Origin: Planctomycetota bacterium
GTDB lineage: Bacteria; Planctomycetota; Planctomycetia; Planctomycetales; Planctomycetaceae
Assembly: GCA_027618475.1 (NCBI GenBank)
Contig: JAQCEJ010000033.1
Location: 1 to 51,062, forward strand
Direction of reading: 5' to 3'
DNA: 51,062 bases
This document shows positions 1 to 51,062 of this stretch, piece by piece (position 1 is the stretch's first letter; every line of letters starts with the position of its first letter). A program made the translations under genes and the position numbers. Under the pieces are notes generated by a model that saw nothing but the letters and a program-made list of their open reading frames with translations, was not told where the DNA came from and ran no database searches.

Positions 1-40
1 CGGATGGAACAACGACTTTCTGCTCCAAACCCTCACCGGC

Positions 41-418
41 TCAGGAAGTTAGTGAGCGCTGGCCCTGCGTCTCCGTCGCTGGGCACGAGAAAACTACGTT
101 CCTGCCATTCGGCGCCAGGACAAATGGCATCCCATCGTGCTTGAAGAGATGCAACGAAAGGATGACGAGCTCAATCAGCGGGACGATATCAATCCCGGGA
201 AGCGATTTGTACCACTCGAGCCGATGCCCGTCAGGGCGATTCATCCCGCGCACCCAATGCCGGGAAACCCCAACATCCGCTTCGACGACGGAGTGCCCGT
301 CGAGCGGCACGCGTACACGGCCATCGGTCAGGTTGAATCGATCGAGAGCGACGATCAACTTTTCGGCCTTGGTTAACGATAACCGTCTTACTGTTCCTCG
401 TCGCCGACCTTGATCCAA
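41..418 (-). CDS. Hypothetical protein, doubtful ORF
   Basis: Open frame of up to 125 codons immediately 3' of the sialidase-like gene on the same strand. Its only ATG lies inside the end of that gene, about 30 nt before its stop, and I see no clear alternative start just after the stop. The predicted protein has a mixed, globular-looking composition without membrane segments and without any motif I recognise. It may be a short translationally coupled gene or simply an open frame. If it is not real, bases 1-387 contain nothing else I can name. Confidence 0.25.
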   Translation of the reverse strand: MDQGRRRGTVRRLSLTKAEKLIVALDRFNLTDGRVRVPLDGHSVVEADVGVSRHWVRGMNRPDGHRLEWYKSLPGIDIVPLIELVILSLHLFKHDGMPFVLAPNGRNVVFSCPATETQGQRSLTS

Positions 419-1575
419 TCGACTGAAAACTCGGCATGCTTCATCGTTTTGCCTTGTTCGACGAAGTAGCTGTATACGGCGTGTACGTTTTTATCGGCTC
501 CCTGAATGATCGCCGGGTAGTGGTATTGCCCCTGCTTGTGTCGCTCGAGATGTCGTATCCACTTCCATGTTCGGCCTTCATCGTTTGAGAGAGACAACGC
601 CAGGCTGTTACGGCCTTTCGTTGTGTCGTTATAAATGAGAAGCCACTCTCCCGACGTCAGCCGCAGGCCGTCGAGCCCCGATCCAGGATTGGGAAAGTCG
701 GTCATGCCGACGGAACTCCATGTCATGCCGTCGTCCGCAGATTCGCTGATGCGAATACGGTCGAGCGGTCCGTTCTCGCGCATGTATGCGACGAGCGTGC
801 CGTCATCGCGCCGCAGGAGAGTCGGCTGGATGTTACCGAATCCGATCAGCGGTCGACTGGCGAACCACGATTCCCCCTGATCATCGCTGATCGCTATCAG
901 CGAGATCGAGTACGTATCGGAATACAGCGGCAACAGAATCCGTCCGCTGGGAAGAACCGTCGGCTTGCAGCGCGGTTGCCAACCTAGCCGTTGATAGAGT
1001 TTGTCCGAAAGCCGTTCACGGAGTTTCTCGATTGCAGACGTGGCGTCGATCGTCAGGTCAGTTCGTTCGGCGAGAATTTTGTCAAGCGATTCGACGGCTG
1101 CCGTAGTAAAGTCGTCGGGCTTAAGAAAAATCGTACCACGTGACGTCCAGCGAGGCGAACCATCGGCGCGATATTCGTCGGCGACCAGGTATTGCGTCAA
1201 ACACGATTCCCAGGTGTTGGCAATGATGACCGGCCAGAACAACCACAAGCGATTTTTCGAGTCGATCATCATCGTGGTATTGCCATCGGGAAACCCCGGG
1301 GTATCGACCATGAGGAAGGGTTTGCTCCACTTGATCGAACCATGACGTCGCCGCGACCCGTACACAGCGACGTCATCGGCCTGGCGTTCTCCCGACCCGC
1401 GATACCACGAAACAAGCAAGTCGCCATTCGGGCATTCGACAATCCCCGGAGCATGATTGTGCTGATCATGATACGGGAACACGAATTCGGCCGCGTAATG
1501 TAAGTTGATCTCGTCATCGGCGTGTGCCGCGAGCGACGAGATTACGAGAACGAACATCATCAACGCGTATTTCAT
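388..1575 (-). CDS. Secreted sialidase-like (BNR/Asp-box) protein
   Basis: 395-residue protein with an N-terminal signal peptide (about residues 1-19, ending Ala-His-Ala) and the fold signature of the BNR/sialidase superfamily. Asp-box motifs of the form S-x-D-x-G-x-T/S-W occur near residues 230, 285 and 335 (DDQGESW, DDGMTW, NDEGRTW). Early motifs HNHAPG and LLVSWYRG resemble the start of planctomycete exo-alpha-sialidase-like proteins (BNR_2 type). It probably acts outside the cytoplasm on a sugar polymer, but true sialidase activity cannot be asserted; many family members in this phylum have unknown substrates. The ATG is followed directly by a basic residue and the hydrophobic signal core, which supports this start. 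The gene lies downstream of ispH on the same strand with an 84-nt gap. Confidence 0.8.
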   Translation of the reverse strand: MKYALMMFVLVISSLAAHADDEINLHYAAEFVFPYHDQHNHAPGIVECPNGDLLVSWYRGSGERQADDVAVYGSRRRHGSIKWSKPFLMVDTPGFPDGNTTMMIDSKNRLWLFWPVIIANTWESCLTQYLVADEYRADGSPRWTSRGTIFLKPDDFTTAAVESLDKILAERTDLTIDATSAIEKLRERLSDKLYQRLGWQPRCKPTVLPSGRILLPLYSDTYSISLIAISDDQGESWFASRPLIGFGNIQPTLLRRDDGTLVAYMRENGPLDRIRISESADDGMTWSSVGMTDFPNPGSGLDGLRLTSGEWLLIYNDTTKGRNSLALSLSNDEGRTWKWIRHLERHKQGQYHYPAIIQGADKNVHAVYSYFVEQGKTMKHAEFSVDWIKVGDEEQ

Positions 1576-1659
1576 GACGTGAACTTCACTTTGGAATTCT
1601 AATGTTTCGCGAACGATGACTCGAACGGTCGACCGACGAAAGGCTGGAAAACGAGGGAT

Positions 1660-2598
1660 TCATTGCGCATTCGCCAGCACGCGGAGTTCCTTCGGTAATG
1701 GGAAATTTACATGTTCTTCGCGAATGACAACTTCTTCCACTTCGGCGTTGAATTGGTTGCGTAAGAGGTCGACGCATTCCTGCACTACGATTTCTGGAGC
1801 GCTCGCGCCGGCACTGACGAGAACGGTTTTCGCGTTGGCGAACCATTCCGTCTTGAGCTCGTGGGCACCGTCGACGAGATACGCCGGCCGGCCGATCGCA
1901 CTTCCGAGTTCCATCAGGCGTTTGCTGTTCGAACTGTTCTGGCTGCCGAGAATGATTACCACGTCCGCATTGGCGGCGAGCTTTGACACGGCTTCCTGGC
2001 GATTCGTTGTTGCATAGCAGATATCGTCCTTCGGCGGTGATACAATTTGAGGAAAACGAGTCTTTAGGCGATCGATCACTCGACCGGCCTCTTCGATGCT
2101 GAGCGTCGTTTGAGTGAGATAGGCTATTTTGTCGTCAGGCGTGAATGAAAGCGAATCGACGTCTTCGGGTGTTTCGACGAGCGTGATGCTTTGTGGCGCT
2201 TCCCCCATCGTACCGATCACTTCATCGTGTCCTTCATGCCCAATAAGAATGATGTTGTAATTCTGCTGTGCGTATCGAATCGCCTCTAAGTGAACTTTGG
2301 TGACGAGAGGGCAGGTGGCGTCGATCGCTTTCAACTTACGCGAGCGGGCATGAGCGCGAACTTCAGGCGAGACACCGTGAGCGCTGAAGAGCAAGATCGA
2401 TCCGATCGGGACTTCGTCGAGCGAATTGACGAACGTGACTCCCTGATTCTGAAAGCGATTGACGACATGCTGGTTGTGCACGATTTCGTGGTACACGTAT
2501 ATGTTTGACCCGAACCGGAGAATCGCCTCGTCGAGACATTCAATTGCCATATTAACGCCGGCGCAGAAGCCACGAGGATTTGCGAGTAGGACTTTCAT
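1660..2598 (-). CDS. ispH: 4-hydroxy-3-methylbut-2-enyl diphosphate reductase (IspH/LytB)
   Basis: Last enzyme of the MEP isoprenoid pathway: a cytoplasmic [4Fe-4S] enzyme that reduces HMBPP to IPP and DMAPP. At 312 residues it is the standard length. The three cluster cysteines are visible as C12 (GFCAGV), C96 (DATCPLV) and C194 (ICYAT). The substrate-site residues are also present: H41 (EIVHN), H74 (SAHGV), H124 and E126 in the GHEGHDEV motif, the TQTTLS threonines near 163-166, and the SQNSSNSKRL segment near 219-228. The ATG gives the canonical MKVLLANPRGFCAG start. It is 13 nt downstream of the propeller gene on the same strand, so the two may be co-transcribed. Another MEP gene, ispD, is about 42 kb away in this window. 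Confidence 0.97.
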   Translation of the reverse strand: MKVLLANPRGFCAGVNMAIECLDEAILRFGSNIYVYHEIVHNQHVVNRFQNQGVTFVNSLDEVPIGSILLFSAHGVSPEVRAHARSRKLKAIDATCPLVTKVHLEAIRYAQQNYNIILIGHEGHDEVIGTMGEAPQSITLVETPEDVDSLSFTPDDKIAYLTQTTLSIEEAGRVIDRLKTRFPQIVSPPKDDICYATTNRQEAVSKLAANADVVIILGSQNSSNSKRLMELGSAIGRPAYLVDGAHELKTEWFANAKTVLVSAGASAPEIVVQECVDLLRNQFNAEVEEVVIREEHVNFPLPKELRVLANAQ

Positions 2599-2611
2599 GT
2601 GTTCAATTCTA

Positions 2612-4885
2612 TCAGGGAGTCGATGTTTTCAAAAACAGCGATGGCACAAGGCCGCGTCGATTGTACGATAATGCATTCTCAGCTGGTATTGCCGGGCGAC
2701 CCAATTCTCGTGGGCCGAAGCAGACAAGACGGTTGGATTCGGCGATCAGCAGGCAATTATCCATGGCAAAAAGATTGCCACCGCCGACTCCGAAACGAGC
2801 GCGAAGCGGATACCGCTGTGTCAATCGTCCGGTCCGGTGATCGACTAGAATCAGTTCATCGCGCGTCGGCCAGAGTACTTCTCGCGGCGTGAGCAGTCCG
2901 CGGCCGAAGCCGTGTCCCGGTGAATCCTGAAAACCGACATGCCAGGCAACACGTCCCGAGTTCACTTCGAGTCCCCAGAGCGAACGTCCGCTGGCAATCA
3001 GGGTTTCACCGTGTGCACCGATGAGGTGGATGATGTGATCGGGAAGTTGCCGACTCCAGATTCGTTTTCCCGTGCGACTGTCCCATGCCGAAATGACGTC
3101 GCTGTCGCGGGGGGCGACGATGATCTTTCCATGATAGGCCAACGGTACTGTTAGCCCCTGTAAACGATGTGGCAGTCGCGGCGAAGTCCTCACGTCGCGG
3201 CTCTGTGGATACATGCTCACCCAGCGAACCATACCGGTGCCGGCGTCAACCGCTGCAAGCGCCCCGATGTCGGTACAGAGAAATAGTCGCCCGTCATCGT
3301 ATGTCAACAATAAAGATGTGATCAGATTGAGGTCCGTCTCGTCATTGCGAATCGCGGCACAGACTGGCGTCATCCAGAGCAAAGTGCCCGATTCGCTGGA
3401 GAGGCAAGCGATGCCGATCTGATTCTCCGGAGCACCTTGCCTGACAGCAACGAACACTCGATCGTTATGCGCAATCGGCGAGCCTTCGAACATCCAGCCT
3501 GATTGCCGCGGAGCGAGTTCCTGCGAAGAAATCTTCCAGAGAAGCCGGCCTTCTCCATCTGCCAGATCGAGGCAGACGATGTCGGTCTGCCAGGAGCGGG
3601 CTTCATGCGGACTGCGACTGGTGATCGGCGTTCCGAGCCTGGCGAACAGTTTTCCGTTATTTATCGTCAGCGTGAATCGAGGCGAACCTCGGGAAGGAAA
3701 TTCGGGAAGCCATGAGACGTCGGTCGACGTTTCGGGAAAGAGAATATCGTTGTCATCGACGGCGGTCGGCCACGCTGGATCGCCGCTCGAGAGCTGCACG
3801 CCGCGAATGTGTTCGGCGTCGTTGAGAAAGACAAGGGCATCGTGTTTCGCGAGATGATCCGCATCGGCGGAAGGTATGACATAACCAACGGGAAATGTAG
3901 CAAGCGGCCTGTTCGACAGGGCTGACGTCGATCGGTTGAGCAACGGCTCGGGGACATCAGGCAGGTCGATCTGCCATAAGGGAACGCCGAGTTCTGTCCA
4001 GTCGTTTGAGATATAATCCCGTTGCGCCGTCCCGGCAAACGTCGTAATCGATTTAGCAGGGGGCGATTTTTCCCAGTGGGAAAACTCTTCGGCGATCGCA
4101 TCGATGCGATCGGCTAGACTGCCGTTGATTCCCGCGAGAGTTCCCTCGGCATGGGGAAACAGACGGCGAAACTCCTCACGTTCGAATTTCGATTGTAGGA
4201 ATTCTCCCTCAAACACGCGGCACAATACGATGCGGGCCAACACTTCGGCGGGAGGATATCGCGGATTGGGAAAACGGAAGTCGCTGTTCTCAGACAGAAA
4301 CGCGGGAGTCGATTCCAGCGGGAGCAATTGAGCCCACCACGACCGGGCGATGTGATAATCTCCTTGTTCCCACGCCTGTTCGCCGAGCGTCCATAATGAC
4401 AGATCGCCGAACTGGCTGCTGAACGCCTGCTCGACAATCTTCCGGATGTGTTCGGGATTGTGATGGACTTCCCAGTCTTTAAACCAGAGTTGAGCCTGTG
4501 GATCGAGCCGCTTTTGCAGGATAACTCGACCTTCGGGCGGAAATTCCGACAACATCCCCTGGCAAAGATAGCCTGCGTTGACGTAACGTCCTGATGCAAT
4601 CGGTACGAGCGAATGTTGATGATTCTCTGCGATGTTCTGCACCAGTTCGATCGCCTGATTCCACTGTTTATCGGCGAGATAATCCTTCACGACCTCCAGT
4701 TTGCGAACAGCTTCCTGATCGACATCAAACGAGATGTGCTGCCCGAACGACATATTCACGGCGGGGCGATCTTGGGCATCGGCGGAACGAACAAGGGCCA
4801 TGACGAGAACAATAGCCGCAAGTAGAACGCCACAGCGTCGAAAGCAACTGGGGAAATCGACAATAAGAGTATGGGGGATCTTCAT
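2612..4885 (-). CDS. Secreted PQQ-like beta-propeller repeat protein
   Basis: About 757 residues from the chosen ATG at 4885. A longer frame opens upstream, but this start places a signal peptide at the very N-terminus (basic stretch, then LLAAIVLVMAL, ending near SADAQ). A helical, TPR-like region follows (about residues 50-130). The C-terminal half carries repeated blades with the PQQ_2 pattern in which a G-x-x-x-W ends a strand (GTLLWMT, GMVRWVS, GKRIWSR, GRVAWHV). Proteins of this type are abundant and secreted in planctomycetes; no catalytic residues or cofactor ligands can be assigned, so the function is unknown. It precedes ispH by 13 nt. The first 60 codons of the longer frame look non-coding. 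Confidence 0.8.
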   Translation of the reverse strand: MKIPHTLIVDFPSCFRRCGVLLAAIVLVMALVRSADAQDRPAVNMSFGQHISFDVDQEAVRKLEVVKDYLADKQWNQAIELVQNIAENHQHSLVPIASGRYVNAGYLCQGMLSEFPPEGRVILQKRLDPQAQLWFKDWEVHHNPEHIRKIVEQAFSSQFGDLSLWTLGEQAWEQGDYHIARSWWAQLLPLESTPAFLSENSDFRFPNPRYPPAEVLARIVLCRVFEGEFLQSKFEREEFRRLFPHAEGTLAGINGSLADRIDAIAEEFSHWEKSPPAKSITTFAGTAQRDYISNDWTELGVPLWQIDLPDVPEPLLNRSTSALSNRPLATFPVGYVIPSADADHLAKHDALVFLNDAEHIRGVQLSSGDPAWPTAVDDNDILFPETSTDVSWLPEFPSRGSPRFTLTINNGKLFARLGTPITSRSPHEARSWQTDIVCLDLADGEGRLLWKISSQELAPRQSGWMFEGSPIAHNDRVFVAVRQGAPENQIGIACLSSESGTLLWMTPVCAAIRNDETDLNLITSLLLTYDDGRLFLCTDIGALAAVDAGTGMVRWVSMYPQSRDVRTSPRLPHRLQGLTVPLAYHGKIIVAPRDSDVISAWDSRTGKRIWSRQLPDHIIHLIGAHGETLIASGRSLWGLEVNSGRVAWHVGFQDSPGHGFGRGLLTPREVLWPTRDELILVDHRTGRLTQRYPLRARFGVGGGNLFAMDNCLLIAESNRLVCFGPRELGRPAIPAENALSYNRRGLVPSLFLKTSTP

Positions 4886-5187
4886 GATCTCATTATTCCC
4901 GATTGAGGAAAGTGTGTCTATAAACAGTTTCATTCGAGTCGAACGTCGATGTTTACAGCACAATCCAAACTTGAATTCCGTCAAGAACCGGGTCTTGAAA
5001 CCCGTTCTATTGTGGAGTCGCAATGCGTCACCCGATATGATGGATCCCATAGGGCTGTATTTCACATCTGCCGCAGAGTGTGGAAAGTCGATATCTCAAG
5101 TTCAATTGAGATCGTGTTGTATTTACGGCACTCAGCGAATGCGCTGCGGCGCAAAGGCATATCGGTGTAAAGAGAGTCAGGTCAGAC
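4886..5187. other. Divergent intergenic region with two short hairpins
   Basis: This region separates the minus-strand propeller gene from plus-strand purE and must hold promoters for both. Two inverted repeats are visible: 4984-5008 (about 9 paired bases, arms AGAACCGGGT and ACCCGTTCT with one bulge) and about 5091-5111 (ATCTCAA ... TTGAGAT). Neither is followed by a T-run. I see no purine riboswitch pattern upstream of purE. Confidence 0.4.
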
Positions 5188-5709
5188 ATGCCGAAAACAA
5201 GAACGTCGAATTCGAAGACTGACGCGCAAGTACCGCTCGTTGGTATAATTATGGGCTCTCGCTCCGATTGGGAGACGATGAAGCATGCCGCGGAGATGCT
5301 GGATGAGTTAAAGATTCCGTATGAAAAGCAGGTCGTTTCGGCACACCGAACGCCGGAGAGGATGGTGGAATACGCACGCACAGCCGAGCAGCGGGGTTTG
5401 GCCGTTATTATCGCCGGTGCAGGGGGAGCGGCTCATTTGCCGGGAATGGTAGCGTCGTTGACGACATTACCGGTGTTGGGAGTACCGGTTCAAAGCCGGG
5501 CGCTTCAAGGGCTCGATTCACTGCTGTCAATTGTGCAGATGCCGGGGGGGATTCCCGTAGGCACCCTGGCAATTGGCGAAGCGGGAGCGAAAAACGGTGC
5601 GTTGCTCGCTGCACGCATTCTGGGGATATCCAACAGCGACATTCGCGATCGACTGCACACGTATCAACGCGAGCAAACCGACCGCGTGCTGAAAGATTCC
5701 CAGTTATGA
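5188..5709 (+). CDS. purE: N5-carboxyaminoimidazole ribonucleotide mutase (PurE class I)
   Basis: Converts N5-CAIR to CAIR in de novo purine synthesis, working with the PurK product encoded directly downstream. The 173-residue protein shows the class I signatures: [12 protein letters not shown] near residues 20-31 (phosphate-binding loop), [10 protein letters not shown] near 50 (catalytic His), [13 protein letters not shown] near 75-88, and [19 protein letters not shown] near 115-133. The pairing with purK supports the N5-CAIR mutase role over the class II AIR carboxylase. A purine-rich stretch upstream (AAAGAGAGTCAGG) may serve as ribosome binding site. The stop overlaps the purK start by 4 nt (ATGA), indicating translational coupling. 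Confidence 0.97.
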
Positions 5710-6860
5710 GTGCGGTCATTCCTCCCGGTAAATCGCTCGGCGTGTTGGGGAGCGGCCAACTCGGACGGATGTTTGCCATCGCCGCCCGGCGGTTGGGTTA
5801 CCGCGTCCACGTCTTTTCTCCCGAGTGGGATACCCCCACCGGGCAGGTTGCCGACGTTGAAGTTCAGGGAAGTTACGACGATCTCGCGGCGATTGCAAAA
5901 TTCGCACAATCGGTCGACGTGCTGACGTTCGAATTCGAGAACGTACCGTCGGCGACGACCGAAGCAGCAGCGAAATGGACGCCGGTACGACCGGATGGGG
6001 CGATCCTGCATCTGACACAGCACCGGCTGCGTGAAAAAAGTGCTCTCGCCGGTATCGGCCTGCCGGTTACGCCATTTTATCCGGTGCACAATTTCAATGA
6101 ATTACTATCCGGACTGCAAAAACTTGGTACTCCGGCGGTGTTGAAAACAGCAAGTTGGGGCTATGACGGAAAAGGACAGGCCCGTATCGATTCGATCGAC
6201 GCAGCACAAACGGCATGGGAGTCACTTCACACCGATGAGGCGATTCTCGAAGCATTCATCGATTTTTCGTGTGAAATCTCGGTCGTCGCCGCTCGTAGCA
6301 CGCAAGGTGACTTCGTGGCGTACGGTCCGGTCGAAAATTCGCACCGTCGTCATATCCTTGATATTTCACGCTGTCCGGCGAATGTCGATGAATCTGTCGC
6401 CCGCGAAGCGATTGAAATTGCCCGCGCGATCTGTGAGCAGTGGAACGTTGTCGGAGTGCTGTGCGTTGAATTCTTCGTAGCGCAGGACGGGAAACTCCTC
6501 ATCAATGAACTGGCACCCCGTCCGCATAATTCGGGACATTTGACGATCGATGCCCATGTCACCTGTCAGTTCGAACAACAGGTGCGCGCGATCTGCGGTC
6601 TGCCGTTGGGATCGTCCCGCCAGCTTCAACCCGCGGCGATGGCCAATCTATTGGGAGATCTCTGGCAGCCTGCCGTTCCCGACTGGGAGGCTGTTTGCCG
6701 TTATCGAGAGGTCAAACTCCATCTCTATGGTAAACAGGAGGCTCGACCAGGTCGAAAAATGGGGCACCTTACGGCGCGGGCTTCGACGGTGCAAGAAGCG
6801 GAACAGCTCGTCGTTTCGGCCCGTCAGGCCTTACAACAGGGGCAATCATCGTCCGATTGA
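5706..6860 (+). CDS. purK: N5-carboxyaminoimidazole ribonucleotide synthase (PurK)
   Basis: ATP-grasp enzyme (384 residues, normal length) that makes N5-CAIR from AIR, ATP and bicarbonate, feeding PurE. The N-terminal Rossmann-like domain opens with [13 protein letters not shown]. The ATP-grasp core shows the K-T-x-x-x-G-Y-D-G-K-G-Q segment near residues 147-158, [13 protein letters not shown], the metal-binding VLCVEFFV and [14 protein letters not shown] near 255-270, and the C-terminal [17 protein letters not shown]. The start codon overlaps the purE stop in ATGA, so the two are translated in a coupled way. The third purine gene of the window, purC, is 34 kb away, so purine genes are not clustered here. 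Confidence 0.96.
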
Positions 6861-6968
6861 CCCAAGTCGGCTTCGAACGTTCGGGCTTCTGCTTGAATCC
6901 ATTCACCGACTGACCCTAGAATGAAACACAGAGTATTACGTTAGAAGGTTTTCAGAGAAAGCAGCGGC

Positions 6969-7943
6969 ATGTCCGAACCCGATTTTTACAAGGTTTTAGA
7001 GGTTTCTCGGCAGTCGTCAGCCGACGAAATCAAGAAATCGTATCGCAAGCTGGCCCGTAAGTATCACCCCGATATGTGTCCCAACGATAAACAGGCCTCG
7101 GAAAAATTCAAGGAGATCCAGGAAGCGTATGCGGTTTTAGGAGATGCCGATAAACGAAAAATGTACGATGAGTTCGGAGCCAATTTCTCGAACTCCGGTT
7201 CTGGAAAGGGGGGACGCGGTCCCCGCCAGACCTATACCTGGTCGGGGCCCGGCGGCGGTGGACCGATTGATCTGGAAGATATCTTCGGTCACGGCAATGT
7301 GGGCGATGCGACGGAAGGCTTCGACTTTAGCAGCATCTTCGGCGGAGGGGGAGGAGCCAAGCGGAGATCGTCGCGACGTGAGACAAGACGACCTGATCGA
7401 GGGGCCGACGTGCGGACCGAAATCGAGATCCCGCTGCTCGTTGCTGCTCAGGGAGGAATGCAAGATATCAAAGTTCACCGGAGCTCAGGTGTCGAGCGGC
7501 TATCGGTCAAGATTCGAAAAGGTGTTACGACGGGGCAAGTCATCCGGTTGACAGGCCAGGGGGAACCGGGTGGCATCGGTGGCGGACCGGGAGATTTGCT
7601 ACTCACCGTCCGCATTGCCCCTCACCCTTATTTCCGAGTGGAAAAAGCCAACGTGCTCCTCGATCGGCCGATTTCACCCGCAGAAGCAACACTGGGAGCC
7701 AAAGTCGATGTCCCAACTCTCACCGAAGGTGACTTCACCCTGACCATCCCTCCGGGGACTTCGAGTGGCACAAAACTTCGCCTGCGCAGCAAGGGCTTGA
7801 TCGATCCCGAGACGGGGCAACAGGGAGACCAGTATTGTGTGATCAAGATCGTCGTCCCCAAAACGACCAGTGATGCCCTCCGTGATCTTTACCGGAAGGT
7901 ATCTGAACTAAAGGAAGACCAACCTCGTGCGGGACTTTGGTGA
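6969..7943 (+). CDS. DnaJ-family co-chaperone, CbpA type (no zinc finger)
   Basis: 324 residues: an N-terminal J domain (about 4-70) with the HPD motif at 33-35 in KYHPDM, a Gly-rich linker (about 75-130) with DIFG and SSIFGGGG elements, then the two beta-barrel substrate-binding domains of DnaJ_C (TEIEIPL, RIAPHPYFRVE, LTIPPGTSSGTKLRL). The Cys-rich zinc finger of true DnaJ is absent, so this is a type B protein like CbpA that stimulates DnaK ATPase. dnaK is not in the window. The gene is followed by a small membrane protein whose GTG start overlaps its last codons by 17 nt. A cytoplasmic location is expected. Confidence 0.92.
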   Translation: MSEPDFYKVLEVSRQSSADEIKKSYRKLARKYHPDMCPNDKQASEKFKEIQEAYAVLGDADKRKMYDEFGANFSNSGSGKGGRGPRQTYTWSGPGGGGPIDLEDIFGHGNVGDATEGFDFSSIFGGGGGAKRRSSRRETRRPDRGADVRTEIEIPLLVAAQGGMQDIKVHRSSGVERLSVKIRKGVTTGQVIRLTGQGEPGGIGGGPGDLLLTVRIAPHPYFRVEKANVLLDRPISPAEATLGAKVDVPTLTEGDFTLTIPPGTSSGTKLRLRSKGLIDPETGQQGDQYCVIKIVVPKTTSDALRDLYRKVSELKEDQPRAGLW

Positions 7944-8418
7944 CGCGATGTTCTCCCCACGGCCCGAATCGGCAGAACACATCGGACGTTCCCATCGCCA
8001 AACCCACGTGATGGCATTGCTGAGTTACGTTCTGTTCTCGTGCGGATGGTGTCTGGTGTTCTTACGATTCGGTTCTCTAAGTAAAGCCTTTGCCGACGAG
8101 AGCCCGACATTTGTATCTGTCGAAGAAATTAAAGCGACAGAGGTCGACAAGACGAAGTCAAAGCCTCATCTGGCACAAAAACGAGACGTGGATGCGGTTC
8201 TCGTGCTGCTGGTGTTGACGTTGATGGTCATCATATTGGCGTTTGCAGGGTTGCTGATCTGGGGACGGCGTGTCCGCCGTGTGGCAAAACACCCCTTGCG
8301 ACCGGTTCCGCATCCCGATCCTTTGTGGTATATGCGCAGCAAGCGACCGACGTCCGACAACGACGACGATCATACCGGAGGGACCGACGACGACGATCTC
8401 CCCGGTTCTACGCCTTGA
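7927..8418 (+). CDS. Small membrane protein, unknown function
   Basis: Up to 163 residues from a GTG at 7927, which has an AAGGAAG ribosome site about 9 nt upstream and overlaps the DnaJ-type gene by 17 nt. Internal ATGs at 7948 and 8011 are alternatives; the one at 8011 would put the first hydrophobic segment (ALLSYVLFSCGWCLVFL) right at the N-terminus as a signal anchor. A second, stronger membrane helix lies near residues 90-112 (VLVLLVLTLMVIILAFAGLLIW). It is followed by a basic stop-transfer stretch (RRVRRVAK) and a hydrophilic C-terminus rich in Asp. No family recognised. It sits between a chaperone gene and rnpA, so it may be co-transcribed with either. Confidence 0.65.
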   Translation: MRDFGDAMFSPRPESAEHIGRSHRQTHVMALLSYVLFSCGWCLVFLRFGSLSKAFADESPTFVSVEEIKATEVDKTKSKPHLAQKRDVDAVLVLLVLTLMVIILAFAGLLIWGRRVRRVAKHPLRPVPHPDPLWYMRSKRPTSDNDDDHTGGTDDDDLPGSTP

Positions 8419-8443
8419 ATATCAAACTCCATGAGACACCGTC

Positions 8444-8794
8444 TTGCAGTACACGTTTTCCAGACAGCAGCGATTGCGTTCGAGTCACGACTTTGACCGC
8501 GTTTATGCTCTTAAGCGGCGGTTCAGCGATTCTAGGCTGCTTGTATTCGCCGCCGTCAATGGTCTCAACCAGACCCGCATCGGACTGAGCGTGTCGAGAA
8601 AGCAAGGCTCGGCCGTCAAGCGATTTCGAATCAAACGCCTGCTTCGAGAGGCGTTTCGGTTGTCGCAACACGAGCTACCGATTGGATATGATTTGATTCT
8701 CATCCCACGTGTCGGCGTCGATGCCGGCGTTGACGATTTCCGCGAATCGCTGGTATCACTGGTGGGGAAAGCGGCCCGTCAACTCAAGAACTGA
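8444..8794 (+). CDS. rnpA: Ribonuclease P protein component
   Basis: Protein subunit that assists the RNase P RNA in 5' maturation of tRNAs; 116 residues, normal length. The beginning MQYTFSRQQRLRSSHDFDRVY matches the family pattern, followed by the central GLSVSRKQGSAVKR-FRIKRLLREAFR block near residues 47-72. The family's RNR signature appears as Arg60-Phe61-Arg62, so the usual Asn is replaced. The reading frame offers only a TTG start at 8444: an in-frame TGA lies 12 nt upstream and no ATG or GTG precedes the conserved N-terminus. rpmH, the usual neighbour upstream, is absent, whereas yidD follows after 6 nt as expected. Confidence 0.92.
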   Translation: MQYTFSRQQRLRSSHDFDRVYALKRRFSDSRLLVFAAVNGLNQTRIGLSVSRKQGSAVKRFRIKRLLREAFRLSQHELPIGYDLILIPRVGVDAGVDDFRESLVSLVGKAARQLKN

Positions 8795-8800
8795 TTCCCC

Positions 8801-9136
8801 ATGAAGACTGTGGAGGAGAGCGTGCCATCCAAACTCCCCGGGCACGATGAAATTTGCGATGCGAATCAACTTGCCGCGTCGACGGAATCCATGCGCCCAC
8901 GTTCGGTTTGCCGGATGTTAATATCCATTCCTGCCTGGGGACTTATTTTGCTGGTCAAACTGTATCAGTTAATTCTCAGTCCGATCTTCGGAGGACAATG
9001 CCGGTTTTATCCTTCGTGCAGCAACTACTTTATCGAGGCGGTGAAAAAGCACGGCGCGATTTCCGGCAGCGTTCGCGGCGTGGCCCGTATTCTTCGCTGT
9101 CATCCGTTTCATCGAGGAGGGTATGATCCCCCATGA
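8801..9136 (+). CDS. yidD: Membrane protein insertion efficiency factor (YidD)
   Basis: Small membrane-associated protein thought to help YidC-dependent insertion; 111 residues, with an extended N-terminus compared with the usual 70-85. The family core is clear: an amphipathic/hydrophobic helix ([14 protein letters not shown], about residues 48-61), then [13 protein letters not shown] (about 64-76) and [12 protein letters not shown] at the C-terminus. An internal Met at residue 31 could be a later start that would give the usual size. It lies 6 nt after rnpA, the standard rnpA-yidD order, but yidC does not follow; the next gene is on the other strand. Confidence 0.93.
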
Positions 9137-9172
9137 TACGAGATTCAGCCGGACCATCGATGGTCGCAGTTG

Positions 9173-10075
9173 TTAACGGCGATAGGGCCATTGATCGGGT
9201 ACGATAACCGGCTCCGGTGGTGTATCGAATTCGAACTCGAATTCCGAATCCTGTTCGTTACCGAGAAGAGAATCATCATCTTGTGACGATACCGTTCTCG
9301 TCTTTCCACGGCCGGGGATCGTGATCAATTGCGACGAGTAGGCATCGGTAAGAATTTTATCACGGTTGCCTCTGTCACTCGGCTGCGCGAGCTGCTTCTG
9401 TCGCGATGGAGGAAGATAACTGATGGGATCGGGACTTGGAGTCATCGCAGGTGTTGTCGCCGAGACGTCCCGGGACGCCGGTGATGGCACAGATCGACTC
9501 ACCGGCGCGGCACGCGTCGGAACCTTCCTCACGGAACGCACTTGAATTCGGGGAATGCTGTCTTGAATCCGTTTTAATATCGATGGATTCTCAACAGAAC
9601 TTTGCAGGCCCTCGGGAATCGGTGTCTCAGCAGGTACATCATCGAGTTCGTCCGCAGGAACTTCCACAGGGACGGGGAAATTCTGGTAGTCATCTCCCGG
9701 CGATCGTTCATCGCCGAATTCGTCGACAGAGGGCAATTCCGCAGCGTCAGTTCGGGGCGCATTGAATGTTCCGGGTTTCGGAACGGAGATCGGTTTGGGA
9801 GGGATCTGTGGTCCCATCGGTTTTGATGAGTCGGGCGGTGTGACGTTGGGAACGTCTTCCAGAAAGACCTCCGGCGCAACCGGTGCGGACGAGTTGGAGC
9901 GGATCGGAGCCTCCGTTGCGGGCTGCGGTTCCGATGCGTAACTTTTGGTTGATCTCCACGAACGGGCGAACGAAGGACAGTGCAGGTAGCTTCTGTTCAT
10001 CGAGCAGCCGGAAAACGTGCTTAGCGCCAGCAGTCCCGCCGTGAGTATCAGTTTTCGTGACTTTGGGAAATACAT
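9173..10075 (-). CDS. Proline-rich putative lipoprotein
   Basis: 300 residues with a type II signal peptide: basic start (FPKSRK), hydrophobic core (LILTAGLLALS) and lipobox-like FSGC with Cys24 as likely lipidated residue. The remainder is low-complexity, rich in Pro, Ser, Glu and Asp, with no domain I recognise, and looks largely disordered. The tail contains an acidic patch (EFEFEFD). It is presumably an envelope-anchored protein. Codon use looks ordinary. It is convergent with yidD across a 36-nt gap and divergent from the small gene starting at 10469. Confidence 0.65.
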   Translation of the reverse strand: MYFPKSRKLILTAGLLALSTFSGCSMNRSYLHCPSFARSWRSTKSYASEPQPATEAPIRSNSSAPVAPEVFLEDVPNVTPPDSSKPMGPQIPPKPISVPKPGTFNAPRTDAAELPSVDEFGDERSPGDDYQNFPVPVEVPADELDDVPAETPIPEGLQSSVENPSILKRIQDSIPRIQVRSVRKVPTRAAPVSRSVPSPASRDVSATTPAMTPSPDPISYLPPSRQKQLAQPSDRGNRDKILTDAYSSQLITIPGRGKTRTVSSQDDDSLLGNEQDSEFEFEFDTPPEPVIVPDQWPYRR

Positions 10076-10468
10076 GGCGTCAAACCCCTTGTCGTCCAGA
10101 CATCGAGCGATATGGGCATAAACCGTACGCCCCCTATATCAGGTGCTGAGACAAGAATCGGCTTACTCCTCATGACAAGAAAATCGGAATCGCTAGAATC
10201 CTTAAAGCATGTCGCGACAGCCCGCCACGAATACTCGTCTTGCGGTTCGTTCAAAGATTGCCGATTTCTAAAATTGAGACGATTGTGCCGAATGTATCGA
10301 TCAACGCGGTTTGATTTCACAGGCGCGGCTGACATTCGATCAAAAAACTTAAGCCGGTTTGCTCGACCGTCGCGGGGGTAAACCTCTATACTGAGGCGAA
10401 ATCGCACGCCCGGACCTCCGGTTCAGACCTGTTCCTTCCGCCATCAACCTTTGATTTGGGACCACAAC
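10076..10468. other. Divergent intergenic region
   Basis: About 390 nt between the start of the minus-strand lipoprotein gene and the plus-strand small gene. I find no convincing ORF, RNA gene or strong hairpin. It presumably contains two back-to-back promoters, but no clean -35/-10 pair stands out. Confidence 0.4.
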
Positions 10469-10714
10469 ATGGCCGACCACGAAAAATACGATCCCCGCGT
10501 CGATGCGCTGGTGATGGAAACCCGCACGCAGTGGGACAAAGACGTTGGAAATCTATCCGAGGCCGATCGCCGCTGGCTGTCACAGGCCTTACACGCCGAG
10601 CCCGACAAAGCCGCAAAGGTCGCGTATGACCGTTCGCACACCGGCTTCACCCGAACGATCACCGTCACGGTGGCGGATATTGCGAGGTTGTATCAGGAGC
10701 GGGTGAGCGGTTAA
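10469..10714 (+). CDS. Small conserved-looking hypothetical protein
   Basis: 81 residues from the ATG at 10469; a TTG 18 nt earlier is in frame but less likely. Soluble, charged protein (MADHEKYDPRVDALVMET) with a helical N-terminal half and a Thr-rich strand-like segment TRTITVTVADIARLY near the end. No signal peptide, no membrane segment and no family I can name. It stands alone, tail-to-tail with the LOG-family gene, 10 nt between stops. The codon pattern resembles neighbouring genes, which supports it being real. Confidence 0.6.
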   Translation: MADHEKYDPRVDALVMETRTQWDKDVGNLSEADRRWLSQALHAEPDKAAKVAYDRSHTGFTRTITVTVADIARLYQERVSG

Positions 10715-10724
10715 GGGATTGAGA

Positions 10725-11513
10725 TCACCCTCTCAACTGAATCGGTTTCGGCGTGGGGAAATTCCATGCTCGCGAATCGAACCCCGCTTTTCCCTGAATG
10801 CATGGTTTTGACGGGCAGAGATCCATACGGACCAGCGCTTCTTCGACATCATCCGTCAACGTGACGAGATCAAGATCGTGCGCATCGATGGTCTGTTCCT
10901 TCAGCAGCGTGTTCTGCATGAAGTCGAATAACGGCTGCCAATACTCCTTCCCCATAAAGACAATGGGAAAGTCGAAGATTTTTCGCGTTTGAATCAATGT
11001 CACCGCTTCAAAGGCTTCGTCGAGTGTACCGAAGCCACCGGGGAAAATCAGAAACGCCTGTGAGTATTTGACGAGCATCACCTTCCGCACAAAGAAGTAG
11101 TTGAAGTTTACAAACTTGTCGAGATACGGGTTCGGCTGTTGCTCTTTCGGGAGCACGATGTTGCAGCCGATCGACCGGCCGCCGACGTCTTTCGCCCCGC
11201 GGTTCGCGGCTTCCATAATTCCCGGCCCGCCGCCGGTGATGACGGTGAACCCGAGTTTGGCAATCTCCGCCCCCATGCGCTGGGCAAGTTTGTAATATTG
11301 ATGATCTTCGGTGAATCGCGCTGACCCGAATGCCGTTACACAGGGGCCAAGAAAATGCAAGGCACGAAACCCCCGAATAAATTCTCGCATAATGCGAAGG
11401 ACGCGGAAAAACTCGGCCGTCCGCGAGCGTGGTCCTTCCAGCAGATATCGATCTTCGGCGAGCCAGCGGTTACGTTCATCGGGTTTTTCTGCTGTATTCG
11501 TATCGGATATCAT
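10725..11513 (-). CDS. LOG-family (TIGR00730) Rossmann-fold protein
   Basis: 262 residues. The centre matches the LOG/lysine-decarboxylase-like superfamily: VTAFGSARF near 59-67, the nucleotide-binding GFTVITGGGPGIMEAANRGA near 87-106, and the catalytic PGGFGTLDEAFE near 158-169, which carries the PGGxGTxxE signature. Family members are typically cytokinin riboside 5'-monophosphate phosphoribohydrolases or nucleotide 5'-monophosphate nucleosidases; the substrate here is unknown. The first ~45 residues form a charged helical extension seen in the longer LOG type. It is divergent from the MoxR gene across about 400 nt in which I see no further gene. Confidence 0.9.
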   Translation of the reverse strand: MISDTNTAEKPDERNRWLAEDRYLLEGPRSRTAEFFRVLRIMREFIRGFRALHFLGPCVTAFGSARFTEDHQYYKLAQRMGAEIAKLGFTVITGGGPGIMEAANRGAKDVGGRSIGCNIVLPKEQQPNPYLDKFVNFNYFFVRKVMLVKYSQAFLIFPGGFGTLDEAFEAVTLIQTRKIFDFPIVFMGKEYWQPLFDFMQNTLLKEQTIDAHDLDLVTLTDDVEEALVRMDLCPSKPCIQGKAGFDSRAWNFPTPKPIQLRG

Positions 11514-11919
11514 AGCTATGCCAACCTTCCTTTGCTGCGAATGCCGCTGGTCATTCGGCGTTCGTCTTGGAAACGCTGATTCGCGGCTGTTTCGTTCTTC
11601 CCTCGACAGGGCCCCTGATGCAACGGAACCTTTGAATTCGATATGTGATTCGTCAGCAGTGCGTATAATAAAGTCTGGTTATTGAGTACGATGGAGGAGT
11701 TACCATCAGGAACAGTGTCGCACATATAATCGTTTTTCGAGATTTTCGATAGACGAGTACGCCACGATCGGAGTTTCGTCCGTCGATATCCAGGACACTT
11801 TTAAAACGCAGAAATCGCAGTATGGGGCGATGAAAACGTCGATGCAGATCTCGCGATATCAATCGTCTTTGCATCTGCATCTCGTTCCATACTCAGGACA
11901 GGAAGACACACTCAAAATA
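11514..11919. other. Divergent intergenic region
   Basis: About 400 nt between the LOG-family gene and the MoxR-type gene. It contains short open frames on both strands, but none has coding character or a recognisable product. It should carry promoters for both genes. Confidence 0.4.
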
Positions 11920-12927
11920 ATGTCTGTGACACACGAAATTGACGGCGTTTTGCTGCATATGGCTGGGCCCGATCGTTCCGAGGGGAACTGGATCGGACAG
12001 CACGAGATTCTCAAGCAACTGCTGGCCTGCTGGCTGGTTCTTGATCCTAAGGATATGCCTCTCACGCCGCGTCTGGTTGGGACTCCGGGCATCGGAAAAA
12101 CAACCCTCGCCATCTCGGGAGCCCGCGTGCGGCAGCAATCGCTTTATATTTACCAATGTACCGCCGATACCCGTCCCGAAGATTTACTGGTCACGCCGGT
12201 GATTTCTGAAAAGGGAAAGATCGCTTACCATGCCTCCCCATTGGTGACGGCGATGATTCAGGGGGGCATCTGCGTTCTTGATGAAGGGAACCGCATGAAC
12301 GAGAAGTCGTGGGCGAGTCTCGCACCGCTGCTCGACCATCGCCGGTATGTCGAATCGATCGTCGCAGGAATATCGATTCCCGCGCACCCTGATTTTCGTT
12401 GTGCCGTCACGATGAACGACGACGAATCGACGTTCGAGATACCCGATTACATTCTCAGCCGTTTGCAGCCGACGCTCACGCTCGGTCATCCCAATCGCGA
12501 AGACGAACGGGCGATATTGCGCTATCATCTGCCGTTTTCCGATCTGGAGATGCTCGATCTCACCGTCGAATTTCTGCAACAGGCGCACGAACTCAAATTG
12601 AATTTCTCGACGCGCGACGGCATCAACATGCTGCGTTATGCGCTCAAACGCCTGCACGGAGATTCGGAGCATCCCCTGAGCAAAGACGCTGCCTGGCGCG
12701 AATCGCTGGTCAATTGCCTGGGTGAGGAAGCCCTCGACCTCAATCGTCTTTCCGAACAGAGAACGCGAACGCTCGGTGGCGACGTTGTCTCGATGGGACT
12801 GGGGGACTTTTTCTTCAACCCCGAAGACCCGTTACATCCCGACTTCGGCCAGGAAATCGACGACGACGATGACGATATGGATGACGATGAATTTGATTCG
12901 ATTGACGACGATGAAGACGACGAATAG
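11920..12927 (+). CDS. MoxR-family AAA+ ATPase with aspartate-rich tail
   Basis: 335 residues from the ATG at 11920; the frame opens 90 nt earlier, but the upstream part does not look coding. Walker A is GTPGIGKT at 54-61, Walker B is [12 protein letters not shown] with the acidic pair at 121-122, sensor-1 Asn in VTMND near 166, and an arginine-containing ILSRLQPT segment near 179-186 follows. This is the MoxR/RavA-like architecture, in which an ATPase remodels or activates a partner. The last 24 residues (312-335) are almost pure Asp/Glu, unusual for the family and possibly a partner- or metal-binding tail. The next gene, 96 nt downstream on the same strand, is the probable partner; no VWA-domain protein, the classical MoxR partner, is nearby. 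Confidence 0.88.
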
Positions 12928-12956
12928 CGAACCAACAAGCCCGAACGGTAATGCGT

Positions 12957-13010
12957 CCTCATCCGTCTCTCTTTGGGAGATGTCGACCGCAGGCCGAATA
13001 AGGGTGTCTT
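12957..13010 (+). repeat. Degenerate copy of a dispersed intergenic repeat
   Basis: The stretch containing GGGAGATGTCGACCGCAGGC matches the intergenic repeat at about 45053-45095 (GGGAGAAGGTGACCGCAGGC), with conserved flanks TCTC-CT and AAGGG/GAGGG. This copy is decayed. It lies between the MoxR-type gene and its downstream partner, in the probable leader of the latter. Confidence 0.5.
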
Positions 13011-13023
13011 TGAAGAAGAATGT

Positions 13024-14931
13024 ATGATCCACGAATTCTTACGTCTGAGTCCTCGTATTGCCGTGCTTCCGGTGATTCATGGTAGCGGCGACGTTGCCGT
13101 TGAAGTGCGGCGGTTGCTATTGTCGCATCGCTGCGATTGTCTTGCCGTCCCTCTTCCTCCGTCATTTCAGAACGATGTCGAACATGGGATACAGATTTTT
13201 CCGGCGATGACTGCAGTGATGCAAGAGGAAACTCCCCTGTTTTCTGCGAGTGGCGAAGAACACTTTCACGATGGCGACATCGATGCCGATTTTTCTACCG
13301 ACGAAATGAACGGACAGAAATCGTGCAGTTACGTGCCGATCGATCCTTGTCAGCCCGTCATTGCTGCCATTCGATTTGCGATTCAAGAGCGGATACCGCG
13401 AGCTTTTATCGATCTGGAGTCCGAACGGTTTCGCTCGTATTCGCCGGTCTTGCCCGATCCGTACGCACTCAAAAAAATCTCGCTCGAACAATTCTCGGCG
13501 GCTGTCTTGCCGTCATTGCCGAAACCACCGGAAGGACAACCCCAAGACCGTATCGACTGGATGACGCAGCAGCTCCGTCAACTCGAAAAACGATTCGAGT
13601 CGATTGTTTTCGTCTGTTCGATCGCCGACTGGCCGTGGATCAAGAACGCCTACCTCAGCGACGTACAGCGCGAGATCGAACCCGATGATGTGCATGCCGC
13701 GGAGTTGTACGAAGTGCGCTCGTCATCGCTGATGTTTTTCACCGGGGAGCTCCCATTCATTACGGGCAAGTACGAGCAGGCACGAGAGGATCTGGACAGC
13801 GACGAGAATCTATCGATCGACGGTATCAAGGATTTGTTGCTCGAGACCCGCGTTCGCTACGAAAAGGAACTAAAGCATCAGGCACTTAAGATTTCTCCCC
13901 TGTTGTTGTCGCAGTACCTCAAGTACGTGCGCAATCTCTCGCTGGTCGAACGGCGGATGACGCCGGATCTGTATACTCTGGTGGTTGCCGCCCAACAGTT
14001 AATGGGGGATCAGTTCGCCATTCACCTGGCGGAGACCGCACGCGAATACCCGTACGATTACAGTATCAATTTGCCCAAACTCGAAATGGGAATCGGTGCG
14101 GGTCGACTTTCTCCGGACGGGGAAGTGGTCAAACTTTACAATCGTCTGCCCGGCCCGCCGGTCTCGTGGCGGAAGTGCGAACTCAAACCCCGTCCGGCGA
14201 AGTGGCAAAAAGATCGCTGGCAGATGCGATGGAATCCGTATCGTCAATGCAGTTGGCCGCCGGAAGATTCGGTGATCGAGAAATTTCGTACCCATGTCAA
14301 AGATCAGGCTCTCAATCTGCTGGGGGCCGATCTCGTTCGGACCGAAAAATTTCAGACGAGCATCATGGATGGGCTCGATATTCGCGAAACGCTGCGGAAG
14401 TGGTATACGGGCGATTTGTACGTCAAAGTCTGTCCGCCGACGCGCGGCGGACTCGATTGCGTGGTGATGTTATTCGATTCTCCCGCCGACCCACGCGATT
14501 ATCCCTGGCGCATGACATGGCAGGCAGAGCATCACGACGAATCGACGCTCGCCTTTTTCGCATCGAATTTCGGAGACGAAATGGTCGGCCCCGGCATCGG
14601 ACAGGCAGTGTATGGGGGCAGCGTCTTCCTTTTCCCCCCGCGCGATATTCCCGACATCTGGCACGATCCTCGCCTTGACTTTGCGAATACGCTCGAAGAA
14701 CGTCTGATTGCAGGAGCCTGCCTCCATAGCCGCGAACGGCATATTGCTCTCTTGAGTTCTGGACCGCCGGGGTTGGCCTGGAAACGCATGGCGTCCCGTT
14801 TCCGCAAAAAAATCGTACATGTCCCGATTAACCGTTTCAGCCAGCAGATGATTCAACAACTCCGTATTTTTCACGTTCTTAATGGTCGCGAGATCCGCAG
14901 TTACGCGGCGAATTTTATTCGCAAAATATGA
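13024..14931 (+). CDS. Large uncharacterised protein paired with MoxR ATPase
   Basis: About 635 residues from the ATG at 13024, which is preceded by GAAGAAGAA; an earlier in-frame start at 12973 would fall inside a repeat. The first ~180 residues (IAVLPVIHGSGD, YVPIDPCQPVIAAIRFAI, RAFIDLES, then WMTQQLRQLEKRFESIVFVCSIADW) recall the DUF5682-type proteins often encoded beside MoxR ATPases and VWA proteins. I infer a distant relation only. The rest has no motif I can name; the C-terminal part has SSGPPG and a basic RFRKKI segment. No signal peptide or membrane helix is visible, so it is probably cytoplasmic. It follows the MoxR gene on the same strand and likely forms a two-gene module with it. 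Function unknown. Confidence 0.75.
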   Translation: MIHEFLRLSPRIAVLPVIHGSGDVAVEVRRLLLSHRCDCLAVPLPPSFQNDVEHGIQIFPAMTAVMQEETPLFSASGEEHFHDGDIDADFSTDEMNGQKSCSYVPIDPCQPVIAAIRFAIQERIPRAFIDLESERFRSYSPVLPDPYALKKISLEQFSAAVLPSLPKPPEGQPQDRIDWMTQQLRQLEKRFESIVFVCSIADWPWIKNAYLSDVQREIEPDDVHAAELYEVRSSSLMFFTGELPFITGKYEQAREDLDSDENLSIDGIKDLLLETRVRYEKELKHQALKISPLLLSQYLKYVRNLSLVERRMTPDLYTLVVAAQQLMGDQFAIHLAETAREYPYDYSINLPKLEMGIGAGRLSPDGEVVKLYNRLPGPPVSWRKCELKPRPAKWQKDRWQMRWNPYRQCSWPPEDSVIEKFRTHVKDQALNLLGADLVRTEKFQTSIMDGLDIRETLRKWYTGDLYVKVCPPTRGGLDCVVMLFDSPADPRDYPWRMTWQAEHHDESTLAFFASNFGDEMVGPGIGQAVYGGSVFLFPPRDIPDIWHDPRLDFANTLEERLIAGACLHSRERHIALLSSGPPGLAWKRMASRFRKKIVHVPINRFSQQMIQQLRIFHVLNGREIRSYAANFIRKI

Positions 14932-15154
14932 GAAGAGAAGGGAAACGAAGTTAACGCCGAAGCTTCAGATCGATGTTGCAAGGGTGAGAACGATTGAGAA
15001 TTTTTCGTGTTCATCCTCTGCAATCTCTGCGTACTGGGCGTTTCAAATTCTTTAAGTTTCCTTAGCACGAAAATTGCGGTTTCGGGTCTGCATAATATAC
15101 AATACATCAGAATCACTCTCACATCGAACTTGATCTCATCGTGGAGAACTTTCC

Positions 15155-16105
15155 ATGGTATTGGAAGACGTTTTGAAAATTGTCGGGTACGCTGTGCTAC
15201 TGCTCGGTGGACTCTTGCTGCTGGTATTTCTGGGGCTGTTCGCCAAGTATTTCAAACTCTGGGTTCGCGCCTACTTCACGAAAGCGCGAATCGGACCGAT
15301 TCAGCTTGTGGTGATGTCGTTGAGCAAAATTCAGCCCGACGTCATCGTTGATACCAAGGTAATGGCAGTGCAAGCGGGACTGACTGATATTTCGACAGGG
15401 GCTCTCGCTGCTCACTTTCTCGCCGGTGGAAATGTGCGTCGAGTCGTGCAAGCTATGATTGCCGCCCAGCGGGCACGAATTGAACTGGACTGGGATACTG
15501 CGGCGGCCATCGATCTCGCCGGCCGAAACATTATCGAGGCTGTACAAACCAGCGTCGATCCGAAAGTCATCGATTGTCCCGATGCGCGTAAAACTGGACG
15601 CGATACTCTCGATGGTGTTGCCAAAGACGGCATTCAACTCAAGGCGCGAGCCCGCGTCACCGTGCGGACCAACCTCGCCCAACTCATCGGCGGAGCAACT
15701 GAAGAAACAATTATTGCCCGCGTCGGCGAAGGTATCGTCTCGGCAATCGGGTCGTGCACCAGCCATAAAGAGGTACTTGCCAATCCCGTATTGATTGCCA
15801 AGACCGTGCTGAACAAGGGGCTCGACTCACAGACGGCCTATGCGATCGTGTCTATCGATATCGCCGACATCGATGTGGGAGACAATGTTGGCGCGCGATT
15901 GATGGCAGATCAAGCTGAGGCCGATATGCGGATTGCCCGCGCCAAGGCTGAAGAGCGTCGGGCACGAGCTGTCGCCGAAGAACAGGAAATGCAGGCATTA
16001 ACGCAGGAAAATCGGGCGAAAGTAATTTTGGCAGAAGCCGAGATTCCCAAAGCGACTGCCGACGCCTATAGGTCGGGCCGGTTACGTGCTTCGGCGACAT
16101 CGTAA
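15155..16105 (+). CDS. floA: Flotillin-like protein FloA
   Basis: 316 residues, close to the ~330 typical of FloA (YqfA). An N-terminal hydrophobic hairpin (about residues 8-32, [20 protein letters not shown]) anchors it to the inner face of the membrane. The family-specific segments follow: [57 protein letters not shown] and [31 protein letters not shown]. The C-terminal quarter is a long Ala/Glu-rich coiled coil (about 235-300). FloA organises membrane microdomains. The usual nfeD neighbour is not here. The upstream 220 nt carry no gene. Confidence 0.94.
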
Positions 16106-16478
16106 CGTGTTGTGGTTATGGGTTTTGTGACGACATGGTGCGATAAGGCAGGGTGATAACGATTGCGCAAAGCCTGAGAGCGGAAGAAGTCGTTCACAAG
16201 GTTGGATGCAAATGACCCGATGAATGGGGGGACGAAATTCGTTAAGCCGTCCCGTTGAGGAAGCGCGCGGAGAACGATATACTTGGCGGAGCCAAACGTC
16301 TTGTATTCGACCGTTGTATCGGTCGCTTCGGACGGTGTCAGTTATCGCATTCGGCAAGAAGTGATTGCGGTCCGTTTTGTTTTCAGAGCAGCCCATAAGC
16401 TGCCACAGCATCAGGATGTCGCTGTGTATCTGAAGTTCCTATCCAGATAAAATCTTCAAACGAGGTTTTTATCGACCT
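16106..16478. other. Intergenic region, nothing recognised
   Basis: About 370 nt after floA. A minus-strand open frame of 109 codons crosses it but has no coding character or recognisable product, and it runs into floA. No strong hairpin or RNA gene is evident. The last part (TATCCAGATAAAAT) may hold the promoter for the following small gene. Confidence 0.35.
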
Positions 16479-16688
16479 ATGAGTGATACCTACCTGATGG
16501 AACTGAACGAACAACAGCGAGAAGTCATTCTGCAAGGGTTGCGCTACGTGAAAAGCTCCTTGCGGCTGGACGTCTACGATCCGACTCCCGAACTTGTCGA
16601 AAAACGGCAACGCAGCCTCCAGGAAGTTTTCGACCTGGAAACGCAATTGCAAACCAGCCGCACCGGAGGGAGCGCCGCCAACGTCTGA
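16479..16688 (+). CDS. Small hypothetical protein
   Basis: 69 residues, soluble and mostly helical (MNEQQREVILQGLRYV-type pattern after the start), ending in a short disordered tail. The heptad-like spacing of Leu and Val around QGLRYVKSSLRLDVYD and LQEVFDLETQLQ suggests a helical hairpin. No family recognised; comparable short helical proteins are common in planctomycetes. It stands alone between floA and the FabH-like gene, followed by an inverted repeat at 16706-16775. Confidence 0.6.
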   Translation: MSDTYLMELNEQQREVILQGLRYVKSSLRLDVYDPTPELVEKRQRSLQEVFDLETQLQTSRTGGSAANV

Positions 16689-16705
16689 ATCAAAGGATGA
16701 AGGCG

Positions 16706-16775
16706 AAAGGATGAAGGATGATTCAGCGGGGCCTTCCTTGGCTAATGTCTAATTCTGACTCATCCTTCATCTTTT
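16706..16775. repeat. Inverted repeat between small gene and FabH-like gene
   Basis: Left arm AAAGGATGAAGGATGA at 16706-16721 and right arm TCATCCTTCATCTTTT at 16760-16775 pair at 15 of 16 positions with a 38-nt loop. It may act as a terminator-like or RNA-stabilising structure, or be the relic of a mobile repeat. Confidence 0.6.
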
Positions 16776-16803
16776 CTTTCTCATCCGTTGCTTGCTGACT
16801 CTC

Positions 16804-17850
16804 ATGCGTTATCACCACGTTTGCGTCGAGGCCATTGCGTGTACGTTGCCTCCCGAGGTCGTCACTTCTGACGAACTCGAACATCAACTGCTCCCCGTGT
16901 ACGAGCGTCTGGGACTCCCTGCCGGCCGGCTAGAGTTAATGACCGGCATTCGAGAACGGCGTTTCTTCCCCCGAGGAACTCGACCCGGCGACATCAGCGC
17001 CGTCACGGCTCAAAAAGCGTTGACAGCATCGGGAATCGAACCCCGTGATGTCGGTGCTTTATTTCATGGATCAGTTTGTCGCGATCAGCTCGAACCGGCA
17101 ACCGCCAATGCCGTTCATCACGCACTCGGCATCAGCGGGAACGCCTATCTCGCGGATATCAGTAATGCCTGCCTCGGTCTGCTGAATGGTGTCGTTCAGA
17201 TCGCCGACATGATCGAACTCGGTCACATTCGCGCCGGCATCGTTGTCGGTACCGAAGATGGCCGCGGTCTCGTCGAAGGAACGATTGCCAGTGTCCTGAA
17301 AGACGAAAAGATCACCCGACAACAATTCAAACTCGATTTCGCATCGCTGACGATCGGTTCGGGCTCGGCAGCCATCGTCTTATGCGATCGACAGTTGAGC
17401 CGGGCGGGACATCGTTTGCTTGGAGGTGCGTATGCCTGCGATACGACCAGCCATGAACTCTGCGAAGGTGGAGTCGAGTTCGAAAAGCACGGCGATGATC
17501 GCCCGCGAATGCAGACCGACTCGGAAGCCTTGCTCCACGCGGGCATCAACCTCGCCGGGAAGACCTGGGCGAAAACCCGCGAGGCACTCAACTGGGAAAA
17601 TGCCGACGTGACCAAGGCGTTCACGCATCAGGTCGGTCGGGCGCACCGCAAACTGTTGTTCGAACGTCTGGAACTCGATCCTGCAATCGATTTCCCCACG
17701 GTCGATTTTCTCGGTAACACCGGTGCCGCTGCGTTACCTACCGCTGCCGCGCTCGGCATCGAACAGGGTCATGTCGTCAAAGGCGACCGCGTCGCGCTGC
17801 TCGGTATCGGCAGCGGCCTCAATGCATTAATGCTGGGAATAGACTGGTAG
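16804..17850 (+). CDS. 3-oxoacyl-ACP synthase III-like (FabH-type thiolase) enzyme
   Basis: 348 residues from the ATG at 16804; upstream in-frame starts lie within the inverted-repeat region. Thiolase-fold condensing enzyme with the Cys-His-Asn triad of the FabH/KAS III group: Cys123 in DISNACLG, His275 in THQVG and Asn305 in FLGNTGAA. Late GIGSGLNALM matches the family's oxyanion-loop region. FabH starts fatty-acid synthesis from acetyl-CoA and malonyl-ACP, but related enzymes (OleA-like and others) use other acyl groups. Because no fab genes are adjacent, the precise substrate is uncertain. It is convergent with the ABC permease gene across 40 nt. Confidence 0.85.
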   Translation: MRYHHVCVEAIACTLPPEVVTSDELEHQLLPVYERLGLPAGRLELMTGIRERRFFPRGTRPGDISAVTAQKALTASGIEPRDVGALFHGSVCRDQLEPATANAVHHALGISGNAYLADISNACLGLLNGVVQIADMIELGHIRAGIVVGTEDGRGLVEGTIASVLKDEKITRQQFKLDFASLTIGSGSAAIVLCDRQLSRAGHRLLGGAYACDTTSHELCEGGVEFEKHGDDRPRMQTDSEALLHAGINLAGKTWAKTREALNWENADVTKAFTHQVGRAHRKLLFERLELDPAIDFPTVDFLGNTGAAALPTAAALGIEQGHVVKGDRVALLGIGSGLNALMLGIDW

Positions 17851-17890
17851 TTGCACATCTTTGCAAATTTCCATTGTCCATTCTCCACTA

Positions 17891-19624
17891 TCAATTATCC
17901 AACGTCGTCCGCCCCAGTGCGAAATCGAATTCACTGATAGCGGGTATCAACATGGCTAACGTCGTAAAACCGTAAGCCAGCGTGATCCACAGGCAGACGC
18001 CTAGCGAGCCGGAGAGCAGGAATTCGGCAATGGCGTAGAACGTCAGGAAGGGCAACAGCCCTGCCGCAAACGTCAGCGCCGAAGAGGGGTTCTTGTATGT
18101 CAGCGATTTCCACAAACCGATGCTTCCCATCAGAATGAAGACAAGAAAACTCTGCAATTGCAGGAAAAACGAAGATCGCGCTTCGACGAGCAGCACCATA
18201 AATATGCAGATGCCGATGAACAGAAAGAACATCGTCCCCAAACTGTTGGCGATCGCCGCCCGCGAACTGTCGTAGGTTAATCCCGAATGGACGCCCAGCA
18301 TCGCCGAGAAGAGCGTCAGCATGACATAACCGATAATCGTATAGACAGCGTTTTCTGCCGACATTCCGCCGACCGCGGCGAGATAAACAATCCATCCGAG
18401 CGGAATAAGCGTCAACTCTTTGGTGTTATACAGAATTCCACCGAGTTTGCCATACACGAATTCCTTCGCCGTGATGTCGGTGACGAGCAATAGTTCCATA
18501 GTTTGCCCGTCCCGTTCCGAGGTGATCGCGGTGACGGCCTGCGCGTTGACGAGCATCAGGCTGATGAGCCCGAGGGCGATAAAGCCGACTCCCGCCGGAG
18601 AAACCAGCTTGCCGGAGGGGTTCAATACGCCGAACGTACTCGAGAGTTGCCACAGCATGAACGCGACGAACAACAGGTAGATCAGCTTGATAACGATCAC
18701 CTTGCGGCCGTAAGCCCGCGTGCAGATTTCCCTCCAGATGACCGGATTCGACCAGATCACTTTTACCTTCTTGCGAGTGATCTGAGATTGCTCTTCCTCT
18801 TTTTTCATCGCCTGTTCGAAGACGGCATGACTGGTATTCCAGCGGCGAACGTATGCGATCGAAATCAGATTAAGCAGCACGGTTATCCCGAGCATCATTC
18901 CAACGGCACCGGAAGCGGATACATGGCTAACACCCTCCGCATGTACCTGATCCCATGGATTGATCAAATCGAGAACGGTCCGGTAGGGATTCATCACATG
19001 AAGCCATCTTGCCGTTTCAGCCGACTGAGCGCCAACAACGGCCAGGAGTCCTTCGACGATTCCGAGGTACAGAACCAATCCCAACACGCCCAGTGAAATC
19101 GTCTGAAACGTCTTCTCTCGCGCAAACGCGACGAGCGTTCCCCAGCTTCCGGCGGCCAGAGCGACCGATGCGCAAAGCGCGATGCTCCAGCAGATTTGCG
19201 GAAATGTCACGCCGCCGAGAAAGTACAGTATGGCAAAAATAGGAAACGAAGACACGACAAGCATCAGAACCGACAACAGACTTGCCGAGAGTTTTCCGAT
19301 GACGAGTTCGTGATTTCGCAAGTCGGTCATCAGCAGCAAAATCAGCGTCTTACGGTCTTTTTCCTGGGCGACGTTACCGACCGCAAGCAGGAGCGCGAAG
19401 AAAATGACCAGCGACAGCTGCACCAGCGAAAAGACCTGAAAGGTGAGACTGCCGAACCCCGCCAGACTGCTGAGATTGCGGATTTCCTGAAATCCGAACG
19501 TTGCTTGCCCGGCGGTGTACATCAGCACGATCAGAGCCGCGAGATAACCGCTGCGAAGTAAAAAATGCTTGAGCTGGCGCGGAGCGGTGAGCGCTTCGCG
19601 AGAAAATATAGGACCGGCGAACAC
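17891..19624 (-). CDS. ABC-2 type transporter permease
   Basis: 577 residues with about 12 predicted hydrophobic segments in two similar halves; each half has an N-terminal helix and an intracellular loop with a dense charged motif (QEKDRKTLILLLMTDL near residues 86-101; SERDGQTMELLLVTDI in the second half). This internal duplication is typical of ABC-2 family permeases of the gliding/ABC exporter type. A charged linker (MKKEEEQSQITRKKVK) separates the halves. It needs an ATP-binding subunit, but none is encoded nearby, so it is an orphan here. Substrate unknown. Inner-membrane location. Confidence 0.85.
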   Translation of the reverse strand: MFAGPIFSREALTAPRQLKHFLLRSGYLAALIVLMYTAGQATFGFQEIRNLSSLAGFGSLTFQVFSLVQLSLVIFFALLLAVGNVAQEKDRKTLILLLMTDLRNHELVIGKLSASLLSVLMLVVSSFPIFAILYFLGGVTFPQICWSIALCASVALAAGSWGTLVAFAREKTFQTISLGVLGLVLYLGIVEGLLAVVGAQSAETARWLHVMNPYRTVLDLINPWDQVHAEGVSHVSASGAVGMMLGITVLLNLISIAYVRRWNTSHAVFEQAMKKEEEQSQITRKKVKVIWSNPVIWREICTRAYGRKVIVIKLIYLLFVAFMLWQLSSTFGVLNPSGKLVSPAGVGFIALGLISLMLVNAQAVTAITSERDGQTMELLLVTDITAKEFVYGKLGGILYNTKELTLIPLGWIVYLAAVGGMSAENAVYTIIGYVMLTLFSAMLGVHSGLTYDSSRAAIANSLGTMFFLFIGICIFMVLLVEARSSFFLQLQSFLVFILMGSIGLWKSLTYKNPSSALTFAAGLLPFLTFYAIAEFLLSGSLGVCLWITLAYGFTTLAMLIPAISEFDFALGRTTLDN

Positions 19625-19990
19625 GAGTAATGCTTTCGATGAATGACCGAGAACAAGAAAATAGGCCTGCGATTATAACCTGCTTGCAGGAGGCTTGCCA
19701 TGAAAGGCGAATGACGAATGCCTAATCGCACAGGAAATCCCCAATCCGAACGATCAAACAGGGTACCAAATCGACCGTTGGGACACTGGGATTTGGTCAT
19801 TCGTGAGTCATCGTCATAAGTGCCCGTCTTCTAAATCGTTTGATTTTCTGAATCGAGTCGGTTGAGCATGAGTTGAATCATGCAGATAGTGAACATCCCA
19901 AAGTGCCGCGGACAACATCTACTCTTTCAGGGAAGGCCATCTCCAAGAAGTATAATGATTCTCTCGTTGTGAAGCCTCAGCGGCATGTGG
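19625..19990. other. Intergenic region upstream of ABC permease
   Basis: About 365 nt without a recognisable gene. It holds short direct and inverted motifs built on GAATGACGAATGCC and GGTCATTCGTGAGTCA (about 19705-19815), which resemble degraded intergenic repeat material. The permease promoter should lie near its start. Confidence 0.35.
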
Positions 19991-20167
19991 CTAACGACTG
20001 AGGTAACCGGATTGGCGGACCAGAGGAGTTGACTTTTGCGCACCGAGAATTGTGAACAAAGGAATCGAAGTTGATAACCAAATCATGAGCCAACTCAAGT
20101 TAACCGATTTGTTCGCCGCGTTGACGCGCGGAACGAACCACCATGACGCAAGTGAAACGAGGATCAC
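19991..20167 (-). CDS. Very small putative membrane protein
   Basis: About 58 residues from a GTG at 20167; another GTG at 20176 would overlap the stop of the upstream membrane-protein gene. It contains two hydrophobic stretches (ILVSLASWWFV and LSWLMIWLSTSIPLFTIL). The end-to-start contact with the preceding gene on the same strand suggests translational coupling, which is the main support. No family recognised; it could also be the displaced C-terminal end of that protein after a frameshift. Confidence 0.35.
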   Translation of the reverse strand: MILVSLASWWFVPRVNAANKSVNLSWLMIWLSTSIPLFTILGAQKSTPLVRQSGYLSR

Positions 20168-20168
20168 A

Positions 20169-20573
20169 TTACACACCGACGCGCACGCGAAAGGCTAGCC
20201 ATGCACTTGTAGCGGCGACGGCGACGCACGGGAGTAGAAAGATCAGCTCGCCCACCCCAACGCGCGTAGAGGACAGGACGACAACGACAAGGATGCTGGC
20301 AAGGGCGAGAAGGCACAGGCACAACGAACTTGCTCTTTGAAGCTGTGGAACAAATCCCGTCACGACCAAACAAACCCAAAGCAGGGGCGGAACATAGATT
20401 CCCCAGCCAAGTATCCGTTCCATGTTGTTCCACACGAATTCGATAATGGCCCACAAGCCGTTTTCCCTTGTAGCCTGTCCGATTAATAGGAAGAACAGGG
20501 CAAGACCGACGTATGGCACGACTACAATGGCACCAACTGTATGTAAGACGGCGTGCATCCAATACTCTCTCAT
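20169..20573 (-). CDS. Small integral membrane protein, unknown function
   Basis: 134 residues from the ATG at 20573; a GTG at 20624 would add 17 residues that look less natural. Four hydrophobic segments (AVLHTVGAIVVVPYVGLALFFLLI, GIYVPPLLWVCLVVTGFV, LCLCLLALASILVVVVL, LIFLLPCVAVAATSAWLAF) predict a four-helix membrane protein. No family recognised. A copy of the palindromic repeat begins 72 nt upstream of this start (21 nt upstream of the GTG). The gene is isolated in a region otherwise made of intergenic debris and may have been acquired. Confidence 0.5.
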   Translation of the reverse strand: MREYWMHAVLHTVGAIVVVPYVGLALFFLLIGQATRENGLWAIIEFVWNNMERILGWGIYVPPLLWVCLVVTGFVPQLQRASSLCLCLLALASILVVVVLSSTRVGVGELIFLLPCVAVAATSAWLAFRVRVGV

Positions 20574-20642
20574 CACCCGGTTTGCCTCGCAGTGCCCGGA
20601 ATCCTTGATTTTGTGAACAGTCACAGTTTACCCCAGAATGCC

Positions 20643-20735
20643 TAGAACTGGTTTCATAACCCGGTTGGCGACGGAATGAGCGTTCAAATGACGACGAGAA
20701 CTCCGCCGTCCAGTGGGTTATGAAACGGCTTGTAA
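20643..20735. repeat. Palindromic dispersed repeat, copy A
   Basis: Perfect 12-bp arms GTTTCATAACCC at 20651-20662 and GGGTTATGAAAC at 20715-20726, extended by the conserved inner flanks CGGTTGGCG and CGTCCAG, which partly pair with wobble. The middle of about 37 nt differs from copies B and C. The left arm, with its TAGAACTG lead, faces the start of the minus-strand membrane-protein gene. Confidence 0.85.
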
Positions 20736-20943
20736 GACAATTTTCAATGCCTTCACATGGTTTGGGGTGACATACACGCTCCGTCGTATGTGTCACACGG
20801 CGACAAGACGCTGTTATCGACCGTTCCATGATACCAAATCGATGACGTAGATTTCATTCCATCCATTCGATCGGCCGGGCACACCCTCTCGCGTTGCCTT
20901 CGGACATTCGGCATGCTGGTGAAAGGCACCCTCATCGGTCCTG

Positions 20944-20976
20944 CGGCTCCCTTCTCCCAAGGGGAGAAGGGAGCCG
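20944..20976. repeat. Perfect 15-bp hairpin
   Basis: Arms CGGCTCCCTTCTCCC (20944-20958) and its exact complement (20962-20976) with a 3-nt loop. No T-run follows on either strand, so it is not a classical terminator; similar GGGAGAAGGGAG hairpins occur as dispersed intergenic elements in many bacterial genomes, and a related motif occurs here near 45055. Confidence 0.75.
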
Positions 20977-21622
20977 TAAAATGCGTCAACACGTTTGGGT
21001 TTCGCGCAACATTTTTGAAACCATTTTACGTCGGCGTGATCGTTGAAAATGCATCCATGTTTACGAATGTGTCAAACTGCAAGTAAAAGTAAGCTCTTTT
21101 TGTCGCTTTTTGCATTCATCAACATTGGTGGTTGAGAGCGCAACCGGCGCTGGTAATGGGCCTGATATTCCCGATTTTTGAGGATCGGAGCAACGACGTC
21201 AGGGATGGTACAGGGGGTGATAAACGGCGAATCCGAATTTGCGAAACGTCGTCGCGATCGGAGAGGTTTCCAGGCACTTCCCGAAAGTGGTATCGTGAAA
21301 CGAACGTTCGCCTGGAGCGGAAATGGCCGTCGTCATTCCAAAGATGATGAACGAAACCCGTCAACCAGCGAAACGATGATCCTCATCAGCAGGAGACGCC
21401 TCATGATCAAACGGCCCGATTCCATGGGAAAACGAAAGAGAAGACAGACTCTTAGGCAATCGCTATTCCCCCCAGGGCGAGACTTAAACTTGCGTCCCTT
21501 GTCGACTATCATGTCTCTCGCGCAATTGCCGATGAAAAGTGAACTTATCTTCATACCATTGTGTCACCCCGGATAACCTCGAACACAAATAACCGAATTC
21601 TTTCATAGATCGCCGCAGAACC
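20977..21622. other. Intergenic debris upstream of leuS
   Basis: About 650 nt with no intact gene. Apart from the transposase remnant it shows a tRNA T-arm-like stretch on the minus strand near 21470-21500 that does not fold into a full cloverleaf. The leuS promoter presumably lies in the last 100 nt. Confidence 0.4.
21178..21423 (+). pseudogene. Remnant of an IS5-type transposase C-terminus
   Basis: The plus-strand frame through 21178-21423 reads as a decayed C-terminal end of an IS5-superfamily DDE transposase. The segment GFQALPESGIVKRTFAW aligns with the family pattern GF-x-x-LP-x-R-W-x-V-E-R-T-F-A-W, followed by GRRHSKDDER (usual RRLSKDYER) and a SET-MI-RRLMIKR end (usual SEAMI-IRLMLRRL). 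The W and the catalytic-region E are changed (GIVKRT for WVVERT), and no N-terminal part or terminal repeats can be found, so it is a dead fragment. It supports this intergenic zone being a site of past insertions. Confidence 0.6.
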
Positions 21623-24568
21623 ATGCCACGTTACGACTTCAAACGCATCGAAACCAAATGGCAAGCCCATTGGGAGGCCGAGCAGACGTTCAAGACCGAA
21701 ATGGTCCCTGACAAACCGAAAATGTATGTGCTCGATATGTTCCCGTATCCTTCCGGCGACGGCCTGCATGTCGGACACCCTGAAGGTTACACGGCGACCG
21801 ATATCCTTTGCCGGTTCCATCGCATGAGAGGCAAAAACGTGCTGCATCCGATGGGATGGGATGCTTTCGGCCTCCCCGCCGAACAGCACGCCATCAAAAC
21901 GGGAACGCATCCGCGCGTCACCACATACAAGAACATCGACACCTTCCGCCGGCAGCTCAAGATGCTCGGCTTTAGCTACGACTGGAGCCGCGAGTTCTCG
22001 ACGACCGATCCCGATTATTTTCGCTGGACGCAGTGGATTTTTCTCGAACTGTTCGACACCTGGTATGACCCGGCGTACGAATGGACCGGACAAGACGGCG
22101 TGAAACGAACCGGTAAAGGCCGACCGATTGCCGAGTTGCCGATCCCCGATGATGTGAAATCGCAGGGAACCGAAGCCGTCCGACGCTATCAGGACAAACA
22201 TCGACTCGCCTATCAACAGGAAGCGCCGGTGAATTGGTGTCCGGCACTCGGCACAGTGCTCGCGAACGAAGAAGTCATCGACGGCAAGAGTGAACGAGGT
22301 TCGCATCCCGTAGTCCGCATGCCACTGCGACAGTGGATGCTCCGGATCACCTCGTATGCCGATCGCCTGATGTCTGATCTCTACGCCTAAGACTGGTCCG
22401 AATCGATCAAACTGCTGCAGCGAAACTGGATCGGCCGCAGTGAAGGAGCCGAGGTCGATTTTTTTGTTCCGCAGCTTGCACTCGGCGATAAGCCGGGGGC
22501 ATCCCATCCTTCACACGGGTTGGCTGCGTTTCAAAAATGGCGTGTCCAGCGGGCGAAAGCCGATTTTCCGAGCGGACTTGTTGACAATTGCATTCGCATC
22601 TACACGACACGTCCCGATACGCTGTACGGTGCCACCTACATGGTGCTCGCACCCGAACATCCCTTTGTCGATCGACTGACGACGCCGCCACAAAAAGCGG
22701 CGGTCGAAGCCTATCGTCAGCAGGCCGCGACAAAGAGCGACCTCGACCGCACCGATCTCGCGAAAGACAAGTCAGGCGTGTTCATTGGCAGTTTTGCGAT
22801 CAACCCAATCAACGGACAGAACGTACCGATCTGGATTGCCGACTACGTGCTGATGAGCTACGGCACTGGTGCGATTATGGCCGTCCCCGCGCATGATCTT
22901 CGCGACTGGGAGTTCGCCGTCAAATATAAGATTCCGATTCTGCAGGTCGTCGAACTTCCTGACGGATACGAACCAACAAAAGAAGAACGCGACGTTGCCC
23001 TTCAATCTGATGACGGCGAATTGCTGTACCCGTTCGCGGGTCAAGGGACGGCGATTCATTCGGGACCATACGACGGTCTGCCGACGGCCGAATTCAAAAC
23101 CAAAATTACGGCGGACCTCACCGAAAAAGGGATCGGCCGGCTTGCCGTCAATTACCGGCTGCGCGACTGGCTATTCAGCCGACAGCACTTCTGGGGCGAA
23201 CCGTTTCCTCTGTGGCACGAACTCGATTCCGACGGCAAACCGACGGGACTGATGCGCACTGACCGCGCCGAAGACCTGCCGATCAAACTCCCCGAAAACT
23301 TCGAATTCAAGCCGCACGGCCGGCCCGATCCTCCGCTCGAAGAAGCGGGAGATACCTGGCTCTATCGCACCGCTGACGACGGCGTAAAGCTCAAACGCGA
23401 GACCAACAGCATGCCGCAGTGGGCGGGGAGTTGCTGGTACTATCTCCGCTTCGCCGATCCGAAAAATGGTGAGCGGCTGATCGACCCCGACGTCGAAAAA
23501 TACTGGCTACCGGTCGACGTCTACATCGGCGGTGCTGAGCACGCCGTGCTGCACCTGCTTTACGCGCGGTTCTGGCATAAAGTACTGTTCGACCGCGGAT
23601 ACGTGAGCACGGTCGAACCGTTTCATCGATTGGTCAACCAGGGGATGATTCTTGGGGAGATGGAGTTCATCGCATTTCAAGATCCATCGACGGAAAACTC
23701 GTGGGTTTCGGCTGAAGACGTCGAGTACGACGGCACGCATGGGTTTCACGTGTCGTCAAAAGTGAAGTTGCATGCTGTGAAACGCCCCTCCACCGATGTT
23801 GAAAAAGTCGGAGGAGCATTCGTCCTCGTCGATAATCCGAACATTCGCGTGCATGCCTTTTCATCCAAGATGTCGAAATCTCGCGGCAATGTCATCAATC
23901 CCGATACGGTCGTGACCGACTACGGGGCCGATTCGCTCCGCCTTTACGAGATGTTCATGGGACCGCTCGAAGCGACGAAACCGTGGAGCATGCAGGGCGT
24001 CGAAGGGGTGCATCGCTTTCTTGGCCGCGTCTGGCGGTTGATCGTCGACGACCGCACCGATGACGTGCAATTGAACCCGACGGTGCAGGATGTCGAACCG
24101 ACGTCAGAACAACTTCGCCTGCTGCACAAGACGATCAAAGCAGTGACCGAGGATATCGAAAAACTGTCGTTCAACACGGCGATCAGTCGGATGATGGAAT
24201 TCACGAACGAACTCGGCCCGCAAGAGGCGAAGCCGAAAGCGTTGCTCAACAGCTTCGTGCTGTTGCTTGCTCCCTTTGCGCCGCATCTCGCCGAAGAACT
24301 CTGGCAGACGTTGGGGAACTCGAAAACGCTGGCCTACGAACCGTGGCCGAATTACGACGAAAGTCTACTCGTCGAAACGGAGATCGAAATCCCTGTGCAG
24401 GTCAACGGCAAGTTGCGGGCAACGGTCAAAGTTCCCGCCGACGCCGACAAACAGACGATGGAAATTCTTGCAACAAATCACGAAGTCATCGCGAAACAGA
24501 TTGAAGGGAAGACGATCGTAAAGAGTATTGTCATCCCCGGGCGAATGGTGAACTTTGTGGTGAAATAA
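21623..24568 (+). pseudogene. leuS: Leucyl-tRNA synthetase interrupted by one in-frame TAA
   Basis: Class I synthetase that charges tRNA-Leu. The whole 982-codon span is in one frame and collinear with LeuRS, but codon 256 (22388-22390) is TAA. Before it: the HIGH-type HVGH at 49-52 and the start of the Rossmann core, ending [11 protein letters not shown]. After it, with no residue missing: [21 protein letters not shown], which is a conserved LeuRS segment. The rest of the enzyme is intact: CP1 editing domain ([31 protein letters not shown]), KMSKS at 749-753, anticodon-binding domain and C-terminal [15 protein letters not shown]. In relatives a Leu-like residue usually sits at the stop position. 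No ATG or clear ribosome site follows the stop (the first in-frame TTG is at 22520), so re-initiation is unlikely. Sequencing error, recent nonsense mutation with a second leuS elsewhere, or readthrough are possible. Confidence 0.9.
22388..22390 (+). other. In-frame TAA in leuS
   Basis: Single stop codon, context TAC GCC TAA GAC TGG, at codon 256 of leuS. A one-base change would give TTA, TCA, CAA, GAA or AAA, among others; Leu (TTA) fits family alignments best. Other genes here end in TAA normally (for example the sialidase-like gene), so reassignment of TAA is unlikely. Confidence 0.95.
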
Positions 24569-24571
24569 CTT

Positions 24572-24788
24572 GCCGGGTGGCTGGGGCGCCTATAAATCGC
24601 TGATGAAACTCGAACATTGAATTCGCAAATTGCAATCAAATAAGAATAAATGTTTTGGCCCCAGTCGATCGATTATCAGCGTTCTAAAGCAGACTGGGGC
24701 CATGACGCTAATTCAATATTCGTCAGTCGGCAGCGAAATCGTGAATCTATCGTTTCATGTGAATTGATGGGCACCCCAGCCACCCGGC
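24572..24788. mobile_element. 217-bp nested inverted-repeat (MITE-like) element
   Basis: Terminal inverted repeats GCCGGGTGGCTGGGGCGCC at 24572-24590 and its complement at 24770-24788 match at 18 of 19 positions. Inside lies a second pair CGAACATTGAATTCGC / GCTAATTCAATATTCG (about 24611-24626 and 24706-24721, 14 of 16) and a perfect 10-bp pair GGCCCCAGTC / GACTGGGGCC at 24657-24666 and 24692-24701. The whole element can therefore fold as a long interrupted hairpin on either strand. No ORF is present. It fills the gap between convergent leuS and the DUF1080 gene, 3 nt after the leuS stop, where it may also serve as a two-way terminator. Confidence 0.75.
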
Positions 24789-24801
24789 CGTCATTAAGCT
24801 G

Positions 24802-25440
24802 TCAAAGCGTCTTCACCCGCACGTGGCGGTACTCGATGTAGTGCCCTGCGGTCGAATGCGAATCCTGTAGGCCGATGTATCCCTTGAGAGGTTTGTCTTT
24901 CGACTTCTCGGAACTGGTTTGATCGACGTATAGCACTTTTACGCCATCGGCAATGACCGTGATCTGTGGACCTTTGCAGATGATTTCGAGTTCATGCCAG
25001 ACGTCGGGGTCGTGGTTCGGCTCGGGCTTCGGGGCAAAGTAGCCATAGAGCGAACCAGTGCCATATTGCGGTTCGCGTCCGGGAGCGTCGTAGAGTTGCA
25101 CTTCATAACCGGTTTCCCAGGGATTCCCTTCTTCCAGCGCGCGGATAAAGACGCCGCTGTTCCCTTCCTTCGAGATTTTCCATTCCAGCCGAAGTGAAAA
25201 ATCTTCGAGCGGCGTTTCGTAGCGAATCCAGTTGCCCCCTTTGGCACCTTCCGACCGCAGCAGGCCGTCGGTGATTGTGAAGCCTTCGGGTTTCCCCATC
25301 ACTTTCCAGCCGTCGAGATTATCGTTGGCGAACAGCGGGTTAAATCCGACTTCGTCCTTCTTATCTTCGGCGAGCATACCGTGTGTAGACATGATTGTCA
25401 CGATCAGCGAAGCAAGCAGAAAGGTGATAATAAAACGCAT
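24802..25440 (-). CDS. Secreted DUF1080 (3-keto-disaccharide hydrolase-like) protein
   Basis: 212 residues with a signal peptide (about 1-24, hydrophobic IITFLLASLIVTIM, ending MLAED). The domain begins GFNPLFANDNLDGWKVMG and shows the jelly-roll signature of DUF1080: TDGLLRSEG, EWKISKEGNSGVFIR, GYEVQLYDAP and the closing GYIGLQDSHSTAGHYIEYRHVRVK. DUF1080 proteins are very numerous in planctomycetes and bind or hydrolyse glycans; some cleave 3-keto sugars. It lies downstream of the ThuA-family gene on the same strand, a common pairing in this phylum. Exact substrate unknown. Confidence 0.9.
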   Translation of the reverse strand: MRFIITFLLASLIVTIMSTHGMLAEDKKDEVGFNPLFANDNLDGWKVMGKPEGFTITDGLLRSEGAKGGNWIRYETPLEDFSLRLEWKISKEGNSGVFIRALEEGNPWETGYEVQLYDAPGREPQYGTGSLYGYFAPKPEPNHDPDVWHELEIICKGPQITVIADGVKVLYVDQTSSEKSKDKPLKGYIGLQDSHSTAGHYIEYRHVRVKTL

Positions 25441-25550
25441 GATGCCTCCCCTTTAGAACCAGCGATTATCGAATGCCCCAACAAATCGTTATTGATCGCT
25501 TCGACATTAGAACATTCGTCATTTGAACTTGATTCGTTATTATGTCGTTG

Positions 25551-25580
25551 CAAGCGCTCCGCGTTGCGTCGCGGCTAACC
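25551..25580 (-). repeat. 3'-end motif repeat, copy 1
   Basis: Minus-strand sense sequence GGTTAGCCGCGACGCAACGC continuing GGAGCGCTTG. It starts 14 nt after the stop of the ThuA-family gene, in the same sense. Three more copies are at 29044-29075, 33531-33562 and 33891-33922. Confidence 0.8.
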
Positions 25581-25593
25581 GATGAAATTGCAT

Positions 25594-26475
25594 TTAGTGC
25601 GTCGGCGGGGCTTCGTACTCGACTTCGACGTTTGCCTCTTCAGGGACTTCACAGTCGAGACCCCAATAGACGGCGTTGACGATCAGTCGGCGCATCGATT
25701 CTTCCTCGAAATCTTTGGGATGGCCTAGCGTCGTGAAGAAGACCTTGGCGTCGTTGTACTCTTTAGTCCACGCGACCGGTTGCGTCGGTGGGAACTGTTC
25801 GAGCTGATCACCCTTTTTCTCCGAAGCGACGCTATCCCCTTGCAGCAGCGTCGTGCAGTCTCCTACTAGCGGCGCGACGTGATACAGCCACGACGTGCAA
25901 TGAAATTTCGGCTCAACGCCGTGCAAGATCGGATGGTCCTGCTGATCATCGACGATGTTGACATCGGTCGAAGAGGTGTGTCCGTGATGTGTGATCCACT
26001 TTTGACCGAAGACCGAACGGCCGAAATCGTCGTTCCATTTGGCGAGTGGATTGCTCTGATCGTACAAAAAGGCGTGCGTCGTCGTCCGCAAGCCGATCAT
26101 CGGTTTGCCCGAGCGAACGAATTTCATAATCTGTTCAAACTGATCGTCGGGCAACGCACGAAATCGCATGAAGAACACGGCGAGGTCGGCCTCTTCGAGA
26201 ACGTCAAGCCCCTGAATATTCGTTTTGAATTTCGGATTCTTTTCGCCACTGTCGGAATCGATCGCGTACACGACGCTGCAATTCATGCCATGATGTGTTT
26301 CGAGAATCTCGGCGATCATCGGCATCGAAATTTCTGAACGGTATTCATCATCGCCGGTGACGAATACGATATGCGGGGCGTCGTCGGCGAAGAGAGGACT
26401 GAAGGTTCCCCAGGCCAGCAGCGCGGCGAAGCAAGTCATTCGTCCCAGGGGAGTTCGAGGTATCGGCATGTGCAA
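25594..26475 (-). CDS. Secreted ThuA-domain protein
   Basis: 293 residues with a signal peptide (basic PRTPLGRM, hydrophobic CFAALLAWGTFSPLFA, cleavage near ADD). The mature part follows the ThuA/type 1 glutamine amidotransferase-like fold: HIVFVTGDDEYRSEISMPMIAEIL at the start, LDVLEEADLAVFFMRFRALPDDQFEQI, GKPMIGLRTTTHAF near 130, and the C-terminal ARVFFTTLGHP-like segment (AKVFFTTLGHPKDFEEE). ThuA was named from trehalose utilisation; planctomycete members are usually secreted, often beside DUF1080 or dehydrogenase genes, with unproven carbohydrate roles. It probably forms a transcription unit with the DUF1080 gene 154 nt downstream. Confidence 0.88.
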   Translation of the reverse strand: MHMPIPRTPLGRMTCFAALLAWGTFSPLFADDAPHIVFVTGDDEYRSEISMPMIAEILETHHGMNCSVVYAIDSDSGEKNPKFKTNIQGLDVLEEADLAVFFMRFRALPDDQFEQIMKFVRSGKPMIGLRTTTHAFLYDQSNPLAKWNDDFGRSVFGQKWITHHGHTSSTDVNIVDDQQDHPILHGVEPKFHCTSWLYHVAPLVGDCTTLLQGDSVASEKKGDQLEQFPPTQPVAWTKEYNDAKVFFTTLGHPKDFEEESMRRLIVNAVYWGLDCEVPEEANVEVEYEAPPTH

Positions 26476-26550
26476 GTCTCCTGTGTCGGTAATGGGGATG
26501 ATGTGCTTCTGAAAATTTTACCATAGTGCACTCGACGCGACCACGCTACG

Positions 26551-27789
26551 TCACCGGAATCTTACTCGTACCTGATTCAGAACGTCTCTTACAAGATACT
26601 CTGCCATGAGTTCTCCCGCTTGACGATGCCCGTCGGTATTCCAGTGTCCCGTTCCCATGCGTGTATTCTCGAATCCGTGCCAATAACGGTGTTGTTTCTC
26701 GGCAAGTTTCTGCATCGGCTCGGCAAGATTGAGCACGTGTATGCCGATGCGTTTACAGAAGTCGCGAATGCGATGGTCGGGAAACAGTAAGTCGGCGATT
26801 TCAAATTGTGTTTTGAAGTGATCCCGGACCTGGGGGTCGGGGTGAACCTGAACGCCGTTACTCAACGTGACCACGCAGAAGGCGGCATCATGTGCGTCGA
26901 CTTCCGCGTGTATTGCTTCGAGGAGGTGTTCGGTCATCGACCAGGCCTGCGTCCAATCGGGATCCGTCGGAGGAAGGTAACAGCCGACATCGATTCCCAC
27001 TTCGGCGAAGGGGTGATCGGCGCCGTTGACCTCAGGTACTTCGCGATGGTTCTTCCAATGATTGATGAGTTGAAGTACTCGGCTGGCGTTGATCGCCTTG
27101 ACTTTGAGTCTGGTCGTCGTCCGACGGGCCTTTATTTGATCGGGATGTTGCAGAAACGAACTGTCGAGTTTGAGATCGCCATTGTCGAGCATGAAAAACG
27201 GACGATTGTTATCGGGTTCGAGAACCTGAGAATTGTTGCGGATGTCGTTGCCCGTGACGAATGCCAACAGTACGAGATCGGGCTCGAACTGCCAGACCCG
27301 TGAGCGCAACATTTGCAACTCTTGTGCCGTCCCGTAACCCGAAACGCCGAAGTTGATCACCTCGACGGTTTGTCCTTTGAAATGCGGGTTCTCGGTCAAT
27401 TTCCGTTCCATCACCGACCAGAACGTTTCGCTCGCGTCGACCTGCATCGCCTCGGCGTAAGAATCTCCCAGCACGGCAATGCGGAATGTTTCCGGCGGTT
27501 TTGGGATCGAATATTCGCGATCGCGTAGTCCATAGCTGTTCGTCGTGACATACGCCCGGCCTTCCTGCGTGAACCATCCGGCAAAATCAGGAGCGAGAAC
27601 CGTCCCGCAGTCGTCGTCGGGTTGATACGGCAGTGGGTAACTCACGCCGAGCAGCCGCAGTAGAACTTCGGCAGATAACACACCGAAAATACAGCCGATG
27701 ATCAGCAGCAGCACGCGCCAACGTCGAATTCGAGCTGCTCGCAGCACAGATTGCGTTGGATCGTTGATTGATTCGGCTGAGGACGACAT
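26551..27789 (-). CDS. Membrane-anchored SGNH/GDSL-type hydrolase
   Basis: 412 residues. One N-terminal membrane helix (about 25-45, VLLLIIGCIFGVLSAEVLL) anchors it, with the catalytic domain outside. SGNH blocks are visible: AVLGDSYAEA near 104-113 (block I, nucleophile Ser), VINFGVSGYGTAQE (block II Gly), LLAFVTGNDIRNN (block III Asn), and near the end GHWNTDGHRQAGE, which supplies the Asp-x-x-His of block V. The substrate is likely an acyl ester on a glycan or lipid, but family members vary, including acetyl-transfer partners such as AlgX-like proteins. It is divergent from xdhC. Start ATG chosen because it leaves a short cytoplasmic basic tail before the helix. Confidence 0.88.
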   Translation of the reverse strand: MSSSAESINDPTQSVLRAARIRRWRVLLLIIGCIFGVLSAEVLLRLLGVSYPLPYQPDDDCGTVLAPDFAGWFTQEGRAYVTTNSYGLRDREYSIPKPPETFRIAVLGDSYAEAMQVDASETFWSVMERKLTENPHFKGQTVEVINFGVSGYGTAQELQMLRSRVWQFEPDLVLLAFVTGNDIRNNSQVLEPDNNRPFFMLDNGDLKLDSSFLQHPDQIKARRTTTRLKVKAINASRVLQLINHWKNHREVPEVNGADHPFAEVGIDVGCYLPPTDPDWTQAWSMTEHLLEAIHAEVDAHDAAFCVVTLSNGVQVHPDPQVRDHFKTQFEIADLLFPDHRIRDFCKRIGIHVLNLAEPMQKLAEKQHRYWHGFENTRMGTGHWNTDGHRQAGELMAEYLVRDVLNQVRVRFR

Positions 27790-27951
27790 GAATTCTTTCC
27801 CAGAGGATAGACCGGTCCCTACAATGATAGGGGATACCGGAGTTTGTCAATCGTGCCGTTGGCGGGAAGCCTGTCTCGCGGTACGATGGATGTCCGCGAC
27901 TTCACAATAGTTCTTAACACTAAGACTTCACTTTTTAAAAGAAAAAGATAA

Positions 27952-29049
27952 ATGCGACAGATTCTCACCGAATTGATCGATTCTCTGAAAGCCGGGCGCC
28001 CGGTCGCTTACACGGCTCTTGTTGAAACACGCGGTTCGACGCCGCAAAAGGCGGGAGCCGTGATGCTCGTCTACGCCGACGGTTCGCAAGTTGGGACGCT
28101 TGGCGGAGGCTGCGTCGAAGCCGAGGTGAAGCGAAAGGCGCTACAGATTCTCGACGAGGGAGAATGCGAGTTGTTGACCTTTCAGCTCGACAACGATTAC
28201 GGTTGGGACGATGGCTTGATTTGCGGCGGACGGATGAAAATGATCGTCGACCCGCTGCGTCCGGGGGCCGACATCATCTATTATCAACTGATGCATGAAC
28301 TCGTTTCGCAAGGGGAGGGGTGGACGGAAGCGGTCATCATCGATGCAGCCAAGGCGACCGGCGGACGCGAGGCCGATCGATTTCTGCTCGACAATACAGG
28401 AAATGTTATCGCTCACAGGGGAGCCGGTGCGCTCGCAGCAGGTCTCAAAGAGCATCTCAAGCCACTGACCGATCGTCCGCGTCCGTATGTGACCGAAGGG
28501 ATCTCGTATTTGCCGTTGCTCGAACGTTGCCGGTTGCTGATTGTCGGTGCCGGGCATGTCGGTCAACAGGTCGGTGCGATGGCGGCGGATGTCGATTTCG
28601 ACGTCTGGGTCGTTGACGACCGCGAACAGTTCTGCAATCACGATCGGTTCCCCAAAGCCAAACGGCTGATCGTCGGCGAAATCGACATGGCGCTCAGCGG
28701 TTTAGAGATCGATTCGCAGACGATGTGCATCATCGTCACGCGAGGGCATCAGCACGATGAAGAAGCGCTCTATCATCTTGCCGAATCGAAAGCGCGATAC
28801 GTCGGCATGATCGGCAGCAAACGGAAAATCAAGTTGATCTTCGAAGACCTGCTGAAGGAAGGGATCTCCGCGGATGCCCTGGCGAAAGTACACGCCCCTC
28901 TCGGTTTCGACATCGGCTCGCAGACGGTCCCGGAGATCGCCATCAGCATCGTCGCCGAGCTGATCGCCGTAAGAAATTTAGGCAGCGTTCCAACGACGCC
29001 GCGACCGCCGAACCCGATGAATGAACTCACGAATCGATTCTGCGGTTAG
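27952..29049 (+). CDS. XdhC/CoxI family protein
   Basis: 365 residues with both family domains: the N-terminal XdhC_CoxI part (ALVETRGSTPQKAGAVML near 22-39, GTLGGGCVEAEV near 50-61, GLICGGRMKMIV) and the C-terminal Rossmann part (LLIVGAGHVGQQVGAMA near 196, CIIVTRGHQHDEEAL, YVGMIGSKRKIKLIFEDLL, and the end PEIAISIVAELIAVR). In model systems XdhC binds and sulfurates molybdenum cofactor for delivery to xanthine dehydrogenase or related enzymes. No molybdo-hydroxylase gene is in the window, so its client is unknown. The upstream AT-rich stretch (TTTTTAAAAGAAAAAGATAA) has no strong ribosome site. Confidence 0.9.
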   Translation: MRQILTELIDSLKAGRPVAYTALVETRGSTPQKAGAVMLVYADGSQVGTLGGGCVEAEVKRKALQILDEGECELLTFQLDNDYGWDDGLICGGRMKMIVDPLRPGADIIYYQLMHELVSQGEGWTEAVIIDAAKATGGREADRFLLDNTGNVIAHRGAGALAAGLKEHLKPLTDRPRPYVTEGISYLPLLERCRLLIVGAGHVGQQVGAMAADVDFDVWVVDDREQFCNHDRFPKAKRLIVGEIDMALSGLEIDSQTMCIIVTRGHQHDEEALYHLAESKARYVGMIGSKRKIKLIFEDLLKEGISADALAKVHAPLGFDIGSQTVPEIAISIVAELIAVRNLGSVPTTPRPPNPMNELTNRFCG

Positions 29050-29075
29050 CGCTCCGTGTTGCGTCGCGACTAACC
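29044..29075 (-). repeat. 3'-end motif repeat, copy 2
   Basis: Minus-strand sense sequence GGTTAGTCGCGACGCAACAC continuing GGAGCGCTAACC, with self-complementary ends GGTTAG and CTAACC. It lies between convergent xdhC and the Fur-family gene, overlaps the xdhC stop region and begins 8 nt after the Fur-family stop in the sense of that gene. Confidence 0.8.
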
Positions 29076-29082
29076 GGGGACG

Positions 29083-29520
29083 TCACCGGCAACTCGTGCA
29101 GTGTCCTTTGAGCAGGATTTCCGTCACTTGCCCGATCTGTGCGGCGCGGCGTTTGGTCGCGTCGTTGAATTCGACGTCCGTCAAGCACGTCACGCTTCCG
29201 CAGTCGACGCAGACGAAATGGGGGTGCCGTCCGCTGGTCGGGTCGCTCGGGTCGCGAAGTTCGAATCGCCAGGCGTGGTCGCCAAGTTCGGTGCGAGTGA
29301 CAAGGTCGACGTCGGCGAGATCGTTGAGGTTTCGAAAAACCGTTGCCTTGTCGTACCCCAGCGGAACCAGCATGTCGGCGATTTCTGCATGGGTTAACGG
29401 CGACTTCGATTTGCCGAGTACCCGCAACACTGCCAACCGTGGCGCCGTGCTGCGCAGACCGGCACCGCGCAGCAATTCGCGAAATTCGGCGACTTCCTGA
29501 TGATTCGGATTCGGTTTCAT
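29083..29520 (-). CDS. Fur-family transcriptional regulator
   Basis: 145-residue metal-sensing repressor of the Fur/Zur/PerR family. The N-terminal winged helix spans about residues 12-85, with the DNA-recognition helix in YDKATVFRNLNDL. The hinge and metal site HPHFVCVDCG (about 99-108) gives Cys104 and Cys107, and the C-terminal CTSC gives Cys141 and Cys144, together the structural zinc site. Whether it senses iron, zinc or peroxide cannot be told from the sequence. No Fur-type 19-bp box is obvious in the short flanking regions. It is divergent from hrpA across 51 nt, where any autoregulatory operator would lie. Confidence 0.93.
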   Translation of the reverse strand: MKPNPNHQEVAEFRELLRGAGLRSTAPRLAVLRVLGKSKSPLTHAEIADMLVPLGYDKATVFRNLNDLADVDLVTRTELGDHAWRFELRDPSDPTSGRHPHFVCVDCGSVTCLTDVEFNDATKRRAAQIGQVTEILLKGHCTSCR

Positions 29521-29571
29521 GTTGCTATTATAGACGCTCTTTCCAGTGAATAGAATAGAACGTCGGATGTC

Positions 29572-32500
29572 ATGCTTGAGTCTTTAGCAGCTACTTTGAA
29601 AACTCTTGAACCGCGCCTCGCACACGTGATGCAGGCCGATCGTTTTCGGCTGCGCCGACAGCTTCGCGACATGCAACAGGCATTGAAACAAAAGCGAGAT
29701 ATCGCGCAGCGACTGCAACGATTCGCCGATCAAGTCGAAAAGTCTTGCGATTTGCATGCCCGCCGAGCCGCCAACCGGCCCGCGCTTCGCGGCGACGTCG
29801 ATTTGCCGATTATCGAATACAAAACCGAAATCGCGGCGGCGATCGAGAAACATCAGGTTGTGATCGTCTGCGGCGAAACCGGCTCGGGGAAGTCGACGCA
29901 ACTTCCGCAAATATGCCTCGAAATGGGACGCGGCATCGCGGGGTTTATCGGCCACACGCAACCACGACGCATCGCCGCGCGGACCATCGCTTCGCGGCTC
30001 GCCGACGAGCTCGGTACGACGGTCGGCAAGCACGTCGGTTTCAAAGTCCGTTTCACCGACGCGACGAAACCCGAGACGTACATCAAATTGATGACCGACG
30101 GCATCCTGCTCGCCGAAACGCAGCACGACCGTTTTCTCGACCGGTACGATACGATTATTCTCGACGAAGCGCATGAGCGGTCGCTAAATATCGATTTTCT
30201 GCTCGGCTACATAAAACGTCTGCTTCCCCGACGTCCCGATTTGAAACTGATCATTACGTCGGCGACGATCAACGCCGAGCGGTTTCGCGAGCATTTTATG
30301 CGAGAAGATGCGGACGTTCCCGTAATCGTTATTCCAGGACGAACCTTTCCGATCGAACAGATCTATCGCCCGCTCATTGACGAAGAAGGAGACGAACCCG
30401 ATTGGCTCGACGGCGTGATGAACGCCGTCGATGAAGCCTCGACGTACGGGCCGGGCGACGTGCTCGTCTTCCTGCCGACAGAACGCGACATTCATACGAC
30501 GGCCAAAGCCTTGCGCGGCCGCTTGTTATCGGGGCCGGATTCCGATCGCAGCACCGAAATTCTGCCGTTGTATGCGCGGCTGTCGGATAAAGACCAGCAA
30601 CGCGTCTTCAGTACGCAGGGCCGGCGCAAAATTGTACTCGCGACCAACGTCGCCGAGTCGTCGCTCACGGTTCCCAACATTCGTTATGTGATCGATACCG
30701 GGACCGCGCGTATCAGCCGTTACTCTGCCCGCTCACGGACACAGCGTCTCCCGATCGAAGCGGTGTCGAAGGCCTCAGCAGATCAACGGGCAGGACGCTG
30801 CGGTCGCGTCGGTCCCGGTGTCTGTATCCGGTTGTATTCGCGTGAGGATTATCTCGTCCGCGACGCCGAGACCCCGCCGGAGATCCAACGGACGAACCTT
30901 GCCCATGTCATTCTGCAAACGCTTGCGCTCGGGCTGGGGACGATCGAAGAATTTCCTTTTCTCGATCCGCCGAAAGCCGGAACGATTCACGATGGTTACA
31001 ACACCCTCTACGAACTCGGTGCCGTCGACGAGCAACGAAAACTGACGAAACTCGGCAAAGAACTCAGCCGGTTGCCCGTCGACCCGCGCATCGGGCGCAT
31101 GTTGCTCGCCGCCCGAGATGAACATTGTTTGCACGAGATGCTGGTGATCGCCGCCGCGCTCGAAGTCGCCGACCCGCGCGACCGGCCGATCGACAAACAG
31201 CAGGCGGCTGACGAAGCCCACGCCCAGTGGGACCACGAAGACTCCGATTTTCTCTCGTATTTGAAGTTGTGGGACTGGTATCACGAACTCAAGGAAAAAC
31301 TTTCCGGCGGCCAATTACGCAAAGCCTGCCTCCAGAATTTTCTGTCATGGATGCGGATGCGCGAATGGATCGACGTGCACCAGCAATTGCTGCAACTTCT
31401 CGATGAACTCCGCATCAAACCGACGCCGCGCGCGAACGATTACGCCGCGATTCATCGCGCCCTGCTCACCGGTCAGCTTTCGGGGATCGCACTCAAGGGA
31501 GAAGACTTCGAATACACGGCGGCCGGTGGCGGATTGTTCCGCATCTGGCCGGGGTCGTCGCTTTTCGGCAAAAAATCGGCGTGGATCGTCGCGGGCGAGA
31601 TGGTCGAAACGCACAAGCGGTATCTGCGTACCGTCGCGAAGATTCAACCCGAATGGATCGAACCGCTCGCCGCGCATCTCATTAAAAAGTCGCACAGCGA
31701 ACCCCACTGGAACCGCAAACGGGGCTGCACGATGGCCTACGAAAAAGTGAATCTGTTCGGTCTGACAATCGTCCCGCGGCGTGGCGTCAATTATGCTCCC
31801 ATCGATGCCGTCGTCGCGCGGGAAATTTTTATTCGCGACGGTTTGCTTGCCGGTGAAGTCGACATCACGGCGGCGTTTCTCGATCACAATCAACTCGTAC
31901 TCGAAGAACTCACGCAGGAACAAGCCAAAACGCGGCAATTCGATTACTGGCTCGGCGACGAAGCCCGCTTCGAGTTTTATGACGAGCGCATTCCCAAAGA
32001 CGTCTGCGACGTGGCGACCCTCAATCTCTGGCGCAAGGAAGCAGAGCGCGAGAATCCTCTCGTGCTCTGTATGTCGAAAGAGGATTTACTTCCTGAGGGA
32101 ACCGACGACGTTGCCGCACAAAACTTTCCCGACGTACTGCGCATCTCTGAAATGAAATTGCCGCTCGATTATCATCTCGAACCCGGGGCCGAGGAAGACG
32201 GTGTGACGCTCACCGTCCCGCGCGCAGCGCTCGCACAGCTCGACGGCCGGCGGCTCGGCTGGCTCGTCCCCGGTTTGCTTGAAGAAAAAATCGCCGCTCT
32301 GCTGCGAACGCTTCCCAAAGAAACCCGCCGCATGTTCGTCCCGGTGAACGACACCGCGAAACAGCTCATCGGCAAAATTCGCTTCGGCGAAGGGGAGATG
32401 GTCGCCCAGCTTTCGCAAGCCATTCGCGAAGTCTTCAACGAACATGTTCCTCCCGAATTATTCGACGAACAGAGACTCCCCCGGCATTTGCGCATGAATG

Positions 32501-33504
32501 TCAAAGTTATCGATGAACAGGGAAAAGTCGTCACTGCCGGTCGCGAAGTCGACGACGTGCGGCGTCAGGTGGGAGGAGGTCAACATCCTCAATCCACCGG
32601 TTCGATGCACGTGCCCGAGTGGGAAAAAGACGACATCACGACATGGATCTGGGACCAACTCCCGCCGCAGGTGCGCCTCGAACGCAACGGCATCGTCTGG
32701 ACCGGTTACCCGACGCTTATCGATCGCGGCACATCGATCTCATTGCGACTCGCGAACTCCGCCGAGCAAGCCGAACGGCAGACCCGAGCCGCGATTCGTC
32801 GGCTATTCGTGTTGTCGCATCCGCGACCGATCAAGACGCAGATTCAATGGATACCGAAGTTCGATAAAGTTGCGCTGCTGGCAACCGGCATCAAGGATTT
32901 ATCCCTGCGGGAACAACTCGCCGATCTGCTCGCCGACCGCGCGCTGTACGGTGATGAGAAGAACGACCCTAAAAAAATCCCGCGCATCAAAGGAGAATTC
33001 GACCGCCGGATGAAAGAAGCTGCGAACCGACTCAGCATCGCTATACAAGAAATCTCGCCGTGGTTATTGCCGATTTTCGAAGGCTATCGACAAACCCGAC
33101 AACTATTGGAACGCAAACCGCTCCCCGCGCACACCTATGCCGTCGATGATATGCGCGAACAACTCGCGAGTTTAACAACGCCCGATTTTCTGACGTCGAC
33201 ACCCTGGCCCTGGCTGACGCAATATCCCAGATATTTCAACGCGATCAAATACCGCTGGGAAAAATTGAACGCCGGCGGATTGGACCGGGACCGCCGCAGC
33301 TTCGCCGAACTCGCCCCGCGTTTGCAGCTCTATCATCAGCAACGCACCAAACTCACCGAACACCACGGCTTCGATCCCCGCCTCGACTATTACCGGTGGA
33401 TGCTCGAAGAATTCAGAGTCTCCCTCTTCGCCCAGCCATTAGGCGTAGCGATCCCCGTTTCTGCAAAACGTCTCGACGAACAATGGTCGCGTGTCGCGAA
33501 GTGA
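29572..33504 (+). CDS. hrpA: ATP-dependent RNA helicase HrpA
   Basis: DEAH-box RNA helicase, 1310 residues, like the ~1300 of E. coli HrpA. Helicase motifs: I GETGSGKST at 101-109, II DEAH at 198-201 in IILDEAHERSLN, III SAT at 230-232, then RecA2 motifs ATNVAESSLTVPNIRYVIDTG and QRAGRCGRVGPG. After the helicase core come the winged helix and helicase-associated domain, and the long C-terminal DUF3418 region (from about residue 700) that distinguishes HrpA from other DEAH proteins. HrpA acts in mRNA processing and in freeing stalled ribosomes. The ATG at 29572 is preceded by CGGATGTC. It is followed 27 nt after its stop by repeat copy 3. Confidence 0.95.
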   Translation: MLESLAATLKTLEPRLAHVMQADRFRLRRQLRDMQQALKQKRDIAQRLQRFADQVEKSCDLHARRAANRPALRGDVDLPIIEYKTEIAAAIEKHQVVIVCGETGSGKSTQLPQICLEMGRGIAGFIGHTQPRRIAARTIASRLADELGTTVGKHVGFKVRFTDATKPETYIKLMTDGILLAETQHDRFLDRYDTIILDEAHERSLNIDFLLGYIKRLLPRRPDLKLIITSATINAERFREHFMREDADVPVIVIPGRTFPIEQIYRPLIDEEGDEPDWLDGVMNAVDEASTYGPGDVLVFLPTERDIHTTAKALRGRLLSGPDSDRSTEILPLYARLSDKDQQRVFSTQGRRKIVLATNVAESSLTVPNIRYVIDTGTARISRYSARSRTQRLPIEAVSKASADQRAGRCGRVGPGVCIRLYSREDYLVRDAETPPEIQRTNLAHVILQTLALGLGTIEEFPFLDPPKAGTIHDGYNTLYELGAVDEQRKLTKLGKELSRLPVDPRIGRMLLAARDEHCLHEMLVIAAALEVADPRDRPIDKQQAADEAHAQWDHEDSDFLSYLKLWDWYHELKEKLSGGQLRKACLQNFLSWMRMREWIDVHQQLLQLLDELRIKPTPRANDYAAIHRALLTGQLSGIALKGEDFEYTAAGGGLFRIWPGSSLFGKKSAWIVAGEMVETHKRYLRTVAKIQPEWIEPLAAHLIKKSHSEPHWNRKRGCTMAYEKVNLFGLTIVPRRGVNYAPIDAVVAREIFIRDGLLAGEVDITAAFLDHNQLVLEELTQEQAKTRQFDYWLGDEARFEFYDERIPKDVCDVATLNLWRKEAERENPLVLCMSKEDLLPEGTDDVAAQNFPDVLRISEMKLPLDYHLEPGAEEDGVTLTVPRAALAQLDGRRLGWLVPGLLEEKIAALLRTLPKETRRMFVPVNDTAKQLIGKIRFGEGEMVAQLSQAIREVFNEHVPPELFDEQRLPRHLRMNVKVIDEQGKVVTAGREVDDVRRQVGGGQHPQSTGSMHVPEWEKDDITTWIWDQLPPQVRLERNGIVWTGYPTLIDRGTSISLRLANSAEQAERQTRAAIRRLFVLSHPRPIKTQIQWIPKFDKVALLATGIKDLSLREQLADLLADRALYGDEKNDPKKIPRIKGEFDRRMKEAANRLSIAIQEISPWLLPIFEGYRQTRQLLERKPLPAHTYAVDDMREQLASLTTPDFLTSTPWPWLTQYPRYFNAIKYRWEKLNAGGLDRDRRSFAELAPRLQLYHQQRTKLTEHHGFDPRLDYYRWMLEEFRVSLFAQPLGVAIPVSAKRLDEQWSRVAK

Positions 33505-33530
33505 GGGATTGGGGATTGGGGAGGAAAACG

Positions 33531-33562
33531 TTTAGCCGCGACGCATCGCGGAGCGCTAGCCC
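33531..33562 (+). repeat. 3'-end motif repeat, copy 3
   Basis: TTTAGCCGCGACGCATCGCG continuing GAGCGCTAGCCC, beginning 27 nt after the hrpA stop and in the sense of hrpA. Confidence 0.8.
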
Positions 33563-33624
33563 TTACAATAGACATCAACAAACATCGAACGACTTTAATC
33601 ACATCACAATTCAAAGGAGACGAC

Positions 33625-33864
33625 ATGCATTATCTCTATGGATTCAAAAAGAACATCCGCCGACTCGTCGCGACATTCGACTCCGAACCGCAATTACGAG
33701 CCTACGTCGGCTGGGCAACGCTCCAGGACTTCGGCAACCAGCGAGGCAAATACGAACAAGGCAGCGCCCTGGCCAGCCACGATGCCTGGGAACAATCGAC
33801 CGACCCCCTCACCGACGAAGACGCCACCGCTGTCGTCCACAACCCCTCGCCCTCGATGCTATAG
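33625..33864 (+). CDS. Small hypothetical protein
   Basis: 79 residues with a good ribosome binding site (AAAGGAGACGACATG). The beginning MHYLYGFKKNIRRLVATFDSE has mixed aromatic and basic residues, the middle ALRAYVGWATL-like, and the tail is acidic and polar with repeated Thr/Asp. No signal peptide or membrane segment. I do not recognise a family, although short proteins with this start seem typical of planctomycetes. It lies between two copies of the 3'-end motif, each 27 nt beyond a stop codon. Confidence 0.7.
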   Translation: MHYLYGFKKNIRRLVATFDSEPQLRAYVGWATLQDFGNQRGKYEQGSALASHDAWEQSTDPLTDEDATAVVHNPSPSML

Positions 33865-33890
33865 AACGAGCGCCGCACGTCTTCTCAATG

Positions 33891-33922
33891 TTTGGCCGCG
33901 ATGCAAAGCGGAGCGCTAGCCC
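33891..33922 (+). repeat. 3'-end motif repeat, copy 4
   Basis: TTTGGCCGCGATGCAAAGCG continuing GAGCGCTAGCCC, beginning 27 nt after the stop of the 79-residue protein gene and in its sense. It matches copy 3 at most positions, including the CTTCTCAATG/GAAAACG-type A/T-rich lead. Confidence 0.8.
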
Positions 33923-34129
33923 TTGTCTACCGACAAGCGAACTCTCCTAACACTCTCACAAATTTTGCACACTCAGAACACACAGAAAATCGTATTATTT
34001 TCGAGTTCGCTTTCTGAAGGAAACAGTATAATAATCGAACACCGATCAGCAGCTTCATGTCGCTGCACAACCCAGACGCGGGGGTGTCTGGGATACCCGA
34101 TCTGCCGCTTCAATTCAGGATTGACGATA

Positions 34130-34567
34130 ATGGCAAACCGAATGCGTTTCGTCTGGCTATTGTGGATTCTGCTACCGGTTGCATTCGTCGTCGGGTGGCC
34201 TGTCGCGCAAATCACGCGCTATAAGAGAGTCTCTGAGCCATTTTCGAGAGTTGGAGCCTGGCTGTATGCGGGTGGCGATAACATGGGTGTCCCGATCTAT
34301 GGACCGGATGGCGTGCATACCGTTTATTTCTATGATCAAGAATTCGGCGATGCGCAACTGATTCAAATCAAGGAGAATCTCAGGCAGCTACCAAAACTTC
34401 GGACTCTGCATCTCGAACATACGCAGATTACCGATGCCGGGATCGAACAACTCACTGACCTTACGTTGGCTCAAGTGACACTTTACGGCACCAAAGTGAC
34501 AGCGAAAGGTGTTGAGAGGTTCCGCAAAAAGATGCCCGACTGTAAGGTTGCCTGGAGTGACGAATAA
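34130..34567 (+). CDS. Membrane-anchored leucine-rich repeat protein
   Basis: 145 residues from the ATG at 34130; the open frame begins 207 nt earlier but the upstream part has no coding look. One N-terminal helix (about 8-24, VWLLWILLPVAFVVGWPVA) anchors it. The C-terminal half carries two to three leucine-rich units (LPKLRTLHLEHTQITDAGIEQL; LTLAQVTLYGTKVTAKGVERF) of the planctomycete type in which I-T-D-A-G ends a repeat. It ends with PDCKVAW, as many such proteins do. Probably a binding protein facing the periplasm-like space; partner unknown. Confidence 0.75.
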   Translation: MANRMRFVWLLWILLPVAFVVGWPVAQITRYKRVSEPFSRVGAWLYAGGDNMGVPIYGPDGVHTVYFYDQEFGDAQLIQIKENLRQLPKLRTLHLEHTQITDAGIEQLTDLTLAQVTLYGTKVTAKGVERFRKKMPDCKVAWSDE

Positions 34568-34674
34568 TGAAGCCGGTGTCAGCATCTCTGCGTCCACCCC
34601 CAAAATGCCAATGGATCCGCCGCAACGACGAGACAGTCGTCATCTACTACTACGGTCCTCTTGTTGCTTTGCAA

Positions 34675-34696
34675 CTCCGGTTGTGAGCAACCGGAG
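34675..34696. repeat. Perfect 9-bp hairpin
   Basis: CTCCGGTTG (34675-34683), loop TGAG, CAACCGGAG (34688-34696). Located between the stops of the leucine-rich-repeat gene and the STAS gene; no T-run follows, so it may be a weak or factor-dependent terminator. Confidence 0.6.
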
Positions 34697-34774
34697 GTAT
34701 CCCGTATTCGGTTCAGAGGCTCTGCTCATCGTCACGCTTTCACGTCGGAAAGTGGTGACGGCGGGGCGATACTG

Positions 34775-35608
34775 CTAATCGACCTCATCCTCTGGTGCCG
34801 CTTCGAGCATGCGCCGGGCTGTTTTCAGGTGTTCTTCGGCGGAAACGTCTGCGCGGGATTGCTCGGAATCTCCTCGCCACGGGTTGCTGAGCAGAGGAAT
34901 CAGGTCGATGACACACGCATCGCGAACTTCGTTAGCCGCTTCCGATTTATCGTTCTCGATGTCCTTTAGAATCGCATCGATGTCCAATCGAAACTCGTCA
35001 AGAGTTTCGTCCCAGTCTTCGTTGAAGTGGCCGAGATCACGCATGTTGCGATGGTGACGCAGGATTTTTTCGAGGCGGTCACAGTGATCGACCAGTTTCG
35101 ATTGCTGGGTGCGCAGCGTCGACATCCACCAGGCGAACAGACCGACGAACGTTAACATCAGGAATAATCGAAAATCGCGGCGCCGCAGCAATCGTTGTCC
35201 AAACTCACCCGCCGTCAGCCGAACGAGCTTTCGTTCCGCCTTTCGGCGTGTCTCAAACCATTGGCACGTCGAACTATTTCGCAACTCGCTCAGCGGAACT
35301 TGCATCGCATCGGAAACAGCACACAGGCCGCACGTTTTCCCGGCGACGCGGCATTGCTCGACCAGTGCGAGAATAACCGCTGTGATGTTGTTGCCGAAAT
35401 ACTCGGCGTGCGACAGATCGACGATGACTTGCTTGAGGTGGGGATCCTGAACCAGCGTTTCGAGAAGCTGTTTTTCGTGGGTGAACTCGGTTTCGCTGAA
35501 TCCCGAGGCATCGCCGGTGGGAATAACGACCAGTGTCTCTCCCCAGATTTCAACGGGCAGAATCCGGTTTGTTTGACAGTGGTTGAGGAGATTCGCTTTC
35601 CAGGACAT
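34775..35608 (-). CDS. STAS-domain membrane protein
   Basis: 277 residues. Residues about 15-120 resemble a STAS domain (anti-sigma factor antagonist fold): ETLVVIPTGD, QVIVDLSHAEYFGNNITAVILALVEQCRVAGKTCGLCAVSD, then LSELR. The position usually occupied by the phosphorylated Ser (D-S-S-G type) reads FGNNIT, so regulation by SpoIIAB-like kinases may not apply. One membrane helix follows (about 147-164, LFLMLTFVGLFAWWMSTL), then a charged helical region likely to form a coiled coil (about 170-225), ending in an acidic tail. The STAS part should be cytoplasmic. Neighbouring genes do not reveal a partner. Confidence 0.75.
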   Translation of the reverse strand: MSWKANLLNHCQTNRILPVEIWGETLVVIPTGDASGFSETEFTHEKQLLETLVQDPHLKQVIVDLSHAEYFGNNITAVILALVEQCRVAGKTCGLCAVSDAMQVPLSELRNSSTCQWFETRRKAERKLVRLTAGEFGQRLLRRRDFRLFLMLTFVGLFAWWMSTLRTQQSKLVDHCDRLEKILRHHRNMRDLGHFNEDWDETLDEFRLDIDAILKDIENDKSEAANEVRDACVIDLIPLLSNPWRGDSEQSRADVSAEEHLKTARRMLEAAPEDEVD

Positions 35609-35668
35609 GAAACTATCCCACAGTCGATGAAATGATTTGGACGGGATAACGAGATGGTATCATGCGAT

Positions 35669-36928
35669 TCAAGATCGCGTCAGGTCTCGGCCGGCTTTTT
35701 TTGACGCCGAACGCTTTTTTCGTTGCGAAGCCCTTTCTTCGCTTGGAGAATACATTTCAGACGCAATGAGTTTTGCGAGCTTGCGCCCGCTGACAGGCAT
35801 CGCGTATTCTTCGAAGTGAGTGGCGCGAACCCAGGCGTGTTCACGACTTTCGACCGGAGCAACAGTCGATCGACGCTGATGGTCGGTGACGTCGGCCAGG
35901 AAGCACACTAATCGTATACGGTAACGTGTGACATGATGGACGATTTCCGTCACCTTGCGATTGAATGTGATCTTCAAATTCCATTCGTCAGAAAAGCTTC
36001 TTTCGGCATCGTTCCAAAGTCGATTGATTTCGCGGGGAGAGAGAGACTCATCGGGCACACGGTCGGATCCCTGTGTGTAACGGGGAAAATCCCAAAGCCC
36101 CGCCCAGCGTACGCCCTGCGGACGCTGGTGAATGAGAAATCGATCGCCATCTCGAACAACGACGGCGGCCTCGATCGTCGATTCGATCGCCGGGCGAGTG
36201 GCCTGTAACGGAATCAGATGTTGTTCTCCTGTCGCGAAGGCACGACATTGCGACGTCAATGGGCAACCGGATGTGCATGATGGATTCTCTGCCGTGCAGA
36301 CCACCGCCCCCAAATCCATCAACGCCTGATTGAATTGTCCCGGTGCTTGTGTGGGCAGGATACGAGAGGCGAACTCCCAGAGCATCGTCTGTCCTCGGCT
36401 GGTTTTCGGCGAATGTCGATACCCGAGCAGCCGCGTGTACAACCTCAGCGTGTTGGCTTCTACAATCGGAGCACGAGCACCGAAAGCGAACGAAGCAATG
36501 GCACCCGCCGTGTATCGTCCGATTCCGGGAAGCGATTGCAGTCCCTCGGCGTCACGCGGGAACTCGCCATCATGTTCGGATAGGAGCAGTCGCGCGGTGC
36601 GGTGCAGATTTCTGGCCCGGCTGTAATAACCGAGCCCTTCCCACGCGTGCAGTACCTCGGCTTCATCCGCATGCGCTAACTCGATTAATGTAGGAAACCG
36701 CTGCATGAATCGCTGCAAATACGGAATGACCGCCGTCACCGTTGTTTGTTGCAGCATGATTTCGCGAATCCAGACGCGGTAGGCATCGCGTTCATCGCGC
36801 CAGGGAAGGTCGCGGCCATGGCGACTGTACCACGAGATGATCGATCGACGAAGACGGCGGAGCCAGACGGCGTCGGCTGAAAGGCCGATCGATTCCTGGT
36901 CGGAGGTGTCGTGCGTACGCGACGTCAT
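35669..36928 (-). CDS. mutY: A/G-specific adenine glycosylase (MutY)
   Basis: Base-excision repair enzyme that removes A opposite 8-oxoG. 419 residues from the ATG at 36928, where TSRTHDT starts a natural N-terminus; the longer frame upstream is not coding. The catalytic Glu is E56 in REIMLQQTTV, the helix-hairpin-helix is LQSLPGIGRYTAGAI (130-144), and the NUDIX-like C-terminal 8-oxoG-recognition domain runs from about 250 (AAVVVRDGDRFLIHQRP, GLWDFPR). Two oddities: the catalytic Asp of IxDGN is replaced by Glu157 in IVEANT, and the Fe-S cysteines 211, 218, 222, 228 have spacing C-x6-C-x3-C-x5-C where C-x6-C-x2-C-x5-C is usual. The tail is Lys/Arg-rich. Confidence 0.92.
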   Translation of the reverse strand: MTSRTHDTSDQESIGLSADAVWLRRLRRSIISWYSRHGRDLPWRDERDAYRVWIREIMLQQTTVTAVIPYLQRFMQRFPTLIELAHADEAEVLHAWEGLGYYSRARNLHRTARLLLSEHDGEFPRDAEGLQSLPGIGRYTAGAIASFAFGARAPIVEANTLRLYTRLLGYRHSPKTSRGQTMLWEFASRILPTQAPGQFNQALMDLGAVVCTAENPSCTSGCPLTSQCRAFATGEQHLIPLQATRPAIESTIEAAVVVRDGDRFLIHQRPQGVRWAGLWDFPRYTQGSDRVPDESLSPREINRLWNDAERSFSDEWNLKITFNRKVTEIVHHVTRYRIRLVCFLADVTDHQRRSTVAPVESREHAWVRATHFEEYAMPVSGRKLAKLIASEMYSPSEERASQRKKRSASKKAGRDLTRS

Positions 36929-37106
36929 GTCGAGAGTCCGTGATGGGTAAGTCGATCCTTCGATTGGTACTGCAATCCTTCGGTCGTGAGTGCAGTTCGG
37001 TCGGTCGGATGATACCATTTCAGCTGGAAGTCTGCATTCCCTGTGGAATGGATTCGACTCTCGGTTTGAAATCCTTTTCGCTTTCTTCGTAAGGATGAGA
37101 TGTGCG

Positions 37107-38246
37107 ATGTCTCGGCTCTTCGTGAGCAATTTCGATTTCGAACATCAGCTTCGTGAGGGGGATAGCTTCACATTACCGCTGCATTTGTGGCGTCGAAATG
37201 TCGAGTTGTCGTTTCTCTGGTTCGCATTGGCCGATGATGGCGACGCTATCGTGATCGACGCCGAGGTCGATACAGGTTTCTGTGAATCGATGCAGAAAAG
37301 AGGTTTGGCGCGGGTGCAAGTCGTTACGTCCCGCGTGGGAATTCCGGGAGGAATGGATCTCTGCCCGTGGGGATGGTCGCGCAGCGTGCAGCGATGGGGC
37401 TCGCAACGCGGCTGCCTGATGCATGCGCCGGATGAAAACGCCATCGTGCGCGTGAACTCTCGCCGGTTTTCGTTTTCTCATGAACGGGCTTGGGGTCTGG
37501 CGTTACCCGCTGCGGAAGAATTTGTGGAACTCGACTCATTGCGTCAACACCTGCACGACGTCTGCCGACCGGAGACGCGATGGGTGATTAAAGCGGAATT
37601 CGGTATGTCCGCCCGCGAACGGATTCTGGGAACAGGACCGTTCGTATCGACCGGTGATGTGAACTGGATGTCTCGCCGACTGGCACGCGGACAACGATTG
37701 TATTTTGAACCGTGGGTCGAAAAAATGGTTGAAGCAGGGTTACAGTATTCCATTCCGACTTCGGGTGAGCCGCAATTCATCGGTTGTACCGAACTCCTCA
37801 CCGATGGGCGGGGCCAATATCGAGGCAGCCGCTGGTGCGACCGTCGGCATGTCGAATGGGAATCGGAAATCGAAAGCGGAATGCAATTGGTTCGCGAGGT
37901 GCAGCGCGCGGGGTATTTTGGTCCAATAGGAATCGATGCGATGAAATACCGCGATGACACCGGTGAGATTCGAAGTCGACCGATACAGGACATCAATGCC
38001 CGCTGGACTATGGGGAGAATGGCATATGAGTGCCAGCGTTTTGTACCCCCTGGTCAATGTTTTTCGTTGTTGCACGTCGCTGCGCCGGATGATCCTTCAA
38101 CGCTATCGACAAGCGACGTTATCGGACTGCTACCGGATCATCTGATCTGGCATGGGGGACGGCGTGAAAGACTGAAACAGCAAATCTATCTGCTCTGGGC
38201 AGAGTCCGAAGAGGTTCTCGCTGCGAAGGAAAAAGCGATCGTCTAA
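37107..38246 (+). CDS. ATP-grasp-like protein, unknown substrate
   Basis: 379 residues from the ATG at 37107, with AAGGATGAG just upstream; an ATG at 37095 is also possible. The middle and C-terminal parts resemble an ATP-grasp ligase: WVIKAEFGMSARERILG (phosphate-binding/ATP-lysine strand), RLYFEPWVEKMVEAGLQYSI, GYFGPIGIDAMKYRDD and QDINARWTMGR, where Asp and Asn may bind metal. The N-terminal ~130 residues do not resemble a named domain. Such proteins usually join an acid to an amine or thiol, but the substrate is not predictable. It lies between mutY (divergent) and a CbiX-like gene 40 nt downstream, with which it may be co-transcribed. Confidence 0.7.
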   Translation: MSRLFVSNFDFEHQLREGDSFTLPLHLWRRNVELSFLWFALADDGDAIVIDAEVDTGFCESMQKRGLARVQVVTSRVGIPGGMDLCPWGWSRSVQRWGSQRGCLMHAPDENAIVRVNSRRFSFSHERAWGLALPAAEEFVELDSLRQHLHDVCRPETRWVIKAEFGMSARERILGTGPFVSTGDVNWMSRRLARGQRLYFEPWVEKMVEAGLQYSIPTSGEPQFIGCTELLTDGRGQYRGSRWCDRRHVEWESEIESGMQLVREVQRAGYFGPIGIDAMKYRDDTGEIRSRPIQDINARWTMGRMAYECQRFVPPGQCFSLLHVAAPDDPSTLSTSDVIGLLPDHLIWHGGRRERLKQQIYLLWAESEEVLAAKEKAIV

Positions 38247-38286
38247 AGCGGACCGACGACATATGATGGGAAATCGATAAATCATA

Positions 38287-38667
38287 ATGAATGATTCAAC
38301 AAAAAAAACGGGAATCTTGCTCATCGCTCACGGCAGTCGGCGCGAGTCGGCGAATGCCGATCTCGTCATGTTGGCTGACCTGGTTCGAGAGCGTCGGCCC
38401 AATGAATATGTCGATATCGCTTACCTGGAACTCGCCGAGCCGACAATTCCGCAAGGAATCGAACGCTGCCTCGCCTCCGGAGCGGATCGCGTGTTGATGT
38501 TGCCCTATTTTCTCTCGTCCGGTGCGCACGTGACGACCGATTTAGAGCGCTTTCGTGAAGAGTTCGCGAAAGCACATCCACTACATGAGTTTGTGGTGTG
38601 TGCTCCGTTGGGATTACACCCGCTGATCGTTGATATCGTGTTGGATCGACTTGCGGAATGGGAGTGA
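38287..38667 (+). CDS. CbiX/SirB-like chelatase (short form)
   Basis: 126 residues, the size of the single-domain CbiX(S)/SirB chelatases. The N-terminal metal-ligand motif is LLIAHGSRRESAN (His near residue 15). The middle has YLELAEPTIPQGIERCLASGA, and the second conserved segment is VLMLPYFLSSGAHVTTDL with His near residue 81. Members insert Co2+, Ni2+ or Fe2+ into sirohydrochlorin; the metal cannot be told here and no cobalamin or siroheme genes adjoin. It follows the ATP-grasp-like gene by 40 nt and is convergent with the RND-type gene. Confidence 0.85.
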   Translation: MNDSTKKTGILLIAHGSRRESANADLVMLADLVRERRPNEYVDIAYLELAEPTIPQGIERCLASGADRVLMLPYFLSSGAHVTTDLERFREEFAKAHPLHEFVVCAPLGLHPLIVDIVLDRLAEWE

Positions 38668-38712
38668 GCCGCAGGATGTGTCCACCGGCATCATCACAGG
38701 GGGAGTCTCTCA

Positions 38713-40941
38713 CTACACTTTCAATGTGCGTAGCAGGATGGGGAGCAACACGAGGTTGCCAATCAGGCCGCCGAGCATGGCAAGGCTGACCAGCAGTCCG
38801 AAATAAACGAGTGGAATGAACTGTGAAATGGTCAATACCGAAAAGCCGGCGATAAGAGCAAACGTGGCGAAGACCAGCGCCTCTCCGACGTTGCTCTGCG
38901 TTTCATCCAATGCCTGGGCGATTGAAAGCCCCTTTTTACGGGCACGCAAATATCCTGTGATGTAATGGATGCTCGAATCGACGGTCAGCCCCATCGAAAC
39001 GCTGGCGATCATCGCCGTTCCCATATTGATCGGCGAGCCGATCCAACCGAGGCCCCCCATCAAGAGTACGATGGGAAATCCATTGGGAATTAACGAGAGC
39101 AGGCCGATGCGAACACTGCGGAAGGCGACCATCATCATCGTCATAATCGCCGCCGCCGAGATGCTGAAACTGATAAGCTGATCGCCCAGCAGGCTTTCAA
39201 TCAGAAACGTAAATAAGACAAATGTCCCTGTTACTTTATGTTCGGGGAAGTATTTCGACGACGTTCTGGTAACTTCTTCCAACAGGTATCGCTTTTGTGC
39301 CGAGGGTTGTCGTTCGAGCGACCGCAGAATGACGCGCATCCGATTTTTTTCTGCGTTGTATAATCCGGGGAGTAACTCGGGCTGATATTCCTGCAATCGT
39401 TCGAGCTTGGCCCGCAGTCGGTTTCCAAAGGGATTCACGACGGGAATGATATCAAGCGTATCGGAAAGCGTGATAACTTTCGTCAGACCCGGCTTGCCGT
39501 TCACTTCGATGGTCTTCAAGTCGTCTGCAAACTTGCGGACCTGGTCGAGATAGTCTTCTGTCAAGGGATCGGGTGCAGGAAAGTTGACTTCCCATGACGA
39601 CGTTCCCCCCATGCGAGATTCGACGAATTCGAGTCCGGCGACCATCGGGCTCGACGCACGAAAGTTTTTCGAAAAATCGGTTTCGACCTCGAGGCGAAAA
39701 GTACCAAATGCAAAAAATACCACGACGGCGGTAATCAACCAGAACAACGATTTTCGATGACGTCCGACGAACAGACTCGACCAGTTGAGCATGCGGTCGA
39801 GCCGTGTATCGACGGGAGGAATATAAGGATCGGGAAGCCATTTTCCCTTCAGTGTGCCGGCAGGAACCAGTCCGACCACAGCCGCGAGAACGATCACCGT
39901 ACCAAGACTCATGGTCAGACCGAAACTCTGAACCGGAACGACACGGCTCGACAACAACGAGGCGAAGCCGGCCATCGTGGTCGTGGTCGTCCAGAAGATG
40001 GGACCGGTCATCTCCATCGTTGTGATCCGAAATGATCGTTGCTGATCGCACATTCGACGAAGTTCGCGATAGTGCAACGTAATGTGCATTACAGTGGCAA
40101 TCGAGATGACGGTGACCAGCGAATTGAGCAGCGTGCTCACCATGCTGAGCTCGACGCCGCAGAGCACCAGAATGGCTTTGGTAAACAAAATGGTCGCCCA
40201 GACCACAAGCAACGGAAGCAGCACCCAGCGAAGATTACGAAAATAAAGCAGGAGCACGGCGCCCAGAATGCCGAGCGATACATGAAACAGCAATTCGCCG
40301 TCTTCTCGTACGTACCGAAAGGTCTCGTGAACGAGCATCGGTTCACCGACGATAACCGGCGACGTGGTGCTTTCCGTAGCGGGGGAATAATCGCGGATGA
40401 CCTCGTGGATTTGCTGGAATGTTTCTGTGCGCGTCGCCGGTGAGGTGTCGGCAGAATGCAGCCTCAAAACGACGGCGGTGGTGACGTCGTCTTCGAGACC
40501 GAGAAACACACCGCGAAAGAGTTCTTTTAATTCTTCATCCTTAGTGCGTAGCAGTAATCTCTGAATGAAGTTGGCATCGACAGGCGCAATCGCATCGGCG
40601 AGACATTGCGTCGACGCTCCCACGACGCCGGGAACTTTCGCCAACTGTCGGGCGAAGGCACGGTTTCGTTCGTATCCTTCAATGGTGAAAAGTTCGGGAT
40701 CGGAATACGCCACCAACACCAGTTCGTCGCCTCCGAAGAGCGCTTTGCTTTCGAGATAATCGAGCAGATGCGGATCGTCGGGGGCATATAACGTCTCGAT
40801 CGATTCCTGATAAACCAGGCGTTGGGATATTGGCCAGGCAACAATGATGAGCGCGACGGTGAGGATCAACAAGCTGCGCGATCGAAGGATAAGAAAATCT
40901 GCCCAGCGCGCCAGGAAACCGGTTGATTCGCGTACCGACAT
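38713..40941 (-). CDS. RND/MMPL-superfamily exporter
   Basis: 742 residues from the ATG at 40941, after which a short basic stretch precedes the first helix; earlier Mets at 40983 and 40947 are less likely. Two repeated halves, each with one N-terminal helix, a large external loop and a cluster of five helices, twelve helices in all, as in the MMPL/SSD group. The beginning LVYQESIETLYAPDDPHLLDYLESKALFGGDELVLVAY is typical of hopanoid- or lipid-exporter-like RND proteins of this subgroup, and the second half has SMGLTVDSSIHYITGYLRARKKG. Substrate unknown. No periplasmic adaptor or outer-membrane partner gene adjoins, consistent with MMPL-like function. Confidence 0.9.
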   Translation of the reverse strand: MSVRESTGFLARWADFLILRSRSLLILTVALIIVAWPISQRLVYQESIETLYAPDDPHLLDYLESKALFGGDELVLVAYSDPELFTIEGYERNRAFARQLAKVPGVVGASTQCLADAIAPVDANFIQRLLLRTKDEELKELFRGVFLGLEDDVTTAVVLRLHSADTSPATRTETFQQIHEVIRDYSPATESTTSPVIVGEPMLVHETFRYVREDGELLFHVSLGILGAVLLLYFRNLRWVLLPLLVVWATILFTKAILVLCGVELSMVSTLLNSLVTVISIATVMHITLHYRELRRMCDQQRSFRITTMEMTGPIFWTTTTTMAGFASLLSSRVVPVQSFGLTMSLGTVIVLAAVVGLVPAGTLKGKWLPDPYIPPVDTRLDRMLNWSSLFVGRHRKSLFWLITAVVVFFAFGTFRLEVETDFSKNFRASSPMVAGLEFVESRMGGTSSWEVNFPAPDPLTEDYLDQVRKFADDLKTIEVNGKPGLTKVITLSDTLDIIPVVNPFGNRLRAKLERLQEYQPELLPGLYNAEKNRMRVILRSLERQPSAQKRYLLEEVTRTSSKYFPEHKVTGTFVLFTFLIESLLGDQLISFSISAAAIMTMMMVAFRSVRIGLLSLIPNGFPIVLLMGGLGWIGSPINMGTAMIASVSMGLTVDSSIHYITGYLRARKKGLSIAQALDETQSNVGEALVFATFALIAGFSVLTISQFIPLVYFGLLVSLAMLGGLIGNLVLLPILLRTLKV

Positions 40942-41199
40942 AACCATCAATTCAATGCAATGAGCCGCGCTAGGGGCGGACAATAAAGAGCTTGTGTGAA
41001 TAGAAAGTCGAACAGGTCACTTTCATTCCGCTGCCATTCCCACGGAGTGTATTGCCCGCCGCCCGATATGAACAGTCAAGAGTCGTCGATTGAGTGCTCC
41101 GACTGCGGCTGATATAGTGCCCCCTGTTTTCGCCAGGTTGTCGCATCGAGACATTCAGAGTGGCATTTCGTTCGCTGGACCGATTCGAGAGGGAGTGCA

Positions 41200-42099
41200 A
41201 TGACGGGGACAAACGCCTTGTTGACGACGGAGATTCCGGGCATGCCCGTCCGTCGGGGAAAAGTACGCGACGTATATGATTTCGGCGATCGACTGATGAT
41301 CGTGGCGACCGACCGCATCAGCGCATTCGATTGGATTTTGCCCGACGGTATTCCGGATAAGGGGAGGATTCTCACCAGTATCAGCCTGATGTGGTTCGAT
41401 CGGCTTGGTGTGGCTCATCATTTGCTCGATACAGCCCTCGATGGCGTGGCACTTCCTGACAGTGTCGATCGTGCGCCGTTATTGGGGCGGGTGATGGTCG
41501 TCAAAAAGGCGAAGGTCGTTCCGATCGAATGCGTCGTTCGCGGCTATCTCGCCGGTTCCGGCTGGAAAGAGTATCGCCAGTCGCAATCGGTTTGCGGCGT
41601 ACCGTTACCGGCAGGGCTTACGGAAAGCGAGCGCTTGCCCGAACCGATATTCACTCCTGCCACGAAAGAAGAGAGCGGACATGACGAAAACATCTCTTTC
41701 GAACGAATGGTTGAAATTGTCGGTGCCGAAACGTCGGAACGGTTGAAAGCGTTAAGCCTCAAGATCTATCAGGCGGCGTCGGAATATGCCCTGACCAAAG
41801 GGATCATTATCGCCGATACCAAGTTCGAATTTGGTTTTCACGAAGGAGAGTTATTATTAGTAGACGAAGTACTGACTCCCGATAGTTCGCGATTCTGGCC
41901 TGTGGATGAGTACCGGACAGGAGTTTCTCCTCCCAGCTTCGACAAGCAATTCGTAAGGAATTGGCTGGAAACGACAACGTGGGACAAAAACAGCCCCCCT
42001 CCCCGGATGCCTCCCGAAATCGCGATCCGAACCCGCGAAAAATATGCAGAAGCCCATTTACGGCTGACGGGAATGCCATTCGCGGTAGATGCGTCGTAA
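41200..42099 (+). CDS. purC: Phosphoribosylaminoimidazole-succinocarboxamide synthase (PurC)
   Basis: Joins CAIR and aspartate with ATP to form SAICAR in de novo purine synthesis, the step after PurE. 299 residues, with the family motifs GKVRDVYDFGDRLMIVATDRISAFD (20-45), VVRGYLAGSGWKEY, the IFTPATKEESGHDENIS stretch near 165, IIIADTKFEFGF near 210, DEVLTPDSSRFWP and the substrate-binding SFDKQFVRNW near 248. It is the longer (yeast-like) class rather than the ~240-residue bacterial type. The gene stands alone: purE and purK are 34 kb away. The ATG is preceded by GAGAGGGAGTGCA. Confidence 0.97.
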   Translation: MTGTNALLTTEIPGMPVRRGKVRDVYDFGDRLMIVATDRISAFDWILPDGIPDKGRILTSISLMWFDRLGVAHHLLDTALDGVALPDSVDRAPLLGRVMVVKKAKVVPIECVVRGYLAGSGWKEYRQSQSVCGVPLPAGLTESERLPEPIFTPATKEESGHDENISFERMVEIVGAETSERLKALSLKIYQAASEYALTKGIIIADTKFEFGFHEGELLLVDEVLTPDSSRFWPVDEYRTGVSPPSFDKQFVRNWLETTTWDKNSPPPRMPPEIAIRTREKYAEAHLRLTGMPFAVDAS

Positions 42100-42432
42100 T
42101 CGAGCCATGGGTGATAGAAACGGTCGTTTTTTGCATTATATCCCCGAAAAACAGACGAAGATCGCGGGCCGAAGTGCATATGTGCTTTCATTGATCCGTT
42201 GTGTTATTGCCTCCCTAATGCAGCGAATCTGGGGCTTTTGAGGGATGGATTGGCAAGATTTTCGGAGAATCTGAAAAATAACGTTTACTAAATCTGTTCT
42301 GATCGAACATAATAGGGAGGCTCTCGGGTGAGCTTATAATATGTCGTGAACCCCCAAGTTGATCCCATTCGGGTACGTCAATTCTAAGATCGGTTTTTGA
42401 AGCGTCATTGGGGAAACGAACGGGGCACAACC
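42100..42432. promoter_or_regulatory. Intergenic region upstream of the kinase gene
   Basis: About 330 nt without a recognisable gene. A TATAAT hexamer occurs at 42335-42340 with no clear -35 element. It may be the kinase promoter. Confidence 0.3.
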
Positions 42433-44130
42433 ATGAACAAACCGACGTCAGACAGCTCGACCAACGCAGATTCTCGGAAGCAGGTTTCCACCAGCGATAC
42501 CTCGTCAGACGATTTGGATGCCACATTTATCCCCGACACCGATTCGTCGGCAGAGGTTTCGAATCAAGGGAGTGGTGAATCCGCATCGCAGAAACCGGCT
42601 CAACAGAAATCGGCCCCGCCGAAAAAATCGCCGAAAAAAGTGAATCAACTTGGTGAATTCAAGCTCATCAAGAAGCTGGGGCAGGGGGGCATGGGCGAGG
42701 TCTTTCTCGCCACTCAGGTAGGACTCGATCGCAAAGTCGCCATTAAGGTTCTGGCCAAGCAGTTCGCTAAAAAACCGGATTTTGTTCAACGGTTTTATCG
42801 TGAAGCCCGGTCGATGGCCAAACTCGACCATCCGCATATCGTACGCTGCTATTCGGTTGGCGAAGCGATCGGCGTTCATTATGTCGCCATCGAATTTATC
42901 GACGGACTGAGCATGCAGAAGTGGATGGACAAGCTCGGACAGCTTTCGGTCGGCGACGCATTGCATTGTACGATCGTCGGTGCCGAAGCGTTGCAGCATG
43001 CGCACGAACTCGGTCTTATTCACCGCGACATCAAACCCGATAATATGCTCGTCACCAGTAACGGCATTCTTAAAGTCGCCGACATGGGACTTGCCAAAGC
43101 GATGGACGAAGACGTCTCGATGACCCAGAGCGGCACTGGGATGGGAACTCCGCTGTATATGGCACCCGAACAGGCCCGCAACGCCAAACATGTCGACCTG
43201 CGGACCGATATCTACGCACTGGGTTGCACGCTGTATTACTTTCTCACCGGCAAGTTGCCGTTCACCGGCGAAAATACGATGGAACTGATTATCGCCAAGG
43301 AAAAAGGGCAATTTACTCCCGCACGCCGCCTGAATTCTGAAATCCCCGAACGTCTCGATCTGATGATCGACAAGATGATCAGCAAAGATCCCAAGCACCG
43401 TTACGCCACCTGCGCCGAAATCATCAAAGATCTCGAAAGCCTGGGCCTTGATAACCCCTCGCTGACGTTCATTACCGAGACGGGTGCCGAAGCGGCCTCG
43501 CGTGCATCGACTGTCGGACGTCGCAGCAGTCCCACGATTGCTCCACAAGGACTCACCCAGCCCCCGACCCACTCGTCGAAATCGCGACACGCGAAGTCGC
43601 ATGCGGCCGAAGATGTTTCGGAACACGTCTTCGATACACCGAATCAACTCTGGTTTGTTCGTTATACGAACAGCGAAGGTCGCGTGACGGTTTCGAAAAT
43701 GACCAGCACCCAGATCAAACAGGCCGTTCGCTCGGGGCTGGTCGATCTCCGCGCGCGAGCCAGCCTCACGTCCAATGGCGATTTTCTCCCACTGGCACAT
43801 TACGCCGAATTCGAGTCGGCAATGCGCGGGCAGGTGGTCAAGACTAAAGCAGAGGCCCGGTCTCATGGTCTGGCCGAGGAATTCAAAAAACTCGACCGCC
43901 AGTATGGACGTCGAAAATATTGGCGGATGCTGCAAAACTTCATTCAGAGTACGTTAGGAGCTTTCAGCTTCATCCTCTACATTGCCGTTCTCTGTGGCAT
44001 TGGGTATCTCGGTTACAAGTACATCCCGGTGATCTATCAAACGGTTGCTACCAAATATAATCTGACGGCCCCATCGACGGATGATGCCGCAACCGATGAG
44101 ACTCCCACCGATCCCGAAGCACCTCAATAG
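42433..44130 (+). CDS. Hanks-type Ser/Thr protein kinase with membrane anchor
   Basis: 565 residues from the ATG at 42433. A disordered Ser/Pro/Lys-rich N-terminus (1-72) precedes the kinase domain (about 75-335): Gly loop GQGGMG 83-88, Lys105 in AIKVL, HRDIKPDN at 197-204, activation-loop DMG at 217-219 in place of DFG, and APE at 244-246. All catalytic residues are present, so it should be active. After a linker, residues about 395-455 (LWFVRYTNSEGR to FLPLAHYAEFE) look like a GYF_2/DUF4339-type module. One membrane helix (about 515-540, AFSFILYIAVLCGIGYLGYKYI) and a short acidic tail follow. The kinase is therefore cytoplasmic and membrane-tethered. Its targets are unknown. Confidence 0.92.
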   Translation: MNKPTSDSSTNADSRKQVSTSDTSSDDLDATFIPDTDSSAEVSNQGSGESASQKPAQQKSAPPKKSPKKVNQLGEFKLIKKLGQGGMGEVFLATQVGLDRKVAIKVLAKQFAKKPDFVQRFYREARSMAKLDHPHIVRCYSVGEAIGVHYVAIEFIDGLSMQKWMDKLGQLSVGDALHCTIVGAEALQHAHELGLIHRDIKPDNMLVTSNGILKVADMGLAKAMDEDVSMTQSGTGMGTPLYMAPEQARNAKHVDLRTDIYALGCTLYYFLTGKLPFTGENTMELIIAKEKGQFTPARRLNSEIPERLDLMIDKMISKDPKHRYATCAEIIKDLESLGLDNPSLTFITETGAEAASRASTVGRRSSPTIAPQGLTQPPTHSSKSRHAKSHAAEDVSEHVFDTPNQLWFVRYTNSEGRVTVSKMTSTQIKQAVRSGLVDLRARASLTSNGDFLPLAHYAEFESAMRGQVVKTKAEARSHGLAEEFKKLDRQYGRRKYWRMLQNFIQSTLGAFSFILYIAVLCGIGYLGYKYIPVIYQTVATKYNLTAPSTDDAATDETPTDPEAPQ

Positions 44131-44309
44131 TGACCGGCGAGAAATCGTCGAACTCTTGCAAACCGTTTTATAACCCTCTGAACGCTGGGTCATTCAAAGC
44201 AATTTGGATGATCCTTCCTTCGCCAACCGGGATATGAAACCCGTTCTCGTATCACGTACGATTGTCTTGCGGTGCGCATTTCAGATATCATTTCACGAAG
44301 GAGAAAATG

Positions 44310-45050
44310 ATGTCGAAATTTGCCGTCATCCTCGCCGCGGCGGGGAAGAGTTCCCGTTTTCAGGAACATCGCAAGAAAAAGCCGTTCGTCGAACTCGCGG
44401 GCCGACCGGTGTGGGTTCGCTCCGCCGAGTTATTCACGAATCGTGACGATGTCGTTCAGTCGATCATCGCGGTCGACCCCGACGATCTCGATTGGTTCAA
44501 GGAAAAATTCCGTCCGAACCTGGCATTCATGAACATCGACATCATCACAGGGGGAGCCGAACGAGCCGATACCGTGCAGAAGGCGCTCTCTCATGTAAAA
44601 CCCGACGCCGAATTCGTCGCCGTACACGATGCGGCCAGACCACTCATCGTCGGCGAGTGGATCGACGAACTGTTTGCGGCGGCGGAGAAACACGGAGCCG
44701 CCATTCCTGCCGTACCGGTCACCAGCACCCTCAAGCGGGTGGGAAGCGATCACCTTATCGAAGAGACCGTTCCACGCGACAAGTTGTGGATGGCTCAAAC
44801 GCCGCAGGTTTTTCGACGCGAATTGCTGATGGAGGCGTTTGCCAAACGGGGGGATTTTCAAGCAACCGATGAAGCCCAGCTTGTCGAGCGTCTGGGAGAA
44901 AAGGTCGCCATCGTTCCCGGCCACGCGATGAACATCAAGATTACAACCGCCGAAGATTTCCGCATGGCCGAGTCGCTGGTCAATGCCCTTCCTAAAAAAA
45001 CGCTGAGGGCTCTTCACCCGTTTTCGGATGAAGAGCCGAGGTTTTTGTGA
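44310..45050 (+). CDS. ispD: 2-C-methyl-D-erythritol 4-phosphate cytidylyltransferase (IspD)
   Basis: Third step of the MEP isoprenoid pathway. 246 residues from the ATG at 44310 (AAGGAG lies 6 nt upstream; ATG 44307 is the alternative). CTP-binding VILAAAGKSSRF near residues 6-17, catalytic Lys in KKKPFVELAGRP, GGAERADTVQKAL near 86, VHDAARPLI near 110 and AQTPQVFRRELL near 163 match the family; TDEAQLVERLG and IKITTAEDFRMAE complete it. Compared with the classical LAAAGxGxRM loop this one reads AGKSSRF, a small variation. The last codons are also the stem of a terminator-like hairpin at 45008-45045. Confidence 0.93.
   Translation: MSKFAVILAAAGKSSRFQEHRKKKPFVELAGRPVWVRSAELFTNRDDVVQSIIAVDPDDLDWFKEKFRPNLAFMNIDIITGGAERADTVQKALSHVKPDAEFVAVHDAARPLIVGEWIDELFAAAEKHGAAIPAVPVTSTLKRVGSDHLIEETVPRDKLWMAQTPQVFRRELLMEAFAKRGDFQATDEAQLVERLGEKVAIVPGHAMNIKITTAEDFRMAESLVNALPKKTLRALHPFSDEEPRFL
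45008..45045 (+). terminator. Intrinsic terminator overlapping the ispD 3' end
   Basis: GGCTCTTCA (45008-45016) pairs perfectly with TGAAGAGCC (45029-45037); inside, CCG and CGG add three pairs around a TTTT loop. After GAGG, a run of five T occurs at 45041-45045. The structure lies within the last 14 codons of ispD, so protein-coding and termination functions share the sequence. Confidence 0.65.
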
Positions 45051-45200
45051 ACTCTTCTCCCTCCGGGAGAAGGTGACCGCAGGCCGGATGAGGGATGAGT
45101 CAGAACAAAACAATGCACAGGGTCTTCCTCTGACTCATCTTCATGCAATTTCGAAGGCCCCCTCACCCCAGCCCTCTCCCAGAGGGCGAGGGAGTACAAC
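45051..45200. repeat. Dispersed intergenic repeats between ispD and trpD
   Basis: Two hairpin units: 45053-45073 (CTTCTCCC, TCC, GGGAGAAGG) followed by TGACCGCAGGCCGGATGAGG, and about 45160-45195 (CCCTCTCCC / GGGCGAGGG). The first unit has a decayed relative at 12957-13010. Motifs of this kind recur between genes in many planctomycete genomes; I cannot count copies outside the window. Confidence 0.65.
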
Positions 45201-45212
45201 CAGAAAGACATC

Positions 45213-46244
45213 ATGAGCCAGATTATCCGAGAACTGCTGCACAAACTCGTCGAGAACCATACCGTCACCGTCGAAGACATTCGTATCGGCATCGGTTCGG
45301 TGATGGATGGCGAATGCTCCCCCGCGCAGATTTCGGCGCTGCTCACTGCATTACGAATGAAAGGCGAAGCCGTCGACGATATTGTCGGAACCGTGCAGGC
45401 GATGCGCGAACGGATGTCTCATATTCCCACCAGGCGAACGCATCTGCTCGACACGTGCGGCACCGGCGGCGACCGCCTGCATACGTTCAACATCAGCACG
45501 GCGACGGCCCTCGTTGCCGCCGCGTGCGGCATTCCGGTTGCCAAGCATGGCAATCGCGGAGTGTCGAGTTCGAGCGGATCGGCCGACGTGCTCGAAACGC
45601 TGGGCGTCAACATTAATCTCACTCCCGCACAAGTCGGCAATTGCATCGACGAACTCGGCATCGGCTTCTGCTTCGCACCGCTGTTTCACGGTGCGATGAA
45701 ACACGCCGCCCCGATCCGTAAGGAACTGGGTTATCGCACGATCTTCAATTTCGTCGGACCGTTGTGCAACCCGGCGTCGGCCGAGTTTCAGCTCATTGGC
45801 GTCAATTGCCTCGAAACCGCCGACCTGCTCGCGAATGCTCTCCGGCAGCTTGGTGGACAAGCCGTCATCGTCTGTGGCAATGGCGAACTGGATGAAGTCA
45901 GTCTGTGGGGCGAGACAACCGTGAACATCATTCGAGCAGGAACGATCGAACAAACGACGTGGGCGGCCCGTTCGTTCGGTTTGAACGACGTCTCGCTTGG
46001 CGACCTGCAAGTCGCGTCGCCCCAAGAAAGCGCCGATCGCATTCGCAGCGTGCTGGAAAATCAACCCGGTCCTTGCCGCGACATTGTTGTTGCGAATACC
46101 GCCGCGGCTCTGTTTGCGGCCGGTGAAGTAGGGGAACTCACAGAAGCGGCACAGCGAGTCGACGAGACGATTTCATCGGGACGGGCAAAGACCTTATTCG
46201 ACCGGCTGGTCGAGCATACGCAGGCGAACACCCCCAGCCGATAG
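45213..46244 (+). CDS. trpD: Anthranilate phosphoribosyltransferase (TrpD)
   Basis: Transfers phosphoribose from PRPP to anthranilate in tryptophan synthesis. 343 residues, normal length. The PRPP-binding DTCGTGGDRLHTFNIST is near residues 79-95, followed by AKHGNRGVSSSSGSADVLETLG near 108-129, FCFAPLFHGAMKHAAPIRKELGYRTIFNFVGPLCNPA near 150-186 and the metal-binding GELDEVSL near 224-231. These are the hallmark TrpD motifs. No other trp genes adjoin. The start ATG is 28 nt after a repeat region and is preceded by GAAAGACATC. Confidence 0.96.
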   Translation: MSQIIRELLHKLVENHTVTVEDIRIGIGSVMDGECSPAQISALLTALRMKGEAVDDIVGTVQAMRERMSHIPTRRTHLLDTCGTGGDRLHTFNISTATALVAAACGIPVAKHGNRGVSSSSGSADVLETLGVNINLTPAQVGNCIDELGIGFCFAPLFHGAMKHAAPIRKELGYRTIFNFVGPLCNPASAEFQLIGVNCLETADLLANALRQLGGQAVIVCGNGELDEVSLWGETTVNIIRAGTIEQTTWAARSFGLNDVSLGDLQVASPQESADRIRSVLENQPGPCRDIVVANTAAALFAAGEVGELTEAAQRVDETISSGRAKTLFDRLVEHTQANTPSR

Positions 46245-46270
46245 TTCCAATTCTACCGCCACTTCGATTG

Positions 46271-46747
46271 TCAGTCCTGCGTTCCCCGGTCGCGGTTGAA
46301 TGCTTCGCTCATCCACGTTCTGACGGTGACTTCCTGCTTGCGAATGCGGATCAACAGTTCTAACGCGTCGGAGACAAACTGGTCGAGGTCATCTTTGAAT
46401 TTGGTTTCGTCGCCGCCGTCGATCATCGCTTCCGGAAACGCATCCAGTTGATGGGAGACCTCGTCGGTGAATTCAGCAATCGAATCGTCTTCTTCGCGCA
46501 TGGCGTCGACACGCACCAGCAATTCGGGATCTTCGTCAGCGATTTCGGCGAATTCCTCCACATGCACGACAGATGACTGCTTCAGAATCGGGACGAGCTG
46601 ACGAAACGCCTCGCGCTCGGCGGACAGCCATTGTTCCAATTCGCCAGGAACAAACGGTGTCTCCGTGCATTCCTCAAATACCTTAAGTCGCTGTTCGAGT
46701 TCATCTCGTAATGTTGCCTCGGTTTGGCGGCTTTCACGTTCCCTCAT
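46271..46747 (-). CDS. Acidic helical hypothetical protein
   Basis: 158 residues from the ATG at 46747, chosen because GAGGGAGGAAAAGCC precedes it; the frame continues 57 nt upstream without support. Highly charged, mostly helical (RERESRQTEATLRDELEQRLKVFEE-like start), rich in Glu and Asp with no hydrophobic segment, and probably coiled. No family recognised. It is the first of a run of minus-strand accessory genes. Copy B of the palindromic repeat lies about 74 nt upstream of its start. Confidence 0.6.
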   Translation of the reverse strand: MRERESRQTEATLRDELEQRLKVFEECTETPFVPGELEQWLSAEREAFRQLVPILKQSSVVHVEEFAEIADEDPELLVRVDAMREEDDSIAEFTDEVSHQLDAFPEAMIDGGDETKFKDDLDQFVSDALELLIRIRKQEVTVRTWMSEAFNRDRGTQD

Positions 46748-46818
46748 GGCTTTTCCTCCCTCTGGCAAGACGTATTGATAACCGTGCGCTGACCTCCTCC
46801 TCACTGACGATTAATGCT

Positions 46819-46912
46819 TAGAACTGGTTTCATAACCCGGTTGGCGACAAAGTCAACGTTCGAATTGCCCTATCCATTCCATCGTCCAGAGGGTTATGAA
46901 ACCACTGGTAGT
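46819..46912. repeat. Palindromic dispersed repeat, copy B
   Basis: Arms GTTTCATAACCC at 46827-46838 and GGGTTATGAAAC at 46891-46902, with flanks TAGAACTG to the left and CGTCCAGA before the right arm. The outer flanks extend pairing (CTGG / CCA-TGG-like). The 52-nt middle differs from copies A and C. Confidence 0.85.
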
Positions 46913-47111
46913 AAACTACCAAACGTCGGGCCTGTATGGAGGAAAGTTGATCATCGCTCTATTCCATTATACACAACCGCCATCCAACGTCTGTCACCGG
47001 GTGGTCTCATCTCGTCACATCGAGGGAAAGAGGAACGGAAAACGGTATCCAGAGTGGCTGCAACCTGCCACTGTAAAGGAAGTTACAGGATGACGTGCAC
47101 GCAAACCCGGT

Positions 47112-47531
47112 TTAATCACCCTCCTGAGTCGATGAATCCGCTGCGAGACACTCTTTCATATCCGCATATGCCGTTTCGATCAGTCTGCGGAGAGCGGCGG
47201 AATCGATGTCAACGTCCGGCCTAAGTTTGACGTGACGCATAAACTTCCCCGTTCCTTCCAGCAGTCCGGCGGGATCGGGAAGATCGGCACCCCGAAAAAA
47301 ACCGACATTCACATGCGCCTTGAAGGCATTCACGTAAGCGAATGCCGCGTCAGCGACACAGGCGGTCGGGTGGCCGTCATGCAAGATTTCTCGAACGTCG
47401 CTGCCGCAGTCGCGGATCACGTCAAACCAAGACTTCGCGATCTCTCCCAGAGAATCCGCATGTGCGATCATCCACGACTCGATGTCAGGATCCCGCTTGA
47501 CCGAATTGGGAAATCGCATGATCCGAATCAT
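47112..47531 (-). CDS. DUF1801 domain protein
   Basis: 139 residues from the ATG at 47531, preceded by AGGGGA; a longer frame upstream lacks support. The segment FAYVNAFKAHVNVGFFRGADLPDPAGLLEGTGKFMRHVKLR is characteristic of DUF1801 (also called YdhG-like), a small fold related to the frataxin/YjbR shape. Biochemical role unknown; members are common accessory genes in soil and aquatic bacteria and often occur in mobile gene arrays. It is part of an all-minus run of short unrelated genes. Confidence 0.8.
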   Translation of the reverse strand: MIRIMRFPNSVKRDPDIESWMIAHADSLGEIAKSWFDVIRDCGSDVREILHDGHPTACVADAAFAYVNAFKAHVNVGFFRGADLPDPAGLLEGTGKFMRHVKLRPDVDIDSAALRRLIETAYADMKECLAADSSTQEGD

Positions 47532-47627
47532 TGAGTTGACGGTCCCCTGAAACGACTGAAAACTGTCCGTCGAACACAACTGAATCTTCCCAGCCGAAAA
47601 TACCCGGCAACCAGATTCAACCGGCAC

Positions 47628-47990
47628 CTAACCAGAAACGATCTTTTCTCGAAACACAAAAAATACGGCACCGAGAAGGCAGATGGCAGCCCAGAGATAA
47701 TCCAGTTTCAACGGCTGCCGAAGATAATAGACCGAAAACGGAACGAACACCGAAAGAGTAATGACTTCCTGAATGATCTTGAGTTGCCCGACATTGTAGT
47801 GCGTGTATCCGATGCGGTTTGCGGGGACTTGAAACAGATATTCGAAGAGAGCGATACCCCAACTGACAAAGGCCGCCACGATCCACGGTTTGGTGTTCAA
47901 TTCCCGTAGATGGGCGTACCAGGCGAACGTCATGAAGACGTTCGAGACCGTCAACAGCATCACGGTTTGAAACAGAATTGGAAGCTTCAT
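47628..47990 (-). CDS. DUF486 small multidrug-transporter-like membrane protein
   Basis: 120 residues from the ATG at 47990. Four hydrophobic helices (VMLLTVSNVFMTFAWYAHL, IVAAFVSWGIALFEYLF, IQEVITLSVFVPFSVYYL, LDYLWAAICLLGAVFFVF) and the motif FEYLFQVPANRIGYTHYNVGQLKIIQEV place it in DUF486, a family related to the drug/metabolite transporter superfamily. Substrate unknown. Copy C of the palindromic repeat begins directly at 47991, touching the start codon, so the leader lies in the repeat itself. Confidence 0.88.
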   Translation of the reverse strand: MKLPILFQTVMLLTVSNVFMTFAWYAHLRELNTKPWIVAAFVSWGIALFEYLFQVPANRIGYTHYNVGQLKIIQEVITLSVFVPFSVYYLRQPLKLDYLWAAICLLGAVFFVFREKIVSG

Positions 47991-48082
47991 AGAACTGGTT
48001 TCATAATCCGGTTGGCGGAGGAACAAACGACCTTATTGTCCTGAACATGCTGTCGTCCAGAGGGTTATGAAACTGCTTGTCG
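47991..48082. repeat. Palindromic dispersed repeat, copy C
   Basis: Left arm GTTTCATAATCC (about 47998-48009, one mismatch to the others) and right arm GGGTTATGAAAC (48062-48073), with AGAACTG and CGTCCAGA flanks as in copies A and B. The element is immediately upstream of the DUF486 gene. Confidence 0.82.
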
Positions 48083-48184
48083 TGAACAGGCCATTTCATC
48101 TGTGTTCCTCTGCCGACGTTTCTTCGGACTTGTTTATCCGGGTTGCAGAAAAATACCCGCTTAAACCCTCAGCGAACCACGAAA

Positions 48185-48706
48185 TCACCGTGCGGCGTAG
48201 TAAGAAGAGGCACCGTTGTGATACACAAAAACGTGATCGTAGCGACGATCGGCAAAGATCGCACCGCCAAGTGAGCGAATCTCCGCCGGCGTGTTCAGCC
48301 AGCTCGACGTTTTCGTATCGAATTCTCCCAGCGTCTGCAATTCTCGATATTCGGATTCCGACAAAACCTTGATTCCCATCGCCGCGGCCAGATCCAGCGC
48401 TGCCCCTTTAGGCTTATGTTCTTTTCTGGAATCGAGTGCTTCCCTGTCGTAGCAAAGACTGCGACGGCCAGGGGGACTTTCCGCCGAACAATCAAAGAAA
48501 ATGAATTCGCCCTTCTTTTTATCGAAGCCGACAACATCCGGTTCGCCGCCGGTTCGTTCCATTTCGGCGAGCGACATCAGCTCGTCTGCATTCGCTTCGA
48601 GTTTGGCCTGAATTCTGACCCAGTGAAGCCCCGGATGACGGCCTTTGTTTTTCTCGAAACGAGCCTTCAGCAGCTTGAGGAGTTCGTCACGTTGTTTGGC
48701 GTTCAT
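48185..48706 (-). CDS. DUF4256 family protein
   Basis: 173 residues, close to the usual ~180. The protein matches the DUF4256 pattern: LLKLLKARFEKNKGRHPGLHW near the start, ELMSLAEMERTGGEPDVVGFDKKKGEFIFFDCSAESPPGRRSLCYDREAL in the middle, and FDTKTSSWLNTPAEIRSLGGAIFADRRYDHVFVYHNGASSYYAAR at the end. Soluble, function unknown. Part of the minus-strand accessory run; the ATG is preceded by CATCTGAGCAAAAGAA, with weak ribosome binding. Confidence 0.85.
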   Translation of the reverse strand: MNAKQRDELLKLLKARFEKNKGRHPGLHWVRIQAKLEANADELMSLAEMERTGGEPDVVGFDKKKGEFIFFDCSAESPPGRRSLCYDREALDSRKEHKPKGAALDLAAAMGIKVLSESEYRELQTLGEFDTKTSSWLNTPAEIRSLGGAIFADRRYDHVFVYHNGASSYYAAR

Positions 48707-48821
48707 TTCTTTTGCTCAGATGATCTGACATATTGCAGGAGTGCCCCGTTGACATTCTTCGGCAAAACTCCCCAATTTTTTGTGATAGGAAGGTTGGCTG
48801 GAATGAGTCCCATCGACACAA

Positions 48822-49232
48822 CTATCCTTCGGTCCTCTGGGAGCAAAATACCAGATAATTGCCGAACGGATCCCAGATATTCAAGTCGGTGTTCCGTCCC
48901 TGATAACGTGGGTCCACGGCAACGGGTTTCGGATAATCGGCATTTTTAGCGATCAGATAGTCACAATAATTCTGTAATCCCAGCACAGGAATATTGACTT
49001 CGGAAATCGGCGCGTCCTCCTTGGCATGCCCGTTGAGATGAATCATGGCGTCTCCCAAGTGAATCTGCATATACAATGGAGCCGTCGGCGAAAACCGACA
49101 TTCCCAGTCTATCTCAAACCCTAAATAGTCCAGATAGAATGCTTTCGCCTTGGCTTCATCGAACATTCGCAAGACTGGGATGGAAGACCTGATTTCGAAC
49201 CCGCGCGGTGTCTCATGAATTGATTCACTCAT
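48822..49232 (-). CDS. VOC/glyoxalase-superfamily protein, bleomycin-resistance-like
   Basis: 136 residues. VOC fold with paired beta-alpha-beta-beta-beta units: IPVLRMFDEAKAKAFYLDYLGFEIDWECRF at the N-terminus, AMIHLNGH, and the C-terminal ending IWDPFGNYLVFC typical of the bleomycin-resistance/dioxygenase-like class. Bleomycin-binding itself is unproven. Metal-ligand His/Glu positions cannot be assigned confidently. Soluble. Belongs to the minus-strand accessory run; a related but different VOC protein lies at 50382-50792. Confidence 0.85.
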   Translation of the reverse strand: MSESIHETPRGFEIRSSIPVLRMFDEAKAKAFYLDYLGFEIDWECRFSPTAPLYMQIHLGDAMIHLNGHAKEDAPISEVNIPVLGLQNYCDYLIAKNADYPKPVAVDPRYQGRNTDLNIWDPFGNYLVFCSQRTEG

Positions 49233-49505
49233 GATGATGAGCCTCGATTGTAAAGTGTGGATATGCTGCCCAGAATGATCACGACCAAGTTGACCCGCAT
49301 AGCGGGCCGATGAAAAATACTTGAATCAGGCGAAGGTCATCAGCAATACGAACGACTCTGACGGTACGCAAGTGCGAGCCACGTCGGCGTCGATCATTTT
49401 GTGATGCGACTCTGTTGCCACGCCCGAGACGAATTTCTATTTTCCTGTCGACGTTCGCAATTACGATTGTATGCGGCGTTAATCTTCGTGAATAGCAAGA
49501 CGGCA

Positions 49506-50267
49506 CTACGGCTGCTCGATCTTGCGGACCGCCTCAGCAGCGGCCTTGCCGACGCGTGGATTCGAGTTCTTGAGCAATTCCTTCAAGGGGGACAGCGCGG
49601 TCTGGGCGTCAGGGCCAATGCTGCCAAGGGCACCTATTGCCGACATGCGAACTTCCTCCTTGTCGTCTTGCAGCGCCTCGATGAGATCAGGAACGGCGGG
49701 CTTGGCCTCCGGGCCGACTCGGCCGAGGGCTTGAGCGGCTGCACTGCGGGCATAGGAGTATTCGTCTTCGTTGAGCGCCTGGATGAGAGCGGGGACAGCC
49801 TTGGCCGATGGGCCGATGTTGCGAAGAGTGCGGGCGACCGATGCGCGGGCTAACGAGCGGGTCTCCCCGAGCGTCTCGATGAGGGGTAGCTCGGCCGGCT
49901 CGCCGATTCGTTCGAGGGCAAGCGAGGCCGCACTGCGGACGATGCCGAGTCTGTCCTGAATCGCGATACAAAGTACGGGGACGGCGTCAGGACCGATTTT
50001 GGCGAGGCGGTAGGCGGCCCTGTTGCGCACATGCTCGTTCTGGTTCCAGAGTTCTTCTACGAGCCGGGGGAGATCCTCGTTCGAGGTACCAATTCGGCTG
50101 AAATCGCTGGCGGCATGACTGCGGACGGCTGGATCCTTGTCCGATAGCAGTCGTTTCCATTCGCTCAACTGCTTGTCGCCGACGAGCGGATCGTTCTCGG
50201 CGTTCTCTTGCGCAAAAATCGGCGAGGCCGTCAACCAGCACAAGCAAAGAGTTGTTGCCATTCTCAT
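49506..50267 (-). CDS. Secreted HEAT-repeat protein
   Basis: 253 residues from the ATG at 50267, which starts a signal peptide (RMATTLCLCWLTASPIFAQ); a longer frame begins 66 nt upstream. Five to six HEAT units follow, each with an A-x-x-AL-x-x-IG/VG pattern: RSHAASDFSRIG, RNRAAYRLAKIG, RSAASLALERIG, RASVARTLRNIG, RSAAAQALGRVG, RMSAIGALGSIG. HEAT solenoids serve as protein-binding scaffolds. Outside the cytoplasm; partner unknown. Preceded on the same strand by an attC-like core and a VOC gene. Confidence 0.85.
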   Translation of the reverse strand: MRMATTLCLCWLTASPIFAQENAENDPLVGDKQLSEWKRLLSDKDPAVRSHAASDFSRIGTSNEDLPRLVEELWNQNEHVRNRAAYRLAKIGPDAVPVLCIAIQDRLGIVRSAASLALERIGEPAELPLIETLGETRSLARASVARTLRNIGPSAKAVPALIQALNEDEYSYARSAAAQALGRVGPEAKPAVPDLIEALQDDKEEVRMSAIGALGSIGPDAQTALSPLKELLKNSNPRVGKAAAEAVRKIEQP

Positions 50268-50340
50268 AATTCGTTCGTCCCGTCTTGAAGCGGATGATTG
50301 TCGGCCAAGAAACGGCTTCCGAACATCCATCACGTCAGTC

Positions 50341-50387
50341 TGAGGTCTGACCGCAGAACGCCTCGCTGATGCATTCGCTTGTTAGGC
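50341..50387 (-). other. Possible attC remnant, left core
   Basis: The minus-strand sequence GCCTAACAAGCGAATGCATC starts at 50387 and overlaps the stop codon of the VOC gene. GCCTAAC matches the inverse-core pattern RYYYAAC of integron attC sites. The expected right-hand core GTTRRRY downstream is not recognisable, so the site would be truncated or decayed. Confidence 0.35.
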
Positions 50388-50792
50388 GTCACTGGGACCA
50401 ACCCAAAATAGTGGATTGTGTGCTACCTCCCAGAGGTGCCCTTCTGGATCCTTAAAGTAGCCACTGTACCCGCCCCAGAATACTTTCTGCGGCGGTTTAA
50501 CCAGTTCCGCACCCGCTCTTACCGCTTGATCCATGACGGCATCAACCTCCGCTTCAGATTCAACGTTGTGGGCGAGCGCAAACGATTCAAATCCGCGGCC
50601 TTCAGGAGACACCGTTGCATCCTCGGCCAATGCGTCACGACCATACAAGCCAAGCCACGTTCCATTCAGTGTAAAGAAAGCGACTTCTGGCGGAGAGTCC
50701 ATCCGGGGAAATCCAAGACCTTCTTCGTAGAACTTCACCGATTTGGCCAGGTCGCTTACCCCTAGTGTGATCATGCTTATGCGAGGTTTCAT
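50382..50792 (-). CDS. VOC/glyoxalase-superfamily protein
   Basis: 136 residues with the glyoxalase/dioxygenase VOC pattern: RISMITLGVSDLAKSVKFYEEGLGFPRM, then VAFFTLNGTWLGLYGRDALAED, and the C-terminal GYSGYFKDPEGHLWEVAHNPLF with the conserved Glu (in LWEVAHN). Small soluble metal-binding enzymes of this type have varied substrates. The gene is bracketed by attC-like cores (GTTAGGC ahead, GCCTAAC at its stop), the layout of an integron cassette; it may therefore be a captured cassette. Confidence 0.88.
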   Translation of the reverse strand: MKPRISMITLGVSDLAKSVKFYEEGLGFPRMDSPPEVAFFTLNGTWLGLYGRDALAEDATVSPEGRGFESFALAHNVESEAEVDAVMDQAVRAGAELVKPPQKVFWGGYSGYFKDPEGHLWEVAHNPLFWVGPSDA

Positions 50793-50804
50793 TTGTCGCT
50801 GATC

Positions 50805-50842
50805 CTGTTTAGACGCCTAACGACGGCGGTAACGGGGCCGCC
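50805..50842 (-). other. attC-like right core upstream of the VOC gene
   Basis: On the minus strand, CCGCCGTCGTTAGGCGTCT leads into the VOC gene 25 nt later. GTTAGGC fits the attC core GTTRRRY. A G+C-rich inverted repeat (GGCGG / CCGCC, 50824-50842) adjoins. The matching left core is not present before 50880, which fits an insertion by the neighbouring IS110-type element. Confidence 0.4.
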
Positions 50843-51008
50843 GCCAAGAGACTCTGATTTCAAAACTGGCGTCATCGGCGGCTCCCGTTCATGGCTTTGA
50901 TACTCATCATGGCCTCAGCGTGAGTGGTATTACATCCCAGATGTAAGATGTGGGTATGTGGCCCCCACGGAGGCCGGGTTTGCGATTCCTCTCTCACGAC
51001 AGGAGACC
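50843..51008 (+). mobile_element. IS110-family left end, candidate bridge RNA region
   Basis: Non-coding stretch directly upstream of the IS110-type transposase start. It has hairpins (TTACATC-CCA-GATGTAA at 50930-50946; GGCC...GGCC around 50960-50975) and a ribosome site AGGAG at 51001-51005. In IS110-group elements this region encodes the bridge RNA that guides target and donor choice. The exact left boundary is not visible. Confidence 0.5.
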
Positions 51009-51062
51009 ATGATGAGGTTCTACCAACAACAGCATTTATTCTACTGTGGCGTCGATTTACAT
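51009..51062 (+). mobile_element. IS110-family transposase, 5' fragment at window edge
   Basis: Two in-frame ATGs at 51009 and 51012; the second has AGGAG at a better spacing. The 18 visible residues read MMRFYQQQHLFYCGVDLH. The FYCGVDLH ending is typical for the N-terminal DEDD catalytic domain of IS110-family transposases, in which the D is the first catalytic acid. The gene continues beyond the window. Confidence 0.8.

Follow-up and report, generated by a model that had tools for sequence, protein, structure and literature searches.

The LeuRS gene (leuS) at 21623-24568 (+) is interrupted by a single in-frame TAA, which is probably an error of consensus or assembly in an apparent metagenome bin, with one full-length LeuRS made from the locus. 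The living organism very probably makes this single LeuRS from the whole of the locus, and the TAA at 22388-22390 would stem from one incorrect or unrepresentative base, or from a short run of them, in the draft consensus. We infer that the draft consensus is at fault here and that the cells do not all carry the TAA in their DNA. This reading is favoured because no other leuS was found in an assembly whose completeness is rated at 100%, because the gene is as conserved as the intact genes of its relatives, because the stop is unseen in 108 relatives and has two atypical residues directly upstream, and because leuS is also broken, in another manner, in a second draft of the family (G069), so that damage to this gene does happen in drafts of this kind. 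Counting against it, faults like the leuS TAA are rare in the sampled genome (38 of 117 candidate stops scanned). The original prediction had listed four causes for the stop; a second leuS and readthrough found no support, whereas an error and a very recent or minority mutation both remain.

An isolated stop in an otherwise conserved leuS

Translation of 21623-24568 gave 255 residues, the TAA, 725 residues and a terminal stop, and the sole interruption of the frame is the TAA at codon 256 of 982 (terminal stop counted), in the context ...CTC TAC GCC TAA GAC TGG.... The frame matched TIGR00396 with 994.4 bits when neighbouring matches in the frame were joined, with one TAA inside the match, compared to a curated cut-off of 548.4 bits, and Pfam analysis revealed synthetase (PF00133), editing and anticodon-binding domains. 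In the alignment of the product to structure 1h3n, the second aligned stretch (194-282) spans the stop. The N-terminal part (21623-22387, +; 255 codons), delimited by translation, TIGR00396 and PF00133, carries what we take to be the HIGH-type motif, and the remainder (22391-24568, +; 725 codons and the terminal TAA), delimited by translation, Pfam and the 1h3n alignment, carries the editing part, a presumed KMSKS-type motif and the anticodon-binding part. These analyses bear out the prediction that a whole LeuRS is present in one frame except for the TAA and that no residue is missing, as the TAA occupies one alignment column that is sense-coded in all 108 relatives' loci covering it.

To judge by its surroundings, the stop is more than a chance product of the frame. 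Of 7,163 stops flanked on either side by 40 open codons (1.55 Mb of the same genome), it ranked third for the coding potential of both flanks, and the two stops ranked above it are both followed by a start codon at most two codons downstream.

The gene showed none of the loss of constraint expected of a pseudogene when 889 sites were compared with 72 relatives of similar divergence, sequences more than 75% identical to the scored one being excluded. Residues unseen in relatives occupied 11 of the 889 sites, compared with a mean of 15.4 (s.d. 6.8, range 5-33) in the 72 relatives, 48 of which had at least as many as the interrupted gene; the mean score of 56 of the 72 was the same as or below that of the interrupted leuS. 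Conservation on both sides of the stop, as had been claimed from the translation, is confirmed, and because the gene is undecayed, the stop is either very recent or absent from the organism.

Possible origin of the stop in the consensus or in the population

We compared the stop site with a set of 109 leuS loci of relatives, of which 108 cover the site and one does not. All 108 have a sense codon in the codon-256 column (22388-22390, +), namely Leu in 73, Val in 30, Ile in two, and Met, Cys and Thr in one each, and a stop was found in none. Among the codons for Leu and Val, TTA alone differs from TAA by a single base, and it too was found at this site in none of the 108 relatives. In the genome as sampled, 5.5% of the Leu codons are TTA, compared with none of the 83 Leu codons of the interrupted leuS. 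Because 103 of the 108 relatives have Leu or Val here, and because the sole one-base neighbour of TAA among these codons is rare or absent, more than one base is likely to be wrong at the stop.

The residues immediately upstream (codons 250 to 254, Met to Tyr; 22370-22384, +) are atypical as well. Residues 250 and 254 are both unseen in the 108 relatives: Tyr254, two codons before the stop, has the lowest score of the 888 scored residues at a position where 103 of 108 relatives carry Asp or Glu, and Met250 has the fifth lowest. Two of the 11 unseen residues thus lie within six positions of the stop (P = 0.009, for a count chosen after inspection of the data). This clustering hints at a small faulty patch rather than one point mutation, and we take it as a hint only because it was spotted post hoc and because close pairs of unseen residues, at most four positions apart, occur somewhere in the sequence of 53 of the 72 comparable relatives. 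A small inversion of nine bases (codons 254-256), worked out by hand, was rejected, since it would give Leu254, itself unseen in relatives, and would explain no more.

The nature of the draft is in line with a consensus fault. The window (the whole 51,062-nucleotide stretch of DNA analysed) corresponds to contig C39 (1-51062); the draft as a whole comprises 5,930,672 bases and 218 contigs and is rated at a completeness of 100 and a contamination of 0.87. Taken in order, contigs C1-C123 make up three size series that interleave and never increase, one of 69 contigs (14.3-5.1 kb), one of 49 (61.4-28.5 kb) and one of five (131-103 kb), which points to text-sorted, length-ranked numbers with more digits than 218 contigs need and therefore to a much larger assembly. 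This numbering suggests that the draft is a metagenome-derived bin. Its closest named relatives are planctomycete bins with at most 65% identity over the C-terminal part of leuS (records of the genome itself possibly excluded), and the genomes returned by two leuS searches, one of them of the family, included none of the same genus.

In the family search, 117 of 130 genomes, this genome included, matched at E 1e-100, with no in-frame stop in another genome's leuS among the matches listed. The other search likewise gave no stop in another leuS among the matches listed, and the counts of both leave out stops between separate pieces of one gene. Two stop-bearing matches of that other search, in G020 (TGA) and G027 (TAA), were set aside as not belonging to the leuS of these genomes, since both are weak (E about 1e-12), score far below the cut-off and cover profile positions 20-178. 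In a search of the phylum, 24 of 149 genomes reached E 1e-150, and the interrupted leuS was alone in containing a stop. In contrast to the single stop studied here, leuS of G069, a family draft of 470 contigs and 97% completeness, is broken in another way: the gene (C78:22003-25162, -) is divided between two frames of a single contig, one matching profile positions 1-426 and the other 324-843. The two pieces are separated by 13 bases and both contain positions 324-426 (about 100), and neither match contains an in-frame stop. The break in G069 is probably a misassembly, and it indicates that broken leuS genes do occur in such drafts.

The strongest competitor of a consensus error is a real nonsense mutation, which would be present in part of the population, or too recent for decay to have set in, with its carriers dying or complemented by an unassembled copy. 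A lone stop in a gene that is otherwise intact would fit such a mutation, and since a bin represents a population, its consensus may pick up a minority allele. LeuRS is essential, however, and a nonsense allele should remain very rare; moreover, the step from Leu or Val to TAA by one base is possible only from TTA, the codon missing at this site in relatives. We therefore consider a nonsense mutation possible, though clearly less probable than a fault in the consensus.

Other conceivable routes to a functional LeuRS

A second leuS, one of the causes proposed from the sequence, is excluded within the assembly: searches of the draft (5.93 Mb, 218 contigs) with each half of the gene and with TIGR00396 revealed none, and the genome's only other matches, a 1042-aa frame on C60 and a 701-aa frame on C182, fell below the cut-off and were taken as other class I synthetases. 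An intact second copy could hide in gaps between the 218 contigs, but the completeness of 100% speaks against its being missing from the draft, and the interrupted copy lacks the relaxed constraint expected of a long-redundant gene, which together make such a copy very unlikely.

Readthrough of the UAA to give enough full-length LeuRS appears just as unlikely. In its favour, the genome shows no alternative source of LeuRS, and the base following the TAA is G; in E. coli, the relevant passages of PMC11126739 describe measurable low-level readthrough and reduced termination accuracy with a G 3' of the stop. The same passages, however, give TAA as the stop with the least readthrough in that species. 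In addition, no tRNA with a stop-reading anticodon (UUA, CUA or UCA) was found among 49 tRNAs, which take in 48 whole-genome RF00005 matches (150 of 181 first-look candidates scored), a set that a degenerate tRNA could escape. TAA terminates 332 of 976 stop-to-stop frames of at least 300 codons in 1.84 Mb sampled, and 72 of these 332 have a G next. Finally, the absence of the stop from the 108 covering relatives gives no sign of a retained regulatory device.

Two observations on the tRNA complement concern other codons. One tRNA of 74 nt, with the anticodon UAA and a short variable loop (L164:7844-7917, -, corresponding to G000:C114:27844-27917 of the genome with the interrupted leuS) stands beside an ordinary 86-nt tRNA-Leu(UAA); it would decode UUA, not UAA. 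Across 40 genomes, two sequences matched it over the full length (78-79%); both are short 'tRNA-Leu(CAA)' genes, and the arrays of 17-18 tRNA genes in which they sit belong to two genomes of the same class (L278, L279). Three weaker matches proved on checking to be tRNA-Trp. A tRNA-Ser(UGA) was not found among the 49 tRNAs of this genome and may fall in an assembly gap.

To see how far interrupted genes extend beyond leuS, we surveyed coding potential in 1.84 Mb of the 5.93 Mb (128 stretches, window included), which yielded 117 candidate stops that combine good coding potential on the flanks with the lack of a start within five codons; the best 60 of the 117 were listed. A Pfam scan covered 38 of the 117, namely 37 of the 38 best-ranked and one lower down, the one omitted being 26527-27300 of the window, which is antisense to a GDSL lipase gene. 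Among the 38 scanned, a convincing domain ran across the stop in leuS (TAA) and in two accessory genes: a Peptidase_C92-like gene (L209:4102-4842, -; in-frame TAG at 4447) and a gene for a 23S rRNA-intervening-sequence protein (23S_rRNA_IVP; L171:5069-5428, -; in-frame TAA at 5219). A PF10712 match over a TGA (L166:9778-10272) was set aside as an artefact, PF10712 being a family of antisense artefacts, and stretches with a start shortly past the stop were mostly two different adjoining genes. Genes interrupted like leuS are rare in the scanned part and nothing indicates a reassigned code; a general TAA-reading code found no support in the 38 of 117 candidates scanned or in the use of TAA as terminator of 332 of 976 long frames. 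The absence of a stop-reading tRNA from the 49 found, the normal terminator role of TAA and the count of two further domain-crossing genes among the candidates scanned leave readthrough, another cause suggested beforehand, unsupported.

Slighter still is the chance that the species carries the UAA in fixed form and makes LeuRS by regulated readthrough or re-initiation, the level of the synthetase tracking termination efficiency. The frame contains no ATG, GTG or TTG in the 43 codons past the stop, in agreement with the claim that no usable re-initiation site follows. The first start-like codon, a TTG at 22520-22522 (+), lies beyond a stretch of 10 protein letters and has no ribosome-binding-like stretch before it as judged by eye, and translation starting at or after it would lose six residues that do not vary among 108 relatives (W258, Q266, W269, G271, S273 and G275).

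For the same reasons, a newly split LeuRS, in which a C-terminal piece made by re-initiation would join the 255-residue piece in a working enzyme, can practically be dismissed, its nearest in-frame start lying more than 43 codons on, past six invariant residues and without a visible ribosome-binding-like stretch, despite the precedent of the two-subunit LeuRS of Aquifex aeolicus (cited in a passage of PMC3436685).

Comparison with known LeuRS genes and draft errors

A fault in the consensus thus remains the preferred explanation, and the case carries a caution: where an essential gene in a draft is undecayed but apparently dead, with atypical residues by its stop, the consensus should be suspected first. 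A stop that proved genuine and fixed would be remarkable, since an essential synthetase would then rely on readthrough.

Like the two-subunit LeuRS of Aquifex aeolicus, the interrupted leuS encodes LeuRS in two open pieces. Each Aquifex subunit has its own gene, whereas the second piece here is without a usable start. With bacterial LeuRS (TIGR00396; structures 1h3n and 3zgz), the gene shares homology on either side of the stop as well as the catalytic, editing and anticodon-binding parts, and it differs from this family in one TAA at codon 256, shortly ahead of the editing-domain region, so that the assembled sequence falls short of the one uninterrupted frame of a bacterial LeuRS. Errors and minority alleles occur in draft assemblies, and it is these that the interrupted leuS resembles: an isolated stop, unseen in relatives, in a gene that is otherwise conserved.
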